From assembly GCF_033441515.1 (NCBI RefSeq), contig NZ_JAWQJT010000001.1:4340001-4404000 (forward strand): a stretch of 64,000 bases of DNA, given 5' to 3'. This stretch comes from Amycolatopsis solani. Lineage in GTDB: Bacteria; Actinomycetota; Actinomycetes; Mycobacteriales; Pseudonocardiaceae. The notes beneath the pieces are model-generated. The model made no database searches and had not been told where the DNA came from. It saw nothing but the letters and a program-made list of their open reading frames with translations. Positions 1 to 64,000 of this stretch are shown here, piece by piece (position 1 is the stretch's first letter; every line of letters begins with the position of its first letter). Both the position numbers and the translations under genes were made by a program.

Positions 1-119
1 CGGTCCTCAGCCACGTCATGCAGCCGTCGGACACGCCGGCCCGCACGGCGGATTCGCTGGCGTGGGTGGCGACCCGCGTGCTCGGCCTGGAAGCCGTGCC
101 GCCGCTGCGCCACACCTGA
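1..119 (+). CDS. C-terminal end of a protein cut by the window edge
   Basis: An open frame enters from the left edge, reads for 38 codons and stops with TGA at 117-119. The visible tail is helical and ends in VPPLRHT. It might be the C-terminus of a TetR-type regulator, but there is no diagnostic motif and I do not assign a function. It converges on the haloalkane dehalogenase-like gene with 4 bp between the stops. Confidence 0.45.
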   Translation, partial: VLSHVMQPSDTPARTADSLAWVATRVLGLEAVPPLRHT

Positions 120-123
120 CGCG

Positions 124-960
124 TCAGCGGAGGCCGTGCCGGTCCAGCCACGCCGAGAGCTCGGCCGCGATCTCCTTGGGCCGGTCCTCCTGGGCGTGGT
201 GCCCGGCCTCGCCGCACGCGACGACGTCCAGCGCGGCGATGTTCCCGGCGCACCACCGCGCCATCTCCTCGCCGATGAGCAGCGTCGGCGAGCCTTCGAA
301 CGTCAGGAGCAGCTTGGGGGTGCCGTCGCTGCCGGCCAGCCACCGGTCGTAGGCCTCGACGCGCTCGACGACCTCGGCCGGCTCCCCGCCGAGCGGCAGC
401 TGGCGCGCCCAGGCGAGGACCGGGCGGCGGCTCTCCGGCGTGGGGAACGGCGCGAGGTAGACGGCCAGGTCGTCGTCGCCGACCGGGGTGCGGACGCCGC
501 CGGTGAACGCCTGCCGGATGAACAGGTCCTGGGCCAGCACCAGGTCTTCGCCGGCGCCGGGCGTGCGGATCTTGCGGGATCGCTCGGCCGCCTGGGGTGT
601 CAGGTCGGCCCAGGCCATCGGCTTCACGATGGTTTCGAAGAAGGCGAGCCCGCGGACCCGGCCGGGGTGGCGGGCCGCGAAGTCGAACGCGAGCGCGCCG
701 CCCCAGTCGTGGCCGACGAGGACGACGTCGTCGAGCTCCAGTGCGTCGAACCAGGCGTCGAGGTACCGGGCGTGGTCGGCGAAGGTGTAGGCGAGGTCGG
801 GCTTGGGCGAGCGGCCCATGCCGATGAGGTCGGGCGCGAGCAGCCGCCCGGCGCCGACGTGGGGGCGGACGTGGCGCCACCCGTGCGACGAGCCGGGGTT
901 GCCGTGCAGGAAGACGATCGGGGTGCCGCTGCCGGTTTCTTCGTGGTGGAGGACGGGCAT
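124..960 (-). CDS. Haloalkane dehalogenase-like alpha/beta hydrolase
   Basis: A 278-residue cytosolic alpha/beta hydrolase with the haloalkane dehalogenase signature. HGNPGSS near residue 20 supplies the halide-binding Asn21. GHDWGG gives nucleophile Asp85 and halide-binding Trp86. A Glu in FFET (109) matches the catalytic acid position of the HLD-II group (LinB/DhaA type), and AGHHAQED (His254) supplies the base. All catalytic positions are therefore present, so hydrolytic dehalogenation is plausible, although many relatives have unknown substrates and an epoxide hydrolase-like role cannot be excluded. The ATG is 2 bp downstream of the MarR-family gene's stop, so the two are almost certainly co-transcribed and under that regulator. 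Confidence 0.85.
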   Translation of the reverse strand: MPVLHHEETGSGTPIVFLHGNPGSSHGWRHVRPHVGAGRLLAPDLIGMGRSPKPDLAYTFADHARYLDAWFDALELDDVVLVGHDWGGALAFDFAARHPGRVRGLAFFETIVKPMAWADLTPQAAERSRKIRTPGAGEDLVLAQDLFIRQAFTGGVRTPVGDDDLAVYLAPFPTPESRRPVLAWARQLPLGGEPAEVVERVEAYDRWLAGSDGTPKLLLTFEGSPTLLIGEEMARWCAGNIAALDVVACGEAGHHAQEDRPKEIAAELSAWLDRHGLR

Positions 961-962
961 GG

Positions 963-1400
963 TCAGGCTCCTTCGAGCGGGGTGTCGAGCAGCAGGGTGA
1001 GTTCGCGGGTCAGCGCCGCGGTCCGATCGCCGCGGCGGCCGCCGAGCGGGGCCAGGAGCCGGTCGAGCAGCGCGCCGACGGTGGCGATCGCGGGCTCGAC
1101 GACCTCGCGCCCGCGCTCGGTGAGGGCGAGCCGGATGGTCCGGGTGTCGTGGGGGTCGCGGGCGCGTTCGATCAGGCCGCCGGCGTCGAGGGTGCGCGCG
1201 AGCTTGGAGACGTAGAGGGCTTCGAGACCGGTGTGGTCGGCGAGTTCCCGCTGGCTCGGCGGCTCGGTGCGCTGGAGGTCGAGCAGCGAGGCGAGGAAGA
1301 CGTACTGGGCGTGCGTCAGGCCGGCGGGGGCCAGCGCGCGGTCGACGGCCACCCGCCACTTCATGGAGAGGCGCCAGACCAGGTGTCCCGGAGTGCTCAT
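963..1400 (-). CDS. MarR-family transcriptional regulator
   Basis: A 145-residue winged-helix regulator. The recognition region (SQRELADHTGLEALYVSKLARTL, about residues 48-70) and the wing region DPHDTRTIRLALTERG are typical MarR. It likely represses its own operon with the downstream dehalogenase-like gene and responds to a small hydrophobic or aromatic ligand; that ligand is not inferable here. A perfect 20-bp palindrome lies 20 bp upstream of its ATG and is the obvious operator. It sits directly downstream of kynU on the same strand, so read-through from kynU is also possible. Confidence 0.9.
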   Translation of the reverse strand: MSTPGHLVWRLSMKWRVAVDRALAPAGLTHAQYVFLASLLDLQRTEPPSQRELADHTGLEALYVSKLARTLDAGGLIERARDPHDTRTIRLALTERGREVVEPAIATVGALLDRLLAPLGGRRGDRTAALTRELTLLLDTPLEGA

Positions 1401-1420
1401 GCCAGATACAGTACATGGCT

Positions 1421-1440
1421 ATAGTAGCCATGGCTACTAT
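1421..1440. promoter_or_regulatory. Perfect 20-bp palindrome, probable MarR operator
   Basis: ATAGTAGCCA followed by its exact reverse complement TGGCTACTAT. It lies 20 bp before the marR start and overlaps the kynU stop codon (1437-1439). The flank repeats part of the motif (ATGGCTAT at 1415-1422), giving overlapping ATGGCTA half-sites. The size and symmetry fit MarR dimers, and the position fits blocking of a promoter inside the end of kynU. Confidence 0.8.
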
Positions 1441-2642
1441 CCGGCGAGCTCCCTGATCCGGGCCATCGCCGCGCGGACCTCGGTGAAGCCCGTGGTGAGC
1501 GGGCTCAGTCCGACGCGGATGCCGTCGGGACGGCGGAAGTCGATCAGCACGCCGTTCTCGATCAGCACCCGCGAAAGCCGCTCGGCGTCGGGGTGGCGGA
1601 GGGTGACGTGACCGCCGCGGCGGTCGTCGTCGCGGGGTGAGGCGACGGTGAACCCGAGCGGGACCAGCCACTCGTCGGCGAGCGCGAGCACCCACCGCCC
1701 CAGCGCCACGGCCTTGGCACGCACCCGGTCGATGCCCGCTTCGGCCAGCAGCGCGACGCCTTCCTGGACGCCCACCATGCCCAGCACCGGCGGCGTGCCG
1801 GACAGCGCCCGGCGGATCCCCGGCGCGGGGACGTACTCGGCCGCCATGCCGAAGGTGTCGGCCGCGCCCATCCAGCCGGTGATCGGCTGGCCGAAGTCCG
1901 CGTGGTGGCGGGCGTTGACGTAGAGGAACGCGGGCGCGCCGGGCCCGGCGTTGAGGAACTTGTACGTGCAGCCGACGGCGAAGTCGGCGCCCGCCGCGTC
2001 CAGCTCGACCGGGATCGAGCCGACGCTGTGGCAGAGGTCCCAGACGGTGAGGCCGCCGCGTTCGTGCACCAGCCGCGTGATGGCGGCCAGGTCGGCGATC
2101 GCGGCCGAGCGGTAGTCCACATGGGACAGCACGACCGCCGCGGTGTGCGGCCCGGTCACCGCCGCGACGTCTTCGGGCCGGACGTCGGCGGACTCGATCC
2201 ACCGGACCGTGAGCCCGAGTTCGGCGGCGACGCTTTCGACGAGGAACCGGTCGGTCGGGAAGTTCGCGGTGTCCGTGACGATCTCGTCGCGCCCCGGCCG
2301 CAGCGCGACGGCCGCGCGGAGCGTCTTGTAGAGGCACACGGATGTCGAGTCGGCGACGATCGTCTGGCCCGGCGCGGCGCCGAGCGCGACGCGGCCGAGC
2401 TCGTCCCCGATCGCTTCGGGCAGCGCGAGCCAGCGTTCTTCCCACGACCGGATCAGCCGTCCGCCCCACTCTTCGGCAACCAGCTCCCGCAGCCGTTCCG
2501 CGGTGGCGCGCAGCGGACGGCCGAGCGAATTGCCGTCCAGGTAGGCGACGACACCGGGATCGGAGATCGGCACGAACCGGTCGCGGAAGGCGGCCAGTTC
2601 GTCCGCCGCGTCGAGGCGCGCGGCTTCCGCCGTCGTGGTCAG
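1437..2642 (-). CDS. kynU: Kynureninase
   Basis: A PLP-dependent hydrolase that splits kynurenine to anthranilate and alanine (tryptophan catabolism or anthranilate supply). Hallmarks are AYLDGNSLGRP near the N-terminus, LCHSVGS, and the PLP-lysine motif CTYKFLNAGPGAP. The C-terminal RVGLSPLTTGF segment is also typical. No ATG, GTG or TTG lies at the homologous N-terminus. The best start is CTG at 2642, which overlaps the TGA of the upstream gene and sits 8 nt after AAGGAG, giving 401 residues. The next GTG would remove conserved sequence. No tryptophan dioxygenase or kynurenine formamidase gene is visible in the window. Confidence 0.92.
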   Translation of the reverse strand: MTTTAEAARLDAADELAAFRDRFVPISDPGVVAYLDGNSLGRPLRATAERLRELVAEEWGGRLIRSWEERWLALPEAIGDELGRVALGAAPGQTIVADSTSVCLYKTLRAAVALRPGRDEIVTDTANFPTDRFLVESVAAELGLTVRWIESADVRPEDVAAVTGPHTAAVVLSHVDYRSAAIADLAAITRLVHERGGLTVWDLCHSVGSIPVELDAAGADFAVGCTYKFLNAGPGAPAFLYVNARHHADFGQPITGWMGAADTFGMAAEYVPAPGIRRALSGTPPVLGMVGVQEGVALLAEAGIDRVRAKAVALGRWVLALADEWLVPLGFTVASPRDDDRRGGHVTLRHPDAERLSRVLIENGVLIDFRRPDGIRVGLSPLTTGFTEVRAAMARIRELAG

Positions 2643-3010
2643 CGGTTCTTCTCCTTCACGCGCACGGTTTCCTTGCGCACCTCGGCCTGCGTGGCGCGTT
2701 CCCGCACCAGCCAGTCGGGGCTTTCCTCCTTCAGCGCGTCGATCTCGTCGGTGGTCAGGGCTTCGGTGATCCCGCCCCGCGTGAGGCCGCCGATGGAGAC
2801 GCCGAGCTTCGCCGCGACGACCTGCCGCGGGTGCGGCCCGGTGCGGCGCAGCTCCCGCAGCCACTCGGGCGGGTCGGCCTGCAGCGCGTTCAGCTCGTCG
2901 CGCGAGACGACGCCCTCCTGGAACTCCGCGGGCGTGGCTTCGAGGTACACGCCCAGTTTCTTCGCCGCCGTCGCGGGCTTCATGGTCTGGGCGGTTTTGT
3001 GCGACGTCAT
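2639..3010 (-). CDS. DUF5997 family protein
   Basis: A 123-residue soluble protein of a conserved actinobacterial family of unknown function. It starts MTSHKTAQTMKPATAAKKLG and contains two short similar helical blocks (EFQEGVVSRDELNALQADPPEWL and GGITEALTTDEIDALKEESPDWL), suggesting an internal duplication. Its stop overlaps the CTG start of kynU, so the two are translationally coupled. It is divergent from the LysR-effector-like gene at 3053. Upstream, TACCCT ends 7 nt before the ATG, which suggests a leaderless transcript. Confidence 0.8.
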   Translation of the reverse strand: MTSHKTAQTMKPATAAKKLGVYLEATPAEFQEGVVSRDELNALQADPPEWLRELRRTGPHPRQVVAAKLGVSIGGLTRGGITEALTTDEIDALKEESPDWLVRERATQAEVRKETVRVKEKNR

Positions 3011-3052
3011 GCCGTCCAGGGTAGCCAGCCGGGTGCCCGGTAACCTGACCCG
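3011..3052. promoter_or_regulatory. Compact divergent promoter region with two leaderless-type -10 elements
   Basis: The 42 bp between two divergent start codons hold TACCCT on the minus strand (3023-3018), 7 nt before the DUF5997 ATG, and TAACCT on the plus strand (3041-3046), 6 nt before the GTG at 3053. No Shine-Dalgarno sequence is present in either direction. Both mRNAs would begin at or next to the start codon. Confidence 0.5.
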
Positions 3053-3760
3053 GTGACCTCGTTCCGCCTCGCCTACGTTCCCGGCGCGACCCCCGCCAAG
3101 TGGGTGCGCACCTGGGGCGAGCGGATGCCGGAGGTGCCGTTGACCCTCCTTCCGGTCGCCGCGCCGGACGCGGCGGGCCTGCTGCGCGCGCGGGACGCGG
3201 ACGCGGCGCTGCTGCGCTCGCCGATCGACCGCGACGGCCTGCACGCGATCCCGCTGTACACCGAGACGACGGTGGTCGTGGTGGCCAAGGACCACCTGAT
3301 CGCGGCGGCGGACGAAGTGTCCACGGTGGACCTGGCGGACGAGGTCGTGCTGCACCCGCTGGACGACACGTTGGAGTGGTCTTCCCTGCCGGGCCGTCCG
3401 GCGGTGTCGCGCCCGGAGACGACGGCGGACGCGATCGAACTCGTGGCGGCCGGCGTCGGGGTGCTCGTCGTCCCGCAGTCACTGGCCCGGCTGCACCACC
3501 GCCGCGACCTGACCTACCGCCCGATCGGGGACGCGCCGCAGTCGAGCGTCGCGCTGTCGTGGCTGGAGGAGGAGACGACGGAGCTGATGGAGCAGTTCAT
3601 CGGCATCGTCCGCGGCCGCACGGTCAACAGCACGCGTGGCCGCCCGCAGGCACCGGCTGCGGCTCCGGCGGAGCGCAAGCGCCCGGCCCGCAAACCGGCG
3701 CCCCCGAAGCCGGCCCGCCGGACCGGCGGCGGCTCGGGAAAGCGCCGCCGCCGGTCCTGA
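3053..3760 (+). CDS. LysR-type effector-binding domain protein without DNA-binding domain
   Basis: A 235-residue protein. Residues 1-190 resemble the periplasmic-binding-like effector domain of LysR regulators (FRLAYVPGATPAKW at the start, GVGVLVVPQSLARL near 150), but no winged helix precedes it. The last 40 residues are Pro/Ala/Lys/Arg-rich (RKPAPPKPARRTGGGSGKRR) and could bind nucleic acid non-specifically. The divergent pairing with a DUF5997 gene suggests a functional link. It may be a ligand sensor working through another protein. The start is GTG. Confidence 0.75.
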   Translation: MTSFRLAYVPGATPAKWVRTWGERMPEVPLTLLPVAAPDAAGLLRARDADAALLRSPIDRDGLHAIPLYTETTVVVVAKDHLIAAADEVSTVDLADEVVLHPLDDTLEWSSLPGRPAVSRPETTADAIELVAAGVGVLVVPQSLARLHHRRDLTYRPIGDAPQSSVALSWLEEETTELMEQFIGIVRGRTVNSTRGRPQAPAAAPAERKRPARKPAPPKPARRTGGGSGKRRRRS

Positions 3761-3780
3761 GCCGTCGCTACTGAGCCGCG

Positions 3781-4062
3781 TCAGGCGGTCGTGCAGACGC
3801 AGTTGCCGTCGGCGCGGTCGGCCAGGTCGGGGTCGTCGAACCAGTGGCCGTTTTCGCCGAGGTAGCGGAAGTGCAGCACCGTGCCCGGATCGACGTCGAT
3901 CGACGCCGAACGGCGGCCGTTGGAGCGCGGGGTGAGGTGGTGGCGGCCGGGCGTCCAGTCGTTGAACGAACCCACGACGCTCACCCGTCCGGGCGGTGCG
4001 CCGACGGGGAGGCTGAAGGTGACGCGCTGGGTGCCGGCCCGGCTCTTGCTGATCTTGATCAC
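3781..4062 (-). CDS. Small isoamylase N-terminal/CBM48-like protein
   Basis: A 93-residue single-domain protein. VSVVGSFNDWTPGRH followed by a beta-rich segment (VLHFRYLGENGHWFDDPDL) is the early-set fold that precedes glycogen-branching and AMPK-beta carbohydrate-binding modules. No catalytic domain follows, so it is a stand-alone module that may bind alpha-glucan or regulate a partner. The start is GTG at 4062, preceded by GAAAGG; the longer frame to 4185 has no support. Confidence 0.75.
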   Translation of the reverse strand: MIKISKSRAGTQRVTFSLPVGAPPGRVSVVGSFNDWTPGRHHLTPRSNGRRSASIDVDPGTVLHFRYLGENGHWFDDPDLADRADGNCVCTTA

Positions 4063-4269
4063 TCGGTGGCGGCCTTTCGCGGAGGGTGGTCGGGAGGGCG
4101 TGCTCGGCACTGAGCGCCGACATGGTCGCACAGCTGTGACCGAACGGTCACCTGGAGTGCCCGATCCAGCGACGGCGCCGCTCATCGGGCCGCCACCGAC
4201 CGGGTGGTCCTCGGGTGAACCATGATCATCTTGGGTTCACGGCGGTGTTCCGGTGGGAAACTGGCTGCC

Positions 4270-4788
4270 GTGACCGTCGTCGTCGATCGTCAAGTCAAGG
4301 ACCCGTGTGCCTGGCTCAGTGCCGTCAGCCACGAGCTCGCCGTCGCGCCCCCGGCCGACACGCGGGCGGTGCTCCTGACGGTGTGGGACGGGCTGGCCGC
4401 CGCCCGGCTGGCCGGACTGCACGCGGCCGCGGCTTCGCCCCGCTGGCGAGCCCGGCAGCGCCACGCCGAATCCGTCGAGTTCGACCTCGCCCTGCAGCTG
4501 GCACGTGACTGCACCATCGCCACCGGCCTGGCCATCCCGGCCCGGCTGCCGCGAGCCGCCGTCGCCTGGCCGGAGGAAAGAGCCGACGCAGCGGTCGCGG
4601 CGATCGTGTCCTTCTGCGGCACGGCCGAAGCGGTCCTGCGCCAGGCGGGCGCGCTCACCCCGGTGTGGGAGGACAGCCTGCTCGGCCCGGTCGCACTGAC
4701 GAGCTGGCTCGCGGACTGCTGGACGGGCCGCCACGCGGGCGGCGCGGCACTGCACTTGCCGGTGCCCCCGCCGCCCTGGTGGCGGTGA
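4270..4788 (+). CDS. Unknown protein with a repeat-derived C-terminus
   Basis: About 172 residues from the GTG at 4270; an ATG at 4222 is an alternative start. The body is Ala-rich and helical (RHAESVEFDLALQLARDCT, ADAAVAAIVSFCGTAEAVLRQ). I do not recognise the family. The last 25 residues (TGRHAGGAALHLPVPPPPWW) are encoded by the first unit of an imperfect tandem repeat that continues past the stop as non-coding DNA. The stop may therefore have been set by repeat expansion, and the original C-terminus may have differed. Confidence 0.5.
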   Translation: MTVVVDRQVKDPCAWLSAVSHELAVAPPADTRAVLLTVWDGLAAARLAGLHAAAASPRWRARQRHAESVEFDLALQLARDCTIATGLAIPARLPRAAVAWPEERADAAVAAIVSFCGTAEAVLRQAGALTPVWEDSLLGPVALTSWLADCWTGRHAGGAALHLPVPPPPWWR

Positions 4789-5062
4789 TGGGCCGGCGCG
4801 CGGATTGCTGGGCCGGCCGGCAGGCGGGTGGCGCGGTGCCTCCGCCGCCCTGGTGGCGGTGGTGCGCTGGCTCGCGGATTGCTGGGCTGGCCGCCGCGCG
4901 GTGCCCCGCGACCGTGGTGGCCGTGAGAGGCCGGCTTGCGGTTGCTGGGTCGGCCGCCAGGCGGGGTGGCGCGGTGCCCCCGCCGCCGTGGTGGCGGTGA
5001 GGGGCCGGCTCGCGGTCTGCTGGACCAGCCGTCACGCAGGTGGCGCGGTGTGGTGCCGGTGA
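4704..5062 (+). repeat. Five imperfect tandem repeats (62-87 bp) growing from a gene 3' end
   Basis: Unit starts are near 4704, 4791, 4864, 4928 and 5001. Shared blocks in order are GGCTCGCGGATTGCTGGG, GCCGGCAGGCGGGTGGCG and CCGCCGCCCTGGTGGCGGTG. Unit lengths differ and are not multiples of three, so units 2-5 are not an in-frame protein repeat. Unit 1 lies inside the coding end of the preceding gene. Divergence between units shows the expansion is not recent. Confidence 0.75.
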
Positions 5063-5125
5063 CGTGTCCGTCAGGTGATGTCTGGGCCGGCGGCGGTGCG
5101 CCGGTGTGGTGGAGAGGAGGCCGGG

Positions 5126-5326
5126 GTGACCGAAGCGGCCCCGCTCAGAAGAATCCCCGATGCGGCGCGCGCGGCGATGCGGGCGGTCCTGCTGGCCGAG
5201 CTGACCGCCGCCCGGCGGCGTGCGCAAGCTGCGGGCTGTTCGCCGGAGGTGCTGACGCGGGTTTTCGAGGCCCGCCGGAGCCGGCTGGCCGAAGACGGCC
5301 GCGCCGCTCCGCCCAAATCGGCCTAG
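5126..5326 (+). CDS. Small helical protein of unknown function
   Basis: 66 residues from a GTG at 5126 that has a strong Shine-Dalgarno (GGAGAGGAGG) 5 nt upstream; a GTG at 5075 is in frame but lacks one. The sequence is charged and helical (AARAAMRAVLLAELTAARRRAQ, VLTRVFEARRSRLAED). No family is recognised. It converges on the gene ending at 5435, with an inverted-repeat element between them. Confidence 0.5.
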   Translation: MTEAAPLRRIPDAARAAMRAVLLAELTAARRRAQAAGCSPEVLTRVFEARRSRLAEDGRAAPPKSA

Positions 5327-5350
5327 GTCGTGCCCGCCGAGCCCCGTCCC

Positions 5351-5409
5351 GATGTCTTGAATGACTCATTCAGGACGTCGGATGTCCTGAATGACTCATT
5401 CAAGACATC
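5351..5409. repeat. Nested inverted repeat with 30-bp direct-repeat core
   Basis: The outer arms are GATGTCTTGAATGA (5351-5364) and its exact complement (5396-5409). Inner arms (TCATTCAGGAC 5366-5376, GTCCTGAATGA 5384-5394) form a second hairpin. Read as direct repeats, the two halves are offset by 30 bp. It lies between convergent genes, so it could act as a bidirectional terminator. Its AT-richer sequence differs from the surroundings and looks like a dispersed intergenic element. Confidence 0.7.
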
Positions 5410-5434
5410 CGGCACCGAGCACGCCCGACCGCGG

Positions 5435-6391
5435 TCAGCGGCCCAGGATGGCCAGCACCGTGGCCACGATCCCGTCGCGCCGCTCCCGGTCGGCGAGCGC
5501 GCGCGCCAGCCAGTCGTCATGGACCGAGGTGCCCGCCGCGCCGAACAGCGCCCGGATCACCCCCGCGACGACCTCCTCCGCCGGGTCGCCCCGGGCCAGC
5601 CGGGTGTCGATCGCCGCCAGTGCCTGCTCGGCCAGCGCCACCAGCTGCGCGTCCTCGACCTCGTCGCGCCCGACCAGCTCCAGCGCCGGCAGTTCCGCCG
5701 CGTGGTCCGCCGGCATCGGGGCCACCGGCGCGCGCTTGTGGCCCAGTGGCCGTTCGACGTGCTCGGCGTACCACTTGGGGCGGGAGCGCATCGCCGTCAG
5801 CACCTTCCGCACTTCGCGGTCGATCGTGTCGCGGTCGGCCACCGGCTCGCCGGTCACCTCGGCGCGTCGCGCGGCCCAGGCGTCGAGCGGCCACAGTTCG
5901 GCGCCCGCCGTCGTCGGGACGCCGGCCCAGGTCAGGACCTGCACCGCCAGATCGCACAACCAGGTGTCGTGGCGGAGGGCTTCGCCCAGCCAGGACGGCA
6001 GGCGGGGCCGTTGCAGGGCCCCGATTTCGCCGCGCCGGCGCCGGTGGGCGTCGACCGTCGCCGGACTGAGGCGGGTGGCCAGCCAGCCTTCGAGGTTTTC
6101 GATCGGGTCGGTCGCGCGCCGCAGCGCGTGCTCGACGACCGCCTCGACGTCGTCGTGGAAGCGGTCGAGGCAGTCCGGGCGCAGCCACTCGAGGCCGCGG
6201 GCGCAGTCCGGGTGCCGTCGCCGCCGCTCCAGCGGCTTGGTGATCCGCGTGAACACCAGCGGCCACGCCACGCTGTAGACCGCGCCACGCAGCCGGGCGC
6301 GGACGCCGGGCGTCGCGTCCGCGGCCGAGCAGGCGAGCAGGCCGTCGCGGGCCAACCGGCGGACCCCCGCGACGTCGGTGCTGTCGAGCAA
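5435..6391 (-). CDS. Unknown protein with weak sigma-region-2-like segment
   Basis: 318 residues from a TTG start at 6391 with GGGAGGA 4 nt upstream; no ATG or GTG is better placed. The central segment (HDDVEAVVEHALRRATDPIENLEGWLATRL, then DAHRRRRGE) recalls the end of sigma-70 region 2, but region 4 is absent and I do not call it a sigma factor. The C-terminal half is acidic and helical. It is divergent from another unknown gene (6569) that carries a helix-turn-helix. Together they resemble an uncharacterised regulatory pair. Confidence 0.6.
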   Translation of the reverse strand: MLDSTDVAGVRRLARDGLLACSAADATPGVRARLRGAVYSVAWPLVFTRITKPLERRRRHPDCARGLEWLRPDCLDRFHDDVEAVVEHALRRATDPIENLEGWLATRLSPATVDAHRRRRGEIGALQRPRLPSWLGEALRHDTWLCDLAVQVLTWAGVPTTAGAELWPLDAWAARRAEVTGEPVADRDTIDREVRKVLTAMRSRPKWYAEHVERPLGHKRAPVAPMPADHAAELPALELVGRDEVEDAQLVALAEQALAAIDTRLARGDPAEEVVAGVIRALFGAAGTSVHDDWLARALADRERRDGIVATVLAILGR

Positions 6392-6568
6392 CCCGTCCTC
6401 CCGATGTCGTCGACGGGAAAATGGTCGGACAACCGAAGAACCGGAAAAGGCCACGGCCGGGCCGAATCGCGGCGGAATCGGCCAGGAACTGGCCATCCCG
6501 GAATCACCTGATCGGCGCACGGCCTACGCCCGATCGCCCGGAAGTCCGCGTGTCACAATCGAAACCCC

Positions 6569-7528
6569 ATGGCACAACAGGACGGTCTGCTCCGGGAACT
6601 CACCGCTTTGCGGCGTGGCTGGGGATTGGAAGCCGAACGCTTGCGAAGCCGCCTCGGGCCGCTCGTCTCGGGCTGGTGCGAAATCCACCGGACGACGAGC
6701 GACCGCGACGCGCGGCGAGTTCTGCGTGACGCGATTTCGGCCGCGATCGCGGATTTCCCGCCCGACGACCAGCTGGCGGTGAACGTCGCGCTCGGCATCG
6801 CCGGCGGCACGCAGCACGCCCGGCTCAGCGACCGGATCGGCATCCTCGCCGAGCGTCTCCGGATCTCCGAACGCACGGCGCGGCGCCGCATCGACCGGGC
6901 GTTCACCCGGCTCGCCGCGGAGATCCAGGCCGGTTCCCAGCCGGGCGACGGCGTGCCCGACCCGGACCGGGGCTGGTTCGTCAAGCGGCTCAAGGCGCTC
7001 GTGCGGCTGGACACGCCCGAACCGGAACTGATCGAGGAACGCGTGATCGTGGCGACCCAGGACGGGCTCCGCCGGATCTCCGCGCAGCTCACCGTGCCCC
7101 GCACCGACGACGACCTCGACGGCGAGCGGCAGGTGGCCGCCGACGCCCAGCACGGCGTCCGGATCAGCGACCGGAGCCGGGAGGGCCAGCGGCACTTCCG
7201 CTGGCTGCTCGACCTGCCGCGGCCGCTGTCCCGCGGCGACAGCCACACGTTCTCGCTGGTCCTGCGGGTCCGCGACGGCCGGCCGATCCGGTCGTCCTAC
7301 ACGTTCGTGCCGCTGGTGACGTGCGAGTCGTTCACGGTCCGGGTCCGCTTCGACCCGGACCGGCCGCCGCGGTCGGTGTGGCGCCTGGACCGGGTCGCGC
7401 CGTCGGTGCTCGCCGACCCGCCGCAGCCGGGCGCGCCGCTGGACCTCGACGGCGCCGGCGAGGTGGCGCAGGACTTCACGGCACCGCAGCTCGGGTACGC
7501 CTACGGGCTGCGCTGGCTCCCTGACTAG
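6569..7528 (+). CDS. Unknown HTH-containing protein
   Basis: 319 residues. Residues 91-112 (GILAERLRISERTARRRIDR) form a convincing helix-turn-helix preceded by helices. The C-terminal half (150-319) is beta-rich (FRWLLDLPRPLSRGDSHTFSLVLRV, SYTFVPLVTCESFTVRVRF), like a ligand- or protein-interaction domain. No named family is recognised. It is divergent from the gene at 5435-6391 across 177 bp. The stop is immediately followed by the ArsR-family promoter. Confidence 0.65.
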   Translation: MAQQDGLLRELTALRRGWGLEAERLRSRLGPLVSGWCEIHRTTSDRDARRVLRDAISAAIADFPPDDQLAVNVALGIAGGTQHARLSDRIGILAERLRISERTARRRIDRAFTRLAAEIQAGSQPGDGVPDPDRGWFVKRLKALVRLDTPEPELIEERVIVATQDGLRRISAQLTVPRTDDDLDGERQVAADAQHGVRISDRSREGQRHFRWLLDLPRPLSRGDSHTFSLVLRVRDGRPIRSSYTFVPLVTCESFTVRVRFDPDRPPRSVWRLDRVAPSVLADPPQPGAPLDLDGAGEVAQDFTAPQLGYAYGLRWLPD

Positions 7529-7574
7529 AAGTATTCCTTGACATGAATATTCTGCTATGTGAATACTTAGCGCC
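7529..7574 (+). promoter_or_regulatory. Promoter with embedded operator for the ArsR-SRPBCC gene
   Basis: A perfect -35 TTGACA (7538-7543) and AATACT (7562-7567) are separated by 18 bp. The -10 ends 7 nt before the ATG, with no ribosome-binding site, so the mRNA is probably leaderless. The arms AAGTATTC (7529-7536) and GAATACTT (7561-7568) are exact inverted repeats that bracket the promoter, and GAATATTC (7545-7552) is an internal palindrome. This fits autorepression by the ArsR domain. Confidence 0.65.
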
Positions 7575-8363
7575 ATGGACGGGATCGCAGCAGCACTCGG
7601 GGACGCCGCGCGGTGGCGCATCGTCGAACTCCTGGCCGAGCGCCCCCGCTCGGTCGGCGAGCTCGCCGAGCTGACCGGGCTGCGGCAACCGCAGACCACC
7701 AAGCACCTGCAGACCCTCGCCCGGGCCGGCCTCGTCGCCGTTTTCCCGCTGGGGCAGCGCCGCGTCTACGCCCTCGAGGCCGAGCCGCTCGCCGCCTTCG
7801 CGGGCCGGGTGCGGGAACTGGCCGAAGCCACCGCGGGCCACGCGGGCGAGCGGGACGTCGTCGCGCGCTACCGGGCGGCCATCGAGGCGGACTCCGCGCT
7901 CGCGGACGGGGACCGCTGGGCGGACGGGCGCGAATTCGCGTTCGACCGCCTGCTGGCCGTGCCGCGCGAGACCGTCTGGCGGCACTGGACCGAGCCGGAC
8001 CTGCTGGCGTCCTGGTGGGTCCCGGCGCCGCTGACGATCACCGACTGCGTCCTCGAGCCGCGGCCGGGCGGGCGGGCGGTGGTCGCCTACCGCGACGCCG
8101 ACGGCGAATACCGCTCCGAAGGGCGGGTCCAGGCCGCCGACGAGCCCGGGCGTCTGGTGTTCGACCTCGCCGTGCCGGGCCCGGCTTCGTTCACCGGCCA
8201 CTACGACTTGACGCTCACCGAAGAACCCGAGGGCACCCGGCTGCGCCTCGGTCTGCGCATCACCGCGACGACCCGCGAGGCCGTCCCCTTCATCGCCGGC
8301 ATCGAAACCGGCTGGGGTCAGGTCCTCGACAACCTCACCGCTGTACTCACCGAGAAGGGCTGA
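7575..8363 (+). CDS. ArsR regulator fused to an SRPBCC/AHSA1 domain
   Basis: 262 residues. Residues 1-90 are an ArsR-type winged helix (LTGLRQPQTTKHLQTLARAGLV is the recognition region) without the usual metal-site cysteines. Residues 110-262 are an AHSA1-type SRPBCC ligand-binding fold (FDRLLAVPRETVWRHWTEPDLLASWWVP; GHYDLTLTEEPEGTRLRL). The fusion implies ligand sensing and repression in one chain. It is followed after 5 bp by a RibD/DHFR-like reductase gene, probably in the same transcript. Confidence 0.88.
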   Translation: MDGIAAALGDAARWRIVELLAERPRSVGELAELTGLRQPQTTKHLQTLARAGLVAVFPLGQRRVYALEAEPLAAFAGRVRELAEATAGHAGERDVVARYRAAIEADSALADGDRWADGREFAFDRLLAVPRETVWRHWTEPDLLASWWVPAPLTITDCVLEPRPGGRAVVAYRDADGEYRSEGRVQAADEPGRLVFDLAVPGPASFTGHYDLTLTEEPEGTRLRLGLRITATTREAVPFIAGIETGWGQVLDNLTAVLTEKG

Positions 8364-8368
8364 ACCCC

Positions 8369-8959
8369 ATGACCGACCGCACTGTGACCGCGAACCTGAG
8401 CCTGACCCTCGACGGCCGCTACCACGGCCCCGCCGGGCCCGCCGACATGGGCGCCATCGTCTCGTACGCGATGACCGACGTCGCACGCGCCCACCTCACC
8501 CGCATCTGGGAGGGGGCGACGACGGCGGTGCTCGGCCGCCGCAACGCCGAGGGCTTCCTCGGTTTCTGGCCGGCGGTGGCCGCGGACGAGAACGCCGACC
8601 CGCGCGACCGCGGCTACGCGAAGTGGCTGGTGGACGTGGAGAAGGTGGTCTTCTCGACCACGCTGACCGAGGCCCCGTGGGAGCGCACCCGCGTGGTGAA
8701 CGCGCCGGCCGCGGACGTCGTCGCCGAGCTCAAGGCGGCGGGATCGGGCGAAATCCTGGTCAACAGCAGCGCGAGCGTCATCAAGGCGTTGCTCCAGGCG
8801 GACCTGCTCGACCGGCTGTACCTGATGATCTGCCCGGAAATCGCGGGCGGCGGGCCCCGGCTGTTCGACGACGGCCTGCCCGCGTCGAAGTGGCGCCTGA
8901 CCCACCACGAAACGGGCGAGCTGGGGGAGACGGCGGTGGTCTACGACCGGCTGCGCTGA
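8369..8959 (+). CDS. Dihydrofolate reductase/RibD C-terminal family protein
   Basis: 196 residues of the DHFR-like fold (RibD_C). MTDRTVTANLSLTLDGRYHGP at the N-terminus, TTAVLGRRNAEGF and the end VVYDRLR are typical, with an NADPH-type GSGEILVNSSASV segment near 130. Such proteins are uncharacterised reductases rather than true folate enzymes. The start is ATG 5 bp after the ArsR-SRPBCC stop, so it is part of that regulated unit. Confidence 0.85.
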   Translation: MTDRTVTANLSLTLDGRYHGPAGPADMGAIVSYAMTDVARAHLTRIWEGATTAVLGRRNAEGFLGFWPAVAADENADPRDRGYAKWLVDVEKVVFSTTLTEAPWERTRVVNAPAADVVAELKAAGSGEILVNSSASVIKALLQADLLDRLYLMICPEIAGGGPRLFDDGLPASKWRLTHHETGELGETAVVYDRLR

Positions 8960-9027
8960 CCAGTCCCGAGTGGACGGTCACCGACCGGGACCGGCACGCA
9001 AGGTGCCCCGCGTTGCGCGCCGGGGGT

Positions 9028-9045
9028 CCGGGGGTTGTCCCCCGG
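9028..9045. terminator. GC-rich hairpin between reductase gene and tRNA
   Basis: CCGGGGG, a TTGT loop and CCCCCGG make a 7-bp all-GC stem. It lies 68 bp after the reductase stop and 62 bp beyond the tRNA 3' end, so it could end either transcript. There is no T-run, as is common for actinobacterial terminators. Confidence 0.5.
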
Positions 9046-9106
9046 GAAGATACTCCGGGCGCCGGGAGCGATGCCGAAGGCGTCGCGAACAGGGCTCGCT
9101 GCCTCG

Positions 9107-9180
9107 TGGGGCGGGCGGGGCTCGAACCCGCGGCCAAGGGATTATGAGTCCCCTGCTCTAACCAACTGAGCTACCGCCCC
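9107..9180 (-). tRNA. tRNA with CAT anticodon (tRNA-Met, elongator)
   Basis: A full cloverleaf: acceptor GGGGCGG pairs CCGCCCC, D arm GCTC..GAGC, anticodon loop CTCATAA with CAT, variable TGGCC, T arm GCGGG TTCGAGC CCCGC, discriminator A. The CCA is not encoded. CAT can be elongator Met or a lysidine-modified Ile2. The first acceptor pair is fully matched, so it is not the initiator; elongator Met is my preferred reading. Confidence 0.93.
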
Positions 9181-9354
9181 CTGACCCCGGCACGCGGATT
9201 TGCATCCGCACAGAAGTCTCAGTTCGTTTCAAGTTATCACAGCGGCCATCCGGGCAGACCCGGTAGGCCAAACAGGTTGAAGTGACCGCCGACCGGGGCA
9301 CGCTCGTCTAGGTTGCAAGGGCGTCACCGCTGAAGCCCACGGCGGGAGGGACCG

Positions 9355-9624
9355 ATGGCCGGCGCCACCCCGCCCGACCGCCAAGCGTTCCGGCTGGCGC
9401 TGCTGGACGCGTTCACGGCGGGGGCGGGCCTGGGCTTCCTCGCACACCAGTACCGGGAGGAGCTCGTGGCGAACCCCGCGGTCATCGGCCTCGCGCTGCT
9501 CTTCCTGCTCGCACTCGGTTTCCTGATCCGCGCCGGCGCGCGAGCCCTGTCGCGGGCGAGCTCGCGCGTCGACGCGATCATGGCGGAGGAGTTGCGGGAC
9601 AAGCCTTCGCCGCACCCCCGGTGA
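9355..9624 (+). CDS. Small single-pass membrane protein
   Basis: 89 residues. A hydrophobic helix at about 42-60 (AVIGLALLFLLALGFLIRAG) is flanked by an amphipathic N-terminal region and an Arg-rich, then acidic, C-terminus. The ATG is preceded by GGGAGGG. No family is recognised. Confidence 0.6.
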   Translation: MAGATPPDRQAFRLALLDAFTAGAGLGFLAHQYREELVANPAVIGLALLFLLALGFLIRAGARALSRASSRVDAIMAEELRDKPSPHPR

Positions 9625-9665
9625 CGGAAGTCGTTGCGGAGCAAGGCCAAGACCGCGGATTCCGC

Positions 9666-10079
9666 TCAGCGGGTCGAAGTCGGTGGGGTGAAAGTGAACG
9701 TAGGCACCGGGTCGGAGGGACCGTAAGCCGCGTAGGTGAACCAGATCTGGCCGAACGTCTTCGGCGCGGTCTGCGTGAACATCGCCCGCACCTGGAACGT
9801 GGTGGCCGTGTACGAGCCCTGCACCGTGTTGAGCATGAACGCGTTGAACGGCCCCGGCGTGTCGGCCGACACCACGACCGCCTCCGGCACCTTGCCGAGG
9901 CCGTGGGTGACCGTGCAGAAACCGCTTCCGTCCGTCACGCAGGTGGCTTGCGCCGCCTGCACGATCGGGGCCGGCGACGGGCCGACCGCGGCGGACGCGC
10001 CCGCGAAGGCCACCGCGCCCGCGGCGACGACGGCGGCGCCGCCCAGTGCGGCGAGTGCCGTCCGAACCTGAAGTGCCAT
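9666..10079 (-). CDS. Secreted protein of unknown function
   Basis: 137 residues from the ATG at 10079; the ATG at 10085 sits too close to its GGGGAGG. A clear Sec signal peptide (ALAALGGAAVVAAGAVAFAG) ends near ASA. The mature part is beta-rich (VTHGLGKVPEAVVVSADTPG, SYTATTFQVRAMFTQ), reminiscent of small H-type-lectin-like or phage tail-tip domains, with two cysteines likely disulphide-bonded. Location is extracellular; function unknown. Confidence 0.7.
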   Translation of the reverse strand: MALQVRTALAALGGAAVVAAGAVAFAGASAAVGPSPAPIVQAAQATCVTDGSGFCTVTHGLGKVPEAVVVSADTPGPFNAFMLNTVQGSYTATTFQVRAMFTQTAPKTFGQIWFTYAAYGPSDPVPTFTFTPPTSTR

Positions 10080-10240
10080 GTGCATCCTCCCCTGGAAACG
10101 ACTCCACCGAGATCGTTCCGCCGCTCGCCGCCGTTACGGCCGACTGTCCACTGTGCTCAGCTCGACGGGGTCCAGCCGGACCCGGGTGCCGCCGGGCGTA
10201 CGTGCGGTGCCCCATCAGCGGGGCCGCGGGAACTCATCGG

Positions 10241-11215
10241 TCAGGCGGGCACCAGTTCCCGCTCCGCCGCCGCGGCGTAGCGGCGGGCCAGCGTCGCGCA
10301 GACGATCAGCTGGATCTGGTGGAACAGCATCAGCGGCAGCACGATCAGCCCCACCTGCGCGTGCCCGAACAGCACCGTCGCCATCGGCAGGCCGCTCGCC
10401 AGGCTCTTCTTCGACCCGCAGAACACGATGGTGATCCGGTCCGCGCGCGCGAAGCCCAGCAGGCGGGCGCCCCAGCCGGTCGCGGCCAGCACGATCGCCA
10501 GCAGCACGCCGCACACCGCCACGAGCACCAGCAGGTGGCCCAGGTCGAGCCGGTGCCAGATGCCTTCGGTCATGCCCGCGCTGAACGCCGTGTAGACCAC
10601 CAGCAGGATCGAACCGCGGTCGACCACCTTCAGCGGCGCCGCGTGGCTCCGGATCCAGCCGCCGATCCAGCGCCGCGCCAGCTGGCCGGCCACGAACGGC
10701 GCGAGCAGCTGCAGCACGATCCCGAGCACGGCCGACCCGTCGACGCCGGCGCCGTCGCCCGCGAGCAGCAGCGCCACCAGCACCGGCGTGAGCACGATTC
10801 CGGCCAGGTTGGACAGCGACGCGCTGCAGATCGCCGCCGCGACGTTGCCGCGGGCGATCGAGGTGAACGCGATCGAGGACTGCACGGTCGAGGGCAGCAC
10901 GGCGAGGAACAGCACCCCGGCGGCCAGCTGGGCGGGCAGCACCGACGACGGCAACGCGAACAACGCGAGGCCGAGCAGCGGGAACAGCACGAACGTCGCG
11001 CCGAGCACGACCGCGTGGAGCCGCCAGTGCCGCAGCCCGTCGAGGGCTTCCTGCGTGGACAAGCGGGCGCCGTACAAGAAGAACAGCACCCCGACGGCGA
11101 TCGAGGTGGCGGTGCCGAAGCCGGCGGCCACCGCGCCCGAAGCGGGCAGCAGGGTGGCGACCCCGACGGTGGCGAGGATGGCGAGGACGAACGGGTCGAG
11201 ACGCAACCGGGACAT
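10241..11215 (-). CDS. SBF-like (bile acid:sodium symporter family) transporter
   Basis: A 324-residue integral membrane protein with about ten hydrophobic helices. LFFLYGARLSTQEALDG, VLPSTVQSSIAFTSIARGNVAAAI and ITIVFCGSKKSLASGLPMA are signature segments of the SBF-like family (related to YfeH). The substrate is unknown, probably an organic anion. It is divergent from a LysR regulator, with symmetrical DNA in the 96-bp gap, so it is likely that regulator's target. Confidence 0.88.
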   Translation of the reverse strand: MSRLRLDPFVLAILATVGVATLLPASGAVAAGFGTATSIAVGVLFFLYGARLSTQEALDGLRHWRLHAVVLGATFVLFPLLGLALFALPSSVLPAQLAAGVLFLAVLPSTVQSSIAFTSIARGNVAAAICSASLSNLAGIVLTPVLVALLLAGDGAGVDGSAVLGIVLQLLAPFVAGQLARRWIGGWIRSHAAPLKVVDRGSILLVVYTAFSAGMTEGIWHRLDLGHLLVLVAVCGVLLAIVLAATGWGARLLGFARADRITIVFCGSKKSLASGLPMATVLFGHAQVGLIVLPLMLFHQIQLIVCATLARRYAAAAERELVPA

Positions 11216-11265
11216 GGATCTCCTTCCACGGCCATTGTCGGCGCGCCCTCGTTCATTGTGAACCC

Positions 11266-11289
11266 CGATGACCGAACTGACTGTCATCG
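11266..11289. promoter_or_regulatory. Inverted repeat between transporter and LysR gene
   Basis: CGATGAC, 10 nt, GTCATCG: exact 7-bp arms, followed by an ATCGCGAT palindrome (11293-11300). TAAAGT at 11300-11305 ends 6 nt before the lysR GTG, suggesting a leaderless start. The arrangement fits a LysR site controlling both genes. Confidence 0.55.
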
Positions 11290-11311
11290 CGGATCGCGAT
11301 AAAGTGACCCC

Positions 11312-12145
11312 GTGCTGGACCCCCGCCTGTGCCGTTCCTTCCTCGCCGTCGCCGAGACGCGCAGCTTCACCGCGGCCGCGCGGCGGCTGGGCGTCGGCCA
11401 GCCGACCGTCAGCCAGCACGTCCGGCGGCTCGAGCGCGACTCCGGCGGGCTGCTGTTCGCCCGCGACACCCACACCGTCGAACTCACCGCGCGCGGGCAG
11501 GCGATGCTGGGGTTCGCGCAGACGATCGTCGACACCGAAGAACGCGCGGAGCGGCACTTCCGCGGCGCCGAACTGCGCGGGCGCGTCCGCTTGGGCGTAT
11601 CGGAGGACTTCGCGCTCGGCGAGCTGCCGGAGATCCTGCACCGGCTGCGCCGCAGTCACCCGCTGGTCGACGTCGAGCTGACGGTCGAGCTCTCGGACGT
11701 CCTGGCGCAGCGGCTGCGTGCCGGGCAGCTGGACCTGGTGCTGGGCAAGCGCCGCCCGGGCGCGCACCACGGGCGGCTGCTCTGGCGGGAGCCGCTGGTC
11801 TGGATCGGCTCGGCGGCCACGGTGCTGGAGCCGGGCCAGCCGGTGCCGCTGGTGCAGTACCCGATGCCGTCGATCACGCGGCAGCTGGCGGTGGAGTGCC
11901 TCGAACGCGCCGGCCTCGAGTGGCGCGCGGCGTGCCAGACGTCGAGCTTGACCGGCCTGCGCGCCGCGGCGGCGGCCGGGCTCGGCGTCACCCTGCACGC
12001 GCGCAGCCTGGTCCCGGCCGACCTCATCGAGCTCGACGGCCTGCCCGAACCCGGCGACATCGAGTTCATGCTGCTGGCGAGGGAGTCGATGGCCGGCCCC
12101 GCGGCGGCGCTGGCGGAGTTCGTGCTGGAGCGGGTGCGGCGCTGA
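11312..12145 (+). CDS. LysR-family regulator
   Basis: 277 residues with an N-terminal winged helix (FLAVAETRSFTAAARRLGVG, then QPTVSQHVRRLE) and a periplasmic-binding-like effector domain from about 90. It starts with GTG. Its divergence from the SBF-like transporter is the usual layout for a LysR regulator and its target. It converges with the SigD-like gene, with 1 bp between the stops. Confidence 0.92.
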   Translation: MLDPRLCRSFLAVAETRSFTAAARRLGVGQPTVSQHVRRLERDSGGLLFARDTHTVELTARGQAMLGFAQTIVDTEERAERHFRGAELRGRVRLGVSEDFALGELPEILHRLRRSHPLVDVELTVELSDVLAQRLRAGQLDLVLGKRRPGAHHGRLLWREPLVWIGSAATVLEPGQPVPLVQYPMPSITRQLAVECLERAGLEWRAACQTSSLTGLRAAAAAGLGVTLHARSLVPADLIELDGLPEPGDIEFMLLARESMAGPAAALAEFVLERVRR

Positions 12146-12146
12146 G

Positions 12147-12890
12147 TCAGTCCTCGTCGCCCAGGAGTCTTCGGAGGCGGCCGAGCGCGCGGTGCTGGGC
12201 GACGCGGACCGCGCCGGGGGTCGAGCCGACCGCGGCGGCCGTCTCCTCCGCCGACAGCCCGACCACGATGCGCAGCACGACGATTTCGCGCTGCTTCGGC
12301 GGGAGCACGTCCAGCAGCCGGGCCAGCCGCTCGTTCAGCTCGAACCGCAGCGCCCGCTGCTCGGGGCCGACGGCTTCGCTGACGCCGTCCGGGAGCTCGG
12401 GCACCGGGTCCGTGCGGTTGCGCGCCGCGGCGCGGTGGGCGTCGGCGACCTTGTGCTGGGCGATGCCGTAGACGAACGCGAGGAACGGCCGGCCCTGGTC
12501 GCGGTAGGACGGCAGCGCGGTGAGCACGGCGAGGCACACCTCCTGCGCGACGTCGTCGGCCGACGCGAACGAGCGCTCGTGGCGGCCGACGCGGGCCCGG
12601 CAGTAGCGCACCACCAGCGGGCGGATGGTGGCGAGCAGCCGGGCGGTCGCGGCGCCGTCGCCGGCGATCGCGTCCGCGACCGGCTCGTCGTGCCGGCGCC
12701 AGTGCGCGGGGAACGCGTCGCCGGGCTGCGCCGCGGCGATCTCCCGGACCAGCACCCGGCTGTGCACCCGCAGCAGGGTGCCCTCCACGTCGAGGCCGGC
12801 CCGCAGCGAGTCGTGCAGCGCGGTGTTGGACTCCCGCAGCAGCTCGGTGATCGCCCGATCCCCGTACTCGGTTGCCGGCATGGTGCTCAC
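12147..12890 (-). CDS. SigD/ShbA-type ECF sigma factor
   Basis: 247 residues. Region 2 (LLATIRPLVVRYCRARVG, SADDVAQEVCLAVLTALPSYRDQGRPFLAFVYGIA) and region 4 (LPPKQREIVVLRIVVGLSAEETAAAVGSTPGAVRVAQHRAL) match mycobacterial SigD and streptomycete ShbA closely. ShbA drives expression of the principal sigma gene; SigD acts in stress and starvation. About 70 extra N-terminal residues precede region 2. The GTG overlaps the upstream sigma gene's TGA (GTGA). No RsdA-like anti-sigma gene is adjacent, unlike the mycobacterial locus. Confidence 0.9.
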   Translation of the reverse strand: MSTMPATEYGDRAITELLRESNTALHDSLRAGLDVEGTLLRVHSRVLVREIAAAQPGDAFPAHWRRHDEPVADAIAGDGAATARLLATIRPLVVRYCRARVGRHERSFASADDVAQEVCLAVLTALPSYRDQGRPFLAFVYGIAQHKVADAHRAAARNRTDPVPELPDGVSEAVGPEQRALRFELNERLARLLDVLPPKQREIVVLRIVVGLSAEETAAAVGSTPGAVRVAQHRALGRLRRLLGDED

Positions 12891-13375
12891 CTTTCCCTGT
12901 CCCGCTGGTCACCGGGTCGGGCGACCCGGAGTCGCCGGAGGCGCTCCCGCACGTGGCGGAGGGTGGACCGGACGGTCGCGGGCGCGATCCGCAGCGCGTC
13001 CGCGATCTGCGCCGGGGTGAACCCGTCGAGGGACCACGCCAGGACCATCCGCTGCCGGCCGGGCAGGGCCGCGAGCAGGTCGATCAGCTCGCCGTGCTGG
13101 CCGACCAGCACGGCGAGCTCGTCGTCGGCCCGCGGGTCACCCGCCAGCGTCCAGTCCGGCCGGGCCTCGCCGGCACCGTCGAGCAGCCGCCCGGCGACCC
13201 GGCGGACCCACGCCCGCGGGTCGTCGAGGGTCGGCCACGCCTCCAGGGCGTGCACCATCGCCTCGGCGGCCGCGTCCCGCGCGGTCTCGACCTCGAACCC
13301 GGCCTTGCAGAGGAACGCCACCAGCGGCGCGAAGTCGGCGCGGAAGAACGCGTCGAAATCGTCGTGACTCCCCAC
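12887..13375 (-). CDS. Short divergent sigma-70 family protein
   Basis: 162 residues from a GTG with GAGGGG upstream. A sigma region 2 (FRADFAPLVAFLCKAGFE, EAMVHALEAWPTLDDPRAWV) and region 4 (LPGRQRMVLAWSLDGFTPAQIADAL, TVRSTLRHVRERLRRL) are both recognisable. Region 2 lacks the usual acidic DxxQE motif, with DAAAEAMV at that place, so core binding may be weak. It is coupled by a GTGA overlap to the SigD/ShbA-type gene, suggesting a modulator or co-acting sigma factor. Confidence 0.78.
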   Translation of the reverse strand: MGSHDDFDAFFRADFAPLVAFLCKAGFEVETARDAAAEAMVHALEAWPTLDDPRAWVRRVAGRLLDGAGEARPDWTLAGDPRADDELAVLVGQHGELIDLLAALPGRQRMVLAWSLDGFTPAQIADALRIAPATVRSTLRHVRERLRRLRVARPGDQRDRER

Positions 13376-13976
13376 CGGCCCCTCACCACCCCTCGCCTCC
13401 ACAAGGACAGGTGCGCCGAGGTGACCGCTACGTGTAACGATCCGATCAAGACTGCTCGGTAGGAGTAATGGATTGGTTCTCCTGATGACACGCCGTGACG
13501 AGTGACGGCGGACTTCCCGGGTACTCGGCCCCGATGATCGAGCGAGGCAAGGTCCGGGACCCGCCGGCGGCGGACCGGCCAGGACGCGAAGCCGCGAACG
13601 GCGGATTCCGGCCGTCGGCGGCGGTGCCGTGGCCGGTGGGCGCGGTCGCCCGGAGTCTCGGCCCGGGCGGTCGCGGCGGGGCCGGAAAGCCTTGCGGGGC
13701 GCGGAGAAGCCCGGAGCCGGCCGCGCCGGCGAGACCGGTCGCCGTCCGGTGCGCCGGGGCCCGGTCTCGCCGATCGGGTGACGTGATCGACATCGAGATC
13801 CCGGGAAGAAAGGCGTAGTCTCTTGTGTTGCAGTCTTGGTTGCCCGGAGGGTGAGCCGGGGACCGAAGCCAAAACCCCTTGACCGAGGCGGGTACGCTCG
13901 CGCGTCCGCCGCGTTCAAGTCGGTTGACGCGCGATGACAATGGGAAACAGAAGAACAAGGGAGGTGAACGAAGGAA
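13376..13976. other. 600-bp region without a convincing gene
   Basis: This stretch separates the sigma pair (minus) from whiB (plus). Open frames on both strands here have actinobacterial-shadow composition, no Shine-Dalgarno and no recognisable motif. It probably contains divergent promoters and a long whiB leader. A second Shine-Dalgarno-like AAGGGAGG (13958-13965) lies upstream of the whiB site. Confidence 0.5.
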
Positions 13977-14240
13977 ATGGAAGCCACGATGACGGGCTGG
14001 GCGGAACTCGCGGCCTGCAAGGACGAGGACCCGGAACTGTTCTTCCCGATCTCCGCGGTAGGCCCCGGCGCCCGGCAGACAGCGCAGGCCAAGGCCGTGT
14101 GCGCACGCTGCCCGGTGCGCGCCGAATGCCTGCGCTACGCGCTCGACAACGGGCTGGACCACGGTGTTTTCGGCGGGACCACCGCCGAGGACCGACGCCG
14201 GCTGGCGCGCCCCGCGCCGCAGCGGCACCGAGTGGCCTGA
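13977..14240 (+). CDS. WhiB-family iron-sulfur regulator
   Basis: 87 residues with the four cluster cysteines at 14, 42, 45 and 51 (CKDEDPELFFP; CARCPVRAEC) followed by the GVFGGTT turn and a basic tail. The CxDEDPELFFP spacing and short length are closest to the WhiB1/WblE type. WhiB proteins bind a 4Fe-4S cluster and sigma region 4. Proximity to two sigma genes is suggestive but unproven. An alternative start is the ATG at 13989. Confidence 0.9.
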   Translation: MEATMTGWAELAACKDEDPELFFPISAVGPGARQTAQAKAVCARCPVRAECLRYALDNGLDHGVFGGTTAEDRRRLARPAPQRHRVA

Positions 14241-14320
14241 CCGCCGCCCGGTGACCTCTTCCCGGCGGCCAAGAGCAATGAAACCGAATCCGGAAGAAAA
14301 TCGGATCCGGGAGTGTGCGC

Positions 14321-14360
14321 GCCCGGGCGGGTGATTCCTGTGCGAATCACCCGCCCGGGC
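14321..14360. terminator. Strong bidirectional terminator
   Basis: 17-bp perfect arms (GCCCGGGCGGGTGATTC and its complement) around a 6-nt CTGTGC loop, followed by ATTTT. It lies between the convergent whiB and SnoaL-type sigma genes. Confidence 0.85.
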
Positions 14361-14409
14361 ATTTTCACGCCCGTACTCGGTCGCTTATTCGCTTCGCACG
14401 GTATTGCCG

Positions 14410-15408
14410 TCAGCGCGACCCGTACCCATCGTGCGCAGTTGGCCACGCTTCGGGCAGGCCCCAGGCAGCGGCCGGCACCGACTCGAACGCGGCCATCGCC
14501 GTGATCAGCCCGGCTTCGACCGTCAGCAGGCTGACCCCGAACCACCCGAAGCCGTCTTCGCCCGGCCGTCGCAGGTAGGTCGCCACGGCGGGCTGGCGGT
14601 TGGCGCGGACCGGCCGCATCCGGAACCGCCCGACGCAGTGCGGCGACGCCGGGTCCATGGACAGCGACAGTGCCCGGATGATCGACGCGCGACCGTCGAA
14701 CCACAGCGTGTACGGCGGCATGATCGCCTGCGCGTCTTCGCGCAGCAGCCGCGCGACCGCCGCGGGGTCGCCGTCCTCGTACGCGGCGATGAACCGCTTG
14801 AGCAGCGCGGTTTCCTCGGCCGTCGGGTCGCCGACCGTCCACTCGGCACGGCGCGCGGGCAGTCGCTCACGCAACGTCGTCCTGGCCCGCTGGAGCGCGC
14901 TGTTCGCCGAAGCCACGCTCGTCTCCAGCGCCGCCGCCGTCTCCTTCGCGGGCCAGCCGAGCACGTCGCGCAGAACGAGCGCCGCCCGCTGCCGGGGCGG
15001 CAGGTACTGGAGGGCGGCGAGGTAGGCGAGCTCGATGGTTTCGCGGTCCACGACGGCGTCGTCCGGCGCGGCCCCGTCGAGCAGCCGGTCCGGGTAGGGC
15101 TCCAGCCACGGCAGGTCCGCGGCCTCGATCGGGCCGACCGGCTCCCCGGCCGGGCCGAGCTGGTCGGGCAGCACCCGCCGGGGACGGCGGGCCAGGACGT
15201 CGAGGCACGCGTTCGTCGCGATCCGGTAGAGCCAGGTGCGCACGCTCGCCCGGCCTTCGAAGCCGTCGCGGGCCTTCCACGCCCGCAGGAACGTCTCCTG
15301 CGCCAGGTCTTCGGCGTCGCTCAGCGAGCCGAGCATCCGGTAGCAGTGCACCTGGATCTCCCGGCGGTGCCGTTCTACGAGCGTCTCGAAGTCCGGAGCG
15401 TGACCCAC
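14410..15408 (-). CDS. ECF sigma factor with C-terminal SnoaL-like domain
   Basis: 332 residues. Region 2 (HCYRMLGSLSDAEDLAQETFLRAW), region 4 (LPPRQRAALVLRDVLGWPAKETAAAL) and a C-terminal NTF2/SnoaL-like domain from about 200 (LLKRFIAAYEDGDPAAVARLL, GRFRMRPVRANRQPAVATY). This is the SigG/SigJ-like architecture, in which the extra domain regulates activity in place of an anti-sigma factor. The GTG start has TAGCGT 6 nt upstream (15420-15415), a likely leaderless promoter, and is divergent from the SDR gene across 39 bp. Confidence 0.92.
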   Translation of the reverse strand: MGHAPDFETLVERHRREIQVHCYRMLGSLSDAEDLAQETFLRAWKARDGFEGRASVRTWLYRIATNACLDVLARRPRRVLPDQLGPAGEPVGPIEAADLPWLEPYPDRLLDGAAPDDAVVDRETIELAYLAALQYLPPRQRAALVLRDVLGWPAKETAAALETSVASANSALQRARTTLRERLPARRAEWTVGDPTAEETALLKRFIAAYEDGDPAAVARLLREDAQAIMPPYTLWFDGRASIIRALSLSMDPASPHCVGRFRMRPVRANRQPAVATYLRRPGEDGFGWFGVSLLTVEAGLITAMAAFESVPAAAWGLPEAWPTAHDGYGSR

Positions 15409-15447
15409 CCCGGCACGCTAGCGCACCCAGGCTGCCAGACTGCTGCC

Positions 15448-16191
15448 GTGAGCGGAACGGTTCTGGTGCTTGGCGGACGTAGCGAAATCGGGCTGGCCCT
15501 GGCGAAACGCCTGGTCAGCGGGGACACCCGGCGGTTCGTGCTGGCCGCGCGGCCGGGCGCGGACCTGACCGCGGAGGTCGCCGCTCTGCGGGAGGCCGGT
15601 GCCGAGACCGTCGAGACCGCGGACTTCGACGCCGACGACCTCGCCGCGCACGGCCCGTTCCTGGCGAAGGTGGCCGCGGAGCACGGGCCACTGGAGACGG
15701 TGGTGCTCGCCTTCGGCATCCTCGGCGACCAGACCCGCGCGGAGACGGACGCGGCCCACGCCGCGGCGGTCGTGCACACCGACTACGTCGCCCAGGTCGG
15801 CGTGCTGACCCACGCCGCGAACCTGCTGCGCGAACAGGGCCACGGGAACCTGGTGGTGTTCTCGTCGGTGGCCGGGATCCGCGTGCGCCGCGCGAACTAC
15901 GTGTACGGCTCGGCGAAGGCCGGTCTCGATGGCTTCGCGAGCGGCCTCGCGGACGCCCTGCACGGCTCCGGCGTCCACCTGCTGCTGGTCCGCCCGGGCT
16001 TCGTGATCGGCCGCATGACCGACGGCATGGCCCAGGCCCCGTTCTCGAGCACCCCGGACCAGGTGGCGGCCGCGACGGCGGCGGCGTTGCGCCGGCGGCG
16101 CGGGGTCGTGTGGGTGCCGGGCGTGCTCCGCCCGGTGTTCTTCGCGATGCGCCTCCTGCCGCGCGCGATCTGGCGCCGGATGCCCCGCTGA
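15448..16191 (+). CDS. DprE2-like short-chain dehydrogenase
   Basis: 247 residues. NAD(P) motif VLVLGGRSEIGLAL, catalytic YGSAKAG (Tyr-x-x-x-Lys) and the tail VVWVPGVLRPVFFAMRLLPRAIWRRMP closely follow DprE2 (decaprenylphosphoryl-ribose 2'-epimerase subunit 2), which completes decaprenylphosphoryl-arabinose synthesis for the cell wall. No dprE1 lies beside it, so it could be a paralogue. It starts at GTG 15448. The next gene, an LCP ligase, is also envelope-related. Confidence 0.75.
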   Translation: MSGTVLVLGGRSEIGLALAKRLVSGDTRRFVLAARPGADLTAEVAALREAGAETVETADFDADDLAAHGPFLAKVAAEHGPLETVVLAFGILGDQTRAETDAAHAAAVVHTDYVAQVGVLTHAANLLREQGHGNLVVFSSVAGIRVRRANYVYGSAKAGLDGFASGLADALHGSGVHLLLVRPGFVIGRMTDGMAQAPFSSTPDQVAAATAAALRRRRGVVWVPGVLRPVFFAMRLLPRAIWRRMPR

Positions 16192-16258
16192 TCCGGCCGC
16201 TGTGGTCAGCGCCACAGCACTTCCCCGTGCGCGTTCCGGCACGGTCCGTCGCGAAAAT

Positions 16259-16316
16259 CGGCCGATCGGCTCGAACCGGCTCGGCCGATCGGGCAGCGTC
16301 ACGACCTTCCTACAAT
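16259..16316 (+). promoter_or_regulatory. Probable promoter and paired sites upstream of the LCP gene
   Basis: CGGCCGATCGG occurs twice, at 16259-16269 and 16282-16292, 23 bp (about two helical turns) apart, each containing palindromic CCGATCGG. A strong -10 TACAAT follows at 16311-16316, with no clear -35. The 5' leader to the GTG is about 70 nt. Confidence 0.45.
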
Positions 16317-16392
16317 TTTCTCAGCTGATTCCCAGCTAACCCGGTGATCCTCGACGGAGGGGTTCAACCAGAGGGAAGCAAGGGGAAGTGTC

Positions 16393-17589
16393 GTGCTGCT
16401 GTCGTCCCGGGGGCGCCGGATCGGTGGGCGCGTGGCCATCGGCGTCGTGTCGACGGTGGTGCTCGCCGTCACCGGGTACGCGTGGACGCAGCTGAGCAAG
16501 CTGGACGACGGCATCGTCACCGCGGACGTCATCCCGCCGTCGGCGCAGGTCGACGGCGAGGACGCCGTGCCCGGCGAACCGCTCAAGGTGGCCCAGAACA
16601 TCCTGCTCGTCGGGATCGACGCGCGCACCGACACCTACGGCAACCCGTTGCCGCAGAACGTGCTCGACGCCTTGCACGCGGGGAGCGGGGACGACGGCGG
16701 GGACACCACCGACACGATGATCGTCGTGCACATCCCGGCGGGCGGCGCCGCGGCCACCGCGATCTCCATCCCGCGCGACTCCTATGTGGACATCGCGGGC
16801 GGGTACGGCAAGCACAAGATCAACTCCGCGTACAGCCGCGGCAAGAACGCCTCGATGTCCGGGTTGCGCGCGGAAGGGCTTTCCGGCGCGCAGCTGGAGG
16901 TCGCGGCGAACGCGGCGGGCGCGAAGACGGCGATCCAGACCGTGGAGAAGTTCACCGGGCTGACGATCAACCACTACGCGGCGATCAACCTCGCCGGGTT
17001 CGACGCGCTGTCGCAGGCGGTCGGCGGCGTCGAGGTCTGCCTCAAGGAGCCGGTGCACGACACCTACTCGGGCGCGAACTTCGCGGCCGGGCCGCAGACG
17101 CTGTCCGGCGCGCAGGCGCTCGCGTTCGTCCGGCAGCGCCACGGCCTGACCAACGGCGACCTCGACCGGATCGCGCGGCAGCAGGCGTTCCTGTCCGGAA
17201 TGGCCAAGAAGGTACTGAACGCGGGCACTTTCACCGACGTCTCGAAGCTGAACTCGCTGGTCAGCGCGGTGCAGGGCGCGGTGGTGCTGGACAAGGGCTG
17301 GGACGTCCTGAGCTTCGCGCAGCAGCTGCGGGGGATGACGTCGGGCGCGATCGCGTTCGCCACCATCCCGGTGCAGAGCCTGTCGCTGCAGACGCCGTCC
17401 GACGGCGACGCGGTGAAGGTCGACCCGGCGCAGGTGCAGCAGTTCGTGCGCACGGCGATCAGCACGCCCGCGGTGCAGGCCTCGGGCGACGACACGACCG
17501 GCGGCGTCAAGCCGGTCGCGGCGACTACCACCGGGACCCCGGACAGCAAGCAGCCGGCGACCAGTGCGGCCGCCGGCTGCGTGAACTGA
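16393..17589 (+). CDS. LytR-CpsA-Psr (LCP) family cell-wall glycopolymer ligase
   Basis: 398 residues: one N-terminal membrane helix (RVAIGVVSTVVLAVTGYAW), then the extracytoplasmic LCP domain with LLVGIDAR, DTMIVVHIP, ISIPRDSYVDI, KINSAYS and LAFVRQRH, which hold the Arg and Asp residues that bind polyprenyl-pyrophosphate and metal. In actinobacteria LCP enzymes attach arabinogalactan or other glycopolymers to peptidoglycan. The C-terminal 60 residues are Thr/Ala-rich and end at a lone Cys. The start is GTG. Confidence 0.93.
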   Translation: MLLSSRGRRIGGRVAIGVVSTVVLAVTGYAWTQLSKLDDGIVTADVIPPSAQVDGEDAVPGEPLKVAQNILLVGIDARTDTYGNPLPQNVLDALHAGSGDDGGDTTDTMIVVHIPAGGAAATAISIPRDSYVDIAGGYGKHKINSAYSRGKNASMSGLRAEGLSGAQLEVAANAAGAKTAIQTVEKFTGLTINHYAAINLAGFDALSQAVGGVEVCLKEPVHDTYSGANFAAGPQTLSGAQALAFVRQRHGLTNGDLDRIARQQAFLSGMAKKVLNAGTFTDVSKLNSLVSAVQGAVVLDKGWDVLSFAQQLRGMTSGAIAFATIPVQSLSLQTPSDGDAVKVDPAQVQQFVRTAISTPAVQASGDDTTGGVKPVAATTTGTPDSKQPATSAAAGCVN

Positions 17590-17610
17590 AGCGCTTACAC
17601 GAAAGCGCTT
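17589..17610. terminator. Short hairpin between convergent genes
   Basis: AAGCGCTT, 6 nt, AAGCGCTT: self-complementary arms that begin at the LCP stop and overlap the last codons of the acyl-CoA dehydrogenase gene on the other strand. Confidence 0.5.
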
Positions 17611-18773
17611 TGCCCGGTGATCGCCTTGCCGACGATCAGGGTGTTCATCTCGCGCGTGCCCTCGAACGAGTAGATCGCTTCGGCGTCGGCGAAGAATCGC
17701 GCGACGTCGTAGCCGAGCACGATCCCGTTGCCGCCGAAGATCTCCCGGCTCCAGGCGACGACCTCGCGCATCCGCGAGGTGACGAACGCCTTGGCCAGCG
17801 ACGAGTGCTCGTCCTTGAAGATCCCGGCGTCCTGCAGGCGGGCGAGCTGCACGAGCATGCCCCACGACGCGGTGATGTGGCCGAGGCTCTTCACGAGCAG
17901 GTCCTGCACCAGCTGGAACCGCGCGATCGGCCGCCCGAACTGCTTGCGTTCCTGCGAGTAGGCCAGCGCGGCCTCGTAGGCACCGATCATCACGCCCAGC
18001 GCCTGCCAGGCGACGCCGCCGCGGGTGGCGCGCAGGATCTCGGCGACGTCCCGGAAGGAGTCGATGCCCTGCAGGCGGTTCGCCTCCGGCACGCGGACGC
18101 CGGTGAGGGTGATCTCGGCGTTCTCGACGATCCGGAACGCCGTCTTGCCCTGGATCTTCTCCGGCACGAAACCCGGCATGTCCTTTTCGACGACGAAACC
18201 CTTGACGTGGTTGTCATCCACGTCGCGAGCCCACACGACGACGTAGTCGGCGAAGGTCGCGTTGCCGATCCACTTCTTGGCGCCGTCGAGGATCCAGGTG
18301 TCGCCTTCTCGCTTGGCGGTGGTGCGCATGCCGCCGGCCACATCGGACCCGCCGAGCGGCTCGGTCATCGCGAACGCGCCGATCTTGTCCATCGCGGCCA
18401 TTTCCGGGAGCCAGCGGTCGCGCTGCTCCTGGCTGCCGCCACTGTAGATGGAGTACATCGCGAGTCCGTTGTGGACACCGAAGAACGTCGCCACGGAAGC
18501 GTCCGTGCGGCTCATCTCCATCGCCATCATGCCGGTGAGCAGGTGGCTGACCGCGGGCTTGTGCTCGCCGTAGCCCTCGTACGGCAGCCCGGCGAGCCCG
18601 CTCTCGCGGAACATCCCGATCAGTTCCTTCGGGAAGGTGCCGGCTTCCCAGTTCTCGTTCACCAGCGGCTTGACGTCGTGCTGCATGAACTCGCGGGCCT
18701 GGACGAGCAGCTTGTGCTCGTCGTCCGGGAGCAGCGCTTCGAAGTCGTAGAAGTCGGCGGTCAGGGATTCCAT
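17595..18773 (-). CDS. Acyl-CoA dehydrogenase, glutaryl-CoA dehydrogenase-like
   Basis: 392 residues of the FAD acyl-CoA dehydrogenase family. GAFAMTEPLGGSDVAGG and WILDGAKKWIGNATFADYVVVWA are the flavin/substrate signatures. YSFEGTREMNTLIVGKAITG carries the catalytic Glu at the position used by glutaryl-CoA dehydrogenase. It probably oxidises a short acyl-CoA, with or without decarboxylation. It is last in the minus-strand CoA operon, 1 bp after the preceding stop. Confidence 0.9.
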   Translation of the reverse strand: MESLTADFYDFEALLPDDEHKLLVQAREFMQHDVKPLVNENWEAGTFPKELIGMFRESGLAGLPYEGYGEHKPAVSHLLTGMMAMEMSRTDASVATFFGVHNGLAMYSIYSGGSQEQRDRWLPEMAAMDKIGAFAMTEPLGGSDVAGGMRTTAKREGDTWILDGAKKWIGNATFADYVVVWARDVDDNHVKGFVVEKDMPGFVPEKIQGKTAFRIVENAEITLTGVRVPEANRLQGIDSFRDVAEILRATRGGVAWQALGVMIGAYEAALAYSQERKQFGRPIARFQLVQDLLVKSLGHITASWGMLVQLARLQDAGIFKDEHSSLAKAFVTSRMREVVAWSREIFGGNGIVLGYDVARFFADAEAIYSFEGTREMNTLIVGKAITGQSAFV

Positions 18774-18774
18774 G

Positions 18775-19680
18775 TCAGTTCTCCTCCACTGCGTGCAGAA
18801 CGGCGAGCTGCTTGCGGTCGCGCGTCTCGGCGAGTTCCGAGTACGTGGAGGAGCCGTAAGCCTGTTCGACGGCTTCGATGAGCCGTTCCTGCTCTTCGGG
18901 ACTCTGGGACGGGTTTCCGAGCCCGGCCCACATCTTCTTCATCGACTTGCCGATGTGCCCGGCCATGTGCCGGTAGCCACCGGGGCCGCCGCCGAGGTGC
19001 GAACCGAGGAACGGCCCGACCGTGGCCCAGCGGATGCCGAGCGAGTTCGTGATCACCGCGTCCAGTTCGGACGGTGTCACCACGCCTTGCTCGACGAGGT
19101 AGATCGCCTCGCGGCTGAGCGCGTTCTGGAGCCGGTTGCCGACGAACCCGGGGATCTCCTTGCGTTCCACGACCGGCGTCCGGCCGAGGGAGGTGTAGAA
19201 GGCCACGGCCTGTTCGACGCTCTCCTGGCTGGTCTGCTCACCCGGGACGACCTCGACCAGCGGGATCAGGTGCGGCGGGTTGAACGGGTGTCCGATGAGG
19301 ACCCGGCGGCCGTCGATCTCGCCGGTGAACGCCGTCGACGGGATGGCGCTCGACGAACTCAGCAGGAGCGCGTGCTCCGGAGCTTCCTCGACGAGCTGCT
19401 TGAAGAGGTCCTTTTTGAACTCGACGCTCTCGGGCCCGTTCTCCTGCACCACGTCCGCCACTTTCACTGATTCAGTGACGTCCTGGGCGATGCTCACCCG
19501 GCTCGCCAGCTCGGCGGCCGTCGTGCCGAGGTGCGGCGCGAATGTCTTCAGCGCTTCGGCGACGGCCTCGGCGAGGTCGGGGCGGGGGTCGGTGACCCGG
19601 ACGGTCAGGCCGTGGTGGGCGAACAACGCCGTCCACGAAAGGCCGATGGTGCCGGCACCGATGACGGCCGCGTTCTTCAT
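18775..19680 (-). CDS. 3-hydroxyacyl-CoA dehydrogenase family protein
   Basis: 301 residues. Rossmann motif AAVIGAGTIGLSWTALFAHHG, then the hydroxyacyl-CoA dehydrogenase fold with GHPFNPPHLIPLVEVVPG and the C-terminal domain GNRLQNALSREAIYLVEQG. It resembles the L-carnitine dehydrogenase/lambda-crystallin branch more than the fatty-acid FadB branch. NAD-dependent oxidation of a 3-hydroxy intermediate is expected. Its ATG overlaps the upstream stop (ATGA). Confidence 0.9.
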   Translation of the reverse strand: MKNAAVIGAGTIGLSWTALFAHHGLTVRVTDPRPDLAEAVAEALKTFAPHLGTTAAELASRVSIAQDVTESVKVADVVQENGPESVEFKKDLFKQLVEEAPEHALLLSSSSAIPSTAFTGEIDGRRVLIGHPFNPPHLIPLVEVVPGEQTSQESVEQAVAFYTSLGRTPVVERKEIPGFVGNRLQNALSREAIYLVEQGVVTPSELDAVITNSLGIRWATVGPFLGSHLGGGPGGYRHMAGHIGKSMKKMWAGLGNPSQSPEEQERLIEAVEQAYGSSTYSELAETRDRKQLAVLHAVEEN

Positions 19681-20423
19681 GACCGCACTCCGTTCAGGTA
19701 GTCGAAGACCGGCTTGACCGGGGCGAGCGTCAGGTCGGTGAGGATGTGGCTCGCGGAGACGACCTCCAGCACCGGCAGGTCGGCCAGCGGGGCCAGGACG
19801 TGCTGGAACAGCTGCAGCCGCGCGGGCCCGATGTAGGCCTCCTTGACCACGACGTCGGTGATCTCGGTCCGGACCAGCTCCTGCACGCGCGGTGCGCCGT
19901 CGTAGCCCGGGATCGTCTTGAACATGAACGTCGGGACGGTGATCTGGCGCTCGGCCTCGCCGGCGTCGAGCTCGTGGTGCTTGTAGCCCATGGTCGCGGT
20001 CGCCACCCGGAGCGTCCCGTAGTCCAGCGTGCCCACGAGGACGCCGTTGTCGACATAGAGGTTCGGCGACCCGATGGTCTTCGGGTACGCGCTGACCTCG
20101 CGCCCGGACGCCGTCGCCGGGAAGTTGTCGAGGTACATCGCGTGCAGGTACTCGCCGCGCTCGCCGTCGAAGCTGACCTCGATCGCCTGGCCGGACTCGG
20201 TGTACGGGCCGTAGCCGGAGACGTCGCCCATCTTCATGACCTCGAAGCGCACCAACGGTTCTTCGACCTTCAGCGGCTCCGGGACGACGGCGCGCAGCGC
20301 GTCGGCGTCGGTGCGGTAGACGATGTTCAGGTACTCGCGGTCGGTGAACCTCGGGACCACGGGCGCGAACGCCGGGGCGGTCAGGGGCGTGGTCACGTGC
20401 CGGCGGACTTCTTCGATCTTCAT
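19677..20423 (-). CDS. Acetoacetate decarboxylase family protein
   Basis: 248 residues. The Schiff-base lysine context AYPKTIGSPNLYV and the N-terminal YRTDADALRAVVPEPL are hallmarks of the ADC fold. Many ADC-like proteins are not decarboxylases but hydrolase-aldolases or dehydratases, so the exact reaction in this CoA pathway is open. It is coupled by ATGA overlaps at both ends. Confidence 0.88.
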   Translation of the reverse strand: MKIEEVRRHVTTPLTAPAFAPVVPRFTDREYLNIVYRTDADALRAVVPEPLKVEEPLVRFEVMKMGDVSGYGPYTESGQAIEVSFDGERGEYLHAMYLDNFPATASGREVSAYPKTIGSPNLYVDNGVLVGTLDYGTLRVATATMGYKHHELDAGEAERQITVPTFMFKTIPGYDGAPRVQELVRTEITDVVVKEAYIGPARLQLFQHVLAPLADLPVLEVVSASHILTDLTLAPVKPVFDYLNGVRS

Positions 20424-21163
20424 TCGCCTGTCCACTTCGGAGCGCGGCGCTCGGCGAAGGCGGTCATGCCCTCGCGGACGTCGTTCGACTGCATCAGTTT
20501 CTTGATTTCCTCGCGCTGCGCGGCTTTCGGATCCGCGGCCCGCACGACCTTCTTGACGGCGGCCAGCGCCAGGGGCGCGTTCTCCGCCAGCTTTTCGGCC
20601 AGCTGGAGCGCGACGGCGGCGGCGTCGCCGTTCGGGGTGACACGGTTGACCAGGCCCAGCTCGCCGGCCCGACGGCCGGTGACGGGCTCGCCGGTCAGCA
20701 GGAACTCCATCGCCAGGTGGTGCGGGATCCGCTTCGGGAGCCGGATGACGCCACCGCCGGCGGCGATCAGGCCCCGCTTGACCTCGGGGAGGCCGAACCG
20801 CGCATCCTCACCGGCGACGATCAGGTCGCAGCCCAGCGCCAGCTCGAACCCGCCGCCCATGGCGAACCCTTCGACGGCGGCGATCAGCGGCTTGGCCAGC
20901 TCGGCTTCGGTCAGGCCGCCGAACCCGCGTCCCGGGATCTCCGGGGACTCGCCCTTGAGCGCGGCCTTGAGGTCCATCCCGGCGCTGAAGGTGTTCTCGG
21001 CGCCGGTCAGGACACCGGCCCGCAGCGTGGGGTCGGCCTCCAGCTCGTCCAGGGCGGCGGCCAGCCGGGTCGCGACGGCGGCGTTGACCGCGTTGCGGGC
21101 CTGGGGCCGGTCGATCGTGATCAGCAGGGTGCTGCCGATCCGTTCGGTGCGTACTTCACTCAT
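20420..21163 (-). CDS. Enoyl-CoA hydratase/isomerase family protein
   Basis: 247 residues of the crotonase fold. The oxyanion-hole segments FSAGMDLKAALKG and AMGGGFELALGCDLIVAGEDARFGLPEVKRGL are clear. One catalytic Glu (PEVKRG) is present, so hydration or isomerisation is likely. It is first of a four-gene overlapping set; two palindromic sites lie just upstream. Confidence 0.92.
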   Translation of the reverse strand: MSEVRTERIGSTLLITIDRPQARNAVNAAVATRLAAALDELEADPTLRAGVLTGAENTFSAGMDLKAALKGESPEIPGRGFGGLTEAELAKPLIAAVEGFAMGGGFELALGCDLIVAGEDARFGLPEVKRGLIAAGGGVIRLPKRIPHHLAMEFLLTGEPVTGRRAGELGLVNRVTPNGDAAAVALQLAEKLAENAPLALAAVKKVVRAADPKAAQREEIKKLMQSNDVREGMTAFAERRAPKWTGE

Positions 21164-21184
21164 GACTTCACTTCCCAAGTACCG

Positions 21185-21244
21185 CACTTTCACGTGAAAG
21201 TGATGTGGAGGTGCCGGCTCCGGATCACTTTCGTAGGGAAAGTG
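21185..21244. promoter_or_regulatory. Two related palindromic operator-like sites
   Basis: Site 1 (21185-21202) is a perfect 18-bp palindrome, CACTTTCAC/GTGAAAGTG. Site 2 (21226-21244) has arms CACTTTC and GAAAGTG around 5 nt. Their centres are about 41 bp apart, between the CoA-transferase stop and the hydratase start. The shared CACTTTC half-site indicates one dimeric regulator bound twice. Confidence 0.75.
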
Positions 21245-21252
21245 CCAGTGGT

Positions 21253-22395
21253 TCAGACCAGCTCGGCGAGGACTTCGGCGGTGTCCTGGCCGGCCAGCGG
21301 GGCCAGGCGACGGATCGAGCCGGGCGTCGCGGAGAACTTCACCGGGATGCCGACCGTGCGGATGGTGCCCTCGCTCGGGTGCTTGACGGTGTCGAGCAAG
21401 TGGCCGTCGCGGACGTAGGGGTCCTCGTGCGCGCGGTCCAGTTCGAGCACCGGCGCCATCGGGATGCTGTGCTTCGCGCAGACCTCGGCCCACTCTTCGG
21501 TGGTCAGCGCCGGCGCGCACGCGGCGATCTGCTCGGTCAGCCACTCGTTGTCCACGCGGTCGATGGCTTCGCCGTTCACGCGCGGGTCCTCGGCGAGGTC
21601 CGGACGCTCGGCCGCGGCGAAGAAGTCGCGGAAGTTCTTCGGGTTGTAGGGGATGACGCAGGCGAGGCCGTCCTTGGTGCGGACCGCGGCGTGGCCCTTC
21701 GTCATCGACAGCCCGAACCCGGTGGGGCCCTCGGCCGGCTCGTAGGTGTGCCCGGCGAGGTGCTCGACCAGGTTGAACGCGAGCAGTGTGTCGGTCATCG
21801 GGATCTCGATCTGCTGGCCCTGGCCGGTCTTGTCGCGGTGGACCAGCGCGGCGAGCACGCTGTAGGCGATGGTCAGCGACGACACCTTGTCGCCGATGAT
21901 CGTCGGCAGGTAGACCGGCTCGCCCAGGGCGCGGTTGGCGACGTCGACCAGGCCGGAGGAGGCCTGCACGGTCTCGTCGTAGGCGGCGTTGCCGGCCTGG
22001 GGCGAGTCGCCGCGGAAGCCCTGCGCGTGGGCGTAGACCAGGCGCGGGTTGCGCTCGGCGACGTCGGCGTAGTTCAGGCCGAGGCGGCTCAGCGCGCCGG
22101 GGCGCATGTTGGTGATCAGCACGTCGGCGGTGTCGATCAGCTTGAGGGCCTGCTCGCGCTCGGCGTCGTCCTTGAGGTTGAGGGCCACGCTGCGCTTGTT
22201 GCGGTTGACGTTCAGGTTCAGCGCGGTCATGCCCGGCGTGGTCCGGTAGCTGCCCACCCGGACGGTGTCCGCGGGGGACTCGATTTTGATCACGTCGGCG
22301 CCGAGGTCGCCCAGGATCTGGGCCGCGTACGGGCCCATCACCACGGTCGAGAGGTCGATCACGCGCACGCTGTCCAGCGGTCCGGTCGTCATCAT
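21253..22395 (-). CDS. Family III CoA transferase (CaiB/BaiF)
   Basis: 380 residues. RVIDLSTVVMGPYAAQILGDLGADVIKIE and NRNKRSVALNLK are signature, and the catalytic Asp lies in the AYDETVQASSGL stretch near 150. It would activate the pathway acid by CoA exchange. The start is MMTTG with AAGGACG upstream. It is first in the minus-strand CoA gene set and directly downstream of the LysR gene. Confidence 0.92.
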   Translation of the reverse strand: MMTTGPLDSVRVIDLSTVVMGPYAAQILGDLGADVIKIESPADTVRVGSYRTTPGMTALNLNVNRNKRSVALNLKDDAEREQALKLIDTADVLITNMRPGALSRLGLNYADVAERNPRLVYAHAQGFRGDSPQAGNAAYDETVQASSGLVDVANRALGEPVYLPTIIGDKVSSLTIAYSVLAALVHRDKTGQGQQIEIPMTDTLLAFNLVEHLAGHTYEPAEGPTGFGLSMTKGHAAVRTKDGLACVIPYNPKNFRDFFAAAERPDLAEDPRVNGEAIDRVDNEWLTEQIAACAPALTTEEWAEVCAKHSIPMAPVLELDRAHEDPYVRDGHLLDTVKHPSEGTIRTVGIPVKFSATPGSIRRLAPLAGQDTAEVLAELV

Positions 22396-22475
22396 TCGTC
22401 CTTTCGCGCCTTGCTGTTTCGCTCTACTTACGAACGTAGGCGCGGGCGGCGCGAAAGGGAATGATCATGATGCGC

Positions 22476-22508
22476 ACAATGGTGTGACCACGGCGGTCAT
22501 ACCATTGT
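22476..22508. promoter_or_regulatory. 13-bp inverted repeat between LysR and CoA-transferase genes
   Basis: ACAATGGTGTGAC, 7 nt, GTCATACCATTGT: 12 of 13 positions pair. It begins 2 bp after the LysR stop and lies 80 bp before the CoA-transferase start. There is no T-run on the minus strand after it, so an operator fits at least as well as a terminator. Confidence 0.55.
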
Positions 22509-22509
22509 T

Positions 22510-23406
22510 TTACGTGCTGATCGGGTCCGCGAAGATGTCCTTCGCGGCTTCGACAAGCTCCCCGAGATCGCGGTCCCGGCGCCAGAGCAAGCCGGTGTCC
22601 AGCTGGGGCCGGAAGTCGCTGAACGGCAGGACGATCACGTTGTCCAGGCGGTAGCCGTGCATCGGGCTCCGGTCGTCCAGCATGGAAATGGAAAAGGCCT
22701 CGCCGCTGGAAATTATTTCGGACGTCCCGCCGTAGCCGGTATTGGTGAGGCGAATGCGTTTCTTGACGCCGAGTTCGTTCAATTGGTGGTCGAGCTGGTC
22801 GAAATAGGCAGGCGTGATTTCCCCTGGTGAGGCGACGTACGGGAGTTCCTTGAGCTCGGCCAGGCTGACCGAGTCCCGCCCGGCGAACAGGTCGGCGGGG
22901 ACGACCGCACCGAGCCGTTCCGACATGACCGGCACCTGTTCCAGCGCCGGGTCGGTGACGGGCAGCCGGGCCAGCGTGAGGGCGAGCTTGCCGTCGTGCA
23001 CGCCCTGGACGAGGTCGGCGGTGGTGCCGGGCCAGCGCTTGAGCTCGTAGTGCGCCTTGACCCGCTCGGCGAGGGCGTTGACGCGGTCCCGCAGGTCGGG
23101 GTGCACGCCGGCGGGCATGCCGAGGAAGACGGTGCTGCGCTGCGGCCGGGTCGCCTCCTTGAGCCGCCACGGGATGGCGCTCACCTGCTCGAGGACGTCC
23201 CGGGCGAGCGGCAGCAGCGCGGCCCCGGCGGCGGTGAGCGTGACGTGGTGGGTGCTGCGGTCGAACAGCTGCTGCCCGAGTTCGTGCTCGAGGTCCTTGA
23301 TCCGCTGACTGAGCGGAGAGGCGGCCATGTGCAACTTCCGCGCGGCGGCGGAGAAGTTCAGTTCCTCGGCGACCGCGACGAAGTAGCGCAGGTGCAGCAT
23401 CTCCAT
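22510..23406 (-). CDS. LysR-family regulator of the CoA locus
   Basis: 298 residues. Winged helix LRYFVAVAEELNFSAAARKLHMAASPLSQRIKDLE, then the effector domain. It is upstream of and on the same strand as the CoA-transferase operon, so it is the prime candidate regulator, possibly acting at the 22476-22508 repeat. The inducer is not inferable. An alternative start is the second Met. Confidence 0.9.
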   Translation of the reverse strand: MEMLHLRYFVAVAEELNFSAAARKLHMAASPLSQRIKDLEHELGQQLFDRSTHHVTLTAAGAALLPLARDVLEQVSAIPWRLKEATRPQRSTVFLGMPAGVHPDLRDRVNALAERVKAHYELKRWPGTTADLVQGVHDGKLALTLARLPVTDPALEQVPVMSERLGAVVPADLFAGRDSVSLAELKELPYVASPGEITPAYFDQLDHQLNELGVKKRIRLTNTGYGGTSEIISSGEAFSISMLDDRSPMHGYRLDNVIVLPFSDFRPQLDTGLLWRRDRDLGELVEAAKDIFADPIST

Positions 23407-23443
23407 TCCTCGACCCTAACGAGCCGACTGCCCAGGTACGCGG

Positions 23444-23980
23444 TCAGCGGGTCGCCGTGCCGCGGCGGACCAGGGTGAGCAGCCGCCCGGGCTCGCCGCC
23501 GGACAACGCGATGCCGGTGGCGAGCAGGAGGAGGTCCAGCTCCGTGAAGTCGGAGGCCACCACGCCGGCCGCCCGGGCGCGGTCGAGGAGTGCGGCGGCG
23601 GTCGCGTTCATCGCCGCGTGCCAGCCGGCGAACAGGCTCTCGTGCTCGCCCGCGGGATCGGCCAGGGAGAGCGCGAGCGCACGCTTCGTCCGCACGTGCT
23701 CGACGAACAGCTCGAGCCACGCGAAGAGTGCTTCGCCGGGGTCGGCGGCGTCGAGGTCCGCGCGCCTTCGCAGCTCCGCGACTTCGTCGGCGTACACGGC
23801 GACGACCAGCTCTCGCCGGTTCGGGAAGTGCCGGTACATCGTCGCGTTGCCGACGCCGGCGCGGCGGGCGATGCGGTCCAACGGCGCGTCCGGCCCGTCC
23901 TCGGCGAAGACCTCCTTGGCCGCGGCGAGGACCAGTGCCTGGTTGTCTCGCGCGTCCGACCTGCGCGCCCGTGCCGTCAT
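23444..23980 (-). CDS. TetR-family regulator
   Basis: 178 residues from the ATG at 23980 (AGGAG 5 nt upstream). The HTH lies in DAPLDRIARRAGVGNATMYRHFPNRREL (about 30-58); the C-terminal ligand domain is helical. It is divergent from an NTF2/SnoaL-like gene, with two palindromes between them. This is a common layout for TetR controlling a small enzyme or binding protein. Confidence 0.92.
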   Translation of the reverse strand: MTARARRSDARDNQALVLAAAKEVFAEDGPDAPLDRIARRAGVGNATMYRHFPNRRELVVAVYADEVAELRRRADLDAADPGEALFAWLELFVEHVRTKRALALSLADPAGEHESLFAGWHAAMNATAAALLDRARAAGVVASDFTELDLLLLATGIALSGGEPGRLLTLVRRGTATR

Positions 23981-23997
23981 GCCGCTCCTGGCCAAGT

Positions 23998-24045
23998 GGG
24001 GACTTCCCCGGTTAGCATAACCGAACGCTATCCGGGGAACTCCCC
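23998..24045. promoter_or_regulatory. Two near-palindromic GGGGAnnTCCCC sites in a divergent promoter
   Basis: GGGGACTTCCCC (23998-24009) and GGGGAACTCCCC (24034-24045), each palindromic apart from its centre. With flanking GG/CC they form one large inverted repeat, centres 36 bp apart, enclosing GGTTAGCATAACCG. They lie between the TetR gene and the SnoaL-like gene, and are the expected autoregulatory operator. Confidence 0.75.
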
Positions 24046-24060
24046 GCTTAAGGAGTGAGC

Positions 24061-24456
24061 ATGGACGCCGCCGAAGTGCACCGCCGCTTGATCGCGTTGA
24101 CGCCGTTCACCGCGGAGAGCGTCGCGGAAGGTCTGCGCTACATCGACCCGCACGTGGTCGACCACCGCGGCGGCGCGGGCGGCGACCACCACGGCATCGA
24201 CGCCTGGCGGGCGAAGTGGGAAGCCATGCTCGGCGGCGAGTTCTTCGCCGACTTCCGCGACGTCGGCGTGCGGGTCGAGCAGAACGTCGCCGACGGCGAG
24301 TTTTCGGTCAACCGCTACACGAGCACCGGAACGCAGATCTCGACCGGCCGCAGCTACGCCGTGACGAGCATGGACATGATCCGCGTCCGCGACGGCCGGG
24401 TCGTCGAGCACTGGGCCCTGATGGACGTGACGGACCGCGCGGCCCAGCTGGCGTGA
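24061..24456 (+). CDS. NTF2/SnoaL-like protein
   Basis: 131 residues. The SnoaL polyketide-cyclase-like pattern is clear: YIDPHVVDHRGGAGGDHHGIDAWRAKW, then VSSTG-type strands and MDMIRVRDGRVVEHWALMD. Such proteins are small cyclases, isomerases or ligand binders; the substrate is unknown. The start is the ATG at 24061 with AAGGAG, under probable TetR control. The stop abuts the histidine kinase stop on the other strand (TGATCA). Confidence 0.85.
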   Translation: MDAAEVHRRLIALTPFTAESVAEGLRYIDPHVVDHRGGAGGDHHGIDAWRAKWEAMLGGEFFADFRDVGVRVEQNVADGEFSVNRYTSTGTQISTGRSYAVTSMDMIRVRDGRVVEHWALMDVTDRAAQLA

Positions 24457-25839
24457 TCAGGGGAGGCGGAGGGGGACCGTCGCGTCTGAAGTGGCCAGGG
24501 GGAACGTCATCGTGAACGCCGCGCCGCCCTCCGGGGCCGGGCCCGCGGTCAGCGTCCCGCCCATCCGAGTCACCAGCCCGTGCACCAAAGCCAGCCCGAT
24601 GCCCGACCCCACCGGGCGCCGGTCCCGGTAACGCGCGTTCAGCACCCCGCGCTCGAACGCCACCGGGTAGTCCTCGGGTGCCAGGCCCGGCCCGCCGTCA
24701 CGCACTGAAAGGGAAGCGCCGGAAGCGGACACCGACAGGGAAAACACCATCGGGGCACCCGCCGGCGTCACCCGCAGCGCGTTCTCCGCCAGTCCGTCCA
24801 CCACCTGACGCAGCCGCCGGGCGTCGGCCACCACCGGGACCGGGGACGCCGGTGCCGACACCGACAGCCGGACGTCTTCGCGGGCGCAGCGCAGCTGCCA
24901 CACCTCCGCGCAGTCGCGGACCAGCGCCGCCAGGTCGACCGAGGCCAGGTCCAGGCGGAACTCGTCCGCGCCCAGCCGGGCCAGCTCCAGCAGGTCCGTC
25001 ACCAGCCGCTCGAGCCGCGCCGCCTCGCGCTGGATCGTCTCGCCGGCCCGGACCGCGTCGGGACCCGAAGCGACGCCGTCCGCGATCGCCTCCGCGAAGC
25101 CCGTCACGGCCGTCAGCGGCGTCCGCAGCTCGTGCGACACCGACAGCAGGAACTCCCGCTGCCGCGCTTCGCTCACCGCCAGTGCGTCGGCCAGCGAGTT
25201 CAACGAGCCCGCGACCTCCGCCACCTCGCGCGGGCCCTGCACCGGCACCCGCACGTCGCGGCGGCCCGCTCGCAGCGAGCCCGCCGCCAGAGCCGCCCTC
25301 CGCAGCGGACGGCCGAGCAGCCACCCCGACACGAAACCCGCGACCGCTGCCACCAGCAGACCGATGCCCAGGGCCAGCGCGATGTTGCGCACCAGGGCGC
25401 GCTGCGTCGCTTCGGCGTTGCGCGCGGGCAGGACCAGCGCGAACGCCGCGCCGCGCGTGCCGACCACCCGGGTCTCGACCAGGTACTGCGCGCCGCCGAC
25501 CGTGGTGCGGCTCGAGTGGTCCGCCGCGAGGCCGACCTTGGTCGCGGCCTGCACCGCGACTGCTTCACCCAGCGCCTGGCCGCCCGCGCGGCGGACCACC
25601 ACCGAGATGCCCTGGCCGCGCACGACGTCGGCCACCTTGCCGACGCCGAGGCGGTTGCCGATGCCGGTGTCGTCGAGCTGCGACGCGACGACGTCGGCCT
25701 GCGCGGACAGCGACGACTGCAGCGCGTTGTCCGCCGTCGTCCGGATCAGCCGGGCCCCGACCAGCCCGGCGACGATCACCGCGACCCCCGCGACCGCCAG
25801 GCACACCAGGGTGATCCGGCCGGCGAGCGTGCCCCTCAC
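24457..25839 (-). CDS. Sensor histidine kinase (EnvZ/BaeS type)
   Basis: 460 residues. The first membrane helix is ITLVCLAVAGVAVIVAGLVG near 6-28, followed by an extracellular domain to about 140, a second helix (IALALGIGLLVAAVAGFVSG) and HAMP. The phospho-acceptor is in SVSHELRTPL near 240. N box GLAENALRVTP, G1 RDGGPGLAPED and G2 GSGIGLALVHG are intact. The GTG overlaps the response-regulator stop (GTGA). The signal is unknown; the two small exported proteins upstream may feed it. Confidence 0.93.
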   Translation of the reverse strand: MRGTLAGRITLVCLAVAGVAVIVAGLVGARLIRTTADNALQSSLSAQADVVASQLDDTGIGNRLGVGKVADVVRGQGISVVVRRAGGQALGEAVAVQAATKVGLAADHSSRTTVGGAQYLVETRVVGTRGAAFALVLPARNAEATQRALVRNIALALGIGLLVAAVAGFVSGWLLGRPLRRAALAAGSLRAGRRDVRVPVQGPREVAEVAGSLNSLADALAVSEARQREFLLSVSHELRTPLTAVTGFAEAIADGVASGPDAVRAGETIQREAARLERLVTDLLELARLGADEFRLDLASVDLAALVRDCAEVWQLRCAREDVRLSVSAPASPVPVVADARRLRQVVDGLAENALRVTPAGAPMVFSLSVSASGASLSVRDGGPGLAPEDYPVAFERGVLNARYRDRRPVGSGIGLALVHGLVTRMGGTLTAGPAPEGGAAFTMTFPLATSDATVPLRLP

Positions 25840-26522
25840 GCCGGGTCCGCCGCGTAGCCGATGCCGCGGACCGTCCGGATCGGACTCGACGCGCCGAGTT
25901 TCGCCCGCAGCTGAGCCACGTGGACGTCCACGGTGCGCGTGCCCGCCGCCGCGGCGTAGCCCCAGACCGCGCTGAGCAGCTGGTCGCGCGAAAGCACCTG
26001 CCCCGGGTGCCGGAGCAGGTGCGTGAGGAGGTCGAACTCGGTCGACGTCAGGAAGACCTCGGCGTCGCCCGCCCAAGCCCGCCGCGAAACCACGTCCACC
26101 CGCGTGCCGCCGACCGTGAACGCCGATGCGGCCGGCGTCGCCCCCGACGCGCGCCGCAGCACCGTCCGGACCCGGGCGGCCAGCTCACGCGGGCTGAACG
26201 GCTTGGTCAGGTAGTCGTCCGCGCCGATCTCCAGGCCCAGCAGGCGGTCGAGCTCGTCGTCGCGGGCGGTGACGAACAGCACCGGCGTCCAGTCCCCGGC
26301 CGCGCGCAACGCTTTGCAGATCTCGATACCGTCCATTCCGGACAGTCCGATGTCGAGCACGATCGCGACCGGCTTGAGGCGGCGGACGGCGTCGAGGGCC
26401 CGCCCGCCGTCGGCCTCGACGTGCACCCCGAAGCCGTCGCGCTTGAGGTAGAGCGCCGCCAGTTCGGCGATCGCGGCCTCGTCCTCGACCACGAGGACGA
26501 GGCCGCGCCCCGGTGACCCCAT
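25836..26522 (-). CDS. OmpR-family response regulator
   Basis: About 228 residues from the ATG at 26522; an in-frame GTG at 26546 has no Shine-Dalgarno. Receiver: VVEDEAAIAEL, phospho-Asp in IVLDIGLSGMDGIE, conserved Lys in LTKPFSPREL. The winged helix at the C-terminus has FLTSTEFDLLTHLLRHPGQVLSRDQLL and RTVDVHVAQLRAKL. It is the partner of the overlapping kinase. Confidence 0.93.
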   Translation of the reverse strand: MGSPGRGLVLVVEDEAAIAELAALYLKRDGFGVHVEADGGRALDAVRRLKPVAIVLDIGLSGMDGIEICKALRAAGDWTPVLFVTARDDELDRLLGLEIGADDYLTKPFSPRELAARVRTVLRRASGATPAASAFTVGGTRVDVVSRRAWAGDAEVFLTSTEFDLLTHLLRHPGQVLSRDQLLSAVWGYAAAAGTRTVDVHVAQLRAKLGASSPIRTVRGIGYAADPA

Positions 26523-26567
26523 ACCCGCTCCCGTCTCCGCCGTCACAGACGAGGAGACGCTAGCCGG

Positions 26568-26753
26568 TCAGGGCGTGCCATCGCTGTTCATGTCGGATTC
26601 GATGCCGTTCAACGTCGACTCGACGCCGCTCAGTTCGGACGACGCGGGCGCGCTGCCGGGCGGCGACCCCATCAGGTTGTCGCGGCAGCCGGAGCAGCCG
26701 AGCGCGATGAGCGCGGCGGCCCCGACCGCGGCCGCGATCCTCGCCGCCCTCAC
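26568..26753 (-). CDS. Small putative lipoprotein
   Basis: 61 residues. A hydrophobic signal (IAAAVGAAALIALGCSGC) ends in a lipobox-like IALGC. The short mature part is Ser/Gly/Asn-rich (SGVESTLNGIESDMNSDG). Its GTG overlaps the upstream stop (GTGA) and it precedes the response regulator by about 20-45 bp, so it belongs to the two-component operon. No family is recognised. Confidence 0.7.
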   Translation of the reverse strand: MRAARIAAAVGAAALIALGCSGCRDNLMGSPPGSAPASSELSGVESTLNGIESDMNSDGTP

Positions 26754-27154
26754 TTGGCCGGCTTGCAGTGCGCGGACGCGAAGGCGTCGAGCTTCTGCTT
26801 GGCCGCGTCCAGCTCGCCGACGCGGCCCTGGCGCTTGGTGGCCCGCTGGTCGAGCTGGTCGGCGCGCTGCGTGTGGCCCTTGGCGCGCTGGTCGGCGGCC
26901 CGCGCCTTGAGGTTGGCGACCGAGCCGCTGATCTCGGCGCCGCCGTTGATCCGCTTCTTCAGGTTGTCAGCCTTCTTCTGCAGCTTCGGCACCCAGTCCG
27001 AGCAGACCTGCTGCGACTCCTCGGGGCTGAGCGTGATCGGCGCGACCGGGGCGGGCGACGTCGTCTGGGCCGAGGCCAGCGGTGCCGCCACCAGCAGGCA
27101 GGCCGCGCTCCCGCAGCCCGCCAGTGCCAGCCGCGTCCAGGTGGTTCCTCGCAT
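26750..27154 (-). CDS. Exported coiled-coil protein, first gene of a two-component operon
   Basis: 134 residues from an ATG with GAGGAG. The signal peptide (LALAGCGSAACLLVAAPLASA) ends at ASA|QTT. The mature part is helical and strongly charged (WVPKLQKKADNLKKRI, LKARAADQRAKGHTQRADQL) with Cys residues near each end (QQVCSDW, AHCKPAK) that could form a disulphide. It may present or tune the signal for the kinase. Function unknown. Confidence 0.72.
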   Translation of the reverse strand: MRGTTWTRLALAGCGSAACLLVAAPLASAQTTSPAPVAPITLSPEESQQVCSDWVPKLQKKADNLKKRINGGAEISGSVANLKARAADQRAKGHTQRADQLDQRATKRQGRVGELDAAKQKLDAFASAHCKPAK

Positions 27155-27219
27155 CGTTTCTCCTCGTCTCAAGGGGTACGAGGAGAACTTTCGCGCGGCG
27201 GTGTTCGAAGGGCGTCCGC

Positions 27220-28914
27220 CTACTGTTCGGGCTTTGTAAGGCCGAAGGTGACCGACGTGCGCGCGAGGTCGAACGTCAGCGTGTCACCCAGAGCCGGCAA
27301 CGCCGGGTCGAACCGCAGCCCGTCGGTGCCGCCGAGGAGCAGCCCGAGCCGGTGCCCGGCCGGGACGACGTGGTCGAGCGCGGTGAGGGTGAACGTCATC
27401 GGGTACGCCCGGCCCGGGACGAGCGGCTCGCCGCGGCGCAGCGACGCGTGGTGCCCGAGGTCGGCCGAGCCGTACGCGATGATCCGGTGGTCGACGTGCA
27501 CGAGGTCGGTGGCCGTGTCGAGGAAGCAGGCGGAATCCCCGGGCCGGCTCACGCCCCAGCACGACGTCGTCGCCAGGTTCCTGATCCCGCTGCCGAAGTT
27601 CGCCGTGTTCCGCACGTCCGCCGGGCCGTAGTCGACGAGCGCGACGCCGAGCCGCGCGGCGGTCTTGTCGGACGACGCCGTGACCGTCACCGAAGGCGAC
27701 CCGGCGATCCGGACCTCGGCGGGCAGGGAAGCACCGGTGAACCGCGCGGCCGACACCCCGGCCGCCCATTCCTCGCGGCCCACGGCGGGGTCGTCGACGA
27801 CCGTGGCCGTGCCGGAGCCGGGCCGGAACGTCACCGGCGCGGTCGCGGGCGGCCAGCTCCGGACGTCGGTCCAGTGGTCCGGCGTGGTCTCGAGGTGCAC
27901 GGCGGGCTCGTGTTCGACGCCGTTGCGGACGCCCTTCAGCCAGCGGTCGAACCAGCGGCCCAGCGTCTCGACCCACTGCGCCCGCTGGAGGTCGAACGGG
28001 TCGACGTGCCCGGCCTGGCTCAGCCACGCCTTGCGCGGGACCCCCGCCCGGCCGAGCGCGTCCCAGTAGGCGGCGAACTGGTCGGGCGCGACGGCGCCGT
28101 CCCCGAACCCCTGCGCGACGAGCACGCTCGCCTGACCGGGTTCCGGCACGTAGCGCACGCTGCGCCAGTAGGCGTTGTAGTCGCCGTTCGTGCCCATCCG
28201 CGCTTTGAGGTCCGCCTCGAACGGCTTGCACAGCCCGGCCGCGCGCTCGTTGTAGGTGAAGGCCGACCCGGTGTGCTCCGGCGTGGCCAGCGGCGAGCCG
28301 TTCGCGATGAGCTGGGCGTAGTTGTCGGCGACCCCTTCGAGCGGCACGATCGTCTTGAGCCCGCGGATCCCGGACGCGGCCATGCCGATCGCGGTGGCGC
28401 CGTCCTGGGACTTGCCGATCGCGCCGACGTCCCCGGTCGCCCAGTCCGCCGTCACCGGCCGGCCGGCCTCGGGCGCGTCGAAGGCCGTCGCCCGGCCGTT
28501 GAGCCAGTCCACGACGGCGTTGCCGTTCGCGACGTCGTCGAAGCACCCCGACGAGCGGTTCGTGCCGCCGACGTCGGCGAGCACCACGGCGTACCCGCGT
28601 GGGACGAAGTAGTTGTCGTAGAAGAGCGGGAACTGAGCCGGGGTGCCGTCCGGTTCGTACGTTTTCTTCTGCGACTCGTTGCCGCGGCCGCAGCAGGCGT
28701 AGTACGGGCTGACGTCGAGGATCGCCGGGACGCGGCCGCCCGTCGCCGGTCGCACGACGTCCGCGGCGACGCGGTCGATCTTCCCGTCCCGATCGTGGTC
28801 TGTGCCGGTCTCGACCCACGCCGTCTCGCGGACGGGCGGGCTCGCGGCCGCCGCCACGGGCGTCACCCCGATCGTCGTGAGCAGTGCGGCCGACATCCCC
28901 AGTAGCAGGCGCAT
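27220..28914 (-). CDS. Secreted X-Pro dipeptidyl-peptidase/CocE-like hydrolase
   Basis: 564 residues with a Sec signal peptide (LLLGMSAALLTTIGVTPVAAAAS). The S15/CocE-like alpha/beta domain contains GAIGKSQDGATAIGMA, with the serine in GKSQDG (usually GKSYxG), and a likely His in SQAGHVDPF. The C-terminal beta-sandwich (jelly-roll) domain is present. A tripeptidase or dipeptidase cutting after Pro is likely, outside the cell. The ATG at 28914 has GATACT 6 nt upstream, possibly leaderless. Confidence 0.88.
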   Translation of the reverse strand: MRLLLGMSAALLTTIGVTPVAAAASPPVRETAWVETGTDHDRDGKIDRVAADVVRPATGGRVPAILDVSPYYACCGRGNESQKKTYEPDGTPAQFPLFYDNYFVPRGYAVVLADVGGTNRSSGCFDDVANGNAVVDWLNGRATAFDAPEAGRPVTADWATGDVGAIGKSQDGATAIGMAASGIRGLKTIVPLEGVADNYAQLIANGSPLATPEHTGSAFTYNERAAGLCKPFEADLKARMGTNGDYNAYWRSVRYVPEPGQASVLVAQGFGDGAVAPDQFAAYWDALGRAGVPRKAWLSQAGHVDPFDLQRAQWVETLGRWFDRWLKGVRNGVEHEPAVHLETTPDHWTDVRSWPPATAPVTFRPGSGTATVVDDPAVGREEWAAGVSAARFTGASLPAEVRIAGSPSVTVTASSDKTAARLGVALVDYGPADVRNTANFGSGIRNLATTSCWGVSRPGDSACFLDTATDLVHVDHRIIAYGSADLGHHASLRRGEPLVPGRAYPMTFTLTALDHVVPAGHRLGLLLGGTDGLRFDPALPALGDTLTFDLARTSVTFGLTKPEQ

Positions 28915-28924
28915 CGCGCCAGTA

Positions 28925-29458
28925 TCACGTGCGTGGTCCGTACCTCGCCAGGAACTGCGCCATGGCGGCGTCAACGGCTTCGCGGTCGCCGGTCGTGACG
29001 AGGTCGAGCAGCAGCCCGCGGGTGACGGCGAGGCCGAGCCGGGCGTGGGCGGCGCGGTCGTCCTCCGGGACGCCGTACTGCGCGAGCAGCGCTTCGATCG
29101 GGCCGAGCCAGTCGTCGACGACGCCGTCGAGGAGCCCGGTCGTGCCCGGCGTGCCGCCGAGGGCCTGGCCGTAGAGCTGGAAGAAGAGCTTTTCGTTGGC
29201 GCGCAGGTCGTCGTCGGTGAGTCGCCGCCAGAACTCCGCCGGGTCGAGGCCGGCGAGTGCCGCGCGCTGCCGGGCTTCCACTTCGCGCGCCACCGCCGTG
29301 AGCAGGCCCTCCTTCGACCCGAAGTGGTAGATCAGCATGCGGTGGCTGGTGCCGAGGTCCGCCGCGAGCGCCCGCAGGCTCTTGCCCGCCCCGCCGTGGT
29401 GGGCGATGTGGTCGATGGCCGAGGCCAGGAGCCGGTCGCGCGGGCTTGTCCCGATCAT
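28925..29458 (-). CDS. TetR-family regulator
   Basis: 177 residues. The HTH is GKSLRALAADLGTSHRMLIYHFGSKEGLL (about 24-52). It is divergent from an SRPBCC gene with only 23 bp between start codons, entirely occupied by a tandem operator. TACCAT (minus strand, 29471-29466) ends 7 nt before its ATG, so its mRNA may be leaderless and its -10 buried in its own operator. Confidence 0.92.
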   Translation of the reverse strand: MIGTSPRDRLLASAIDHIAHHGGAGKSLRALAADLGTSHRMLIYHFGSKEGLLTAVAREVEARQRAALAGLDPAEFWRRLTDDDLRANEKLFFQLYGQALGGTPGTTGLLDGVVDDWLGPIEALLAQYGVPEDDRAAHARLGLAVTRGLLLDLVTTGDREAVDAAMAQFLARYGPRT

Positions 29459-29488
29459 GTACCAGATGGTACACGTACCAGATGGTAC
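29459..29488. promoter_or_regulatory. Tandem 14-bp TetR operator filling the intergenic gap
   Basis: GTACCAGATGGTAC occurs twice exactly, at 29459-29472 and 29475-29488. Each copy is GTACCA/TGGTAC around GA, with centres 16 bp apart. Copy 1 abuts the TetR ATG; copy 2 covers the ATG of the SRPBCC gene at 29482. Confidence 0.85.
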
Positions 29489-29916
29489 AGAGAATTTCCG
29501 TGCGCGGCCGGACGTCCGCGCCGCCCAACGCCGTCTACGCGCTCCTCCGCGACGGCGCGAGCTGGCCGGAGTGGTCGCCGCTGGGCTCGTTCGAGCTGGT
29601 CCGCGAGGGCGAGGGGGAGCCGGAAGGGCTCGGCGCGGTCCGGCTGTTCCGGACCGGCGGCGTCAAGTCGTACGAGAAGATCGTCGCGCTGGAGCCGGGC
29701 CGGCGGTTCGGCTACGCGCTGGAGCACGGCCTGCCGTTGCGGGACTACGTCGCCCACGTCGATCTTTCGCCGCGTGACGGCGGCACCGAGATCCACTGGC
29801 ATTCGACGTTCACGGCGAAGATCCCCGGCACGGGCCCGCTCTACCGCCGGTTCCTGGCGCGGTTCATCGAGCGGGTCGTGGCGGGCCTGGTCGAGGCGGC
29901 GACCGCGGCCCCATAA
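29482..29916 (+). CDS. SRPBCC (polyketide cyclase/START-like) family protein
   Basis: 144 residues. RTSAPPNAVYALLRDGASWPEWSPLGSFEL and the C-terminal long helix (FLARFIERVVAGLVEAATAA) define the fold, which encloses a hydrophobic ligand cavity. The ATG lies within the second operator copy, and there is no Shine-Dalgarno; a GTG at 29500 is an alternative start. It is probably the target of the divergent TetR. Confidence 0.85.
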   Translation: MVQRISVRGRTSAPPNAVYALLRDGASWPEWSPLGSFELVREGEGEPEGLGAVRLFRTGGVKSYEKIVALEPGRRFGYALEHGLPLRDYVAHVDLSPRDGGTEIHWHSTFTAKIPGTGPLYRRFLARFIERVVAGLVEAATAAP

Positions 29917-29925
29917 GGTGGGCGC

Positions 29926-30558
29926 ATGTCAGCGCCACGACGGGGATCGACCGGCCGCACGCAGGAGGAGCGCAGCGCGGCGATGCGCGTCCGGCTGCTC
30001 GACGCGACGATCGACTGCCTCGTCGAGTACGGCTACGCGGGCACGACGACCACCCGCGTCGCCGACCGCGCCGGTGTCACGCGCGGCGCGCAGGTGCACC
30101 ACTTCCCGACCAAGGCCGACCTGGTGACGTCGGCGATCCGGCACCTGGCGGCCAAGCGCACCGAGGTCGCGATGGCCGAGCTCGACCGGCTCCGCGCGTC
30201 CAGCGACCCGGTCGGCGACGCGCTGCAGCTGATGTGGGAGATGCACCAGGGCCCGGTGTTCTCGGCGACGGTGGAGCTGTGGGTGGCCTCGCGCACGGAT
30301 CCCGAGCTGCGCCGCCAGATGGCCGTGGTCGAGCCGATCGCGACGTCCAGCCTGGTCGAGTTCGGCACGGCGCTGCTGCCGGAGCACGCCGAGCACCACG
30401 AGTTCCTGCACGCGGTGTACACGGCGATGGACGTCGTGCGCGGCATCCTCATCGCCAGCTGGGCGACGAAGGACCAGGACGAACTCGAAGCACGGTGGGA
30501 ACGCGGGCGCCGTCACCTGCGGGTCCTGTTCGAAGCGCTGATGGCTCCCACCGGCTGA
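29926..30558 (+). CDS. TetR-family regulator
   Basis: 210 residues with HTH AGTTTTRVADRAGVTRGAQVHHFPTKADLV (about 38-67). TAAGGT (29914-29919) ends 6 nt before the ATG and overlaps the preceding stop, suggesting a leaderless promoter. Target unknown; it could be co-transcribed with the upstream SRPBCC gene. Confidence 0.9.
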   Translation: MSAPRRGSTGRTQEERSAAMRVRLLDATIDCLVEYGYAGTTTTRVADRAGVTRGAQVHHFPTKADLVTSAIRHLAAKRTEVAMAELDRLRASSDPVGDALQLMWEMHQGPVFSATVELWVASRTDPELRRQMAVVEPIATSSLVEFGTALLPEHAEHHEFLHAVYTAMDVVRGILIASWATKDQDELEARWERGRRHLRVLFEALMAPTG

Positions 30559-30598
30559 AACGCGTGTTACTCTCTCCGGGAAAGTGAGGAGACGCGCT

Positions 30599-30973
30599 GT
30601 GTGGCGACCCGACCCGTACGACCGCAACTGCCCGACCCGCCAGCTGCTCGACCGCATCGGCGACCAGTGGACCGTCCTGATCGTGGGCGCCCTGAAGGGC
30701 GGCCCCCTGCGCTTCACGGAGATCGGCCGCCGCGTGGACGGGATCTCGCAGAAGGTCCTCACGCAGACGCTGCGCAGCCTGGTCCGCGACGGCATCCTCA
30801 CCCGCACGGCGTACGCGACGATCCCGCCGAAGGTGGAGTACGAGCTGACCCCGCTGGGCCGGAACCTGTCGGAGCCGCTGGAGATGCTGGACCAGTGGGC
30901 GCGAGTGCACATGGCTTCGGTGCAGGACGCGCGTGACGCCTACGACGCGGAGCACACGCCCGCTTCGGCGTAG
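30599..30973 (+). CDS. HxlR-family regulator
   Basis: 124 residues from a GTG with GGAG 7 nt upstream. Signature CPTRQLLDRIGDQWTVLIVGAL, then the winged helix FTEIGRRVDGISQKVLTQTLRSL and wing VEYELTPLG. HxlR proteins sense electrophiles or oxidants through the N-terminal Cys, which is present (NCPTRQ). TACTCT at 30568-30573 is a plausible -10. Confidence 0.9.
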   Translation: MWRPDPYDRNCPTRQLLDRIGDQWTVLIVGALKGGPLRFTEIGRRVDGISQKVLTQTLRSLVRDGILTRTAYATIPPKVEYELTPLGRNLSEPLEMLDQWARVHMASVQDARDAYDAEHTPASA

Positions 30974-31016
30974 GCCAGGACAGCTCCTGGACAATCGGCG
31001 AACGCTCTCCCACCCG

Positions 31017-31048
31017 GCCGTTTTCCCGGCGACACTGGGGAAAACGGC
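31017..31048. promoter_or_regulatory. 11-bp inverted repeat before the M50-like gene
   Basis: GCCGTTTTCCC, 10 nt, GGGAAAACGGC: exact arms ending 5 bp before the GGGAGGG ribosome-binding site. A second small hairpin (CCAGGA/TCCTGG, 30975-30990) follows the HxlR stop and may be its terminator. The larger repeat could be an operator or an mRNA structure affecting translation. Confidence 0.5.
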
Positions 31049-31063
31049 TCCGGGAGGGACGCC

Positions 31064-31783
31064 ATGGCGTCGGCGTTCGCCGTGCTCAACGAGACCGTGC
31101 CCGCGCCGGGCCGGGGGATCGTCGCGACGACCGCGCTGCTGGCCGGGGTGGTGGTGCTGGTTTCGCTCGCCGCGCCGGCGAACGGACGGCGCAGCGTGCT
31201 CTACCGCGCCAACTTCCTGGGCACCTTGTTCCACGAGGGCGGGCACGCGCTGGTGAGCGTCCTGGCCGGGGGCAAGGTCCTGCGCGTCGAAGTCACGGGG
31301 GCCGAGTCCGGCGGCACGTGGCAGCGGATCCCGTCGGCACTGGCCGGGGTGCTGATCGGCGCCGCCGGGTACGCGATGCCCCCGCTGGCCGGTTTGGGCG
31401 CGGCGGCGCTGCTGCACCGCGGGCTCGTCCCGGCGGTGCTGGCGCTGACCGCGGCCGCGATGGTCTTCCTGCTGGTGTTCACCCGGGACCTGCTCACCTT
31501 CGCTGCGGTCGCCGCGGTCGGGGCGATCGCGTTCTGCGCCCTGCGCTGGGCACCGCACTGGCTGCGGGACGGCGTCGCCTACGCCGAAGCCTGGCTGCTG
31601 CTGACCAGTGAGATCGGCGGCCTGCGGGTGCTCGTGCTCAACCGCTTCCGGGGCGAGGCCCAGCAGGACGATGCCGCCGTACTCGCGGAGTACACCGGGA
31701 TCCCGGGCTTCGTCTGGATCGCCGCCTGGTTCGCCCTCATCGGCTGGGCGGTCTCACGCGCCTTCCCGTTGCTGTGGCCCTAG
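31064..31783 (+). CDS. M50-like membrane metalloprotease
   Basis: 239 residues with about six membrane helices. HEGGH (57-61) inside a helix is the zinc site of the M50B-like family found widely in actinobacteria. A second metal ligand could lie in the C-terminal half. Regulated intramembrane proteolysis is possible but unproven for this branch. The ATG has GGGAGGG. Its TAG stop shares a CTAG with the convergent response-regulator gene. Confidence 0.85.
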   Translation: MASAFAVLNETVPAPGRGIVATTALLAGVVVLVSLAAPANGRRSVLYRANFLGTLFHEGGHALVSVLAGGKVLRVEVTGAESGGTWQRIPSALAGVLIGAAGYAMPPLAGLGAAALLHRGLVPAVLALTAAAMVFLLVFTRDLLTFAAVAAVGAIAFCALRWAPHWLRDGVAYAEAWLLLTSEIGGLRVLVLNRFRGEAQQDDAAVLAEYTGIPGFVWIAAWFALIGWAVSRAFPLLWP

Positions 31784-32430
31784 CGGACCACCAACCCCGC
31801 CTCGTGGGCCAGCAACCCCGCCTGCGTCCGGTTCGCGCACTCCAGCTTCACGAGCATCCGCGACACGTAGCTCTTCACCGTCGCCTCGGCCAAGTGCAGC
31901 CGGCCCGCGATGTCCGCATTGGACAGTCCTTCGCCCAGGCACGCCAGCACGTCCCGCTCGCGGTCGGTGAGGCCCGCGGTCCGGCGCCGCGCGTCCTCCC
32001 CGCGTTCGCGGCCGTCCGACGACAGCGCCACCAACCGGCGGGCCGCCGACGGCGAAAGCACCGTGTGGCCGTCCGCCGCCACGCGGACCAGGCCGATCAG
32101 GTCCTCCGGCGGGGTCGACTTCACCAGGAAGCCCGCCGCGCCCGCGCGCAGTGCACGGATGACGTAGGTGTCCGCGTCGAACGTCGTCAGCGCGACCACC
32201 GCCGGCGGGTCCGGCATGGCCGTGATGCGCGCGATCGCCGTCAGGCCGTCGACGCCCGGCATCCGCAGGTCCATCAGGACCACGCGCGGCCGGTGCCGGA
32301 CCACGGCTTCGACGGCTTCGGCGCCGTCGGCCGCCTGGGCCACCACGTCGATGTCGCCCGCCGAGCCCAGGATCGTGCGCAGGTGGGCGCACACCATCGG
32401 CTCGTCATCGACCACGAGCACCGGGATCAC
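31780..32430 (-). CDS. NarL/LuxR-family response regulator
   Basis: 216 residues. Receiver VLVVDDEPMVCAHL, phospho-Asp in VLMDLRMPGVDG, Lys in FLVKSTPPEDL. The C-terminal LuxR HTH is LTDRERDVLACLGEGLSNADIAGRLHLAEATVKSYVSRML. The GTG start lies 26 bp inside the upstream kinase gene, so the pair is coupled. The stop TAG is in the CTAG shared with the M50-like gene. Confidence 0.94.
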   Translation of the reverse strand: MIPVLVVDDEPMVCAHLRTILGSAGDIDVVAQAADGAEAVEAVVRHRPRVVLMDLRMPGVDGLTAIARITAMPDPPAVVALTTFDADTYVIRALRAGAAGFLVKSTPPEDLIGLVRVAADGHTVLSPSAARRLVALSSDGRERGEDARRRTAGLTDRERDVLACLGEGLSNADIAGRLHLAEATVKSYVSRMLVKLECANRTQAGLLAHEAGLVVR

Positions 32431-33643
32431 AGTGCGTGCCTTCCGCCGTCGGTACGTAAGCGGGCAGTATCGCACCGACCCGGAACCCGCCGCCGGGTGC
32501 CGGACCCGCGTCGAAGCGGCCGCCGACCAGCTCGACGCGCTGGCGCAGGCCGGCCAGCCCGGCGCCGGAGCCGCTGCCGGCCAGCGCCGGGTCGGGCGGG
32601 CGCGCCGCGGCCGTGTTGCCGACCGAGACGTCCAGCCCGTCGTCGTGGTAGCGCAGGGAAACCGTCGCCGACGCGCCCGGCGCGTGCTTGCGCACGTTCG
32701 TCAGCGCCTCCTGGACCAGCCGGAACGCGGTGCGCGCGACGGTCGGGGACACCCGCGCCGGGTCGCCGTCCACCACCAGCTCCGTCGTCACCCCGACCGA
32801 GCGGGACTCCTCCACCAGCCGTGCCGGGTCGCCGGGTTCGGCCGGGCTGAGCGTCCGCGCGCCGACGACCTCGGTGCCGTTGCGCAGCACACCGACCAGG
32901 TCGCGCAGCTCGTCGAGCGCCTGGGCACCCTCGCGGCGGATGTCCTCCGCCGCGGTCCGCACCGACGGCTCGGCCGAGACGACGCCGAGCGCGCCGGCGT
33001 GCAGCACCATCAGGCTGAGCCGGTGCGTGACGACGTCGTGCATCTCGCCCGCGAGCCGCCGCCGTTCCTCCGCGCGGGCCTGCTCGGCGAGCAGGTGCTG
33101 TTCGCGCTCGGCCCGTTCCGCGCGGTCGCGCAACGACTGCAGCAGCTGGCGCCGCGCTTCGAAGTACAGCGAAACCAGCGCCGGCAGCGCCGTGCTGAGC
33201 AGCCCGAACGGCGTGACCGCCCAGTCCGGCGCCCACGGCCGCGAGGCCACGACGGCCAGGATCCCGGCCACCCACAGGACGGTCCGCCGGTCCAGCACCC
33301 GCGCCGCCTGCGACAGGATCACCGGGGTGATCGTCGGGACGGTCAGCAGGGCGAGCGGGTGGACCGGCACGAGCAGGCCGGGCGCGAAGACGTCGGACGC
33401 GAGCATCGCGAACGCCACCGCGGTGACGAAGGCGCACACCTGGACCGGGAACCGGAACAGCAGCACCAGGCTGAGGTCGCAGACGACCTGCAGCACCAGC
33501 CCGGCCGCCGGGCCGAGCGCGCCGGTCGTCCGGTCGCCGATGGCGAAGAAGAGCACGTTCATCCCGGCGAACGCGAACGCCGCGAAGAACAGCCAGCAGG
33601 CGTCGGAACGGCTCGGCCACAACGGCCGCCGGGCGGTGGTCAC
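32405..33643 (-). CDS. Sensor histidine kinase (NarX/DesK type)
   Basis: 412 residues. Multiple membrane helices lie in the first 150 residues, followed by a coiled dimerisation region with RLAGEMHDVVTHRLSLM (phospho-His in MHDV) and a HATPase with GSGAGLAGLRQRVELVGG. It partners the overlapping NarL regulator. The GTG start has TACCGT 6 nt upstream (33655-33650), a likely leaderless promoter. Confidence 0.93.
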   Translation of the reverse strand: MTTARRPLWPSRSDACWLFFAAFAFAGMNVLFFAIGDRTTGALGPAAGLVLQVVCDLSLVLLFRFPVQVCAFVTAVAFAMLASDVFAPGLLVPVHPLALLTVPTITPVILSQAARVLDRRTVLWVAGILAVVASRPWAPDWAVTPFGLLSTALPALVSLYFEARRQLLQSLRDRAERAEREQHLLAEQARAEERRRLAGEMHDVVTHRLSLMVLHAGALGVVSAEPSVRTAAEDIRREGAQALDELRDLVGVLRNGTEVVGARTLSPAEPGDPARLVEESRSVGVTTELVVDGDPARVSPTVARTAFRLVQEALTNVRKHAPGASATVSLRYHDDGLDVSVGNTAAARPPDPALAGSGSGAGLAGLRQRVELVGGRFDAGPAPGGGFRVGAILPAYVPTAEGTHCDPGARGR

Positions 33644-33812
33644 CCGGTCACGGTAACCGCCGCGCGAGGCCGCCGCGCCCGGATCGCAACCAAAGTTGCA
33701 CCCGGCCGCCAGGGCCCGCAACCTTCGTCGCCGCGATCACCACCCTCGTCCGGTTTCGCCGGGGCCCGCCGAACCGGTGGACTGGGGACACCACGACGAG
33801 GGGGGAGGAACG

Positions 33813-35255
33813 GTGACCGTCCTAACGCGACCGAAGACGACGTTCGCCACGGGCCCGGTGCTCGTGGTCGCGGGACTGGCCGGGCTCGCGCTGCTGCTGA
33901 CCAGCGGGCGCTACGCCGGCGGCTTCGACGAGCTCTACTTCCTGGTGGCCGGTCGAGATCACCTGGACTGGGGGTATTTCGACCAGCCACCGCTCATCCC
34001 GGCACTGGCGGCGGCGATGGACTGGCTCGCGCCGGGTTCGCTGGTCGGGTTGCGGCTGCCGATGACGCTGGCCGCGGCGGCCGGGGTGGTCGTCACGGCG
34101 CTGATCGCCCGCGAGTTCGGCGGCGGCCGCGGGGCCCAGGTGCTGGCGGCCGGGTGCTACGCGACGTCCGGTGTCGTCATCGCGAGCCACTGGCTGGCCA
34201 CGTACGTGCTCGACCCGTTCCTCTGGACGGTCGTCACGTGGCTGCTGGTCCGCTGGACCCGCACGCGCCGCGACGGCCTGCTCGTGTGGGCCGGCGTCGT
34301 GACGGCGGTGTCGCTGGAGACGAAGTTCCTGATCCCGGCGTTGTGGGCGGCGGTGCTGCTCGCCGCGTTGTGGCTGGGACCGCGGGAGCTGTTCAGCCGG
34401 CCGAAGCTGTGGCTGGGTGCGGCGATCGCGGTCGCCGCCACGCTGCCGACGCTGGTCTGGCAGGCCACGCACGGCTGGCCGTACACCCACATGAGTGACG
34501 TCGTCGCGGCGGAATTCCCCGGCTACGGCAGCTTCGCGCGGGACGCGCTCCTCGGCGCCGGGGTCGGGGCGGGCGTGCTGGCGCTGGGGTACGGGATGTG
34601 GCGGTTGCTGCGCTCGCCCGAGCTGCGGCCGTACCGGTACCTCGGCGTCGCGGCGCTGGCGGTCTCGGTGGCGGTGCTGCTGATGCACGGCCGGGCGAAC
34701 TACGTGATGGGGTTGTACGCGGTGCCGTTCGCGGCCGCGGCCACCGAACTGACCCGGCGGAATCTGGTCCGCTGGTGGAAAGCCGTGGTGTGGCCGGTGT
34801 TCGCGCTGTCGGCGGTGGTGACGCTGGCCGCGTTGCCGGTGTGGCCGGCAACGGCGCGGACGTCGTACGGGCCGTTCCTGCTCGGCAGCGCGTTCGCGCA
34901 GGGGGAGCTGCCGCAGCAGGAGCTGGCGAAGGCGATCGGGCAGGCGTACGCGGCCCTGCCCGCCGACGTCCGGGCGCGGACCGCGGTGTACGCCGAGATC
35001 TACCCGTTCGCGGCGGTGACGGAGTTCTACGGGCCGCCGTACGGCATCCAGCGTGTCTACAGTGGACACCGCGGGTACTGGTACTTCGGCCCGCCACCGG
35101 AGTCGGCCGACGCGGTGCTGTTCGCGGGCTTCGACCCCGGGCAGCTGCGGCCGTACTTCGCGCGCGAAACGACGGTGGTCGACGGACTGCTGTGGGAATA
35201 CGACGGCCGGACGGCGCCGTGGCGGGACATCTGGCCCGCGCTGAAGCGGCAGTGA
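33813..35255 (+). CDS. GT39/ArnT-like membrane glycosyltransferase
   Basis: 480 residues, 10-12 membrane helices. GGFDELYFLVAGRDHLDWGYFDQPPLIPAL carries the acidic DE pair and the first loop of the polyprenyl-phosphate-sugar transferase (PMT_2) family. It probably transfers a sugar from a lipid carrier to a wall or protein acceptor at the outer membrane face. The GTG has GGGGGAGG. It is followed after 11 bp by the GPP34 gene. Confidence 0.88.
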   Translation: MTVLTRPKTTFATGPVLVVAGLAGLALLLTSGRYAGGFDELYFLVAGRDHLDWGYFDQPPLIPALAAAMDWLAPGSLVGLRLPMTLAAAAGVVVTALIAREFGGGRGAQVLAAGCYATSGVVIASHWLATYVLDPFLWTVVTWLLVRWTRTRRDGLLVWAGVVTAVSLETKFLIPALWAAVLLAALWLGPRELFSRPKLWLGAAIAVAATLPTLVWQATHGWPYTHMSDVVAAEFPGYGSFARDALLGAGVGAGVLALGYGMWRLLRSPELRPYRYLGVAALAVSVAVLLMHGRANYVMGLYAVPFAAAATELTRRNLVRWWKAVVWPVFALSAVVTLAALPVWPATARTSYGPFLLGSAFAQGELPQQELAKAIGQAYAALPADVRARTAVYAEIYPFAAVTEFYGPPYGIQRVYSGHRGYWYFGPPPESADAVLFAGFDPGQLRPYFARETTVVDGLLWEYDGRTAPWRDIWPALKRQ

Positions 35256-35266
35256 GGAGAACGACG

Positions 35267-35920
35267 ATGCTTTCCCTGCCCGCACGGGCATATCTGCTCG
35301 CCTGCGACACCCGGCGCGACCGGTTGCCGGACCGCGAGCGCGTGGCACTGCTGGTCCGCGCGGCGGCGCTGACGGACCTGGTGCTGCGCGGCCTGGTCGC
35401 CGACGAGGACGGCCGCCCGGTCGTCACCGGCGCCGGCGGCACCGGGCACCTGGTGCTCGACGACCTGCTGGCCGAGCTGTCGGCGGACCCGCACCGCAAG
35501 TGGCGCACCCGCGTCCGCCGCGGCGCCCGCGGCACGCTCGAGTCCCTGGAGGCCCAGCTCGACGCAGCCGGGGTGATCACGCTGCGGACGTCCCGGCTGC
35601 TCGGCCTGTTCCCGCGCCGCCGCCCGGCGGTCCGCGATCGTGCCGAGGCGGCCGCGCTGCACGACGAGGTGACGTCGGCGCTGCGGAGTACGGGCGAGGT
35701 GGCCCCGGGCATCGCGGCGTTGACGGCCTTGGCCGCGGCGGCCGAGCTGGGCGCGGTCCTCCCGCGCGCGGAACGGCGGCGGTACAAGGCCCGGATCGCG
35801 CAGCTGGGCGAGCAGGCGGGCGCGGTGGTCCCGGCCCTGCGCAAGGTGATCCGCGAGGTGAGCGCGGCCCGCACGGCCGCGATCTCGGCGGCGTCGGGTG
35901 GGGGCGGCGGCGGGGGCTGA
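35267..35920 (+). CDS. GPP34 (GOLPH3-like) family protein
   Basis: 217 residues. LPARAYLLACDTRRDRLP, AAALTDLVLRGLV and LLGLFPRRRPAVRDR match the GPP34 family; eukaryotic GOLPH3 binds phosphoinositides and retains glycosyltransferases. Actinobacterial versions are common and uncharacterised. Adjacency to a membrane glycosyltransferase is interesting given that eukaryotic role. The C-terminus ends in a Gly tail, and repeats begin right after the gene. Confidence 0.88.
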   Translation: MLSLPARAYLLACDTRRDRLPDRERVALLVRAAALTDLVLRGLVADEDGRPVVTGAGGTGHLVLDDLLAELSADPHRKWRTRVRRGARGTLESLEAQLDAAGVITLRTSRLLGLFPRRRPAVRDRAEAAALHDEVTSALRSTGEVAPGIAALTALAAAAELGAVLPRAERRRYKARIAQLGEQAGAVVPALRKVIREVSAARTAAISAASGGGGGGG

Positions 35921-35965
35921 GCGGTGCCGCCGGCTGGTGGTGCGGCCGGTTCGGTGCTGGGCAAC

Positions 35966-36277
35966 GTGAGCGCGGGCCGCGACGAGTTCCGGCGGCGGCG
36001 CGGCCGGACCGGTGAGCAGCGAGGTGAGCGCGGCCCGCGGCGAGTTCGGCGGCGGCACAGCCGGTTCGGCGCTGGGCAACGTGAGCGCGGCCCGCGGCGA
36101 GTTCCGGCGGCCGGCCGGCCCGCCGCCACGGCGCTCGCGGCCGTCGAGTGGCGGAGCGGGCGGCGCGGCGGTTTCGGCGCTGCGCGCTGCGCGGCCCGCG
36201 ACCGTGGCAAGCGTTCGCGGGCACCCGGCGGAGCGATTCCGGCGCCGCGCGAGGCCCAAGCGGCGAGTTCCGGTGGT
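35966..36277 (+). repeat. Decaying repeats after the GPP34 gene
   Basis: The block GTGAGCGCGGCCCGCGGCGA, extended by GTTCCGGCGGC, occurs near-identically at 35966, 36024 and 36081, with a fragment at 36258. Its first half also occurs inside the GPP34 coding end (35858-35872). A second block, CCGGTTCGGYGCTGGGCAAC, precedes the copies at 35966 and 36081. Unit spacing (58, 57 bp) is not a multiple of three throughout, so it is not an extended protein. The 600 bp to 36524 otherwise hold no gene I can support. Confidence 0.7.
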
Positions 36278-36524
36278 GGTTGAGCGGCGGAGCGGGCGTC
36301 CTCCACGGCGCTTGCGCTCCGCGGGTCCGGTGGCCCAGGGAGCCGAGGGGGCTCGCTGGCGTCAGCCGGTGAACAGCCGGCCGAGGTAGTGGTCCACAGC
36401 GGCCACTGCCTCGGCCGGTGTCTCTTCAGGATTTCCGAGCCCTGCGAGTCCGCGAGGGCTCACGCGGACGCCGCGCCGTTCGCTTCGGTGCCCGCCGAAG
36501 CGTCGCGGGCCTAGGTTTCGGGGC

Positions 36525-37289
36525 ATGGACGAATTCCGTGCCCTGCACGTTCCCGGGTCCCCGCTGCTGCTGCCGAACGCGTGGGAGTTCGGCGTCGGCG
36601 CCTTCCTCGCCGCGCAGGGGTTCCGCGCGCTCGGCACGACGAGCCTCGGGGTGTCCGCGGCGGTGGGGGAGCCGGACGGCGCGCCGTCGACGCGGGCCGC
36701 GACCGTCGCGCTCGCCGCCCGCCTGGCCCGGCTGGACGTGCTGGTGAGCGTCGACATCGCCGACGGCTTCAGCGCGGACCCGGCCGCGGTCGCCGATCTC
36801 GCCGAGGAGCTGGCCGCGGCCGGTGCCGTCGGCGTCAACCTCGAAGACGGCCGCGCGGACGGCTCCCTGGCCGCGGTCGACGTCCAGTCCGCGCTGGTCA
36901 CGGCCGTGAAGGAGCGCGTGCCGTCGTTGTTCGTCAACGCGCGGACGGACACGCACTGGGTGGGCGGCCACTCGATCGCCGAAGCCGAGCGGCGGGTGCG
37001 GGCGTACGCGGCGGCGGGTGCGGACGGCGTGTTCGTGCCCGGCCTCGCCGAGCCGGCGGACGTCGAGCGGATCGTCGCCGCCGGTCTCCCGCTCAACCTG
37101 CTGTTCCTGCCGGGGAAGGTCACCGTGGCCGGCCTCGCGGAGCTGGGCGTCGCCCGGATCAGCCTGGGCTCGCTGCCCTACCGGATGGCCCTCGCGGCCG
37201 CCGCCGAGGCCGCGCGGGCCGTGCGTGACGGCCGTGACCTGCCGCTGAGCCCGCCCTCTTACGCCGACGTAGTCGCGCTGCTGCCTTAA
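36525..37289 (+). CDS. Isocitrate lyase/PEP mutase family protein
   Basis: 254 residues of the ICL/PEPM barrel. LLLPNAWEFGVGAFLAAQGF, SVDIADGF, GVNLEDGR and FVNARTDTHWV are the metal- and substrate-binding strands. Family members cleave or rearrange 2-hydroxy/phosphono acids; without the catalytic loop Cys of true lyases, the reaction is open. TAGGTT ends 7 nt before the ATG (36512-36517), a likely leaderless start. Confidence 0.88.
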   Translation: MDEFRALHVPGSPLLLPNAWEFGVGAFLAAQGFRALGTTSLGVSAAVGEPDGAPSTRAATVALAARLARLDVLVSVDIADGFSADPAAVADLAEELAAAGAVGVNLEDGRADGSLAAVDVQSALVTAVKERVPSLFVNARTDTHWVGGHSIAEAERRVRAYAAAGADGVFVPGLAEPADVERIVAAGLPLNLLFLPGKVTVAGLAELGVARISLGSLPYRMALAAAAEAARAVRDGRDLPLSPPSYADVVALLP

Positions 37290-37320
37290 ACGGCTTGGCC
37301 CGGTCTGCTTGAGTCGGGGC

Positions 37321-38334
37321 ATGCGTGCCTTCGGAACCGACTTCGCCGTCCCGCCCGGATACCTGAACACGCCCAGCGTGGGCATCCCGCCCGCGCCGGT
37401 GGCCGAAGCCGTGGCCGAGTCGGTCGAGCGGTGGCGGACCGGGGCGACCCGGCCGGGCGAGTTCGACCAGTACGTCGTGCGGTCGCGGGCCGGGTTCGCC
37501 CGGCTGCTCGGCGTCGGCGCCGAGCGGGTCGCGATCGGGGCGTCGGCCTCGCAGCTCGTCGCCAACGTCGCCGCGGCGCTGCCCGCGGGCACCCGCGTCC
37601 TGGCCGCCGAGGGCGACTTCACCAGCGTCACGTTCCCCTTCGCGGCGAACCCGGGCGTCACGGTCACCGAAGTGCCCCTGGAGCTGCTTCCGGAGCGGGT
37701 CGAAGGCCACGACGTCGTCGCGGTGAGCGTCGTCCAGTCCGCCGACGGGCGGATCGCGGACCTCCCGGCCCTGCGCGCGGCCGCCGAAGCCGCGGGGGCG
37801 GCGGTGCTGCTGGACGCCACGCAGGCGGTGGGCTGGCTGCCGCTCGACGTCGCCTGGGCCGATTGGGTGGTCGCGGCGGGCTACAAGTGGCTGCTCTCGC
37901 CGCGGGGCTGCGCGTGGCTCTACGTCCGCCCCGACGCGCACGAGCGCACCCGGCCGGTCGCGGCGAACTGGTACGCGGGGGAGGACCCGTGGGCCAGCGT
38001 CTACGGCCTCCCGCTGCGCCTGGCCGCCGACGCGCGCGCGTTCGACCTCTCCCCGGTGTGGCTCGCCCAGGTCGGCGCCGCGGCAGCGCTGGAGTACCTC
38101 GATGGAGTGAATTTGGCGCAGGTGCACGCGCACAACACCGGGCTGGCCGACGCGCTGCTGGAGAAGCTCGGGCTCTCGCCGCGCGGTACCGCGATCGTGT
38201 CGCTCGACGCCGATCCGGAGCGGGTGGCGGCGGCCGGGATCGCGTCGAGCCTCCGCGGCGGCCGCGTGCGGGTCGGTTTCCACCTCTACAACACCGTTGA
38301 CGACGTCGAACGCGTCTTACACGCATTCGAGTGA
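37321..38334 (+). CDS. Class V aminotransferase-like PLP enzyme
   Basis: 337 residues. The PLP lysine is in WVVAAGYKWLLSPRGCAWLYV, the Asp in VLLDATQAVGWLPLD. It resembles the cysteine desulfurase/isopenicillin-epimerase-like branch, but the substrate is unknown. It follows the PEP mutase-family gene by 31 bp, possibly in one unit. The ATG at 37321 aligns with family N-termini; an upstream GTG at 37309 is less likely. Confidence 0.88.
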   Translation: MRAFGTDFAVPPGYLNTPSVGIPPAPVAEAVAESVERWRTGATRPGEFDQYVVRSRAGFARLLGVGAERVAIGASASQLVANVAAALPAGTRVLAAEGDFTSVTFPFAANPGVTVTEVPLELLPERVEGHDVVAVSVVQSADGRIADLPALRAAAEAAGAAVLLDATQAVGWLPLDVAWADWVVAAGYKWLLSPRGCAWLYVRPDAHERTRPVAANWYAGEDPWASVYGLPLRLAADARAFDLSPVWLAQVGAAAALEYLDGVNLAQVHAHNTGLADALLEKLGLSPRGTAIVSLDADPERVAAAGIASSLRGGRVRVGFHLYNTVDDVERVLHAFE

Positions 38335-38368
38335 ACGCCGTCCGGGCGGTGAACTACCGTATGGAGCC

Positions 38369-39043
38369 GTGGTTGGTGCTCGTTTCACCCCAGGCCCGTC
38401 CGACACGGCCCCGCTGGGCGCGGTTCCCCCGCAGCCCCGCCCGCCCGCGCCGGGCCCGCCCGCGCGCGACACCCGGGCCCTGCTGCTCCGGGGCGCCGGG
38501 CTGGTCGCGATCGCGGTCGTCGCCGGGCTGCTGTGGTTCCTGATCCGGCACGACTCGACGCCGGACGAGCCGGTCGCGCAGCCGCCGTCGCAGACGTCGG
38601 GGCTGTACCAGTTCACCAAGGTCGCCGGGCCGGCGCGCGCCGACGACTGCCCGGCGAACTCGTACGGCAGGACCAAGGACTTCTTCCAGGACAACCCGTG
38701 CCAGTCGCTGGTCCGCGCGTTGTACACGACCGAAACGGGCGGCGCGAAGGCGCTGGTCTCGGTGGTCGTCGTGGGGATGCCGGACTCGTCGAAGGCGAAG
38801 TCGCTCAAGGCGCTCACCGACCAGGACAACACCGGCAACGTGACGGACCTGGTGCGGGACAAGACCTTCGCCGGCACCGGCACCCCGAGCCTGACCGGCA
38901 AGAACTCGGCGTACGCCTCGAAGGTCGACGGCACGGACACGGTGATCGTGCTGGCCGACTTCTACGAGAAGCACACCGACAAGGACCTGATCGAGAAGAT
39001 CGCCGACGACGCGCTGCGCCTGTCGGCCGACCTCCACTCCTGA
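38369..39043 (+). CDS. Membrane-anchored protein of unknown function
   Basis: 224 residues from GTG 38369. A Pro-rich cytoplasmic N-terminus is followed by one membrane helix ([21 protein letters not shown]) and an extracellular domain with a Cys pair ([15 protein letters not shown]), arrangement typical of actinobacterial membrane-anchored proteins. TACCGT (38355-38360) ends 8 nt before the GTG, with no Shine-Dalgarno, suggesting a leaderless start. A strong terminator follows. Confidence 0.75.
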
Positions 39044-39048
39044 CCACA

Positions 39049-39103
39049 AGCCGTGAAGGCCTCCTTACCGGCCATAAGAGCCGGGAAGGAGGCCTTCACG
39101 GCT
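39049..39103. terminator. Long bidirectional terminator hairpin
   Basis: 18-bp perfect arms AGCCGTGAAGGCCTCCTT / AAGGAGGCCTTCACGGCT, an inner CCGGC/GCCGG stem and a trailing TTTT. It lies between convergent genes (stops at 39043 and 39106). Confidence 0.88.
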
Positions 39104-39105
39104 TT

Positions 39106-40035
39106 TCAGCCGGACTGGCCGGGCATCGCGATCGCCGTGGGCTTCTCGCCTGCCTCCGCGCGCCACGGGGTGCCGCGGCGGGAGGCCGCGACCAGGGCGT
39201 GCAGTGCCGTCGTCCGCAGGCCCGCGTCGTCGGTGTGGTTCACCACCGCCAGCCACGCCGACGAGCAGTCCGCCTCGGCTGTCGCGACGACCTGGGAAGC
39301 CGACTTCGCGTCCGTCACCGGGTTCTTCGGCACGTACGCGGCTTCGGGCGCGACCGGGGTCGCCCCCGAGGCCGCCAGCGTCGCCTGCAGGAAGTCACGG
39401 CGCAGGGCGTGCTCGGCGGCGCCGCTCTTCTCGCCTTCGCCGAAGTCCGCGGGCAGGAACGCGCCGACGAGCCCGTACACCCACACGGCGGCGTGCTCGG
39501 CGGCCAGCGCGGTCTGCAGCGGGTCCACCGCCTCCGCGGGCACGGCGCCGCCGGGCGCGACGCCCACCTTCGGCGCGTCTTCGCCCGGGCCGAGCGCCGG
39601 GTCGATGCGCTGCAGCGCCGCGCAGCCCGCCGCGACCGCCGCGACCAGGCCGGCGCGGTAGCGCGGCAGCCCGCCGACGAGGTCTTCGGCCTGCTTGCGC
39701 GCGGTCGCCAGCCGCTCCTTCAGATCGCCCAGCGCCGCCGGGGCGGGCGGGGCAGGCGACGGCGACGGTTTCGGCCGGTTCAAGCGGTCCACTTCGGACT
39801 TGAGCGCGGCCGCGTGCGCCGCCCGCGCGGTGGCGAGCTGGGCCGCGGCGTCTTCGCCCTTGGCCAGTGCCCGCGCGGCGGTGGCGTCCGCGTCGGCGGC
39901 GGCCAGCAGCGGCTGCAGCGGGTCGGGGCTTTCGTCGTAGCCGGGCCCGCAGGCGGCGAGCGGGACGGCCAGCGCGGCCAGCGCCCCCGCGCGGAGGGCG
40001 GCACGACGGGTCAGGTCGGTCGGTCTTCCGGTCAC
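39106..40035 (-). CDS. Exported ferritin-like (DUF4439) lipoprotein
   Basis: 309 residues. The N-terminus [22 protein letters not shown] combines twin-arginine-like residues with a lipobox (LAAC). A coiled region (60-130, with a Pro-rich linker) is followed by a ferritin-like helical bundle ([35 protein letters not shown]). The DUF4439 family is unstudied; metal binding is possible. It is divergent from rimP. Confidence 0.82.
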
Positions 40036-40144
40036 GTCGGCCCATCCTGCCAGGCCCCCGCCCGCCCCCGCCGCTCGCGCGGCCCGAGCGGGCGACCGGA
40101 TAAGCTGGTCCACCACCGACCCGCGCAACCTAGGAGAGCCCCAC

Positions 40145-40678
40145 GTGCCAGGAGAACTCGCCAGCCGGCTCCAGCCGATAGTGGCCGAAGCCGTCAACGC
40201 CGCGGGTTTCGACCTCGATTCGTTCGAGGTGCAGCAGGCCGGCCGGCGGCAGCTGGTCAAGGTCGTCGTCGACGCCGACGACGGGGTCGGGCTGGACGAG
40301 GTCGCCGAGGTCAGCCGCAAGGTTTCGGCGGCGCTCGACGAGAACGACCACGTGCTGGCGAGCGCCTACACGCTGGAGGTCACCTCGCCGGGGCTCGACC
40401 GCCCGCTGACCCAGGCCCGCCACTGGCGGCGCGCGCGGTACCGGCTGGTGAAGATCACCCCGGCCGAGGGCACGGCCTTCATCGGCCGGGTCGGCCACGC
40501 GGGCGCGGACGCCGCCCGTGTCCTCGAAGGCGGCAAGTTCCGCGACGTCCGCTACGCCGACGTGGCGAAGGCGGTCGTGGAGATCGAGTTCAAGCAGCCG
40601 CCCGCCGAGGACCTGAAACTGCTCGAAGACGACGCGTCCGGCATCATCGCCGCCGAGACGGAGAAGGGGTCGAAGTGA
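40145..40678 (+). CDS. rimP: Ribosome maturation factor RimP
   Basis: 177 residues. [41 protein letters not shown] and [23 protein letters not shown] are diagnostic. RimP assists 30S subunit assembly. The GTG has GGAGAG upstream, and TAAGCT (40101-40106) is a plausible -10. It is first gene of the nusA-infB operon; its stop overlaps nusA. Confidence 0.97.
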
Positions 40679-41721
40679 ACGTCGACATCGCCGCGTTGCG
40701 GGCGATCGAACGGGACAAGGACATCCCCTTCGAAACGGTGATCGAGGCCATCGAAACGGCCTTGCTGACCGCCTACAAGCACACCGAGGGCCACCAGTCG
40801 CACGCCCGCATCGACATCGACCGCAAGACGGGCCTGGTGCGCGTCCTCGCGCACACGCTGACCCACGACGGCCAGGTCGACGAAGAGTGGGACGACACCC
40901 CCGAGGGCTTCGGCCGGATCGCCGCCACCACCGCGCGCCAGGTCATCCTGCAGCGGCTGCGCGACGCCGAGCACGAGAAGACGTTCGGCGAGTTCTCCAC
41001 CAAGGAGGGCGAGATCATCGCCGGCGTCATCCAGCGCGACGCCCGCGCGAACGCCCGCGGCATGGTCGTGGTCCAGGTGGGGGACACCGAGGGCGTGCTG
41101 CCCTCGGCCGAACAGGTGGCCGGGGAGTCCTACGAGCACGGCAACCGGATCAAGGCGTACGTGGTCACCGTCTCGCGCGGCAACCGCGGCCCGCAGATCA
41201 CGCTCTCGCGCTCGCACCCGAACCTGGTGCGCAAGCTCTTCGCGCTCGAGGTGCCGGAGATCGCCGACGGGACCGTCGAGATCGCCGCCGTCGCGCGCGA
41301 GCCGGGGCACCGCACCAAGATCGCGGTCAAGTCCACCGTGCCGGGCGTCAACGCCAAGGGCGCCTGCATCGGCCCGGTCGGCGCGCGCGTGCGCAACGTG
41401 ATGAGCGAGCTGGCCGGCGAGAAGATCGACATCATCGACTACTCCGAGGACCCGGCCCGCTTCGTCGGGAATGCGCTGTCGCCCGCCAAGGTTGTTTCGG
41501 TACGAGTCGTGGACGAGCGGGCGAAGACGGCCCGCGTCGTGGTGCCGGACTTCCAGCTGTCGCTGGCGATCGGCAAGGAGGGCCAGAACGCCCGCCTCGC
41601 CGCCCGTCTGACCGGCTGGCGGATCGACATCCGCAGCGACGCCGCACCGGTGGACGACGAGGGTGATCAAGACCACGCCGGTCCGACGCGGCCCGCCGCG
41701 ACAACCGGTTCGGCTGAGTGA
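40675..41721 (+). CDS. nusA: Transcription termination/antitermination factor NusA
   Basis: 348 residues. N-terminal RNA polymerase-binding domain ([23 protein letters not shown]), S1 domain, then KH1/KH2 ([40 protein letters not shown]). Length is normal for actinobacteria, which lack the C-terminal acidic repeats. GTG overlaps the rimP stop (GTGA). Confidence 0.98.
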
Positions 41722-41744
41722 AGGTCGAAGCGCTAGACTCAGGA

Positions 41745-42116
41745 GTGGTTCAACGCCCGCGGCGGGTAGCCGAGCACCAGCCCCACCGGAATCTCCCGGT
41801 GCGGACTTGTGTCGGTTGCAAGCGGCGGGCATTGATCGGTGAGCTGCTGCGCGTGGTCGCGGTGGCCGGGCGGGTGGTCGTCGACGGACGTCGGCGGCTG
41901 CCGGGCCGGGGGGCTTGGCTGCACCCCGACCCGGACTGCCTGGCCAAGGCCGAACGGCGGCGAGCCTTCCCCAGGGCCTTGCGGGCCCCGGGGGTGCTCG
42001 ACGTTCGTGAACTCCGCGAGTTCGTCGAGCACACCACTACGCACCACGAGCCCGGGACGTTCCCGGGGTCGCGAGGAACCAAGGAAGCAGGTCGACCCGT
42101 CATGAGTCAGCCGTGA
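41745..42116 (+). CDS. ylxR: YlxR family RNA-binding protein
   Basis: About 123 residues from GTG 41745; an in-frame GTG at 41718 overlaps the nusA stop and is the coupled alternative. RTCVGCKRRA near residue 20 and the RGAWLHPDPDCLAKAERRRAF segment define the family. TAGACT (41734-41739) just upstream is an actinobacterial-type -10 that could give a transcript starting at or near 41745, driving ylxR-infB separately from rimP-nusA. Confidence 0.88.
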   Translation: MVQRPRRVAEHQPHRNLPVRTCVGCKRRALIGELLRVVAVAGRVVVDGRRRLPGRGAWLHPDPDCLAKAERRRAFPRALRAPGVLDVRELREFVEHTTTHHEPGTFPGSRGTKEAGRPVMSQP

Positions 42117-42194
42117 AGCTGAAGCCATGAGCGTCAGACAATAAGGACGAGGTCAGCGGGTTTTCCGCCTGGCCTCCCCTAGATGAGGAGAGTT

Positions 42195-45191
42195 GTGCCA
42201 GGCAAGGCCCGCGTACACGAGCTCGCGAAAGAGCTCGGCATCACCAGCAAGGACGTTCTCGCGAAGTTGAAGGAACAGGGCGAGTTCGTCAAGTCCGCGT
42301 CGTCCACGGTCGAGGCGCCCGTCGCCCGCCGTCTCCGCGACGCGTACGCCCCCAAGGGCGCCAAGAAGCCCACCCCCGGTCCGTCGGCGCGCCCCGGCCC
42401 GCCGGCCGCCAAGCCCGCCGCCCCGAAGCCCCCCGCGCCTGCTCAGCAGCAGGCTCCGGCGGCCCAGGCGGCGCCCGCTCCGGCCGCGTCGGCTCCGGCC
42501 GCACCCCAGCAGCAGGCGCCCGCGGCGTCGAAGCCGGCCACCCCGGGGCAGCGCCCCGGTCCCCGGCCCGGCCCGCGTCAGCAGCCCGCCGCGCCCGCAC
42601 CCCAGCAGCAGGTCCCGGCCGCGAAGGCCGAAGCTCCTGCCGCGCCCAAGCAGGACACCCCGGCCGCGCCCGCTCAGGGCGGCACCGGCTCGGTCGTCCC
42701 GCCGAAGCCGCAGGGCCCCAAGCCCGGCGGTCCCAAGCCCGGCCCGCGCACCCCGCGCGTCGGCAACAACCCGTTCGGTGTCGGTTCCGGCGCGCCCCCG
42801 CGGCCGCAGGGCCCGCGTCCCGGCGGTCCCGGCCAGGGCGGCGACAACCGCCCGCCGCGTCCCGGTGGCGGCCAGGGTTCGGGTGACCGCCCGGCCCCGC
42901 GTCCCGGTGGTGGCGCCGGTGGCAACCGGCCGAGCCCGGGCAACATGCCCCCGCGGCCGAACCCCGGCATGATGCCGGGCCGCACGCAGCGTCCCGCCGG
43001 TCCCGGTGGCGGCGCCCGCGGTGGTCCCGGTGGCGGTGCCCGTGGCGGTCCTGGCGGCGGCGCTCGTGGCGGCCCCGGTGGCGGCGGCGGCGGTTTCCGC
43101 GGCGGTCCCGGTGGCGGTGGCGGCGGCGGTGGCTTCCGTGGCGGTCCCGGTGGCGGCGGCGGTGGCGGCGGTTTCCGTCCCGGCGGCGGCACGGGTGCCC
43201 CGGCCGGCGGTGGCGGCGGTTTCCGTGGCGGCGGCGGTGGCCGTGGTGGCCCCGGTGGCCGTGGCGGTACCGCGGGTGCCTTCGGGCGTCCGGGTGGTCC
43301 CTCGCGCAAGGGTCGCAAGTCGAAGCGGCAGAAGCGCCAGGAGTACATGGACAACATGCAGGCGCCCAGCGTCGGCGGCGTCCGCCTGCCCAAGGGGCAG
43401 GGCGAGACGATCCGGCTGCCGCGGGGTGCTTCGCTGACCGACTTCGCCGAGAAGATCGACGCCAACCCGGCTTCGCTGGTGCAGGTGCTCTTCCACCTCG
43501 GTGAGATGGTCACCGCGACGCAGTCCGTGTCGGACGACATCCTCGAGCTGCTCGGCGGCGAAATGAACTACACGGTTCAGGTCGTCAGCCCCGAGGAAGA
43601 AGACCGCGAGCTGCTGGAAACCTTCGACATCACCTACGGCGACGACGCGGGTGGCGAAGAGGATCTGCAGGTCAGGCCGCCGGTCGTGACCATCATGGGT
43701 CACGTCGACCACGGTAAGACCCGCCTGCTCGACACGATCCGGAAGACGAAGGTCCGCGAGAGCGAGGCCGGCGGCATCACGCAGCACATCGGTGCGTACC
43801 AGATCGAGACCGAGCTCGAGGGCAACCCGCGCCTGATCACCTTCATCGACACCCCGGGTCACGAGGCGTTCACCGCCATGCGTGCCCGTGGTGCCAACTC
43901 GACCGACATCGCGGTGATCGTGGTGGCGGCCGACGACGGTGTGATGCCGCAGACGGTCGAGGCGATCAACCACGCGCAGGCCGCCAAGGCCCCGATCGTG
44001 GTCGCGATCAACAAGATCGACAAGGAAGGCGCGAACCCGGACAAGATCCGGCAGCAGCTGACCGAGTACGGCCTGGTCGCCGAGGAGTACGGCGGCGACA
44101 CGATGTTCGTCGAGATCTCCGCGCGGCAGAACATCAACATCGACGGCCTGCTCGAGGCGATCCTGCTGACCGCCGACGCCGCTCTGGACCTCCGGGCCAA
44201 CCCGGACATGGAGGCCCAGGGTGTCGCGATCGAGGCGCACCTCGACCGCGGCCGCGGCCCGGTGGCCACCGTCCTGGTCCAGCGCGGCACGCTGCGCGTC
44301 GGCGACTCGGTCGTGGCGGGTGACGCCTACGGCCGCGTCCGCCGGATGGTCGACGAGCACAACGTCGACGTGACCGAGGCGCTGCCGTCGCGTCCCGTCC
44401 AGGTCATCGGGTTCACCTCGGTGCCGGGTGCGGGCGACACCTTCCTGGTGGTCGACGAGGACCGCGTCGCCCGGCAGATCGCCGAGCGCCGCGCCGCTCG
44501 TACGCGCAACGCGCTCAACGCGTCGCGCCGCAAGCGGGTCAGCCTCGAGGACCTCGACTCCGCCTTGAAGGAGACGAACAGCCTCAACCTGATCATCAAG
44601 GGTGACAACTCGGGTACGGTCGAGGCCCTCGAAGCCTCGCTGCTCCAGCTGGACGTCGGCGACGAGGTCGAGCTGAACGTGGTCCACCGCGGTGTCGGTG
44701 GCGTGACCGAGTCGGACATCGACCTGGCGACCGCGTCCGACGCGATCGTCCTCGGGTTCAACGTCCGCGCCCAGGGCAAGGCGACCGAGCGGGCCACCCG
44801 CGAGGGCGTCGACGTCCGGTACTACACGGTCATCTACCAGGCGATCGACGAGATCGAGCAGGCCCTCAAGGGCATGCTCAAGCCGGAGTACGAAGAGGTC
44901 GAGCTGGGCCGCGCGGAGGTTCGCGAGGTCTTCAAGTCCTCCAAGATCGGCACGATCGCGGGTTGCCTGGTCATGTCCGGCGAGATCCGGCGCAACGCCC
45001 GGGCCCGTCTGCTCCGCGACGGCACCGTCGTGGCGGAGAACCTGCCGATCAGCTCGCTGCGGCGGTTCAAGGACGACGTGGTCGAGGTTCGCGAAGGCTA
45101 CGAGTGCGGTCTGACGCTCGGTTCGTACGGCGACCTGAAGGTCGGCGACCTGATCGAGACGTACGAGCAGCGCGAGAAGCCGCGAGCGTAA
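42195..45191 (+). CDS. infB: Translation initiation factor IF-2
   Basis: 998 residues from GTG 42195 (GAGGAG 4 nt upstream); the ATG at 42183 has no such site. [23 protein letters not shown] begins the N domain. Residues 60-265 are Pro/Ala/Gln-rich and 265-370 are almost pure Gly/Arg/Phe. The GTPase has G1 GHVDHGKT near residue 500, G2 [11 protein letters not shown]3 DTPGHEAF, G4 NKID. The C-terminal half ends in the initiator-tRNA-binding domain. A perfect hairpin follows. Confidence 0.98.
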
Positions 45192-45200
45192 GGACGATCG

Positions 45201-45235
45201 GACACCGGGTGTGCGTTTCGCGCACACCCGGTGTC
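45201..45235 (+). terminator. Terminator after infB
   Basis: 15-bp perfect arms GACACCGGGTGTGCG / CGCACACCCGGTGTC around TTTCG, starting 9 bp after the infB stop. It has no T-run. Some read-through into ylxP-rbfA is likely. Confidence 0.85.
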
Positions 45236-45261
45236 TCCCTACTACACCACCTCATTTGCCT

Positions 45262-45555
45262 ATGTACGTCGGAGCTCTCGAGCTCGACATCCTGCTCGGC
45301 GACGTCCATTCGCTGAAGCAGAAGCGGTCCGTGGTCCGTCCGGTGCTGGCCGAAGTGCGCAAGCGCTTCGCCGTGTCGGTGGCCGAGGCCGGGCACACCG
45401 AGCTGCACCGCCGGACCCTCATCGGGGTGGCCGTGGTCGCCGAAGGTGGCGAGCACGTCCGGGACGTGCTCGACTCGTGTGAGCGGTACGTGGCGAGCAG
45501 GCCGGAGTTCGAACTCCTGTCCGCCCGGCGGCGGCTGCTCGGTCCCGACGATTAG
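45262..45555 (+). CDS. ylxP: DUF503 (YlxP-like) protein
   Basis: 97 residues, MYVGALELDILLGDVHSLKQKRSVVRPVLAEVRKRFAVSVAE: a ferredoxin-like-fold family always found between infB and rbfA in many Gram-positives. Function unsettled, probably linked to ribosome assembly. It starts at ATG 45262. It is followed after 19 bp by rbfA. Confidence 0.93.
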   Translation: MYVGALELDILLGDVHSLKQKRSVVRPVLAEVRKRFAVSVAEAGHTELHRRTLIGVAVVAEGGEHVRDVLDSCERYVASRPEFELLSARRRLLGPDD

Positions 45556-45574
45556 ATCTTTCTAGGAGAACGAC

Positions 45575-46051
45575 ATGGCCGATCCTGCTCGGGCTCGCAA
45601 GCTCGCCAAGCGGATCTCGCAGATCGTCGCGTCCGCGATCGAACACGAGGTCAAGGACCCGCGACTGGACTACGTGACCATCACGGACACGAAGGTCACC
45701 GGCGATCTGCACGACGCGACCGTCTACTACACGGTGCTCGGCGAGAAGCTGGACTCCGTCCCGGACTTCGCGGGTGCGGCCGCCGCGCTCGAATCGGCGC
45801 GCGGCGTGCTGCGCACCAAGGTCGGGCAGGGCACCGGCGTCCGCTACACGCCGACGCTGACCTTCGTCGCCGACACGATTCCCGAAGAATCCAAGCGGAT
45901 CGAAGACCTCCTCGCGAAGGCCCGTGAGGCCGACGCGGAGGTCGCCCGCCGCGCGACCGGCGCCCAGCACGCCGGCGAGCCCGACCCGTACAAGGCGCCT
46001 CGTGAAGAGGCCGAAGACGACGAGTTGGCGGAGGAGGAGAGCCGGGGCTGA
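45575..46051 (+). CDS. rbfA: Ribosome-binding factor A
   Basis: 158 residues. [49 protein letters not shown] is diagnostic, with an acidic C-terminal extension ([16 protein letters not shown]) common in actinobacteria. RbfA matures the 30S subunit at the 16S rRNA 5' end. ATG with AGGAG. Confidence 0.97.
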
Positions 46052-46055
46052 CCTC

Positions 46056-46871
46056 GTGCTCTCCCGCCGCGGCCTGCTCGCCGGCAGCGCACTCGCGCTG
46101 CTGGCGGGCTGCTCGTCCGCCGAACCCCCGCCCGGCCCGCCGGCGGTGCCGGCGCCGACGCGTCCCTCGGTGCTGCGCGACCCGGTGACGGTCCAGCGCA
46201 TGCGGTCGGACGCCCGCGACACCGACGTCGACCTGGTGCTGATCACCCCGGCCGGCGTCCCGGCGTCGGGGCTTCCGGTGTGCCTGGCGCTGCACGGCCG
46301 TGGCGCGCAGGCCCGGACGTTCCTGTCGCTGGGCGTCCCGGACCTGCTGACGGCGGCGGTCCGCGCCGGCACCCCGCCGTTCGCGATCGCGGCCGTCGAC
46401 GGCGACCACTACTGGGTGGACGTCGGTGGCGGCGACGATCCGCAGCGGATGCTCACCGAAGAAGTCCCGGCCTGGCTGACCGCCCGCGACCTGCGTCCGG
46501 CGTCGGCGGTGTTCGGCATCTCGATGGGCGGCTTCGGCGCGCTGAGGTTCGCCCGCGCCCACCCGGACCTGAAGGCGGTCGCGACGGCGAGCGCGGCCCT
46601 GTTCGTGGACTGGCCGGATGCCCGCAGCCGCAAGGTGTTCTCCGGCGAGGACAACTGGCGCGCGGAAGAACCGCTGCTGCACGCCCCGGACCTCCGCCCG
46701 GCCGCTCTCGGCGTCTGGTGCGGCGAGTCGGATCCGTTCCTGGGCGCGGACAAGAAGCTCGTGAAAGCGGTTTCGCCCGCGGTGTCGAGGTTTTCCCCGG
46801 GCGGGCACAAGGACGAGTACTGGCGCGGGATCCTGCCGGAGGTCCTGAAGTTCGTCGGCACGCGGCTCTAG
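46056..46871 (+). CDS. Exported lipoprotein esterase (alpha/beta hydrolase)
   Basis: 271 residues from GTG 46056, 4 bp after rbfA. SRRGLLAGSALALLAGCSS is a twin-Arg-like signal with a lipobox (LAGC). The esterase nucleophile is in FGISMGGFGALRFA, with an Asp in CGESDPFLG and a His in SPGGHKDEY. It belongs to the putative-esterase/esterase D group. The substrate is unknown; related actinobacterial proteins act on wall mycolates or simple esters. Its stop shares a CTAG with the convergent methyltransferase. Confidence 0.85.
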   Translation: MLSRRGLLAGSALALLAGCSSAEPPPGPPAVPAPTRPSVLRDPVTVQRMRSDARDTDVDLVLITPAGVPASGLPVCLALHGRGAQARTFLSLGVPDLLTAAVRAGTPPFAIAAVDGDHYWVDVGGGDDPQRMLTEEVPAWLTARDLRPASAVFGISMGGFGALRFARAHPDLKAVATASAALFVDWPDARSRKVFSGEDNWRAEEPLLHAPDLRPAALGVWCGESDPFLGADKKLVKAVSPAVSRFSPGGHKDEYWRGILPEVLKFVGTRL

Positions 46872-47485
46872 GCCGTCGCGAACAGGATCCCTTGCGGCAC
46901 TTCGGCTTCCTTGTCGAGCAGCCATTCGGACTCGACGGCGAACCCGGCTTTGCGCACCCGCCCGGCCAGCCACCACGGCTGCCGGAGGTGGACGTGCACC
47001 CGCATCGGGTGCCCGCCGTACCCCTGCGTCTTCAGCCGGCTCCCGGCCCCGACGTGGTAGCCGATCACGAGCAGGCCGCCGGGCCGCAGGACACGCCGGA
47101 AGTGCGCCAGCGCCGCGGGGACCTCGTCGTCGGGGACGTGGATGAGCGACCAGAACGCGAGCACCCCGGCCACCGACGCGTCGGGCAGGTCGAGGTCGGT
47201 CATCGACCCGACGTCGAACCTCAGCCCGGGGTGGTTCCGCCGGGCGAGCTCGACCATGTTCGACGAGAGGTCCACCCCGGCGGCGTCGACGCCCAGCGAG
47301 CGCAGGTGCGCGGTGACGTGCCCGGGCCCGCACCCGACGTCCACGACGGGCCCGTCGACCCGCGCGGCCAGCACGTCGAGCGCCGCGCGCACGTACGGCC
47401 GCATGGTGATGGCGTCCCGCATGAATTCGGCGTAGCTCTCGGCGACGGTGTCGTAGGAATCGCGGGTGTCGGCGAGCCAGCTCAT
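46868..47485 (-). CDS. Class I SAM-dependent methyltransferase
   Basis: 205 residues. SAM-binding VVDVGCGPGHVTAHLRSLG, then DLSSNMVELAR and the post-motif LRPGGLLVIGYH: the Methyltransf_11 pattern. Small-molecule substrate unknown. The ATG overlaps the TetR stop (ATGA), so the two are coupled and probably co-regulated. Confidence 0.9.
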   Translation of the reverse strand: MSWLADTRDSYDTVAESYAEFMRDAITMRPYVRAALDVLAARVDGPVVDVGCGPGHVTAHLRSLGVDAAGVDLSSNMVELARRNHPGLRFDVGSMTDLDLPDASVAGVLAFWSLIHVPDDEVPAALAHFRRVLRPGGLLVIGYHVGAGSRLKTQGYGGHPMRVHVHLRQPWWLAGRVRKAGFAVESEWLLDKEAEVPQGILFATA

Positions 47486-48024
47486 CGCGCGCGCAGCCCG
47501 TCGAGGACCATGCCGAGCGCCCGCCGCCAGTCCGGGGTGGCGGTCGCCGCGGCGAAGACGATGGCGAGGTCGGGCCCGCGGAAGTCCGCCCGCAGCGCCC
47601 CGGCCTCCTGAGCGCGTTCGATGATCCGGTTCAGCCGGGAACCTTTGGCGCGCTTGGCTTTCTCGATCCCGGAGTCCGGATCGAACACCCGCGAGCACAC
47701 CTCGGTGAACCCGCGGTCGGCGACCTGCATGAGGATCGAGCGTTCGAGGAAGTGCACGAAACCGTCCCACGGGTCGTCGCGCGCGAGCGCTTCTTCGGTG
47801 ACGGCTTCGGCCTCTTGCAGCGCCGGCAGGAAAGCGGCTTCGACGAGGTCGGCCCGGGTGGGGAACCGGTTGTAGAGCGTCCCGATGGCGACTTCGGCCC
47901 GCCGCGCGACCTCGTCGAGCGGGGCGTCGACCCCCTTCGCCCCGAAGACCTCCCGGGCGGCGGCGACCAGTGCCTCCCGGTTGCGCCGCGCGTCCGCGCG
48001 CAGGGGGCGATGCTCGACCGTCAC
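47482..48024 (-). CDS. TetR-family regulator
   Basis: 180 residues from GTG 48024. HTH: DAPLDEVARRAEVAIGTLYNRFPTRADLV (about 36-64). TATACT (48037-48032, minus strand) ends 7 nt before the GTG, with no Shine-Dalgarno: a strong leaderless candidate. It likely controls itself and the downstream methyltransferase. Confidence 0.92.
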   Translation of the reverse strand: MTVEHRPLRADARRNREALVAAAREVFGAKGVDAPLDEVARRAEVAIGTLYNRFPTRADLVEAAFLPALQEAEAVTEEALARDDPWDGFVHFLERSILMQVADRGFTEVCSRVFDPDSGIEKAKRAKGSRLNRIIERAQEAGALRADFRGPDLAIVFAAATATPDWRRALGMVLDGLRAR

Positions 48025-48160
48025 GCTCCGCAGTATAGCCAACCGGGACGCACCGGATCGGTACCTCGCGGCGCCCACCAACGGCCGCCGCCGGGAGCAC
48101 AATGGGGTTCAGCGGGGGCGGAACCCGCACCGAGGCGGTCCACCGAGGGAGGCCGGCACC

Positions 48161-48388
48161 ATGCACTCCGACCTCTCCCCGGCGGGCCGGACGGGAGTCC
48201 TCCTCGTCGGCACCCGCGGGCAGCGGGGCCCGGGGGAGGTGCTGATCAGGATCAGGGGTGGCTCGGAAACCTTCCTGGCCTGGTCCGACGCGGAGCTGCC
48301 GAAGGGCACGACCGTCCTGGTCGTGGAAGCCCGGGGACGGCGCGCGGTCGACGTCGTGGCGTGGGACGCCCCGGATCCGGTTTCCTAG
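48161..48388 (+). CDS. Small NfeD-like OB-fold protein
   Basis: 75 residues with GGGAGG upstream. The pattern VGTRGQRGPGEVLIRIRGGSETFLAWSDAELPKGTTVLVVEARGRRAVDVVAW matches the C-terminal OB domain of NfeD proteins, without protease or membrane parts. NfeD genes are habitually paired with SPFH/flotillin genes, and one follows after 19 bp. Confidence 0.78.
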   Translation: MHSDLSPAGRTGVLLVGTRGQRGPGEVLIRIRGGSETFLAWSDAELPKGTTVLVVEARGRRAVDVVAWDAPDPVS

Positions 48389-48407
48389 TGTTCGCGGAAG
48401 GACAGCG

Positions 48408-49559
48408 GTGTTCGGTTATCGCGTTCCGGCGCCCAACGAGGCGATGCTCATCTCCGGGGGCAAGCACAGCAAGGGCACGTCGCCGTTCCGGGTCGTCACC
48501 GGCCACGGCGCGTTCGTCATGCCGGTCTTCCGGAAAGTCCGGTTCCTCACGCTTTCCATGTGCGAGGCCGAAGTGACCGAAGTGTGCGTCACGAAACAGG
48601 CGATCGCGCTGACGGTCCGGGCGGTGATCGCGTTCAAGGTCGGCAACGACACCGAGAGCATCGTCAACGCCGGGCAGCGCTTCCTCTCCGACCAGGACCA
48701 GATGTCCGTGCTGACCGGCCGGATCTTCGCCGGCCACCTGCGGTCCATCATCGGGTCGATGACGGTCGAGGAGATCATCACCGAGCGGCAGAAGCTCGCG
48801 ACCGAGGTGCTGGACGGTTCGGCGGTCGAGATGGCGAAGATCGGGCTCAGCGTGGACGCGCTGCAGATCCAGTCGATCGACGACATGAAGCTCGGCTACA
48901 TCGCCGCGATGGCCGCCCCGCACAACGCCGCCATCCAGCGGGATGCCCAGATCGCCCAGGCGGTGGCGAACCAGGCCGCGGCGGAGGCGGAGCAGAAGTC
49001 GCAGCGGACGCAGGCGGAGTACGCGCGCCAGACGTCGATCGTGCAGGCGCAGTACCGCGCCGAGGTCGACAAGGCCCAGGCCGAGGCGGCGCAGGCGGGC
49101 CCGCTCGCGCAGGCGCGGGCGCAGCAGGAGGTCATCGACGCGCGCACCGAGCTGGCCCAGCGCGAGGCGGAGCTGCGGCAGCAGCAGCTGGTGGCCGAGG
49201 TCATCAAGCCCGCCGACGCCGAAGCCGAGCGCATCCGCATCCTGGCACTGGCCGAGGCGGAGAAGATGCGCGTCCAGGCCGAGGCAGCGGCGTCGAACAA
49301 CCGCGTCGCCCTCGACCGGATGTTGATCGACCAGCTCCCGCAGATCGTCAAGGAAGCGGGCCGCGGCCTGTCGGGCGCGAACGTCAACATCCTCAACGGC
49401 GCGGACGGCCTCGGCGAGATGGCCGCGGGCCTGGTGGGCCAGGGACTGTCCATCTTGGACTCGGTGAAGCGGGGGCTGAGCACGCCACCGCCGCCGGCTG
49501 CGGCGGCTGTCGAGGAGAACGGGCAGGTGCCGAAGCCGGCCGAGCTGACGCAGTCCTGA
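48408..49559 (+). CDS. SPFH/band 7 (flotillin-like) protein
   Basis: 383 residues. SPFH domain at about 1-180 (NEAMLISGGKHSKG, RAVIAFKVGNDTESI), then a long coiled coil rich in Ala/Glu/Gln (180-320), a Gly-rich segment (GADGLGEMAAGLVGQG) and a Pro-rich tail. Flotillins scaffold membrane microdomains. There is no obvious N-terminal membrane helix, so association would be peripheral. The start is GTG after GGAAGG. Confidence 0.92.
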   Translation: MFGYRVPAPNEAMLISGGKHSKGTSPFRVVTGHGAFVMPVFRKVRFLTLSMCEAEVTEVCVTKQAIALTVRAVIAFKVGNDTESIVNAGQRFLSDQDQMSVLTGRIFAGHLRSIIGSMTVEEIITERQKLATEVLDGSAVEMAKIGLSVDALQIQSIDDMKLGYIAAMAAPHNAAIQRDAQIAQAVANQAAAEAEQKSQRTQAEYARQTSIVQAQYRAEVDKAQAEAAQAGPLAQARAQQEVIDARTELAQREAELRQQQLVAEVIKPADAEAERIRILALAEAEKMRVQAEAAASNNRVALDRMLIDQLPQIVKEAGRGLSGANVNILNGADGLGEMAAGLVGQGLSILDSVKRGLSTPPPPAAAAVEENGQVPKPAELTQS

Positions 49560-49584
49560 TGGCGGGTCACCACTGGAAGGCGCC

Positions 49585-49839
49585 ATGCCCGAGAACGTGA
49601 AGTCGTTGGTGCTGAACCTCCTGGCCGATTCCCCGCTGGTGTCGGAAGAGGTGATAGCCGATGTCCGGCACTTGGTCGCAGTCGGCGAGGAGGAGTTGGC
49701 GTTCAGAACCCTGTGCTCGTGGCTTTACGAGGACGCCTTGCCCATCTCGGCGCACTACCACGGACGTCTCTCCCGCGCGGCGGCCGACCTCGGCGAGCGC
49801 AGGTCGATGGAGAAGCTGGACGAACTGGTCCACCCGTAG
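49585..49839 (+). CDS. Small MafI-like protein (possible orphan immunity protein)
   Basis: 84 residues, acidic and helical: LLADSPLVSEEVIADVRHLVAVGEEELAFRTLCSWLYEDALPISAHYHGRL. The helix-turn pattern (ExELAFxTLCxWLYE followed by a second two-helix unit) resembles MafI-type immunity proteins, which neutralise MafB polymorphic toxins. No toxin gene lies beside it. The assignment rests on pattern memory and is tentative. Confidence 0.5.
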   Translation: MPENVKSLVLNLLADSPLVSEEVIADVRHLVAVGEEELAFRTLCSWLYEDALPISAHYHGRLSRAAADLGERRSMEKLDELVHP

Positions 49840-49869
49840 GCGGGATGGCCCTGCTCAGGCTCTGTCGAC

Positions 49870-50901
49870 TCAAGACGTGGGCTTCACCGCGACGACCAGG
49901 TCACGCAGGATGGCCTGGTCGACCCGGTGCGCGAACTCCTCCCACGGCCCGCCCTCCCGCACGTCGAGCCCGGCCTTCCGCAGCACCTCGACGAGCTCCT
50001 CGCGCGGCAACACCGTGGTGTTCCACGAGATGCCGAGCGCGCCGCCCGGGCGCAGGACCCGCGTCCACACCGGGACCGCCGCCGCGAGGAGGTCGCGGGG
50101 GCTGCGTTGCAGGCCGGCTTCGCGGTGGCTGCCGTGCTGGACGCCGTACGGTGCGTCGGTCACGATCACGTCGCAGGAGTTCGCGCGCAGCACCTCGTCG
50201 GTGGTCAGCGTGTCGGCCTGGAAGTACGTGAGCTTGCGGGTTTCGCCCGCCTTGTAGTCCTCCTTGGACAGCGCGTACTCGATGTCGAGCCGCCGTCCCA
50301 GGCGCACCTTGTTGCGGCGGAGCTGGCCGGACTCCGCCGTGTGCTTCACGCGCTTGTTCCGCAGCCACGTCTTGATGAACGCCTCGTACGCCTCGAAGTC
50401 CTTGCCGTCGACGTCGAGGCCGGTCGCGTGCAGGCCGTACATCATCGCCTGGTTCAGCGTCGTGCCGCGACCACAGAGCGGGTCCAGCAGGTACTTCGCC
50501 TTGGCCGAAAACGGGTCCGCCGTCGCCATCAGCGTCACGTTCACCAGCAGCTTCGTGAACAGCTCGTTCGTCTTGCCCGCGTACTTCTGGATCGTCAGCA
50601 GGTCCGAGTCCGCCTTCGCCAGCGGTGTCACCGTCACCGGACGGAGGACGCCGTCGCCCAGCTCGAACAGCGCGTACAACGAGGACAGGTTCGACAGGAT
50701 CGCCAGGTCGCGCTCGCCCAGCGGGGCCGAGCTCGTGAAGCGCACGTACCCCACGCCGCCCAGCTCGGCCTCGTCGATCGCGGACAGTTCGGCCGCCAGG
50801 GCCGCGCCGAAGACCGCCAGCTCGGCGCGCAGCAGGGCGGCGGAGGAGGCGGCGTAGACCCGGTTGGCCGACGGGTAGACCAGCATCGCGTACTCAGGCA
50901 T
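49870..50901 (-). CDS. TRM11/TrmG10-like N2-guanine or DNA methyltransferase
   Basis: 343 residues. YLLDPLCGRGTTLNQAMMYGL is the SAM motif and VIVTDAPYGVQHG the catalytic DxPY-type motif (usually DPPY, here DAPY). This fits tRNA guanine-N2 methyltransferases of the TRM11 branch or an N4/N6 amino-methyltransferase. The N-terminal 130 residues resemble a THUMP-like substrate domain but are weakly conserved. Start codon divergent from nrnA across 25 bp. Confidence 0.8.
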   Translation of the reverse strand: MPEYAMLVYPSANRVYAASSAALLRAELAVFGAALAAELSAIDEAELGGVGYVRFTSSAPLGERDLAILSNLSSLYALFELGDGVLRPVTVTPLAKADSDLLTIQKYAGKTNELFTKLLVNVTLMATADPFSAKAKYLLDPLCGRGTTLNQAMMYGLHATGLDVDGKDFEAYEAFIKTWLRNKRVKHTAESGQLRRNKVRLGRRLDIEYALSKEDYKAGETRKLTYFQADTLTTDEVLRANSCDVIVTDAPYGVQHGSHREAGLQRSPRDLLAAAVPVWTRVLRPGGALGISWNTTVLPREELVEVLRKAGLDVREGGPWEEFAHRVDQAILRDLVVAVKPTS

Positions 50902-50926
50902 CCCGCAGAGCGTAGCGTGACGCACC
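50902..50926. promoter_or_regulatory. 25-bp divergent promoter with overlapping -10 elements
   Basis: Plus strand: TAGCGT (50913-50918), 8 nt before GTG 50927. Minus strand: TACGCT (50914-50909), 7 nt before ATG 50901. The two hexamers share two base pairs. There is no room for leaders or ribosome-binding sites, so both mRNAs should be leaderless. Confidence 0.6.
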
Positions 50927-51916
50927 GTGACCCCTACTTCGGCGCAGGACATCCGGGCCGCGGCGGCGTTGCTCGCCTCGGCCACCGACGTGACGATCCT
51001 CGGCCACATCCGCCCGGACGCCGACGCGCTGGGCAGCGCGCTCGCCCTCGGCCGGGCCCTCGTCCAGCGCGGTGCGAAGGTGCGCGTCTCGTTCGGCGAG
51101 CCCGACGAGGCGCCCGAGACGCTGCGGTGGCTCGACGAGGACGGGCTGCTCACTCACCCGGACGACCTCCCGGCCACCGAACCTCTGCTGGTCTGCGTCG
51201 ACACGCCGACGCCGAAGCGGCTGGGCCGGCTCGCCGGGCGCGTCGAGACCGCCGGTGCCGTGCTGGTGATCGACCACCACGCCACCAACACCGGCTACGG
51301 CACCTGCCACGTCGTCGACGAGACGGCCGAGGCCAGCGCGATCCTGGTGTTCCGCATCCTGGACGAACTGGGCGCCGAATTGGACGAGCCGATCGCTCGC
51401 GGGATCTACGCCGGGATCGTCACCGACACCAGCGGGTTCCGCCGGGCGAGCCCGGAGACGCACCGGATGGCGGCGCGGCTCCTCGAGGCGGGCGTCGACG
51501 CCGAAGCCGTCGTACGGCGGATCGTCGACGAGCGCCCGTTCGCGTGGCTGCCGATGCTGTCGTCGGTGCTGAGCGGCGCCCGGCTGGAACCGGAAGCCGC
51601 GCGGGGCAAGGGTTTCGTGCACGCCGTGGTCGGCGTCGACGCGGCCGGGACGGTGCGGGCCGAGGAGGTCGAGTCGGTCGTCGACGTCGTCCGCTCGGTG
51701 CGCGAGGCCGCCGTCGCCGCGGTGCTCAAGCAGGACCTCGCCGACCCGGGGCAGTGGCAGATCTCGTTGCGCTCCATCGGGATCGACGTCTCGGCGGTCG
51801 CGGCGGAGTTCGGCGGCGGCGGGCACCGGCAGGCCGCGGGCTGCACGATCCCGGGCACCGCCGAGGAGGTCCTCGCGGGACTGCGCGCTGCACTGGAGCG
51901 GGCGCCACTCCTCTAA
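50927..51916 (+). CDS. nrnA: DHH/DHHA1 oligoribonuclease and pAp phosphatase
   Basis: 329 residues. TILGHIRPDADALGSAL, VCVDTPTPKR, VLVIDHHATNTGYG and AGIVTDTSGF are the DHH metal ligands; FGGGGHRQAAGC is the DHHA1 substrate motif. It degrades nano-RNAs and dephosphorylates 3'-phosphoadenosine 5'-phosphate. In mycobacteria it sits between rbfA and dinF; here both neighbours are displaced. Confidence 0.94.
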   Translation: MTPTSAQDIRAAAALLASATDVTILGHIRPDADALGSALALGRALVQRGAKVRVSFGEPDEAPETLRWLDEDGLLTHPDDLPATEPLLVCVDTPTPKRLGRLAGRVETAGAVLVIDHHATNTGYGTCHVVDETAEASAILVFRILDELGAELDEPIARGIYAGIVTDTSGFRRASPETHRMAARLLEAGVDAEAVVRRIVDERPFAWLPMLSSVLSGARLEPEAARGKGFVHAVVGVDAAGTVRAEEVESVVDVVRSVREAAVAAVLKQDLADPGQWQISLRSIGIDVSAVAAEFGGGGHRQAAGCTIPGTAEEVLAGLRAALERAPLL

Positions 51917-51952
51917 CCGCATCCGGCCCCGGTTCGTTGACGGCCGCGGGAT

Positions 51953-52037
51953 GCGCCCCAATGTGGCATTGGGTGCGTCAGACGCACCGAACGCCACATT
52001 GGGTGCGCTGGACGCACCGAACGCCACATTGGGGCGC
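51953..52037. repeat. Intergenic inverted/direct repeat element after nrnA
   Basis: Outer arms GCGCCCCAATGTGGC (51953-51967) and its exact complement (52023-52037). Inside, GACGCACCGAACGCCACATT recurs with a 30-bp period (51981 and 52011), and TGCGTC/GACGCA hairpins lie between. It could terminate nrnA, but its layered structure is more than a terminator needs. No gene is visible in the 276 bp between nrnA and the next start. Confidence 0.75.
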
Positions 52038-52192
52038 TTGGCCGGCTCCGGGAGATCGTGCGGAACGCACTGGCCGCCCGGGAGTTCGGCACTTCGTTCA
52101 CCGTCTCCGCACTGGGGAGCAATCCCCGCCGCGATCACGCGCGATGCTGCGGTGACGCCGGTCGAGTCCGGCGGGGAGCGAAGGAGGCGTGC

Positions 52193-53050
52193 ATGAGCGA
52201 AGCGAAGCCGCTGACCGGGCCGGTGCGGAAAACGGGTCCAGGGTGGACCGCGGGACTGACCGTCCCGCGCGAACACCCCTTCTTCTTCGACCACCCGCTC
52301 GACCACCTGCCCGGCTCGCTCACCATCTGCGGCCTGCTCGACCTCGCCGAGTCGGTGACCGGGCGGCCGGGCGGGGCCGAGCGGCTGGTGCTCGACCTGC
52401 GCTTCCCGGCGATGGGCACGCTGGCCGGCCCGGTCGAGCTCGGTCTCGCCCCGGAACCGGGCGTGCCCGGGCAGTGGTCGCTGCTGGCCCAGCAGGCCGA
52501 CGCCGACATCTGCGCCGGGACCCTGCGGCGGGTCGCCGGTCTCGCCCGTCCGGCCGCGGCCCCGCACCCCGGCGACACCCGGGACGCGTTGTGTCCCAAG
52601 GACCTCGTGCACCGCGTCGACGAGGACAACATCGTGCTCGGCGTCCCGGCCGACGCCGGGGCGGAGGTCACCGCGCCGGCCCTGCTCGCCCGGCCGGGCC
52701 ACTACCTGGACTCCGGTGAGCCCGCTTTCTCGGCGCGCGGCCTGATCGAGTCGAGCCGGCAGTTCTTCACCGTGCTGGAGCACTGGGCGGCGGGCTGGTC
52801 CTACGGCACCACGGTCCTGTGGACGGCCTTCCACGCCGACCTGCCGGCGTCGCCGCCGAGCCCGGCGTACTCGTTCCGCTGGGTCCGCGAGCCGGTGAAG
52901 CGCACCAAGCTGGCCGTCTCGTTCGACCTGCTGGACGCCGGTGGCGTGGTCGCCGGCCGGTTCGAGTACGTCGCCATCACCGTCAGCGCCGCCGCGTACG
53001 AGCGGTTCCGCGCCGCGCGTGACCGCTTCTCCGGGGAGGCCGCCGCGTGA
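52193..53050 (+). CDS. AfsA-type hotdog protein with apparently permuted halves
   Basis: 285 residues. HPFFFDHPLDHLPGSLTICG (about 28-47) matches the motif found in the second repeat of AfsA/ScbA butyrolactone synthases. DLVHRVDEDNIVLGVP (about 140-155) followed by GLIESSRQFFTVLEHWAAG matches the first repeat. The two halves therefore appear in reverse order. AfsA condenses a beta-ketoacyl chain with dihydroxyacetone phosphate; whether this one does is unknown. ATG with AAGGAGG; first of seven overlapping genes. Confidence 0.82.
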   Translation: MSEAKPLTGPVRKTGPGWTAGLTVPREHPFFFDHPLDHLPGSLTICGLLDLAESVTGRPGGAERLVLDLRFPAMGTLAGPVELGLAPEPGVPGQWSLLAQQADADICAGTLRRVAGLARPAAAPHPGDTRDALCPKDLVHRVDEDNIVLGVPADAGAEVTAPALLARPGHYLDSGEPAFSARGLIESSRQFFTVLEHWAAGWSYGTTVLWTAFHADLPASPPSPAYSFRWVREPVKRTKLAVSFDLLDAGGVVAGRFEYVAITVSAAAYERFRAARDRFSGEAAA

Positions 53051-53688
53051 TCGGCCTCGTGCGGGTGAACCAGGTTCCCCGGCTCCTGTACTTCGTCATC
53101 GTCGCCGCGCTCGGCGTGGGCCTCGTGCTCCGCCTGCTGTCGGCCGCCGACCCGCGGTCCGCGGTCGCCGCCGGGTTCGTGCTGGTCCACCTGGTCTGGA
53201 TCGTCGCGGAATCGCGGATCACCTTCACCCCCGCCGGCACGTCGCCGCCCGACCCGACGGTGCTGCCCTACGGCTTCTCGCGCACCGTGGTCGTCGTCTC
53301 CGGCGCGCTCGGCCCGCTGCCGTGGGGCGGGATCGGCTGGTGGGTGCTGGCCCCCGCCGCCCTGTTCCTGGGCGGGATCGCGCTGCGGCTGCGGGCGATC
53401 GGCGAGCTCGGGCGGTTCTACACCCACCGCGTGCTGCGCCACGACGGCCACGAGGTCGTCACCACCGGGCCGTACCGCGCGGTCCGCCACCCGGCGTACA
53501 CCGGGATGCTGGTGGCCAGCGCCGGCTACACCGCCTACCTGTTCACCGTGCCAGGCGCCGTCGGGCTGGTGGTGCTCGCCGGTGCGCTGGTGTGGCGGAT
53601 CCGCGTCGAGGAACGGATGCTCTTCGGCGTCCCGGGGTACCCCGCGTTCGCCGCCGGCCGAGCCCGGCTGGTCCCGGGGGTGTGGTGA
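53047..53688 (+). CDS. ICMT/PEMT-like membrane methyltransferase
   Basis: 213 residues, 5-6 membrane helices. GRFYTHRVLRHDGHEVVTTGPYRAVRHPAYTGMLVASAG and VEERMLFGVPGYPAF are the SAM-binding signature of the isoprenylcysteine carboxyl methyltransferase family. Bacterial members methylate carboxyls or amines of lipids and small molecules. GTG overlaps the upstream stop (GTGA). Confidence 0.88.
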   Translation: MIGLVRVNQVPRLLYFVIVAALGVGLVLRLLSAADPRSAVAAGFVLVHLVWIVAESRITFTPAGTSPPDPTVLPYGFSRTVVVVSGALGPLPWGGIGWWVLAPAALFLGGIALRLRAIGELGRFYTHRVLRHDGHEVVTTGPYRAVRHPAYTGMLVASAGYTAYLFTVPGAVGLVVLAGALVWRIRVEERMLFGVPGYPAFAAGRARLVPGVW

Positions 53689-56294
53689 CCGTGGAGCTCC
53701 TGCGCGACGGCCCGCGGCTGACCGACCCCGCCGCCGTCGGGAACAAGTTCGCCCGCCAGGCCGAGCTCCGCGCCGCGGGCTTCCGGGTCCCGGAGTTCTT
53801 CTGCGTGCCGGTGGAGGCGTTCGACGCCGCTCTCGCCCGTGCGGCCGCCGAGGACCCCGCCGACCGGCGGCGGGTGCTGAGCCGCGGCGGGGTCCCGGAG
53901 CCGCTGGCCGGGCGGCTGCTGGCGGCGTTCGACGAGCTCGCCGGTCCGGACGGCGTGGTCGCCGTGCGCGCCTGCGTCGTCGGCGACGGGGAGGACAGCG
54001 CGGCCGACCCGTTCGCCGGGATGAGCGACAGCTTCCTGAACGTGGGCCGCGAGGCCCTGCTCGCCCGGGTCGCCGAGTGCTGGGCGTCCGCGTTCACCGA
54101 CCGGGCGGTGGCCTACCGGCGGCTGCGCGGCGCGGACCCGGGCGGGGCGCGGGTCGCGGTCGGCGTGCAGCGCATGGTGCCGGCGGCCCGCTCGTTCGTC
54201 GCGTTCAGCCGGGATCCGCGCACCGGGGCCGCGCACCACCTGGTCGCGGCCGCGTACGGCCTCGGCGAAGGCGTGGTTCAGGAGCTCGCCGACGTCGACC
54301 ACTTCGCGCACGACCCCGCGACCGGCCGCGTGACGCGCACGGTCGTGCCGAAGCACCGCATGGTCGCCCCCGATCCCGCCCGCGCGGGGGAGCCGCGGGT
54401 GACCGGAGTCCCGGCCGGGCTCCGCGCCGCACCGGTGTTGACCGACGCCGAGGTGCGGGCTATCGGCGCTCTCGCCGCGCGGGTGGCCGCGCACTTCGGT
54501 GCCCCGCAGGACATCGAGGGGGCCCTGACCGCGGACGGGACGATCGAACTCGTCCAGGCGCGCCCGATCGTCTTCGCCGGGGACGACCCGGCCCCCGCGT
54601 CCGGTGTCCTCTGGACCAACCACAACCTGACCGAGAGCTTCCCGGGCGTCACCTGCGCGCTCACCTACTCGCAGGCCCAGGAGTTCTACGAGGTCTGCTT
54701 CCGCGGGTTCTACCGCCGGATCGGCGTGCCCGCCCGGCGGCTCGACCGGCACGCCGGCGACCTCGCGCGGATGATCGGGCTGCTCGACGGGCGCGTCTAC
54801 TACCAGCTCGACGCCTGGTACCGGCTGCACGCCCTGATGCCGGGCTGGGGACAGCTGCGCCCGACGTGGCAGCGGACGCTGGGCCTGTCCGGCGACGAGC
54901 TCGACGACGCGCCGCCGCTGCCCCGGCACGGGTGGCTGACGACGCTCCGGGCGCTGCCCCGCGCGGTCGCGAGCCTGCTCGGGCACCCGCTCGCCGTGCG
55001 CCGCTTCCTGACGTGGTGGGACGATCTCGCCGCGGCCACCGGGCCGCTCGACGGCGTCGCGCCGGAGGAGCTGGTCCGCCGGTACCGCCGGATCTGGGCG
55101 GAGTTCGTCGGGCCGTGGCCGGTCACCCTGCTCAACGGCTACTTCCTGCTCGTCGGCCTGACCGTCACGCAACGGCTGCTGGCCCGCTGGACCGACGGCG
55201 ACCCGGCGCTGCTCGTCGGGCTGCTGCCCGGCGGCCCGGAGAACCGCTCGCTGCTGGCCCTGCGGTCGGCGTTGCGGCTGGCCACGCGCTTGCGGCGGGA
55301 CCCGCGGCTGGCCGCGGCGCTGGCGGACGGCACCGACCGGGAGGTGCACGACGCGATCGTCGGCGGCCGGTTCGGCAGCGACGTCGCCGAGGCGTTCGCG
55401 GAGCACCTGCGCCGGTACGGCGACCGGACCGTGCACGACCTGAAGCTCGAGGTCCGCACACCGCGCCAGGACCCGTGGCGGCTGATCGGCGTGCTGCGCC
55501 CGCTGGTGGCGAGCGGCGAGACCGCCGAGGGCAACCGCGCCGCGGAGCGCAACGCCCGCCGCGACGGCGTCCGGCGGCTGCGCCGGGCCTGCCCGAGCCC
55601 GGCGCGCCGGATCGCGCTCGGGCTCTGCGTGCGGGCGCTGCGGCGGTTCGTCAAGGCCCGCGAGGACACCCGGTTGTGCCGCAGTCAGCTCTACGGCGTC
55701 AGCCGCGACATCCTCTACCGGCTGGGTGCCGTCCTGGCCGCCGACGGCCGGCTCGCCGACGCCGGCGACGTCGTCCACCTGCGCGTGGACGAGGTGCTCG
55801 GCGCGATCGACGGCACGGGCGGGACGGCCGGGCTCGCGGACCTGGCCGCGCGGCGCCGGGCGGAACTCGAGGCGTGGCGCGAAAAACCCGCGCCGCCGGC
55901 CTACCTGTCCCCGGACGGCCCCGGCCGCGACGCCGCACGCAGCGGCCCCGCGCCGGGCGACGTCCTGCGGGGACTGGCGTCCAGCCGCGGCGTCGTCCGG
56001 GCCCGGGCGGCGGTGGTGCTCGACCCGACCGCCCCGGTCGAGGACTGCCGGGACCGCATCCTCGTCGCGCGCGAGACCGATCCCGGCTGGCTGTACCTGA
56101 TGACCGCGGCGAAGGGCATCGTCGTCGAACGCGGCAGCCTGCTGTCGCACACCGCGATCACCGGACGGCTGCTGGGCATCCCGACCGTGGTGGCCGTGCC
56201 CGGCGCCACCACCGCCATCGCCGACGGCGGCTGGATCGAGCTGGACGGCGCGGCCGGCACGGTCCGGCTGCTGCGCACAGAGGAGGTTGCCTGA
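53685..56294 (+). CDS. PEP synthase/rifampin phosphotransferase-like enzyme
   Basis: 869 residues. N-terminal ATP-grasp-like PPDK_N domain (VGNKFARQAELRAAGFRVPEFF; VAVRACVVGDGED..DPFAGMSDSFLNV; EGALTADGTIELVQARPIV). A long middle domain (310-760) of the kind that binds substrate in rifampin phosphotransferase follows. The C-terminal swivelling His domain has GSLLSHTAITGRLLGIPTVV with the catalytic His. It should transfer a phosphate from ATP via phospho-His to pyruvate or another acceptor. No PEP-binding barrel is evident, which favours a non-pyruvate acceptor. GTG overlaps the previous stop. Confidence 0.85.
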   Translation: MTVELLRDGPRLTDPAAVGNKFARQAELRAAGFRVPEFFCVPVEAFDAALARAAAEDPADRRRVLSRGGVPEPLAGRLLAAFDELAGPDGVVAVRACVVGDGEDSAADPFAGMSDSFLNVGREALLARVAECWASAFTDRAVAYRRLRGADPGGARVAVGVQRMVPAARSFVAFSRDPRTGAAHHLVAAAYGLGEGVVQELADVDHFAHDPATGRVTRTVVPKHRMVAPDPARAGEPRVTGVPAGLRAAPVLTDAEVRAIGALAARVAAHFGAPQDIEGALTADGTIELVQARPIVFAGDDPAPASGVLWTNHNLTESFPGVTCALTYSQAQEFYEVCFRGFYRRIGVPARRLDRHAGDLARMIGLLDGRVYYQLDAWYRLHALMPGWGQLRPTWQRTLGLSGDELDDAPPLPRHGWLTTLRALPRAVASLLGHPLAVRRFLTWWDDLAAATGPLDGVAPEELVRRYRRIWAEFVGPWPVTLLNGYFLLVGLTVTQRLLARWTDGDPALLVGLLPGGPENRSLLALRSALRLATRLRRDPRLAAALADGTDREVHDAIVGGRFGSDVAEAFAEHLRRYGDRTVHDLKLEVRTPRQDPWRLIGVLRPLVASGETAEGNRAAERNARRDGVRRLRRACPSPARRIALGLCVRALRRFVKAREDTRLCRSQLYGVSRDILYRLGAVLAADGRLADAGDVVHLRVDEVLGAIDGTGGTAGLADLAARRRAELEAWREKPAPPAYLSPDGPGRDAARSGPAPGDVLRGLASSRGVVRARAAVVLDPTAPVEDCRDRILVARETDPGWLYLMTAAKGIVVERGSLLSHTAITGRLLGIPTVVAVPGATTAIADGGWIELDGAAGTVRLLRTEEVA

Positions 56295-57487
56295 TGAGCG
56301 CCCCGTCGTTCCCGTTCGCCGAAGGACCCGGCCTCGAACCGCCGCCGGAGTACCGGGAGATCCTCGGCGCCGGCGCGCTGTGCCCGGTGACGCTGGCGGG
56401 CGGGCGGCCCGCGGTGCTCGCCACGCGCTTCGACGACGTGCGGACCGTGCTCGGCGACCCGAGGTTCAGCCGCGAGGCCCACGGCGCGTTGTTCGACCGC
56501 GAGGCCGGCTCGCTCGCGCTGCTGCTGACCGACCCGCCGGTGCACACCCGGCGGCGCCGGACGGTCGCGGCCGGCTTCACGGCGCGGCGGGCCGAGGCCG
56601 CGCGCCCGGGACTGGCCGCGCTGGCGGCCGAGCTGATCGCCGGGCTGCGGGCGCGGGGCACCGAAGCGGAGCTCGTCGAGGAGTTCGCGGTGCCGTTCAC
56701 GCTCGCGGTGATCAGCGATCTGCTCGGGGTGCCGGCCACGGACCGGGGCCGGTTCCGGCCGTGGGTCAACGCGATGATGTCGCGTGGCCACGCGTCGCCG
56801 GCGGAGGTCGCCGAGGGGCACCGCGCGATGCACGAGTACTTCACCGCGCTGGTCGACGAGATCTGGGCTGGCCGCGCCCCGCGCGAGGGCATCATCGCCG
56901 ACCTCGCCCCGGTTCCCGGCCGGGCGGACGAGCTTTCGCGCGAGGAAGCCATCGTGATGAGCGCCGGGCTGCTCGTCGCGGGCTACGAGTCGACGAGCAA
57001 CCAGCTCGCGTCGTGCGTCTACCTGCTGCTGACCGACCGCGCCCGCTGGGAGTCGCTGCGGGGCGAACCGGCGGCGCTCGACCGGGCGATCGAGGAGATG
57101 CTGCGCTGGACGTCGTTCACCACCGGCGGCGGCACCCCGCACGTCGCGACCGAGGACGTCCGGCTGACCGACCGGATGGTGCGCCGCGGCGAGGTGGTGG
57201 TGCCGCTGACCGACGCGGCCAACCGCGACGCCGAGGTGTTCGCCGACCCGCAGCGGCTGGACCTGGCCAGGGAACACAACCCGCACGTGGCGTTCGGTGC
57301 CGGGCGGCACCGGTGCCTCGGCGCCGAACTGGCGCGGGCCGAACTGCAGACCGGCCTCGCGGTCCTGCTGCGTGAACTGCCCGGACTCGAACTCGCGGTG
57401 CCCGAAGGGGCCCTGCGCTGGCGGAGGGAGATGCAGGTGAGCGGTTTGTGGGAGCTTCCGGTGCGCTGGGCGGGTGACGCGCGATGA
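56294..57487 (+). CDS. Cytochrome P450
   Basis: 397 residues. I-helix LLVAGYESTSNQLAS (AGYEST, Ser where Thr is usual), ExxR in IEEMLRWTS, heme-binding FGAGRHRCLGAELARAEL. It is a soluble class I bacterial P450 of the CYP105/107-like kind needing separate ferredoxin and reductase, which are absent from the operon. ATG overlaps the previous stop by 1 nt. Confidence 0.95.
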   Translation: MSAPSFPFAEGPGLEPPPEYREILGAGALCPVTLAGGRPAVLATRFDDVRTVLGDPRFSREAHGALFDREAGSLALLLTDPPVHTRRRRTVAAGFTARRAEAARPGLAALAAELIAGLRARGTEAELVEEFAVPFTLAVISDLLGVPATDRGRFRPWVNAMMSRGHASPAEVAEGHRAMHEYFTALVDEIWAGRAPREGIIADLAPVPGRADELSREEAIVMSAGLLVAGYESTSNQLASCVYLLLTDRARWESLRGEPAALDRAIEEMLRWTSFTTGGGTPHVATEDVRLTDRMVRRGEVVVPLTDAANRDAEVFADPQRLDLAREHNPHVAFGAGRHRCLGAELARAELQTGLAVLLRELPGLELAVPEGALRWRREMQVSGLWELPVRWAGDAR

Positions 57488-58599
57488 CCGAGCCCGCCAT
57501 CCCCGACGTGTACTTCACCGAGCGGCAGATCGCGGCGGTCCGCCACGTGGTCGAGCACCGCCTCGGCGGCGAGATCGAACTGGCGTACCTGGCCGGCAGC
57601 CTCGCCGTCGGCCTCGGGCACGGGACGTCCGATGTGGACGTCTACGCCGTCGGCGACCACCTGCCCGGCCAGGACCACGGCTACGAGCACGACGGCGTGC
57701 TGGTGCACGTGACCAAACTGGACGGTGCGCTGGTGCGCCGGCTGGCCGCGCTCGGCACCCGGTTCACCGCCACCGGCACCGACCGGGAGCAGTTCCTGCT
57801 CGAGTTCAAGGTGCTCAACGCGCTCGTCCGGCTGACCACCGGGCACCGGGTCAAGGTGGCCCCGGCCTGGCAGGACGTGCTCGCGCCGCTGCGCCGGGAC
57901 GTCGTGCGCCGGATCCTCGTCGCCCGGCACGCGAACATCTTCGCGGCCTTCGCCGAGGACGTCTGGGGCGCGCTGCTCAGCGGCGACCGCTACACCGCGG
58001 CGACGGCGTCCGCGATCGCGCTGGAGAACGCGGCGGAGGCACTGCTGGCGGCGGCCGACGACCTCTACGTCGGGCCGAAGTTCCTCTTCCGCAGGCTGCG
58101 GCGGACCGAGGCGACCGCGCCGTGGGCGGAGGAGCTGTGGCGGCTGCTCAACCAGGTCTTCGCCGCCGGGCTCGACGACGTCGAAGTCGTTGCAGCCCAC
58201 CGGCTGCGCGTCGGCAACCTGCTGCTGTCGTGGTGCGTGACGGAGGGCTGGGACAAGCCGCTCGCCCAGCTGCCCGCCCCGGCGGGGGAGACGTCCCGGC
58301 GCAGCCCCTTCTTCGCGCCGGTGCGGTTCTCCGAGGGCATCGCGCTGATGAGCGACGACGAGGCGTACGCGGTCGACGAATCGGTCGTGGCGGCCTGGCG
58401 CGACGCCGACCGCTTCGGCCTCGACGGCGGTGAGCTGTCCCCGGCCCTGCGCGGCCTGCTGGCGATCGGCGCGCTGGACGGCCCCGACCGGCCGGGCGCG
58501 GGCGCGCGCAACCCCCGGCTGCCCGCGGATCCGGCGGTGACCGCGCTGATCCGGGAGCAACCCGGGTACACGGTGCACCCGCAGGTCGCGCGCCCGTGA
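57484..58599 (+). CDS. Nucleotidyltransferase-fold protein of unknown function
   Basis: 371 residues. LAGSLAVGLGHGTSDVDVYAV (36-56) is a classic GS...DxD nucleotidyltransferase motif with Asp50 and Asp52 as metal ligands; a third Asp may be in EHDGVLVHVTKLD. The rest is helical (residues 130-250) and not recognised. It could adenylylate or otherwise nucleotidylate a small molecule or protein. ATGA overlap with the P450. Confidence 0.75.
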   Translation: MTEPAIPDVYFTERQIAAVRHVVEHRLGGEIELAYLAGSLAVGLGHGTSDVDVYAVGDHLPGQDHGYEHDGVLVHVTKLDGALVRRLAALGTRFTATGTDREQFLLEFKVLNALVRLTTGHRVKVAPAWQDVLAPLRRDVVRRILVARHANIFAAFAEDVWGALLSGDRYTAATASAIALENAAEALLAAADDLYVGPKFLFRRLRRTEATAPWAEELWRLLNQVFAAGLDDVEVVAAHRLRVGNLLLSWCVTEGWDKPLAQLPAPAGETSRRSPFFAPVRFSEGIALMSDDEAYAVDESVVAAWRDADRFGLDGGELSPALRGLLAIGALDGPDRPGAGARNPRLPADPAVTALIREQPGYTVHPQVARP

Positions 58600-59261
58600 C
58601 CGTCCGAAGTGGACCCGTCGTCGCGGTGGTCGGCGCCGACGGGGCCGGCAAGTCGACGGTGACGGCGCTGCTGGCCGAGCGGCTCACCGCCGCCGGCCAC
58701 GCGGCGGCGCGCGTCGACCGCTGGGACATCGCCGACGCCGTCCGGTACCCCACCGCGAGCTGCCTGACCGGCGACGTCGCCGTGGCGCGCCGGTGCGCTG
58801 CGCTGATGCCCGGCGTGCCCCGGCTGCTGTTCCTGCTGTGGGCTTCGGCGCTGGCGCTCACCGGCCGGCCGGCCGGGACCGGGGAGATCCTGCTGCTCGA
58901 CGGGCACTGGCAGAAGCACGCCGCGAGCGAAATCGCTTACGGCGCCGACGTGTCCTGGGTGGAGGCGGTCGGCGCGGGGCTGCCCGCCGCGGACCTCACC
59001 GTCCACCTCCGCATCGACCCCGAAGACGCGTGGGCGCGCAAGGACGGCCGGGCGGTGCCGTTCGAGTGCGGGATGGACCTGTCGTGCTCCCGGGAGAGTT
59101 TCCTGGCCCACCAGCGGTCGATCGCGGCCACGCTCGACCGCTGGGCGGCCCGCGATGGCTGGCTGGTCCTCGACGCCCGCACCCCGCCGGAGCGGCTGGT
59201 GGCGCGGCTCGTGCCCCGGGTGCTCGCCCTGACCGGCGCGGAAGCGAGGGACAGCGCGTGA
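58596..59261 (+). CDS. Thymidylate kinase-like P-loop kinase
   Basis: 221 residues. Walker A GADGAGKST (13-21), then an acidic base-binding DR pair region and a lid-like segment (LRIDPEDAWARKDGRAVPFECG). The fold is that of dTMP kinase, but substrate residues differ and length is slightly long, so it may phosphorylate a non-nucleotide metabolite. GTGA overlap with the previous gene. Confidence 0.8.
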   Translation: MTVRSGPVVAVVGADGAGKSTVTALLAERLTAAGHAAARVDRWDIADAVRYPTASCLTGDVAVARRCAALMPGVPRLLFLLWASALALTGRPAGTGEILLLDGHWQKHAASEIAYGADVSWVEAVGAGLPAADLTVHLRIDPEDAWARKDGRAVPFECGMDLSCSRESFLAHQRSIAATLDRWAARDGWLVLDARTPPERLVARLVPRVLALTGAEARDSA

Positions 59262-60079
59262 AGATCGGGCTGTGCGCGTTCCCCACCGACTACGGGATCG
59301 CGCCGGGCGCGCTGGCGGCCGCCGCGGAGGAACGCGGCTTCGAGTCGCTGTTCTTCTGCGACCACACGCACATCCCGGTGTCGCGCCGGACGCCGTACCC
59401 GCCCGGCGGCGCACTACCGCGGATGTACCTGCGCTCGCTCGACCTGTTCGGCGCGCTCACCGCGGCCGCGGCGGTGACCACCACGCTGCGGGTCGGCAGC
59501 GGCGTCTGCCTGGTGGTGCAACGGGATCCGATCGTCACGGCCAAGCAGGTCGCCACCCTCGACCTGCTCAGCGGCGGCCGGTTCCTCTTCGGCGTCGGCG
59601 CGGGCTGGAACCGCGAAGAGATGGCCCACCACGGCACCGACCCGCGCACCCGGATGCGGCTGCTCGCCGAGCGGGTGCGCGCGATGCGGGCCATCTGGAC
59701 CGAGGACGAGGCCGAGTTCCACGGCGAGTTCGTCGACTTCGACCCGCTCTGGTCGTGGCCGAAGCCCCGCCGCGTCCCGCCGGTGCTGGTCGGCGGCATG
59801 GGCCCGGGAGTGGAGGACCGCGTCCTCGCCTGGGGCGACGGCTGGCTGGCCCAGAACGTGACCGCGGACACGATCGGCGCCTTCGCCGTCCGCCTGGGCC
59901 GCCTGCGGGAGCGTGCCGGCGCGCCCGTGCCGGTGACGTTGTTCAACGGTGCCGCCGACCCGGCGATGCTGGCCCGCTACGCGGAGCTGGGCTTGGAACG
60001 GGTGTTGCTCCTGGTCCCGGACGCGGGCGCCGACGTGGTGCTCCCGCGGCTGGATCACCTGGCGGCGCTGGTCGCGTGA
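59258..60079 (+). CDS. LLM-class (F420-type) oxidoreductase
   Basis: 273 residues of the luciferase-like barrel. MKIGLCAFPTDYGIAP, FFCDHTHIPVSRRTPYP, VGSGVCLVVQRDPIVTAKQVATLDLLSGGRFLFGVGAGWN are signature of the actinobacterial F420-dependent group. It probably reduces a C=C or oxidises an alcohol in the pathway. Last of the seven coupled genes; GTGA overlap. Confidence 0.9.
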   Translation: MKIGLCAFPTDYGIAPGALAAAAEERGFESLFFCDHTHIPVSRRTPYPPGGALPRMYLRSLDLFGALTAAAAVTTTLRVGSGVCLVVQRDPIVTAKQVATLDLLSGGRFLFGVGAGWNREEMAHHGTDPRTRMRLLAERVRAMRAIWTEDEAEFHGEFVDFDPLWSWPKPRRVPPVLVGGMGPGVEDRVLAWGDGWLAQNVTADTIGAFAVRLGRLRERAGAPVPVTLFNGAADPAMLARYAELGLERVLLLVPDAGADVVLPRLDHLAALVA

Positions 60080-60160
60080 CCGGCGTCGGCCGGCGGGCCC
60101 GGAAAGTTCCGCCGTTCCCGCCGGTCAGGACTGTCGGTGGGGGCGGTTAGAGTCCGGTTC

Positions 60161-61483
60161 GTGGTGAACGTGGAGGAGACCGAGCGGGTGCCGGCGAAGC
60201 GCGTGCTGGGCCTGGCCGTGCCCGCGCTGGGGGTGCTGGCCGCCGAGCCGCTGTACGTGCTGGTCGACACCGCCGTGGTCGGGCACCTCGACGCGCTGTC
60301 GCTGGCGGGCCTCGCGCTCGGCGGGGTGGTGCTGGCGCAGGTGTCGAGCCAGCTGACGTTCCTGTCCTACGGCACGACGTCCCGCACGGCGCGCCTGCAC
60401 GGTGCTGGCCGCCGGGCGGACGCGGTCCGCGAAGGCGTCCAGGCGACGTGGCTGGCGCTGTTCGTCGGGTTCTTCGTGCTCGGCGCCGGGCAGCTGCTGG
60501 CGTGGCCGATCGCCCGCGCGCTCTCGGGCAGCGACGAGATCGCGTCCGCGGCCGTGTCGTGGCTGCGGATCGCGCTGTTCGGGGCGCCGCTGATCCTCGT
60601 CACGATGGCGGGCAACGGCTGGATGCGCGGGGTGCAGGACGCCGCGAAGCCGTTGCGGTACGTGCTGGCGGGCAACGGGATCTCGGCCGTGCTGTGCCCG
60701 GTGCTCGTCTACGGGGCCGGGCTCGGCCTGGAGGGCTCGGCGATCGCGAACGTCGTCGCGCAGGTGATCTCGGCGGCGCTGTTCTTCGCGGCGCTGGTGA
60801 AGGAGAAGGTGGGGCTGCGCCCGGACTTCAAGGTGATGCGCGCCCAGCTCGGCCTGGGCCGCGACCTGGTCCTGCGCAGCCTGGCGTTCCAGGCGTGCTT
60901 CGTCTCGGCGGCGGCGGTCGCGGCCCGCACGTCGACCGAAGCGGTCGGCGCCCACCAGGTGGTGCTGCAGCTGTGGACGTTCCTCGCGCTGGTCCTGGAC
61001 TCGGTGGCGATCGCGGCGCAGTCGCTGGTCGGCGCGGCCTTGGGAGCGAACTCGGCGCGGCAGGCCCGCGGGGTCGCCAACCAGATCACGGCGTACGGGC
61101 TGCTGCTGGGGTGCTTCCTGTGCGTGCTGTTCGCGGCGCTGTCGTGGGTGCTGCCGCACGCGTTCACGTCCGACCCGGGCGTACTGGCGGAGATCCCGCA
61201 CGCATGGTGGTTCTTCGTGGCCCTGCAGCCGATCGCGGGGGTGGTGTTCGCCCTGGACGGAGTGCTGCTCGGCGCTGGCGACGCGGCCTTCCTCCGCAAC
61301 GCGACCCTCGGCAGCGCGGCGCTGGGCTTCCTGCCGCTGATCTGGGCGTCCCTGGGCTTCGGCTGGGGCCTGACGGGGATCTGGACCGGGCTGTCGCTGT
61401 TCATGGTGATCCGGCTGGCGTTCGTGGTGGCCCGCTGGCGCTCCGGCACCTGGGCGGTGACGGGCGCGATCCGCCCGGCCTGA
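60161..61483 (+). CDS. dinF: DinF-like MATE family exporter
   Basis: 440 residues, 12 membrane helices in two homologous halves (PLYVLVDTAVVGHLDALSLAGLALG at the start; GAHQVVLQLWTFLALVLDSVAIAAQSL in the second half). Proton- or sodium-driven export of cationic or aromatic compounds is likely. TAGAGT (60148-60153) ends 7 nt before GTG 60161: leaderless promoter. In mycobacteria dinF directly follows nrnA; here the seven-gene operon intervenes. Confidence 0.9.
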   Translation: MVNVEETERVPAKRVLGLAVPALGVLAAEPLYVLVDTAVVGHLDALSLAGLALGGVVLAQVSSQLTFLSYGTTSRTARLHGAGRRADAVREGVQATWLALFVGFFVLGAGQLLAWPIARALSGSDEIASAAVSWLRIALFGAPLILVTMAGNGWMRGVQDAAKPLRYVLAGNGISAVLCPVLVYGAGLGLEGSAIANVVAQVISAALFFAALVKEKVGLRPDFKVMRAQLGLGRDLVLRSLAFQACFVSAAAVAARTSTEAVGAHQVVLQLWTFLALVLDSVAIAAQSLVGAALGANSARQARGVANQITAYGLLLGCFLCVLFAALSWVLPHAFTSDPGVLAEIPHAWWFFVALQPIAGVVFALDGVLLGAGDAAFLRNATLGSAALGFLPLIWASLGFGWGLTGIWTGLSLFMVIRLAFVVARWRSGTWAVTGAIRPA

Positions 61484-61705
61484 CCCGCTCTGTGCCCGGC
61501 TGCCCCCACGACCGCGGGCCGCCCCGTTCACCCGTCCGAGCGACGCCCCCCGGCAACACCCTGACCACGTGTGACGCCCCCGACCCTGTGGCGAAAACCA
61601 CCCGGATAACGGCTATGTTTCGCCGTTGCTTAGGCGATACAAGTAGTAGGGACGGCAGCGCAGGCGTTCCACGCCCCGAACACCGCCGAACCCCTGGAGG
61701 TCATC

Positions 61706-63031
61706 GTGCCGCCCGCCACCGGCCGCGCCACCGCACGGTCCTGGCTCATCTGGCTCGCCGCCGTCACCGTCTACCTCCTCGCGGTCTTCCACCGCACCTC
61801 CTTCGGCGTCGCCGGGCTGCAGGCGGCCGAACGGTTCGGAGTCGGGGCCGCCGCGCTCGGCACCTTCACCGTCCTCCAGGTCGGCGTCTACGCCGCGATG
61901 CAGATCCCGACCGGGGTCCTGGTCGACCGCTACGGTCCCCGTCGCGTCCTCATCGCCGCCGTGCTGATCCTCGGGGCCGGGCAGCTCCTGCTCGGCATCG
62001 CGCACTCCTACGGCCTCGGCCTGCTCGCCCGCGGCGTCCTCGGACTCGGCGACGCGCTGACCTTCGTCAGCGTGCTGCGCCTGGTCGCGGCCCACTTCCC
62101 GGGCCGCCAGTACGCGCTGCTGACGTCGTTCACCGCCGCCGTCGGCTACATCGGCAACCTCGCCGCCACCGTTCCGCTGTCGCTGCTGCTCGACGTCTCC
62201 GGCTGGACCCCCACCTTCCTCGCCGTCGGTGCCCTCACCGTGCTCTACACGCTGGTCGTGGCGCTGCGGGTCCGGGACGTCCCGGACGGCGAAGCGCAGC
62301 CCGCCCGCGAGCAGGTCCGCCCGCGCCAGCTCGCCCACCAGGTCGCCGAAGCCTGGCGGACGCCGGGGACGCGGCTGGGCTTCTGGGTCCACTTCAGCAC
62401 GATGTTCGCCCCGAACGCGCTGACGCTGCTGTGGGGCGTCCCCTGGCTGGTCCAGGGCCAAGGGCAGTCGAAGGCCGCCGCGAGCGCGCTGCTCACCGTG
62501 TTCGTCTTCGGGTCGATGGCGGGCGGGCCGCTGCTCGGCGGCGTGATCGGCAGGCACCCGTCGCTGCGGATGCCGCTGGTCGGCGGGTACATCGGCGGGG
62601 CCGCGCTGATCTGGGCGGTGCTGCTGAGCTGGCCCGGCACCGTTCCGGTGCCGGTGCTCGTGCCCGCGTTCGCCTTCCTCGCCCTCGGCGGCCCGGCGTC
62701 GATGATCGGGTTCGCGCTCGCCCGCGACTACAACCCGCTCTCCCGTGTCGGCACCGCGACCGGCGTGGTCAACGTCGGCGGGTTCGTGGCGACCACGATC
62801 GCCGCGCTCGCCGTCGGCGTGCTGCTGGAGTGGACCGGCGGGAACTTCCGGCTGTCGCTGCTGGCGATCGTCGCGATCCTCGCCGTGGGCACCTCCCGGA
62901 TGCTCGTCTGGTGGCGCCGCACCCGCGCCCACCTGTTCCTGGCCGAGGCCCGCGGCGAGGAGCTGCCGGTCCGGATCACGCGCCGCCGCTGGGACGCCGC
63001 ACTACCGGAGACGCCGATCGTCGCCGCCTGA
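61706..63031 (+). CDS. MFS transporter
   Basis: 441 residues, 12 membrane helices. GVLVDRYGPRRVLIAAVLILGAGQLLLG is the first MFS loop and RTSFGVAGLQAAERFGV the first helix exit, resembling the nitrate/sulfonate-like MFS branch. Substrate unknown. GTG with GGAGG 5 nt upstream. The 220 bp before it hold no gene and no clear promoter I can name. Confidence 0.88.
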   Translation: MPPATGRATARSWLIWLAAVTVYLLAVFHRTSFGVAGLQAAERFGVGAAALGTFTVLQVGVYAAMQIPTGVLVDRYGPRRVLIAAVLILGAGQLLLGIAHSYGLGLLARGVLGLGDALTFVSVLRLVAAHFPGRQYALLTSFTAAVGYIGNLAATVPLSLLLDVSGWTPTFLAVGALTVLYTLVVALRVRDVPDGEAQPAREQVRPRQLAHQVAEAWRTPGTRLGFWVHFSTMFAPNALTLLWGVPWLVQGQGQSKAAASALLTVFVFGSMAGGPLLGGVIGRHPSLRMPLVGGYIGGAALIWAVLLSWPGTVPVPVLVPAFAFLALGGPASMIGFALARDYNPLSRVGTATGVVNVGGFVATTIAALAVGVLLEWTGGNFRLSLLAIVAILAVGTSRMLVWWRRTRAHLFLAEARGEELPVRITRRRWDAALPETPIVAA

Positions 63032-63075
63032 ACGGCCTGATCGTTCCCCAATCGGCGGCCGCTAGGGTTTGCCGC

Positions 63076-63981
63076 GTGTCGAGCCCCAAACCGCCCCGCC
63101 GTCCCGCCCCGCCGCCCGGTCTGCTGATCGTCGACAAGCCCGCCGGGATGACGTCGCACGACGTCGTCGCCCGCGCTCGCCGCATCATGGGCACCCGCAA
63201 GGTCGGGCACGCCGGCACGCTCGACCCGATGGCGACCGGCGTGCTGGTGCTCGGCATCGAGCGCGCCACCAAGCTGCTCGGCCACCTGGCGCTGGACCGC
63301 AAGACCTACCTGGCCACCCTGAGCCTCGGCAGCAGCACCACGACCGACGACGCCGAGGGCGAAGTCCTCACGACCGGGGACACCGGGAAGGTCACCGACG
63401 ACGGCATCGCCGAAGGCGTCGCGAAGCTGACCGGCGACATCCAGCAGGTGCCGAGCGCGGTCAGCGCGGTCAAGATCGACGGCAAGCGCGCCTACGCCCG
63501 CGTCCGCGCCGGCGAAGACGTCGTCATCCCGGCGCGCCCGGTCACCGTCTACCGCTTCGACGTCCTGGCCGTCCGGCACGAGGAGGACCACGTCGAGCTC
63601 GACGCCGTCGTCGAGTGCTCGTCCGGCACCTACGTCCGCGCGCTGGCCCGCGACCTCGGCGCGGACCTCGGCTGCGGCGGGCACCTGAAGGCGTTGCGGC
63701 GCACCACGGTCGGCCCCTTCACGCTGGCCAAGGCCCGCACCCTCGACCAGCTCGAGGAGCAGCCCGAGCTGAGCCTGGACCTCGACGCCGCCGTCGCCGC
63801 CGCCTTCCCGAGGCGCGACCTGGACGCGGCCACGGCGAAGGCGGTCCGGCACGGGCAGCGCATCCCCGCGGCCGGGCTCGAAGGCACCTACGGGCTCTTC
63901 GGACCCGACGGCCGGGTCCTCGCGCTGGCCGCGGACGAACAAGGCGTGTCCCGCGCGGTGGTGGTGTTGCTGCCCGCCTAG
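63076..63981 (+). CDS. truB: tRNA pseudouridine-55 synthase
   Basis: 301 residues. LLIVDKPAGMTSHDVVARARRIMGTRKVGHAGTLDPMATGVLVLGIERATK holds the catalytic Asp in GTLDP. The C-terminal PUA-like part has the actinobacterial TruB extension (GLFGPDGRVLALA). TAGGGT (63063-63068) ends 7 nt before GTG 63076: leaderless promoter. It completes the nusA-infB-rbfA-truB neighbourhood. Confidence 0.97.
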   Translation: MSSPKPPRRPAPPPGLLIVDKPAGMTSHDVVARARRIMGTRKVGHAGTLDPMATGVLVLGIERATKLLGHLALDRKTYLATLSLGSSTTTDDAEGEVLTTGDTGKVTDDGIAEGVAKLTGDIQQVPSAVSAVKIDGKRAYARVRAGEDVVIPARPVTVYRFDVLAVRHEEDHVELDAVVECSSGTYVRALARDLGADLGCGGHLKALRRTTVGPFTLAKARTLDQLEEQPELSLDLDAAVAAAFPRRDLDAATAKAVRHGQRIPAAGLEGTYGLFGPDGRVLALAADEQGVSRAVVVLLPA

Positions 63982-64000
63982 GGTGGGCCTTACAGAGACG

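Follow-up and report, generated by a model that had tools for sequence, protein, structure and literature searches.

The window, a stretch of 64,000 nucleotides of Amycolatopsis solani DNA, contains seven open reading frames on the + strand between positions 52193 and 60079, with consecutive coding overlaps of 4, 4, 1, 4, 4, and 4 bp. This bears out the coupled seven-gene operon that an earlier note had placed between the nrnA and dinF genes. The first gene (52193..53050, 285 aa) encodes an AfsA-related double-hotdog protein, the halves of which lie in reverse order relative to ordinary AfsA-type proteins. It is followed by an ICMT/PEMT-type membrane methyltransferase (53047..53688, 213 aa; PF04140, 58.3 bits) with an RHPAYTG motif, and by a phosphohistidine enzyme with PPDK_N and PEP-utiliser domains (53685..56294, 869 aa; PF01326, 165.3 bits, and PF00391, 74.6 bits), hereafter PPDK, which carries the motif ERGxxxSHTA. 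Next come a cytochrome P450 (56294..57487, 397 aa; PF00067, 83.1 bits) with the haem motif FGAGRHRCLG, and a small-molecule-type nucleotidyltransferase (NTase; 57484..58599, 371 aa), assigned from its predicted fold and from an hhalign comparison with gene 3 of the salinipostin (spt) cluster. The last two genes encode a thymidylate-kinase-type P-loop kinase (TMPK; 58596..59261, 221 aa; PF02223, 29.0 bits for a cut-off of 27; P-loop GADGAGKST) and an F420-dependent luciferase-like oxidoreductase (LLM; 59258..60079, 273 aa; luciferase-like, 148.6 bits; TIGR03619, 247 bits for a cut-off of 167).

The operon is an insertion between two neighbours that are also on the + strand. Its left border is an nrnA-type gene (50927..51916; named as in the earlier note), which lies outside the operon, and its right border is a MATE/DinF-type transporter gene (60137..61483; PF01554), a conserved neighbour that probably lies outside it as well. 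The nrnA and MATE genes are separated by a gap of 40–174 bp in nine of the 28 other Amycolatopsis loci read. As the MATE gene also adjoins nrnA in genomes devoid of the operon, its candidacy as exporter of the cluster was rejected. Scans for sigma-70 promoters and terminators upstream of the operon found none. A simple gene caller, trained on these same genes, recovers all seven, two of them with other starts. The seven genes are real: a second Amycolatopsis genome (G684, locus L120) retains them all at the same genomic place, with 87–94% identity and dN/dS values of 0.10–0.31 across the seven.

The hotdog protein exceeds the gathering cut-off of the AfsA family PF03756 (34.2 bits, cut-off 24), but falls far below that of the ScbA-type equivalog NF041195 (44.2 bits, cut-off 200), positions 198–265 of which align to hotdog residues 22–89. 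Both of its halves match halves of ordinary AfsA proteins, swapped, when compared with 55 other genes in which the order is the ordinary one. The order is reversed in the hotdogs of all 18 operons of this set that were read; the count leaves out three proteins with overlapping hits and six with a single hit. Within the sample read, the domain-swapped AfsA appears to be restricted to this operon family. The predicted structure (pLDDT 82.5, with residues 31–39 below 50) is a double-hotdog fold, for which the best PDB matches found by Foldseek are PKS dehydratase domains; by sequence, the hotdog profile matched no chain among solved structures.

The hotdog, ICMT, PPDK, and P450 genes occur in 18/18 operons, so that recurrence of the genes only singly, which the earlier note had set against its own proposal, is ruled out. 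The hosts are Amycolatopsis, Lentzea, Micromonosporaceae, a Streptosporangiaceae bacterium, three genomes of one further family, and a Streptomyces plasmid. One operon, split over two contigs of the same genome (L075 and L211 of G638), was counted as one, and in a scan of genome contigs three of six loci hold the operon among the matches listed. Around the constant genes, two arrangements alternate: the NTase and TMPK genes are present in six operons and a UbiA-like gene in the other 12, never both, and at least three switches between them can be counted on a PPDK tree comprising 17 of the 18 operons. Two UbiA-type operons share one extra gene, identified by Pfam in L069 as a polyprenyl-synthetase relative, and in L204–L206 a gene of P-loop-kinase appearance, for which Pfam AAA_33 stays below its cut-off, accompanies UbiA. 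A nitroreductase gene is found in 13/18 operons, the window operon having none. The best match in the window's genome to the KASIII of its relatives reaches 34%, and no close copy was found there. Sequence motifs are kept as follows: the PPDK histidine motif in all 27 AfsA-linked PPDKs checked, the haem cysteine motif in all 18 P450s (with the leading F replaced by another residue in four), and the NTase motif, GSLAVGLGHGTSDVD, in each of the six NTases of the NTase+TMPK operons.

The NTase has no match in Pfam or NCBIfam at 0.01, and its profile gave weak MNT matches only among solved structures. Its structural model (pLDDT 92) resembles antibiotic nucleotidyltransferases, the nearest being ANT(4'')/KNT, with an E-value of about 1e-5 and weak TM scores of 0.4–0.57. 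It also aligns with the N-terminal part of spt gene 3 (hhalign Prob 96.3, E 1.7e-9, 282 columns, 25% identity, 371 vs 558 aa). In phylogenetic trees, the AfsA-linked PPDKs, including those of spt, appear to group in a single clade that leaves out six paralogues; the joining of the spt PPDKs stays below a strict threshold, with support of 91/96 in the second tree and 64/98 in the first. Both trees were built without the disrupted PPDK of L070 and the fragments in L063, L064, and L075, the second also without two partial paralogues. The window PPDK is 30–31% identical to the spt PPDKs, and three clusters with PPDKs 49–51% identical to it carry an ordinary AfsA gene. As for the LLM, its 29–31% identity with spt gene 8 was discarded as a sign of kinship, because another LLM of the window's genome is closer (38.7%); the likeness is at family level only.

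The nearest described system is spt, of which the operon appears to be a distant cousin. The reference is the nine-gene cluster of Salinispora tropica CNB-440 (L078), with orthologous nine-gene runs in L208–L210. Both systems are tight single-strand operons with an AfsA-domain gene, a PPDK with the conserved histidine, an NTase domain, and an LLM. This qualifies the statement of the earlier note that no described pathway has this set: the exact combination is absent from the literature searched, but a relative sharing four of its components exists. Orthology with spt was rejected, since the gene sets differ and only the PPDK, the LLM, and part of the hotdog initially matched the S. tropica locus. 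Compared with spt, the window has the AfsA halves reversed, additional ICMT, P450, and TMPK-like genes, a different gene order, and no AMP ligase, ACP, NAD-binding_4 reductase, NDK-like, or UbiA genes. The first three, taken as the lipid-chain genes of spt, and the NDK-like gene are without a match in all 18 operons, whereas a homologue of the UbiA-like spt gene 7 is present in the 12 mentioned above (32–40% identity in 11 operons; hhalign 99.8%). In 330 Micromonosporaceae genomes, this UbiA-like family occupies 20 places (11 of them not in the search profile). A PPDK adjoins it at all 20, and at 19 an AfsA-domain gene lies no more than 6.5 kb away. The operon is tentatively placed in a salinipostin class defined by AfsA and PPDK, as a separate subtype; it is not an spt cluster. 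The available parts of PMC8609351 and PMC11095149 give no gene functions for spt.

Other known systems share fewer elements. The A-factor/ScbA pathway has the PF03756 hotdog in common with the window, which differs from it by the reversed halves, the low NF041195 score, the presence of PPDK, NTase, and kinase, and the lack of a phosphatase in the operon. Cyclophostin and the cyclipostins are cyclic enol phosphates, like the product predicted below; a methyl cap would fit the ICMT, but cyclophostin itself offers no step for the P450. As no cyclophostin or cyclipostin gene cluster was found in the literature search, this comparison is one of product type. According to the portion of a review available, cyclophostin is a P-OMe compound and the phosphate ester is longer in cyclipostins and salinipostins; an origin shared with A-factor is suggested there. 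The producers of cyclophostin and cyclipostins that it names are Streptomyces lavendulae NK 901093 and Streptomyces sp. DSM 13381. A cyclipostin is also reported in a metabolome, in the part of PMC10686133 consulted. The Streptomyces clavuligerus plasmid cluster (L019, the one record read out of 16 matching plasmid records) and L207 share ICMT, PPDK (43–45%), UbiA-like, and AfsA-domain genes with this group, but their AfsA protein has a single half-hit, and no P450, NTase, or TMPK match was found in them. Finally, the RedH and PigC prodigiosin ligases and rifamycin phosphotransferase have the same ATP-grasp and phosphohistidine domains as the window PPDK, which scores only 289, 232, and 256 bits on the corresponding NCBIfam models (cut-offs 1350, 1300, and 999). 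It scores highest in NCBIfam on a PEP-synthase model, with 502 bits against a cut-off of 883. In the literature searched, no paper links AfsA with isoprenylcysteine, or butyrolactone with PEP synthase and NTase.

To our knowledge, no product or enzyme activity has been described for any member of the operon family, and we infer each chemical step and the product. The preferred reading, which we hold tentatively and at slightly less than an even chance, is that the operon is biosynthetic and belongs to the salinipostin class, its product being a gamma-butyrolactone that would retain its phosphate. The domain-swapped hotdog would join a beta-ketoacyl-ACP with dihydroxyacetone phosphate, yielding a phosphate-bearing acyl-butenolide, the ring of which may be reduced to the gamma-butyrolactone by the F420 enzyme, in replacement of the nitroreductase of most relatives. 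Neither Pfam nor NCBIfam reveals a phosphatase family among the seven genes, so the phosphate would be expected to stay on the product. It might be activated by the NTase, the kinase, and the phosphohistidine PPDK, and then most likely closed into a cyclic enol phosphate through the enol oxygen of the acyl group. The P450 would decorate the product. The ICMT-type enzyme may cap the phosphate with a methyl group, as in cyclophostin, in place of the spt alkyl chain, for which the spt-specific AMP ligase, ACP, reductase, and UbiA are taken as suppliers. This cap is doubtful: ICMT enzymes usually methylate carboxylates, and the sister operons with UbiA instead of NTase and kinase still keep ICMT, so that methyl instead of alkyl fails to explain the whole family.

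Another cap is conceivable within the same class. The NTase and kinase would add a nucleotidyl or further phosphoryl group, giving a nucleotide- or diphosphate-linked butyrolactone, and the UbiA-like enzyme of the sisters would add a lipid, both kinds of phosphate-retaining product being methylated and made by the domain-swapped AfsA. The strict alternation of the two arrangements, the small-molecule-adenylylating enzymes nearest to the NTase model (at weak TM), and the polyprenyl-synthetase relative of two UbiA-type operons are consistent with this. However, spt carries both an NTase domain and UbiA, which are therefore not strict equivalents there, and the kinase-like gene of L204–L206 occurs alongside UbiA. 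Both this scheme for the window and its extension to the whole product family seem unlikely.

The hotdog itself may be questioned, as it could be a double-hotdog dehydratase or thioesterase-like enzyme instead of an acyl-DHAP synthase, the operon then making another phosphorylated lipid. The Foldseek matches, the NF041195 score, and the reversed domain order, which could mean another substrate, point in that direction. Against it, PF03756 is over its cut-off, the halves match those of the 55 ordinary AfsA genes once swapped, and ordinary AfsA genes accompany related PPDK and UbiA genes; we consider it unlikely. A plain gamma-butyrolactone signal operon, in which housekeeping phosphatases remove the phosphate and side-chain tailoring falls to the extra genes, is the least probable option, and a very unlikely one. 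Going by known pathways, a decorated butyrolactone would need no more than an AfsA-type hotdog, a reductase, and a P450, and spt, in work of 2020, is said to make A-factor-like lactones as well. This option leaves no role for the PPDK kept in every operon, nor for the NTase and kinase found in all six operons of the subtype.

The phosphate-retaining butyrolactone remains the preferred reading, and the gene content supports the proposal of the earlier note that the operon makes a small phosphorylated, possibly signalling, metabolite. Natural phosphotriesters are rare, and the closure and capping of their phosphate are not settled in the literature found. Because the family retains an AfsA-PPDK core while ICMT, P450, and NTase plus kinase take the place of the lipid-chain genes, each step can be assigned through comparisons and gene deletions. 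The swapped hotdog indicates that an AfsA-type protein tolerates an altered domain order, and it provides a genomic marker of the family as a whole. That cluster-calling rules may miss such operons, as had been anticipated, is doubtful, given that PF03756 exceeds its cut-off and that butyrolactone clusters are called in antiSMASH by a rule based on AfsA.

The seven-gene coupled operon proposed in the earlier note can be confirmed: it lies on the plus strand at 52193-60079 of the window, within contig C1 of the 10.28-Mb assembly, and its genes overlap by 4, 4, 1, 4, 4, and 4 bases. The gene families named there match our own assignments, i.e., an AfsA-related hotdog protein, an ICMT-like methyltransferase (ICMT), a PPDK, a P450, a nucleotidyltransferase (NTase), a thymidylate-kinase-type protein (TMPK), and a luciferase-like (LLM) F420 enzyme. 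For the NTase, no family match was obtained; its AlphaFold model (pLDDT 92) resembles ANT(4'')/kanamycin nucleotidyltransferases (E about 1e-5; TM-scores are modest), and all six NTase-bearing operons conserve the signature motif. Motifs are also found for the PPDK histidine (27/27 AfsA-linked PPDKs checked), the P450 cysteine (18/18 operons, the first residue not being F in four), the P-loop (all six operon kinases), and RHPxYxG (17 of the 18 ICMTs, the Lentzea variant being CHPAYTG). Between the window and the copy in G684, a second Amycolatopsis genome, dN/dS ranges from 0.10 to 0.31 across the seven genes (simple counting method).

Co-occurrence of the hotdog, PPDK, and NTase genes in other genomes, which the earlier note suggested searching for, is indeed found. 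Reading of the matched loci gave 18 operons, all carrying hotdog, ICMT, PPDK, and P450 genes; as they were located by hotdog, NTase, or PPDK, the query gene is present by construction, which does not hold for the other core genes. Besides the window and G684, they occur in Micromonospora chaiyaphumensis (L004, counted with G098 as one genome), a Streptosporangiaceae bacterium (L005), Lentzea (L007), a Streptomyces durmitorensis plasmid (L018), and eight further Micromonosporaceae genomes holding nine operons (G434, G481, G485, G498, G529 (twice), G581, G633, and G638, whose operon is counted as one and spread over two contigs, L075 and L211). The last three belong to one family (G854, G992, and G1046, one each).

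Searched with the hotdog profile at E up to 1e-10, 80 genomes of the genus yield 25 with a match; in 23 of them only halves match, and two (G684 and G000, the window's own genome) hold a full-length relative. At 1e-10, 49 of 394 genomes from the class gave a match, which spanned the full length in only four, own genome included, and 10 of 330 Micromonosporaceae genomes matched at E up to 1e-8, including G552, an ordinary AfsA. The NTase search matched nine of 397 genomes of the order, three strongly, and at least six loci in genome contigs; the PPDK search of plasmids gave 17 records. NTase relatives also occur without a hotdog: together with TMPK at L003, by themselves at L006/L066, and as a distant relative at L008. 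The 21 kb read at L003 (Streptosporangium carneum), which holds the NTase-TMPK pair at 9965-11823, contains no match to the hotdog, PPDK, or ICMT.

A nitroreductase gene is present in 13/18 operons; the F420 enzyme takes its place in the window and G684, and neither is found in the span read for G529 (both copies) and G581. In one G529 copy (L070, contig C27), the PPDK is disrupted, matching residues 2-262 and 828-868 only; the second (L071) is full length. A KASIII-like gene of one type occurs in 12/18 operons and is absent from the window's, with no close copy elsewhere in that genome (best 34%).

When the window's hotdog is split into two halves, the profiles of both match ordinary AfsA proteins, with the order reversed. 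With duplicates removed, the order half1-half2 is found in 18 proteins, one per operon, and half2-half1 in 55 others, salinipostin (spt) loci included, leaving out three proteins with overlapping matches and six with a single match. Judged from these profiles, the difference is a domain-order swap. The hotdog model is a double hotdog (pLDDT 82.5), with a conserved loop, 31-39, under 50. The window's genome has a second AfsA-domain gene (L077, 10036-10833; G000:C2, about 568354), with a single half-match to the hotdog profile and, read by eye, HAD-like and alcohol-dehydrogenase-like genes around it. In the non-actinomycete Aliiroseovarius crassostreae, an annotated AfsA-related gene (plasmid NZ_CP080783.1, 61261-61743) gives a weak half-length match to the hotdog (E 1e-4).

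NTase and TMPK are present together in six of the 18 operons and UbiA in the other 12, with both in none and neither in none. The PPDK tree (17 of 18 operons) requires at least three changes between these states; the two modules have, therefore, been exchanged for one another on more than one occasion. No claim of exact equivalence is made, because spt combines an NTase domain with UbiA and because loci L204-L206 hold UbiA together with a P-loop-kinase-like gene. These loci, apparently another branch of the class, also carry a window-type PPDK (49-51%), DUF6182 (two tested), an ordinary AfsA, and KASIII-like, ACP-like, and HAD-like genes. Two UbiA-type operons share an extra gene, 85% identical (L068, 4441-5475; L069, 16135-17148); by Pfam, the copy in L069 is related to polyprenyl synthetases, hinting at a prenyl donor. 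On a Streptomyces clavuligerus plasmid (L019, 8372-15050), an AfsA-ICMT-PPDK-UbiA-like cluster includes a gene of alcohol-dehydrogenase type, and 15 further S. clavuligerus records match the same PPDK query.

Kinship with spt was assessed against G224, which we take to be Salinispora tropica CNB-440. Its nine-gene run (PPDK, AMP-binding, NTase-containing, ACP, NAD_binding_4, NDK, UbiA, LLM, and AfsA) gives the spt numbering 1-9 used here, and agrees with the 11.1-kb spt entry of PMC7888443, RS20900-RS20940. In a 33-row PPDK tree, the reversed-hotdog operons group together (branch supports 86/85), then with three ordinary-AfsA clusters (99/100), and then with the S. clavuligerus type (99/100); the spt PPDKs join at 91/96, apart from six paralogues (64/98 in an earlier tree with fewer rows). 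Over 282 columns, hhalign aligns the NTase profile with spt gene 3 (Prob 96.3, E 1.7e-9). The sister operons' UbiA-like gene is 32-40% identical to spt gene 7 (11 loci tested; the twelfth, in L211, shares 65% identity with one of them), and a profile of ten such genes matches it with Prob 99.8. This UbiA profile found 20 places in 19 of 330 Micromonosporaceae genomes, all read: PPDK adjoins in 20/20 (one disrupted), and an AfsA-domain gene lies within 6.5 kb on the same contig in 19, the twentieth being on a 5-kb contig. As nine places were rows of the search profile, the independent part is 11, with PPDK adjoining in 11/11 and AfsA near in 10/11. LLM similarity was rejected as a sign of kinship, because spt gene 8 is more distant than another LLM of the window's genome. 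At L208, L209, and L210, in three genomes of Micromonosporaceae genus g109, outside G224's genus group, there are orthologues of the nine-gene spt run (spt PPDK 75-76%).

Neither a description of this gene set nor a cyclophostin or cyclipostin gene cluster was found in the open-access literature searched. In A-factor biochemistry, an AfsA-type enzyme yields an acyl-butenolide keeping the DHAP phosphate. The hotdog would likewise form an acyl-butenolide with DHAP phosphate, and this phosphate would be kept, then methyl-capped. The operon encodes no phosphatase and three phosphate-handling enzymes (PPDK, NTase, and kinase); a nucleotidyl or diphosphoryl cap is the alternative prediction. According to PMC6681047, each of cyclophostin, the cyclipostins, and the salinipostins has a cyclic enol phosphate and a lactone fused together, and they differ in the phosphorus ester group, which is methyl in cyclophostin. 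In spt, the alkyl chain is presumably built and attached by certain genes; these are absent from the window, and a methyltransferase is present. The simplest reading of the product is a predicted methyl-capped, phosphate-bearing butyrolactone.

The operon is flanked by an nrnA-type gene and a MATE gene. An nrnA search of 30 genomes of the genus matched 29, of which 28 were compared after setting aside the window's own. Hotdog, ICMT, PPDK, NTase, and TMPK matched at the nrnA locus in 0/28; the nrnA-MATE gap by tblastn is 40-174 bp in nine, 60 bp in the closest genome (nrnA 94% identical), and 425-1303 bp in 11, and eight have no MATE inside the stretch read beside nrnA. As none of these five genes matched there and the gap is short in nine, the operon represents an insertion at this locus. 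In G684, all seven genes occupy the same position as in the window. A 23-base repeat occurs three times between nrnA and the operon (51957-52033), two copies direct and exact and one inverted with two mismatches, where none would be expected by chance.
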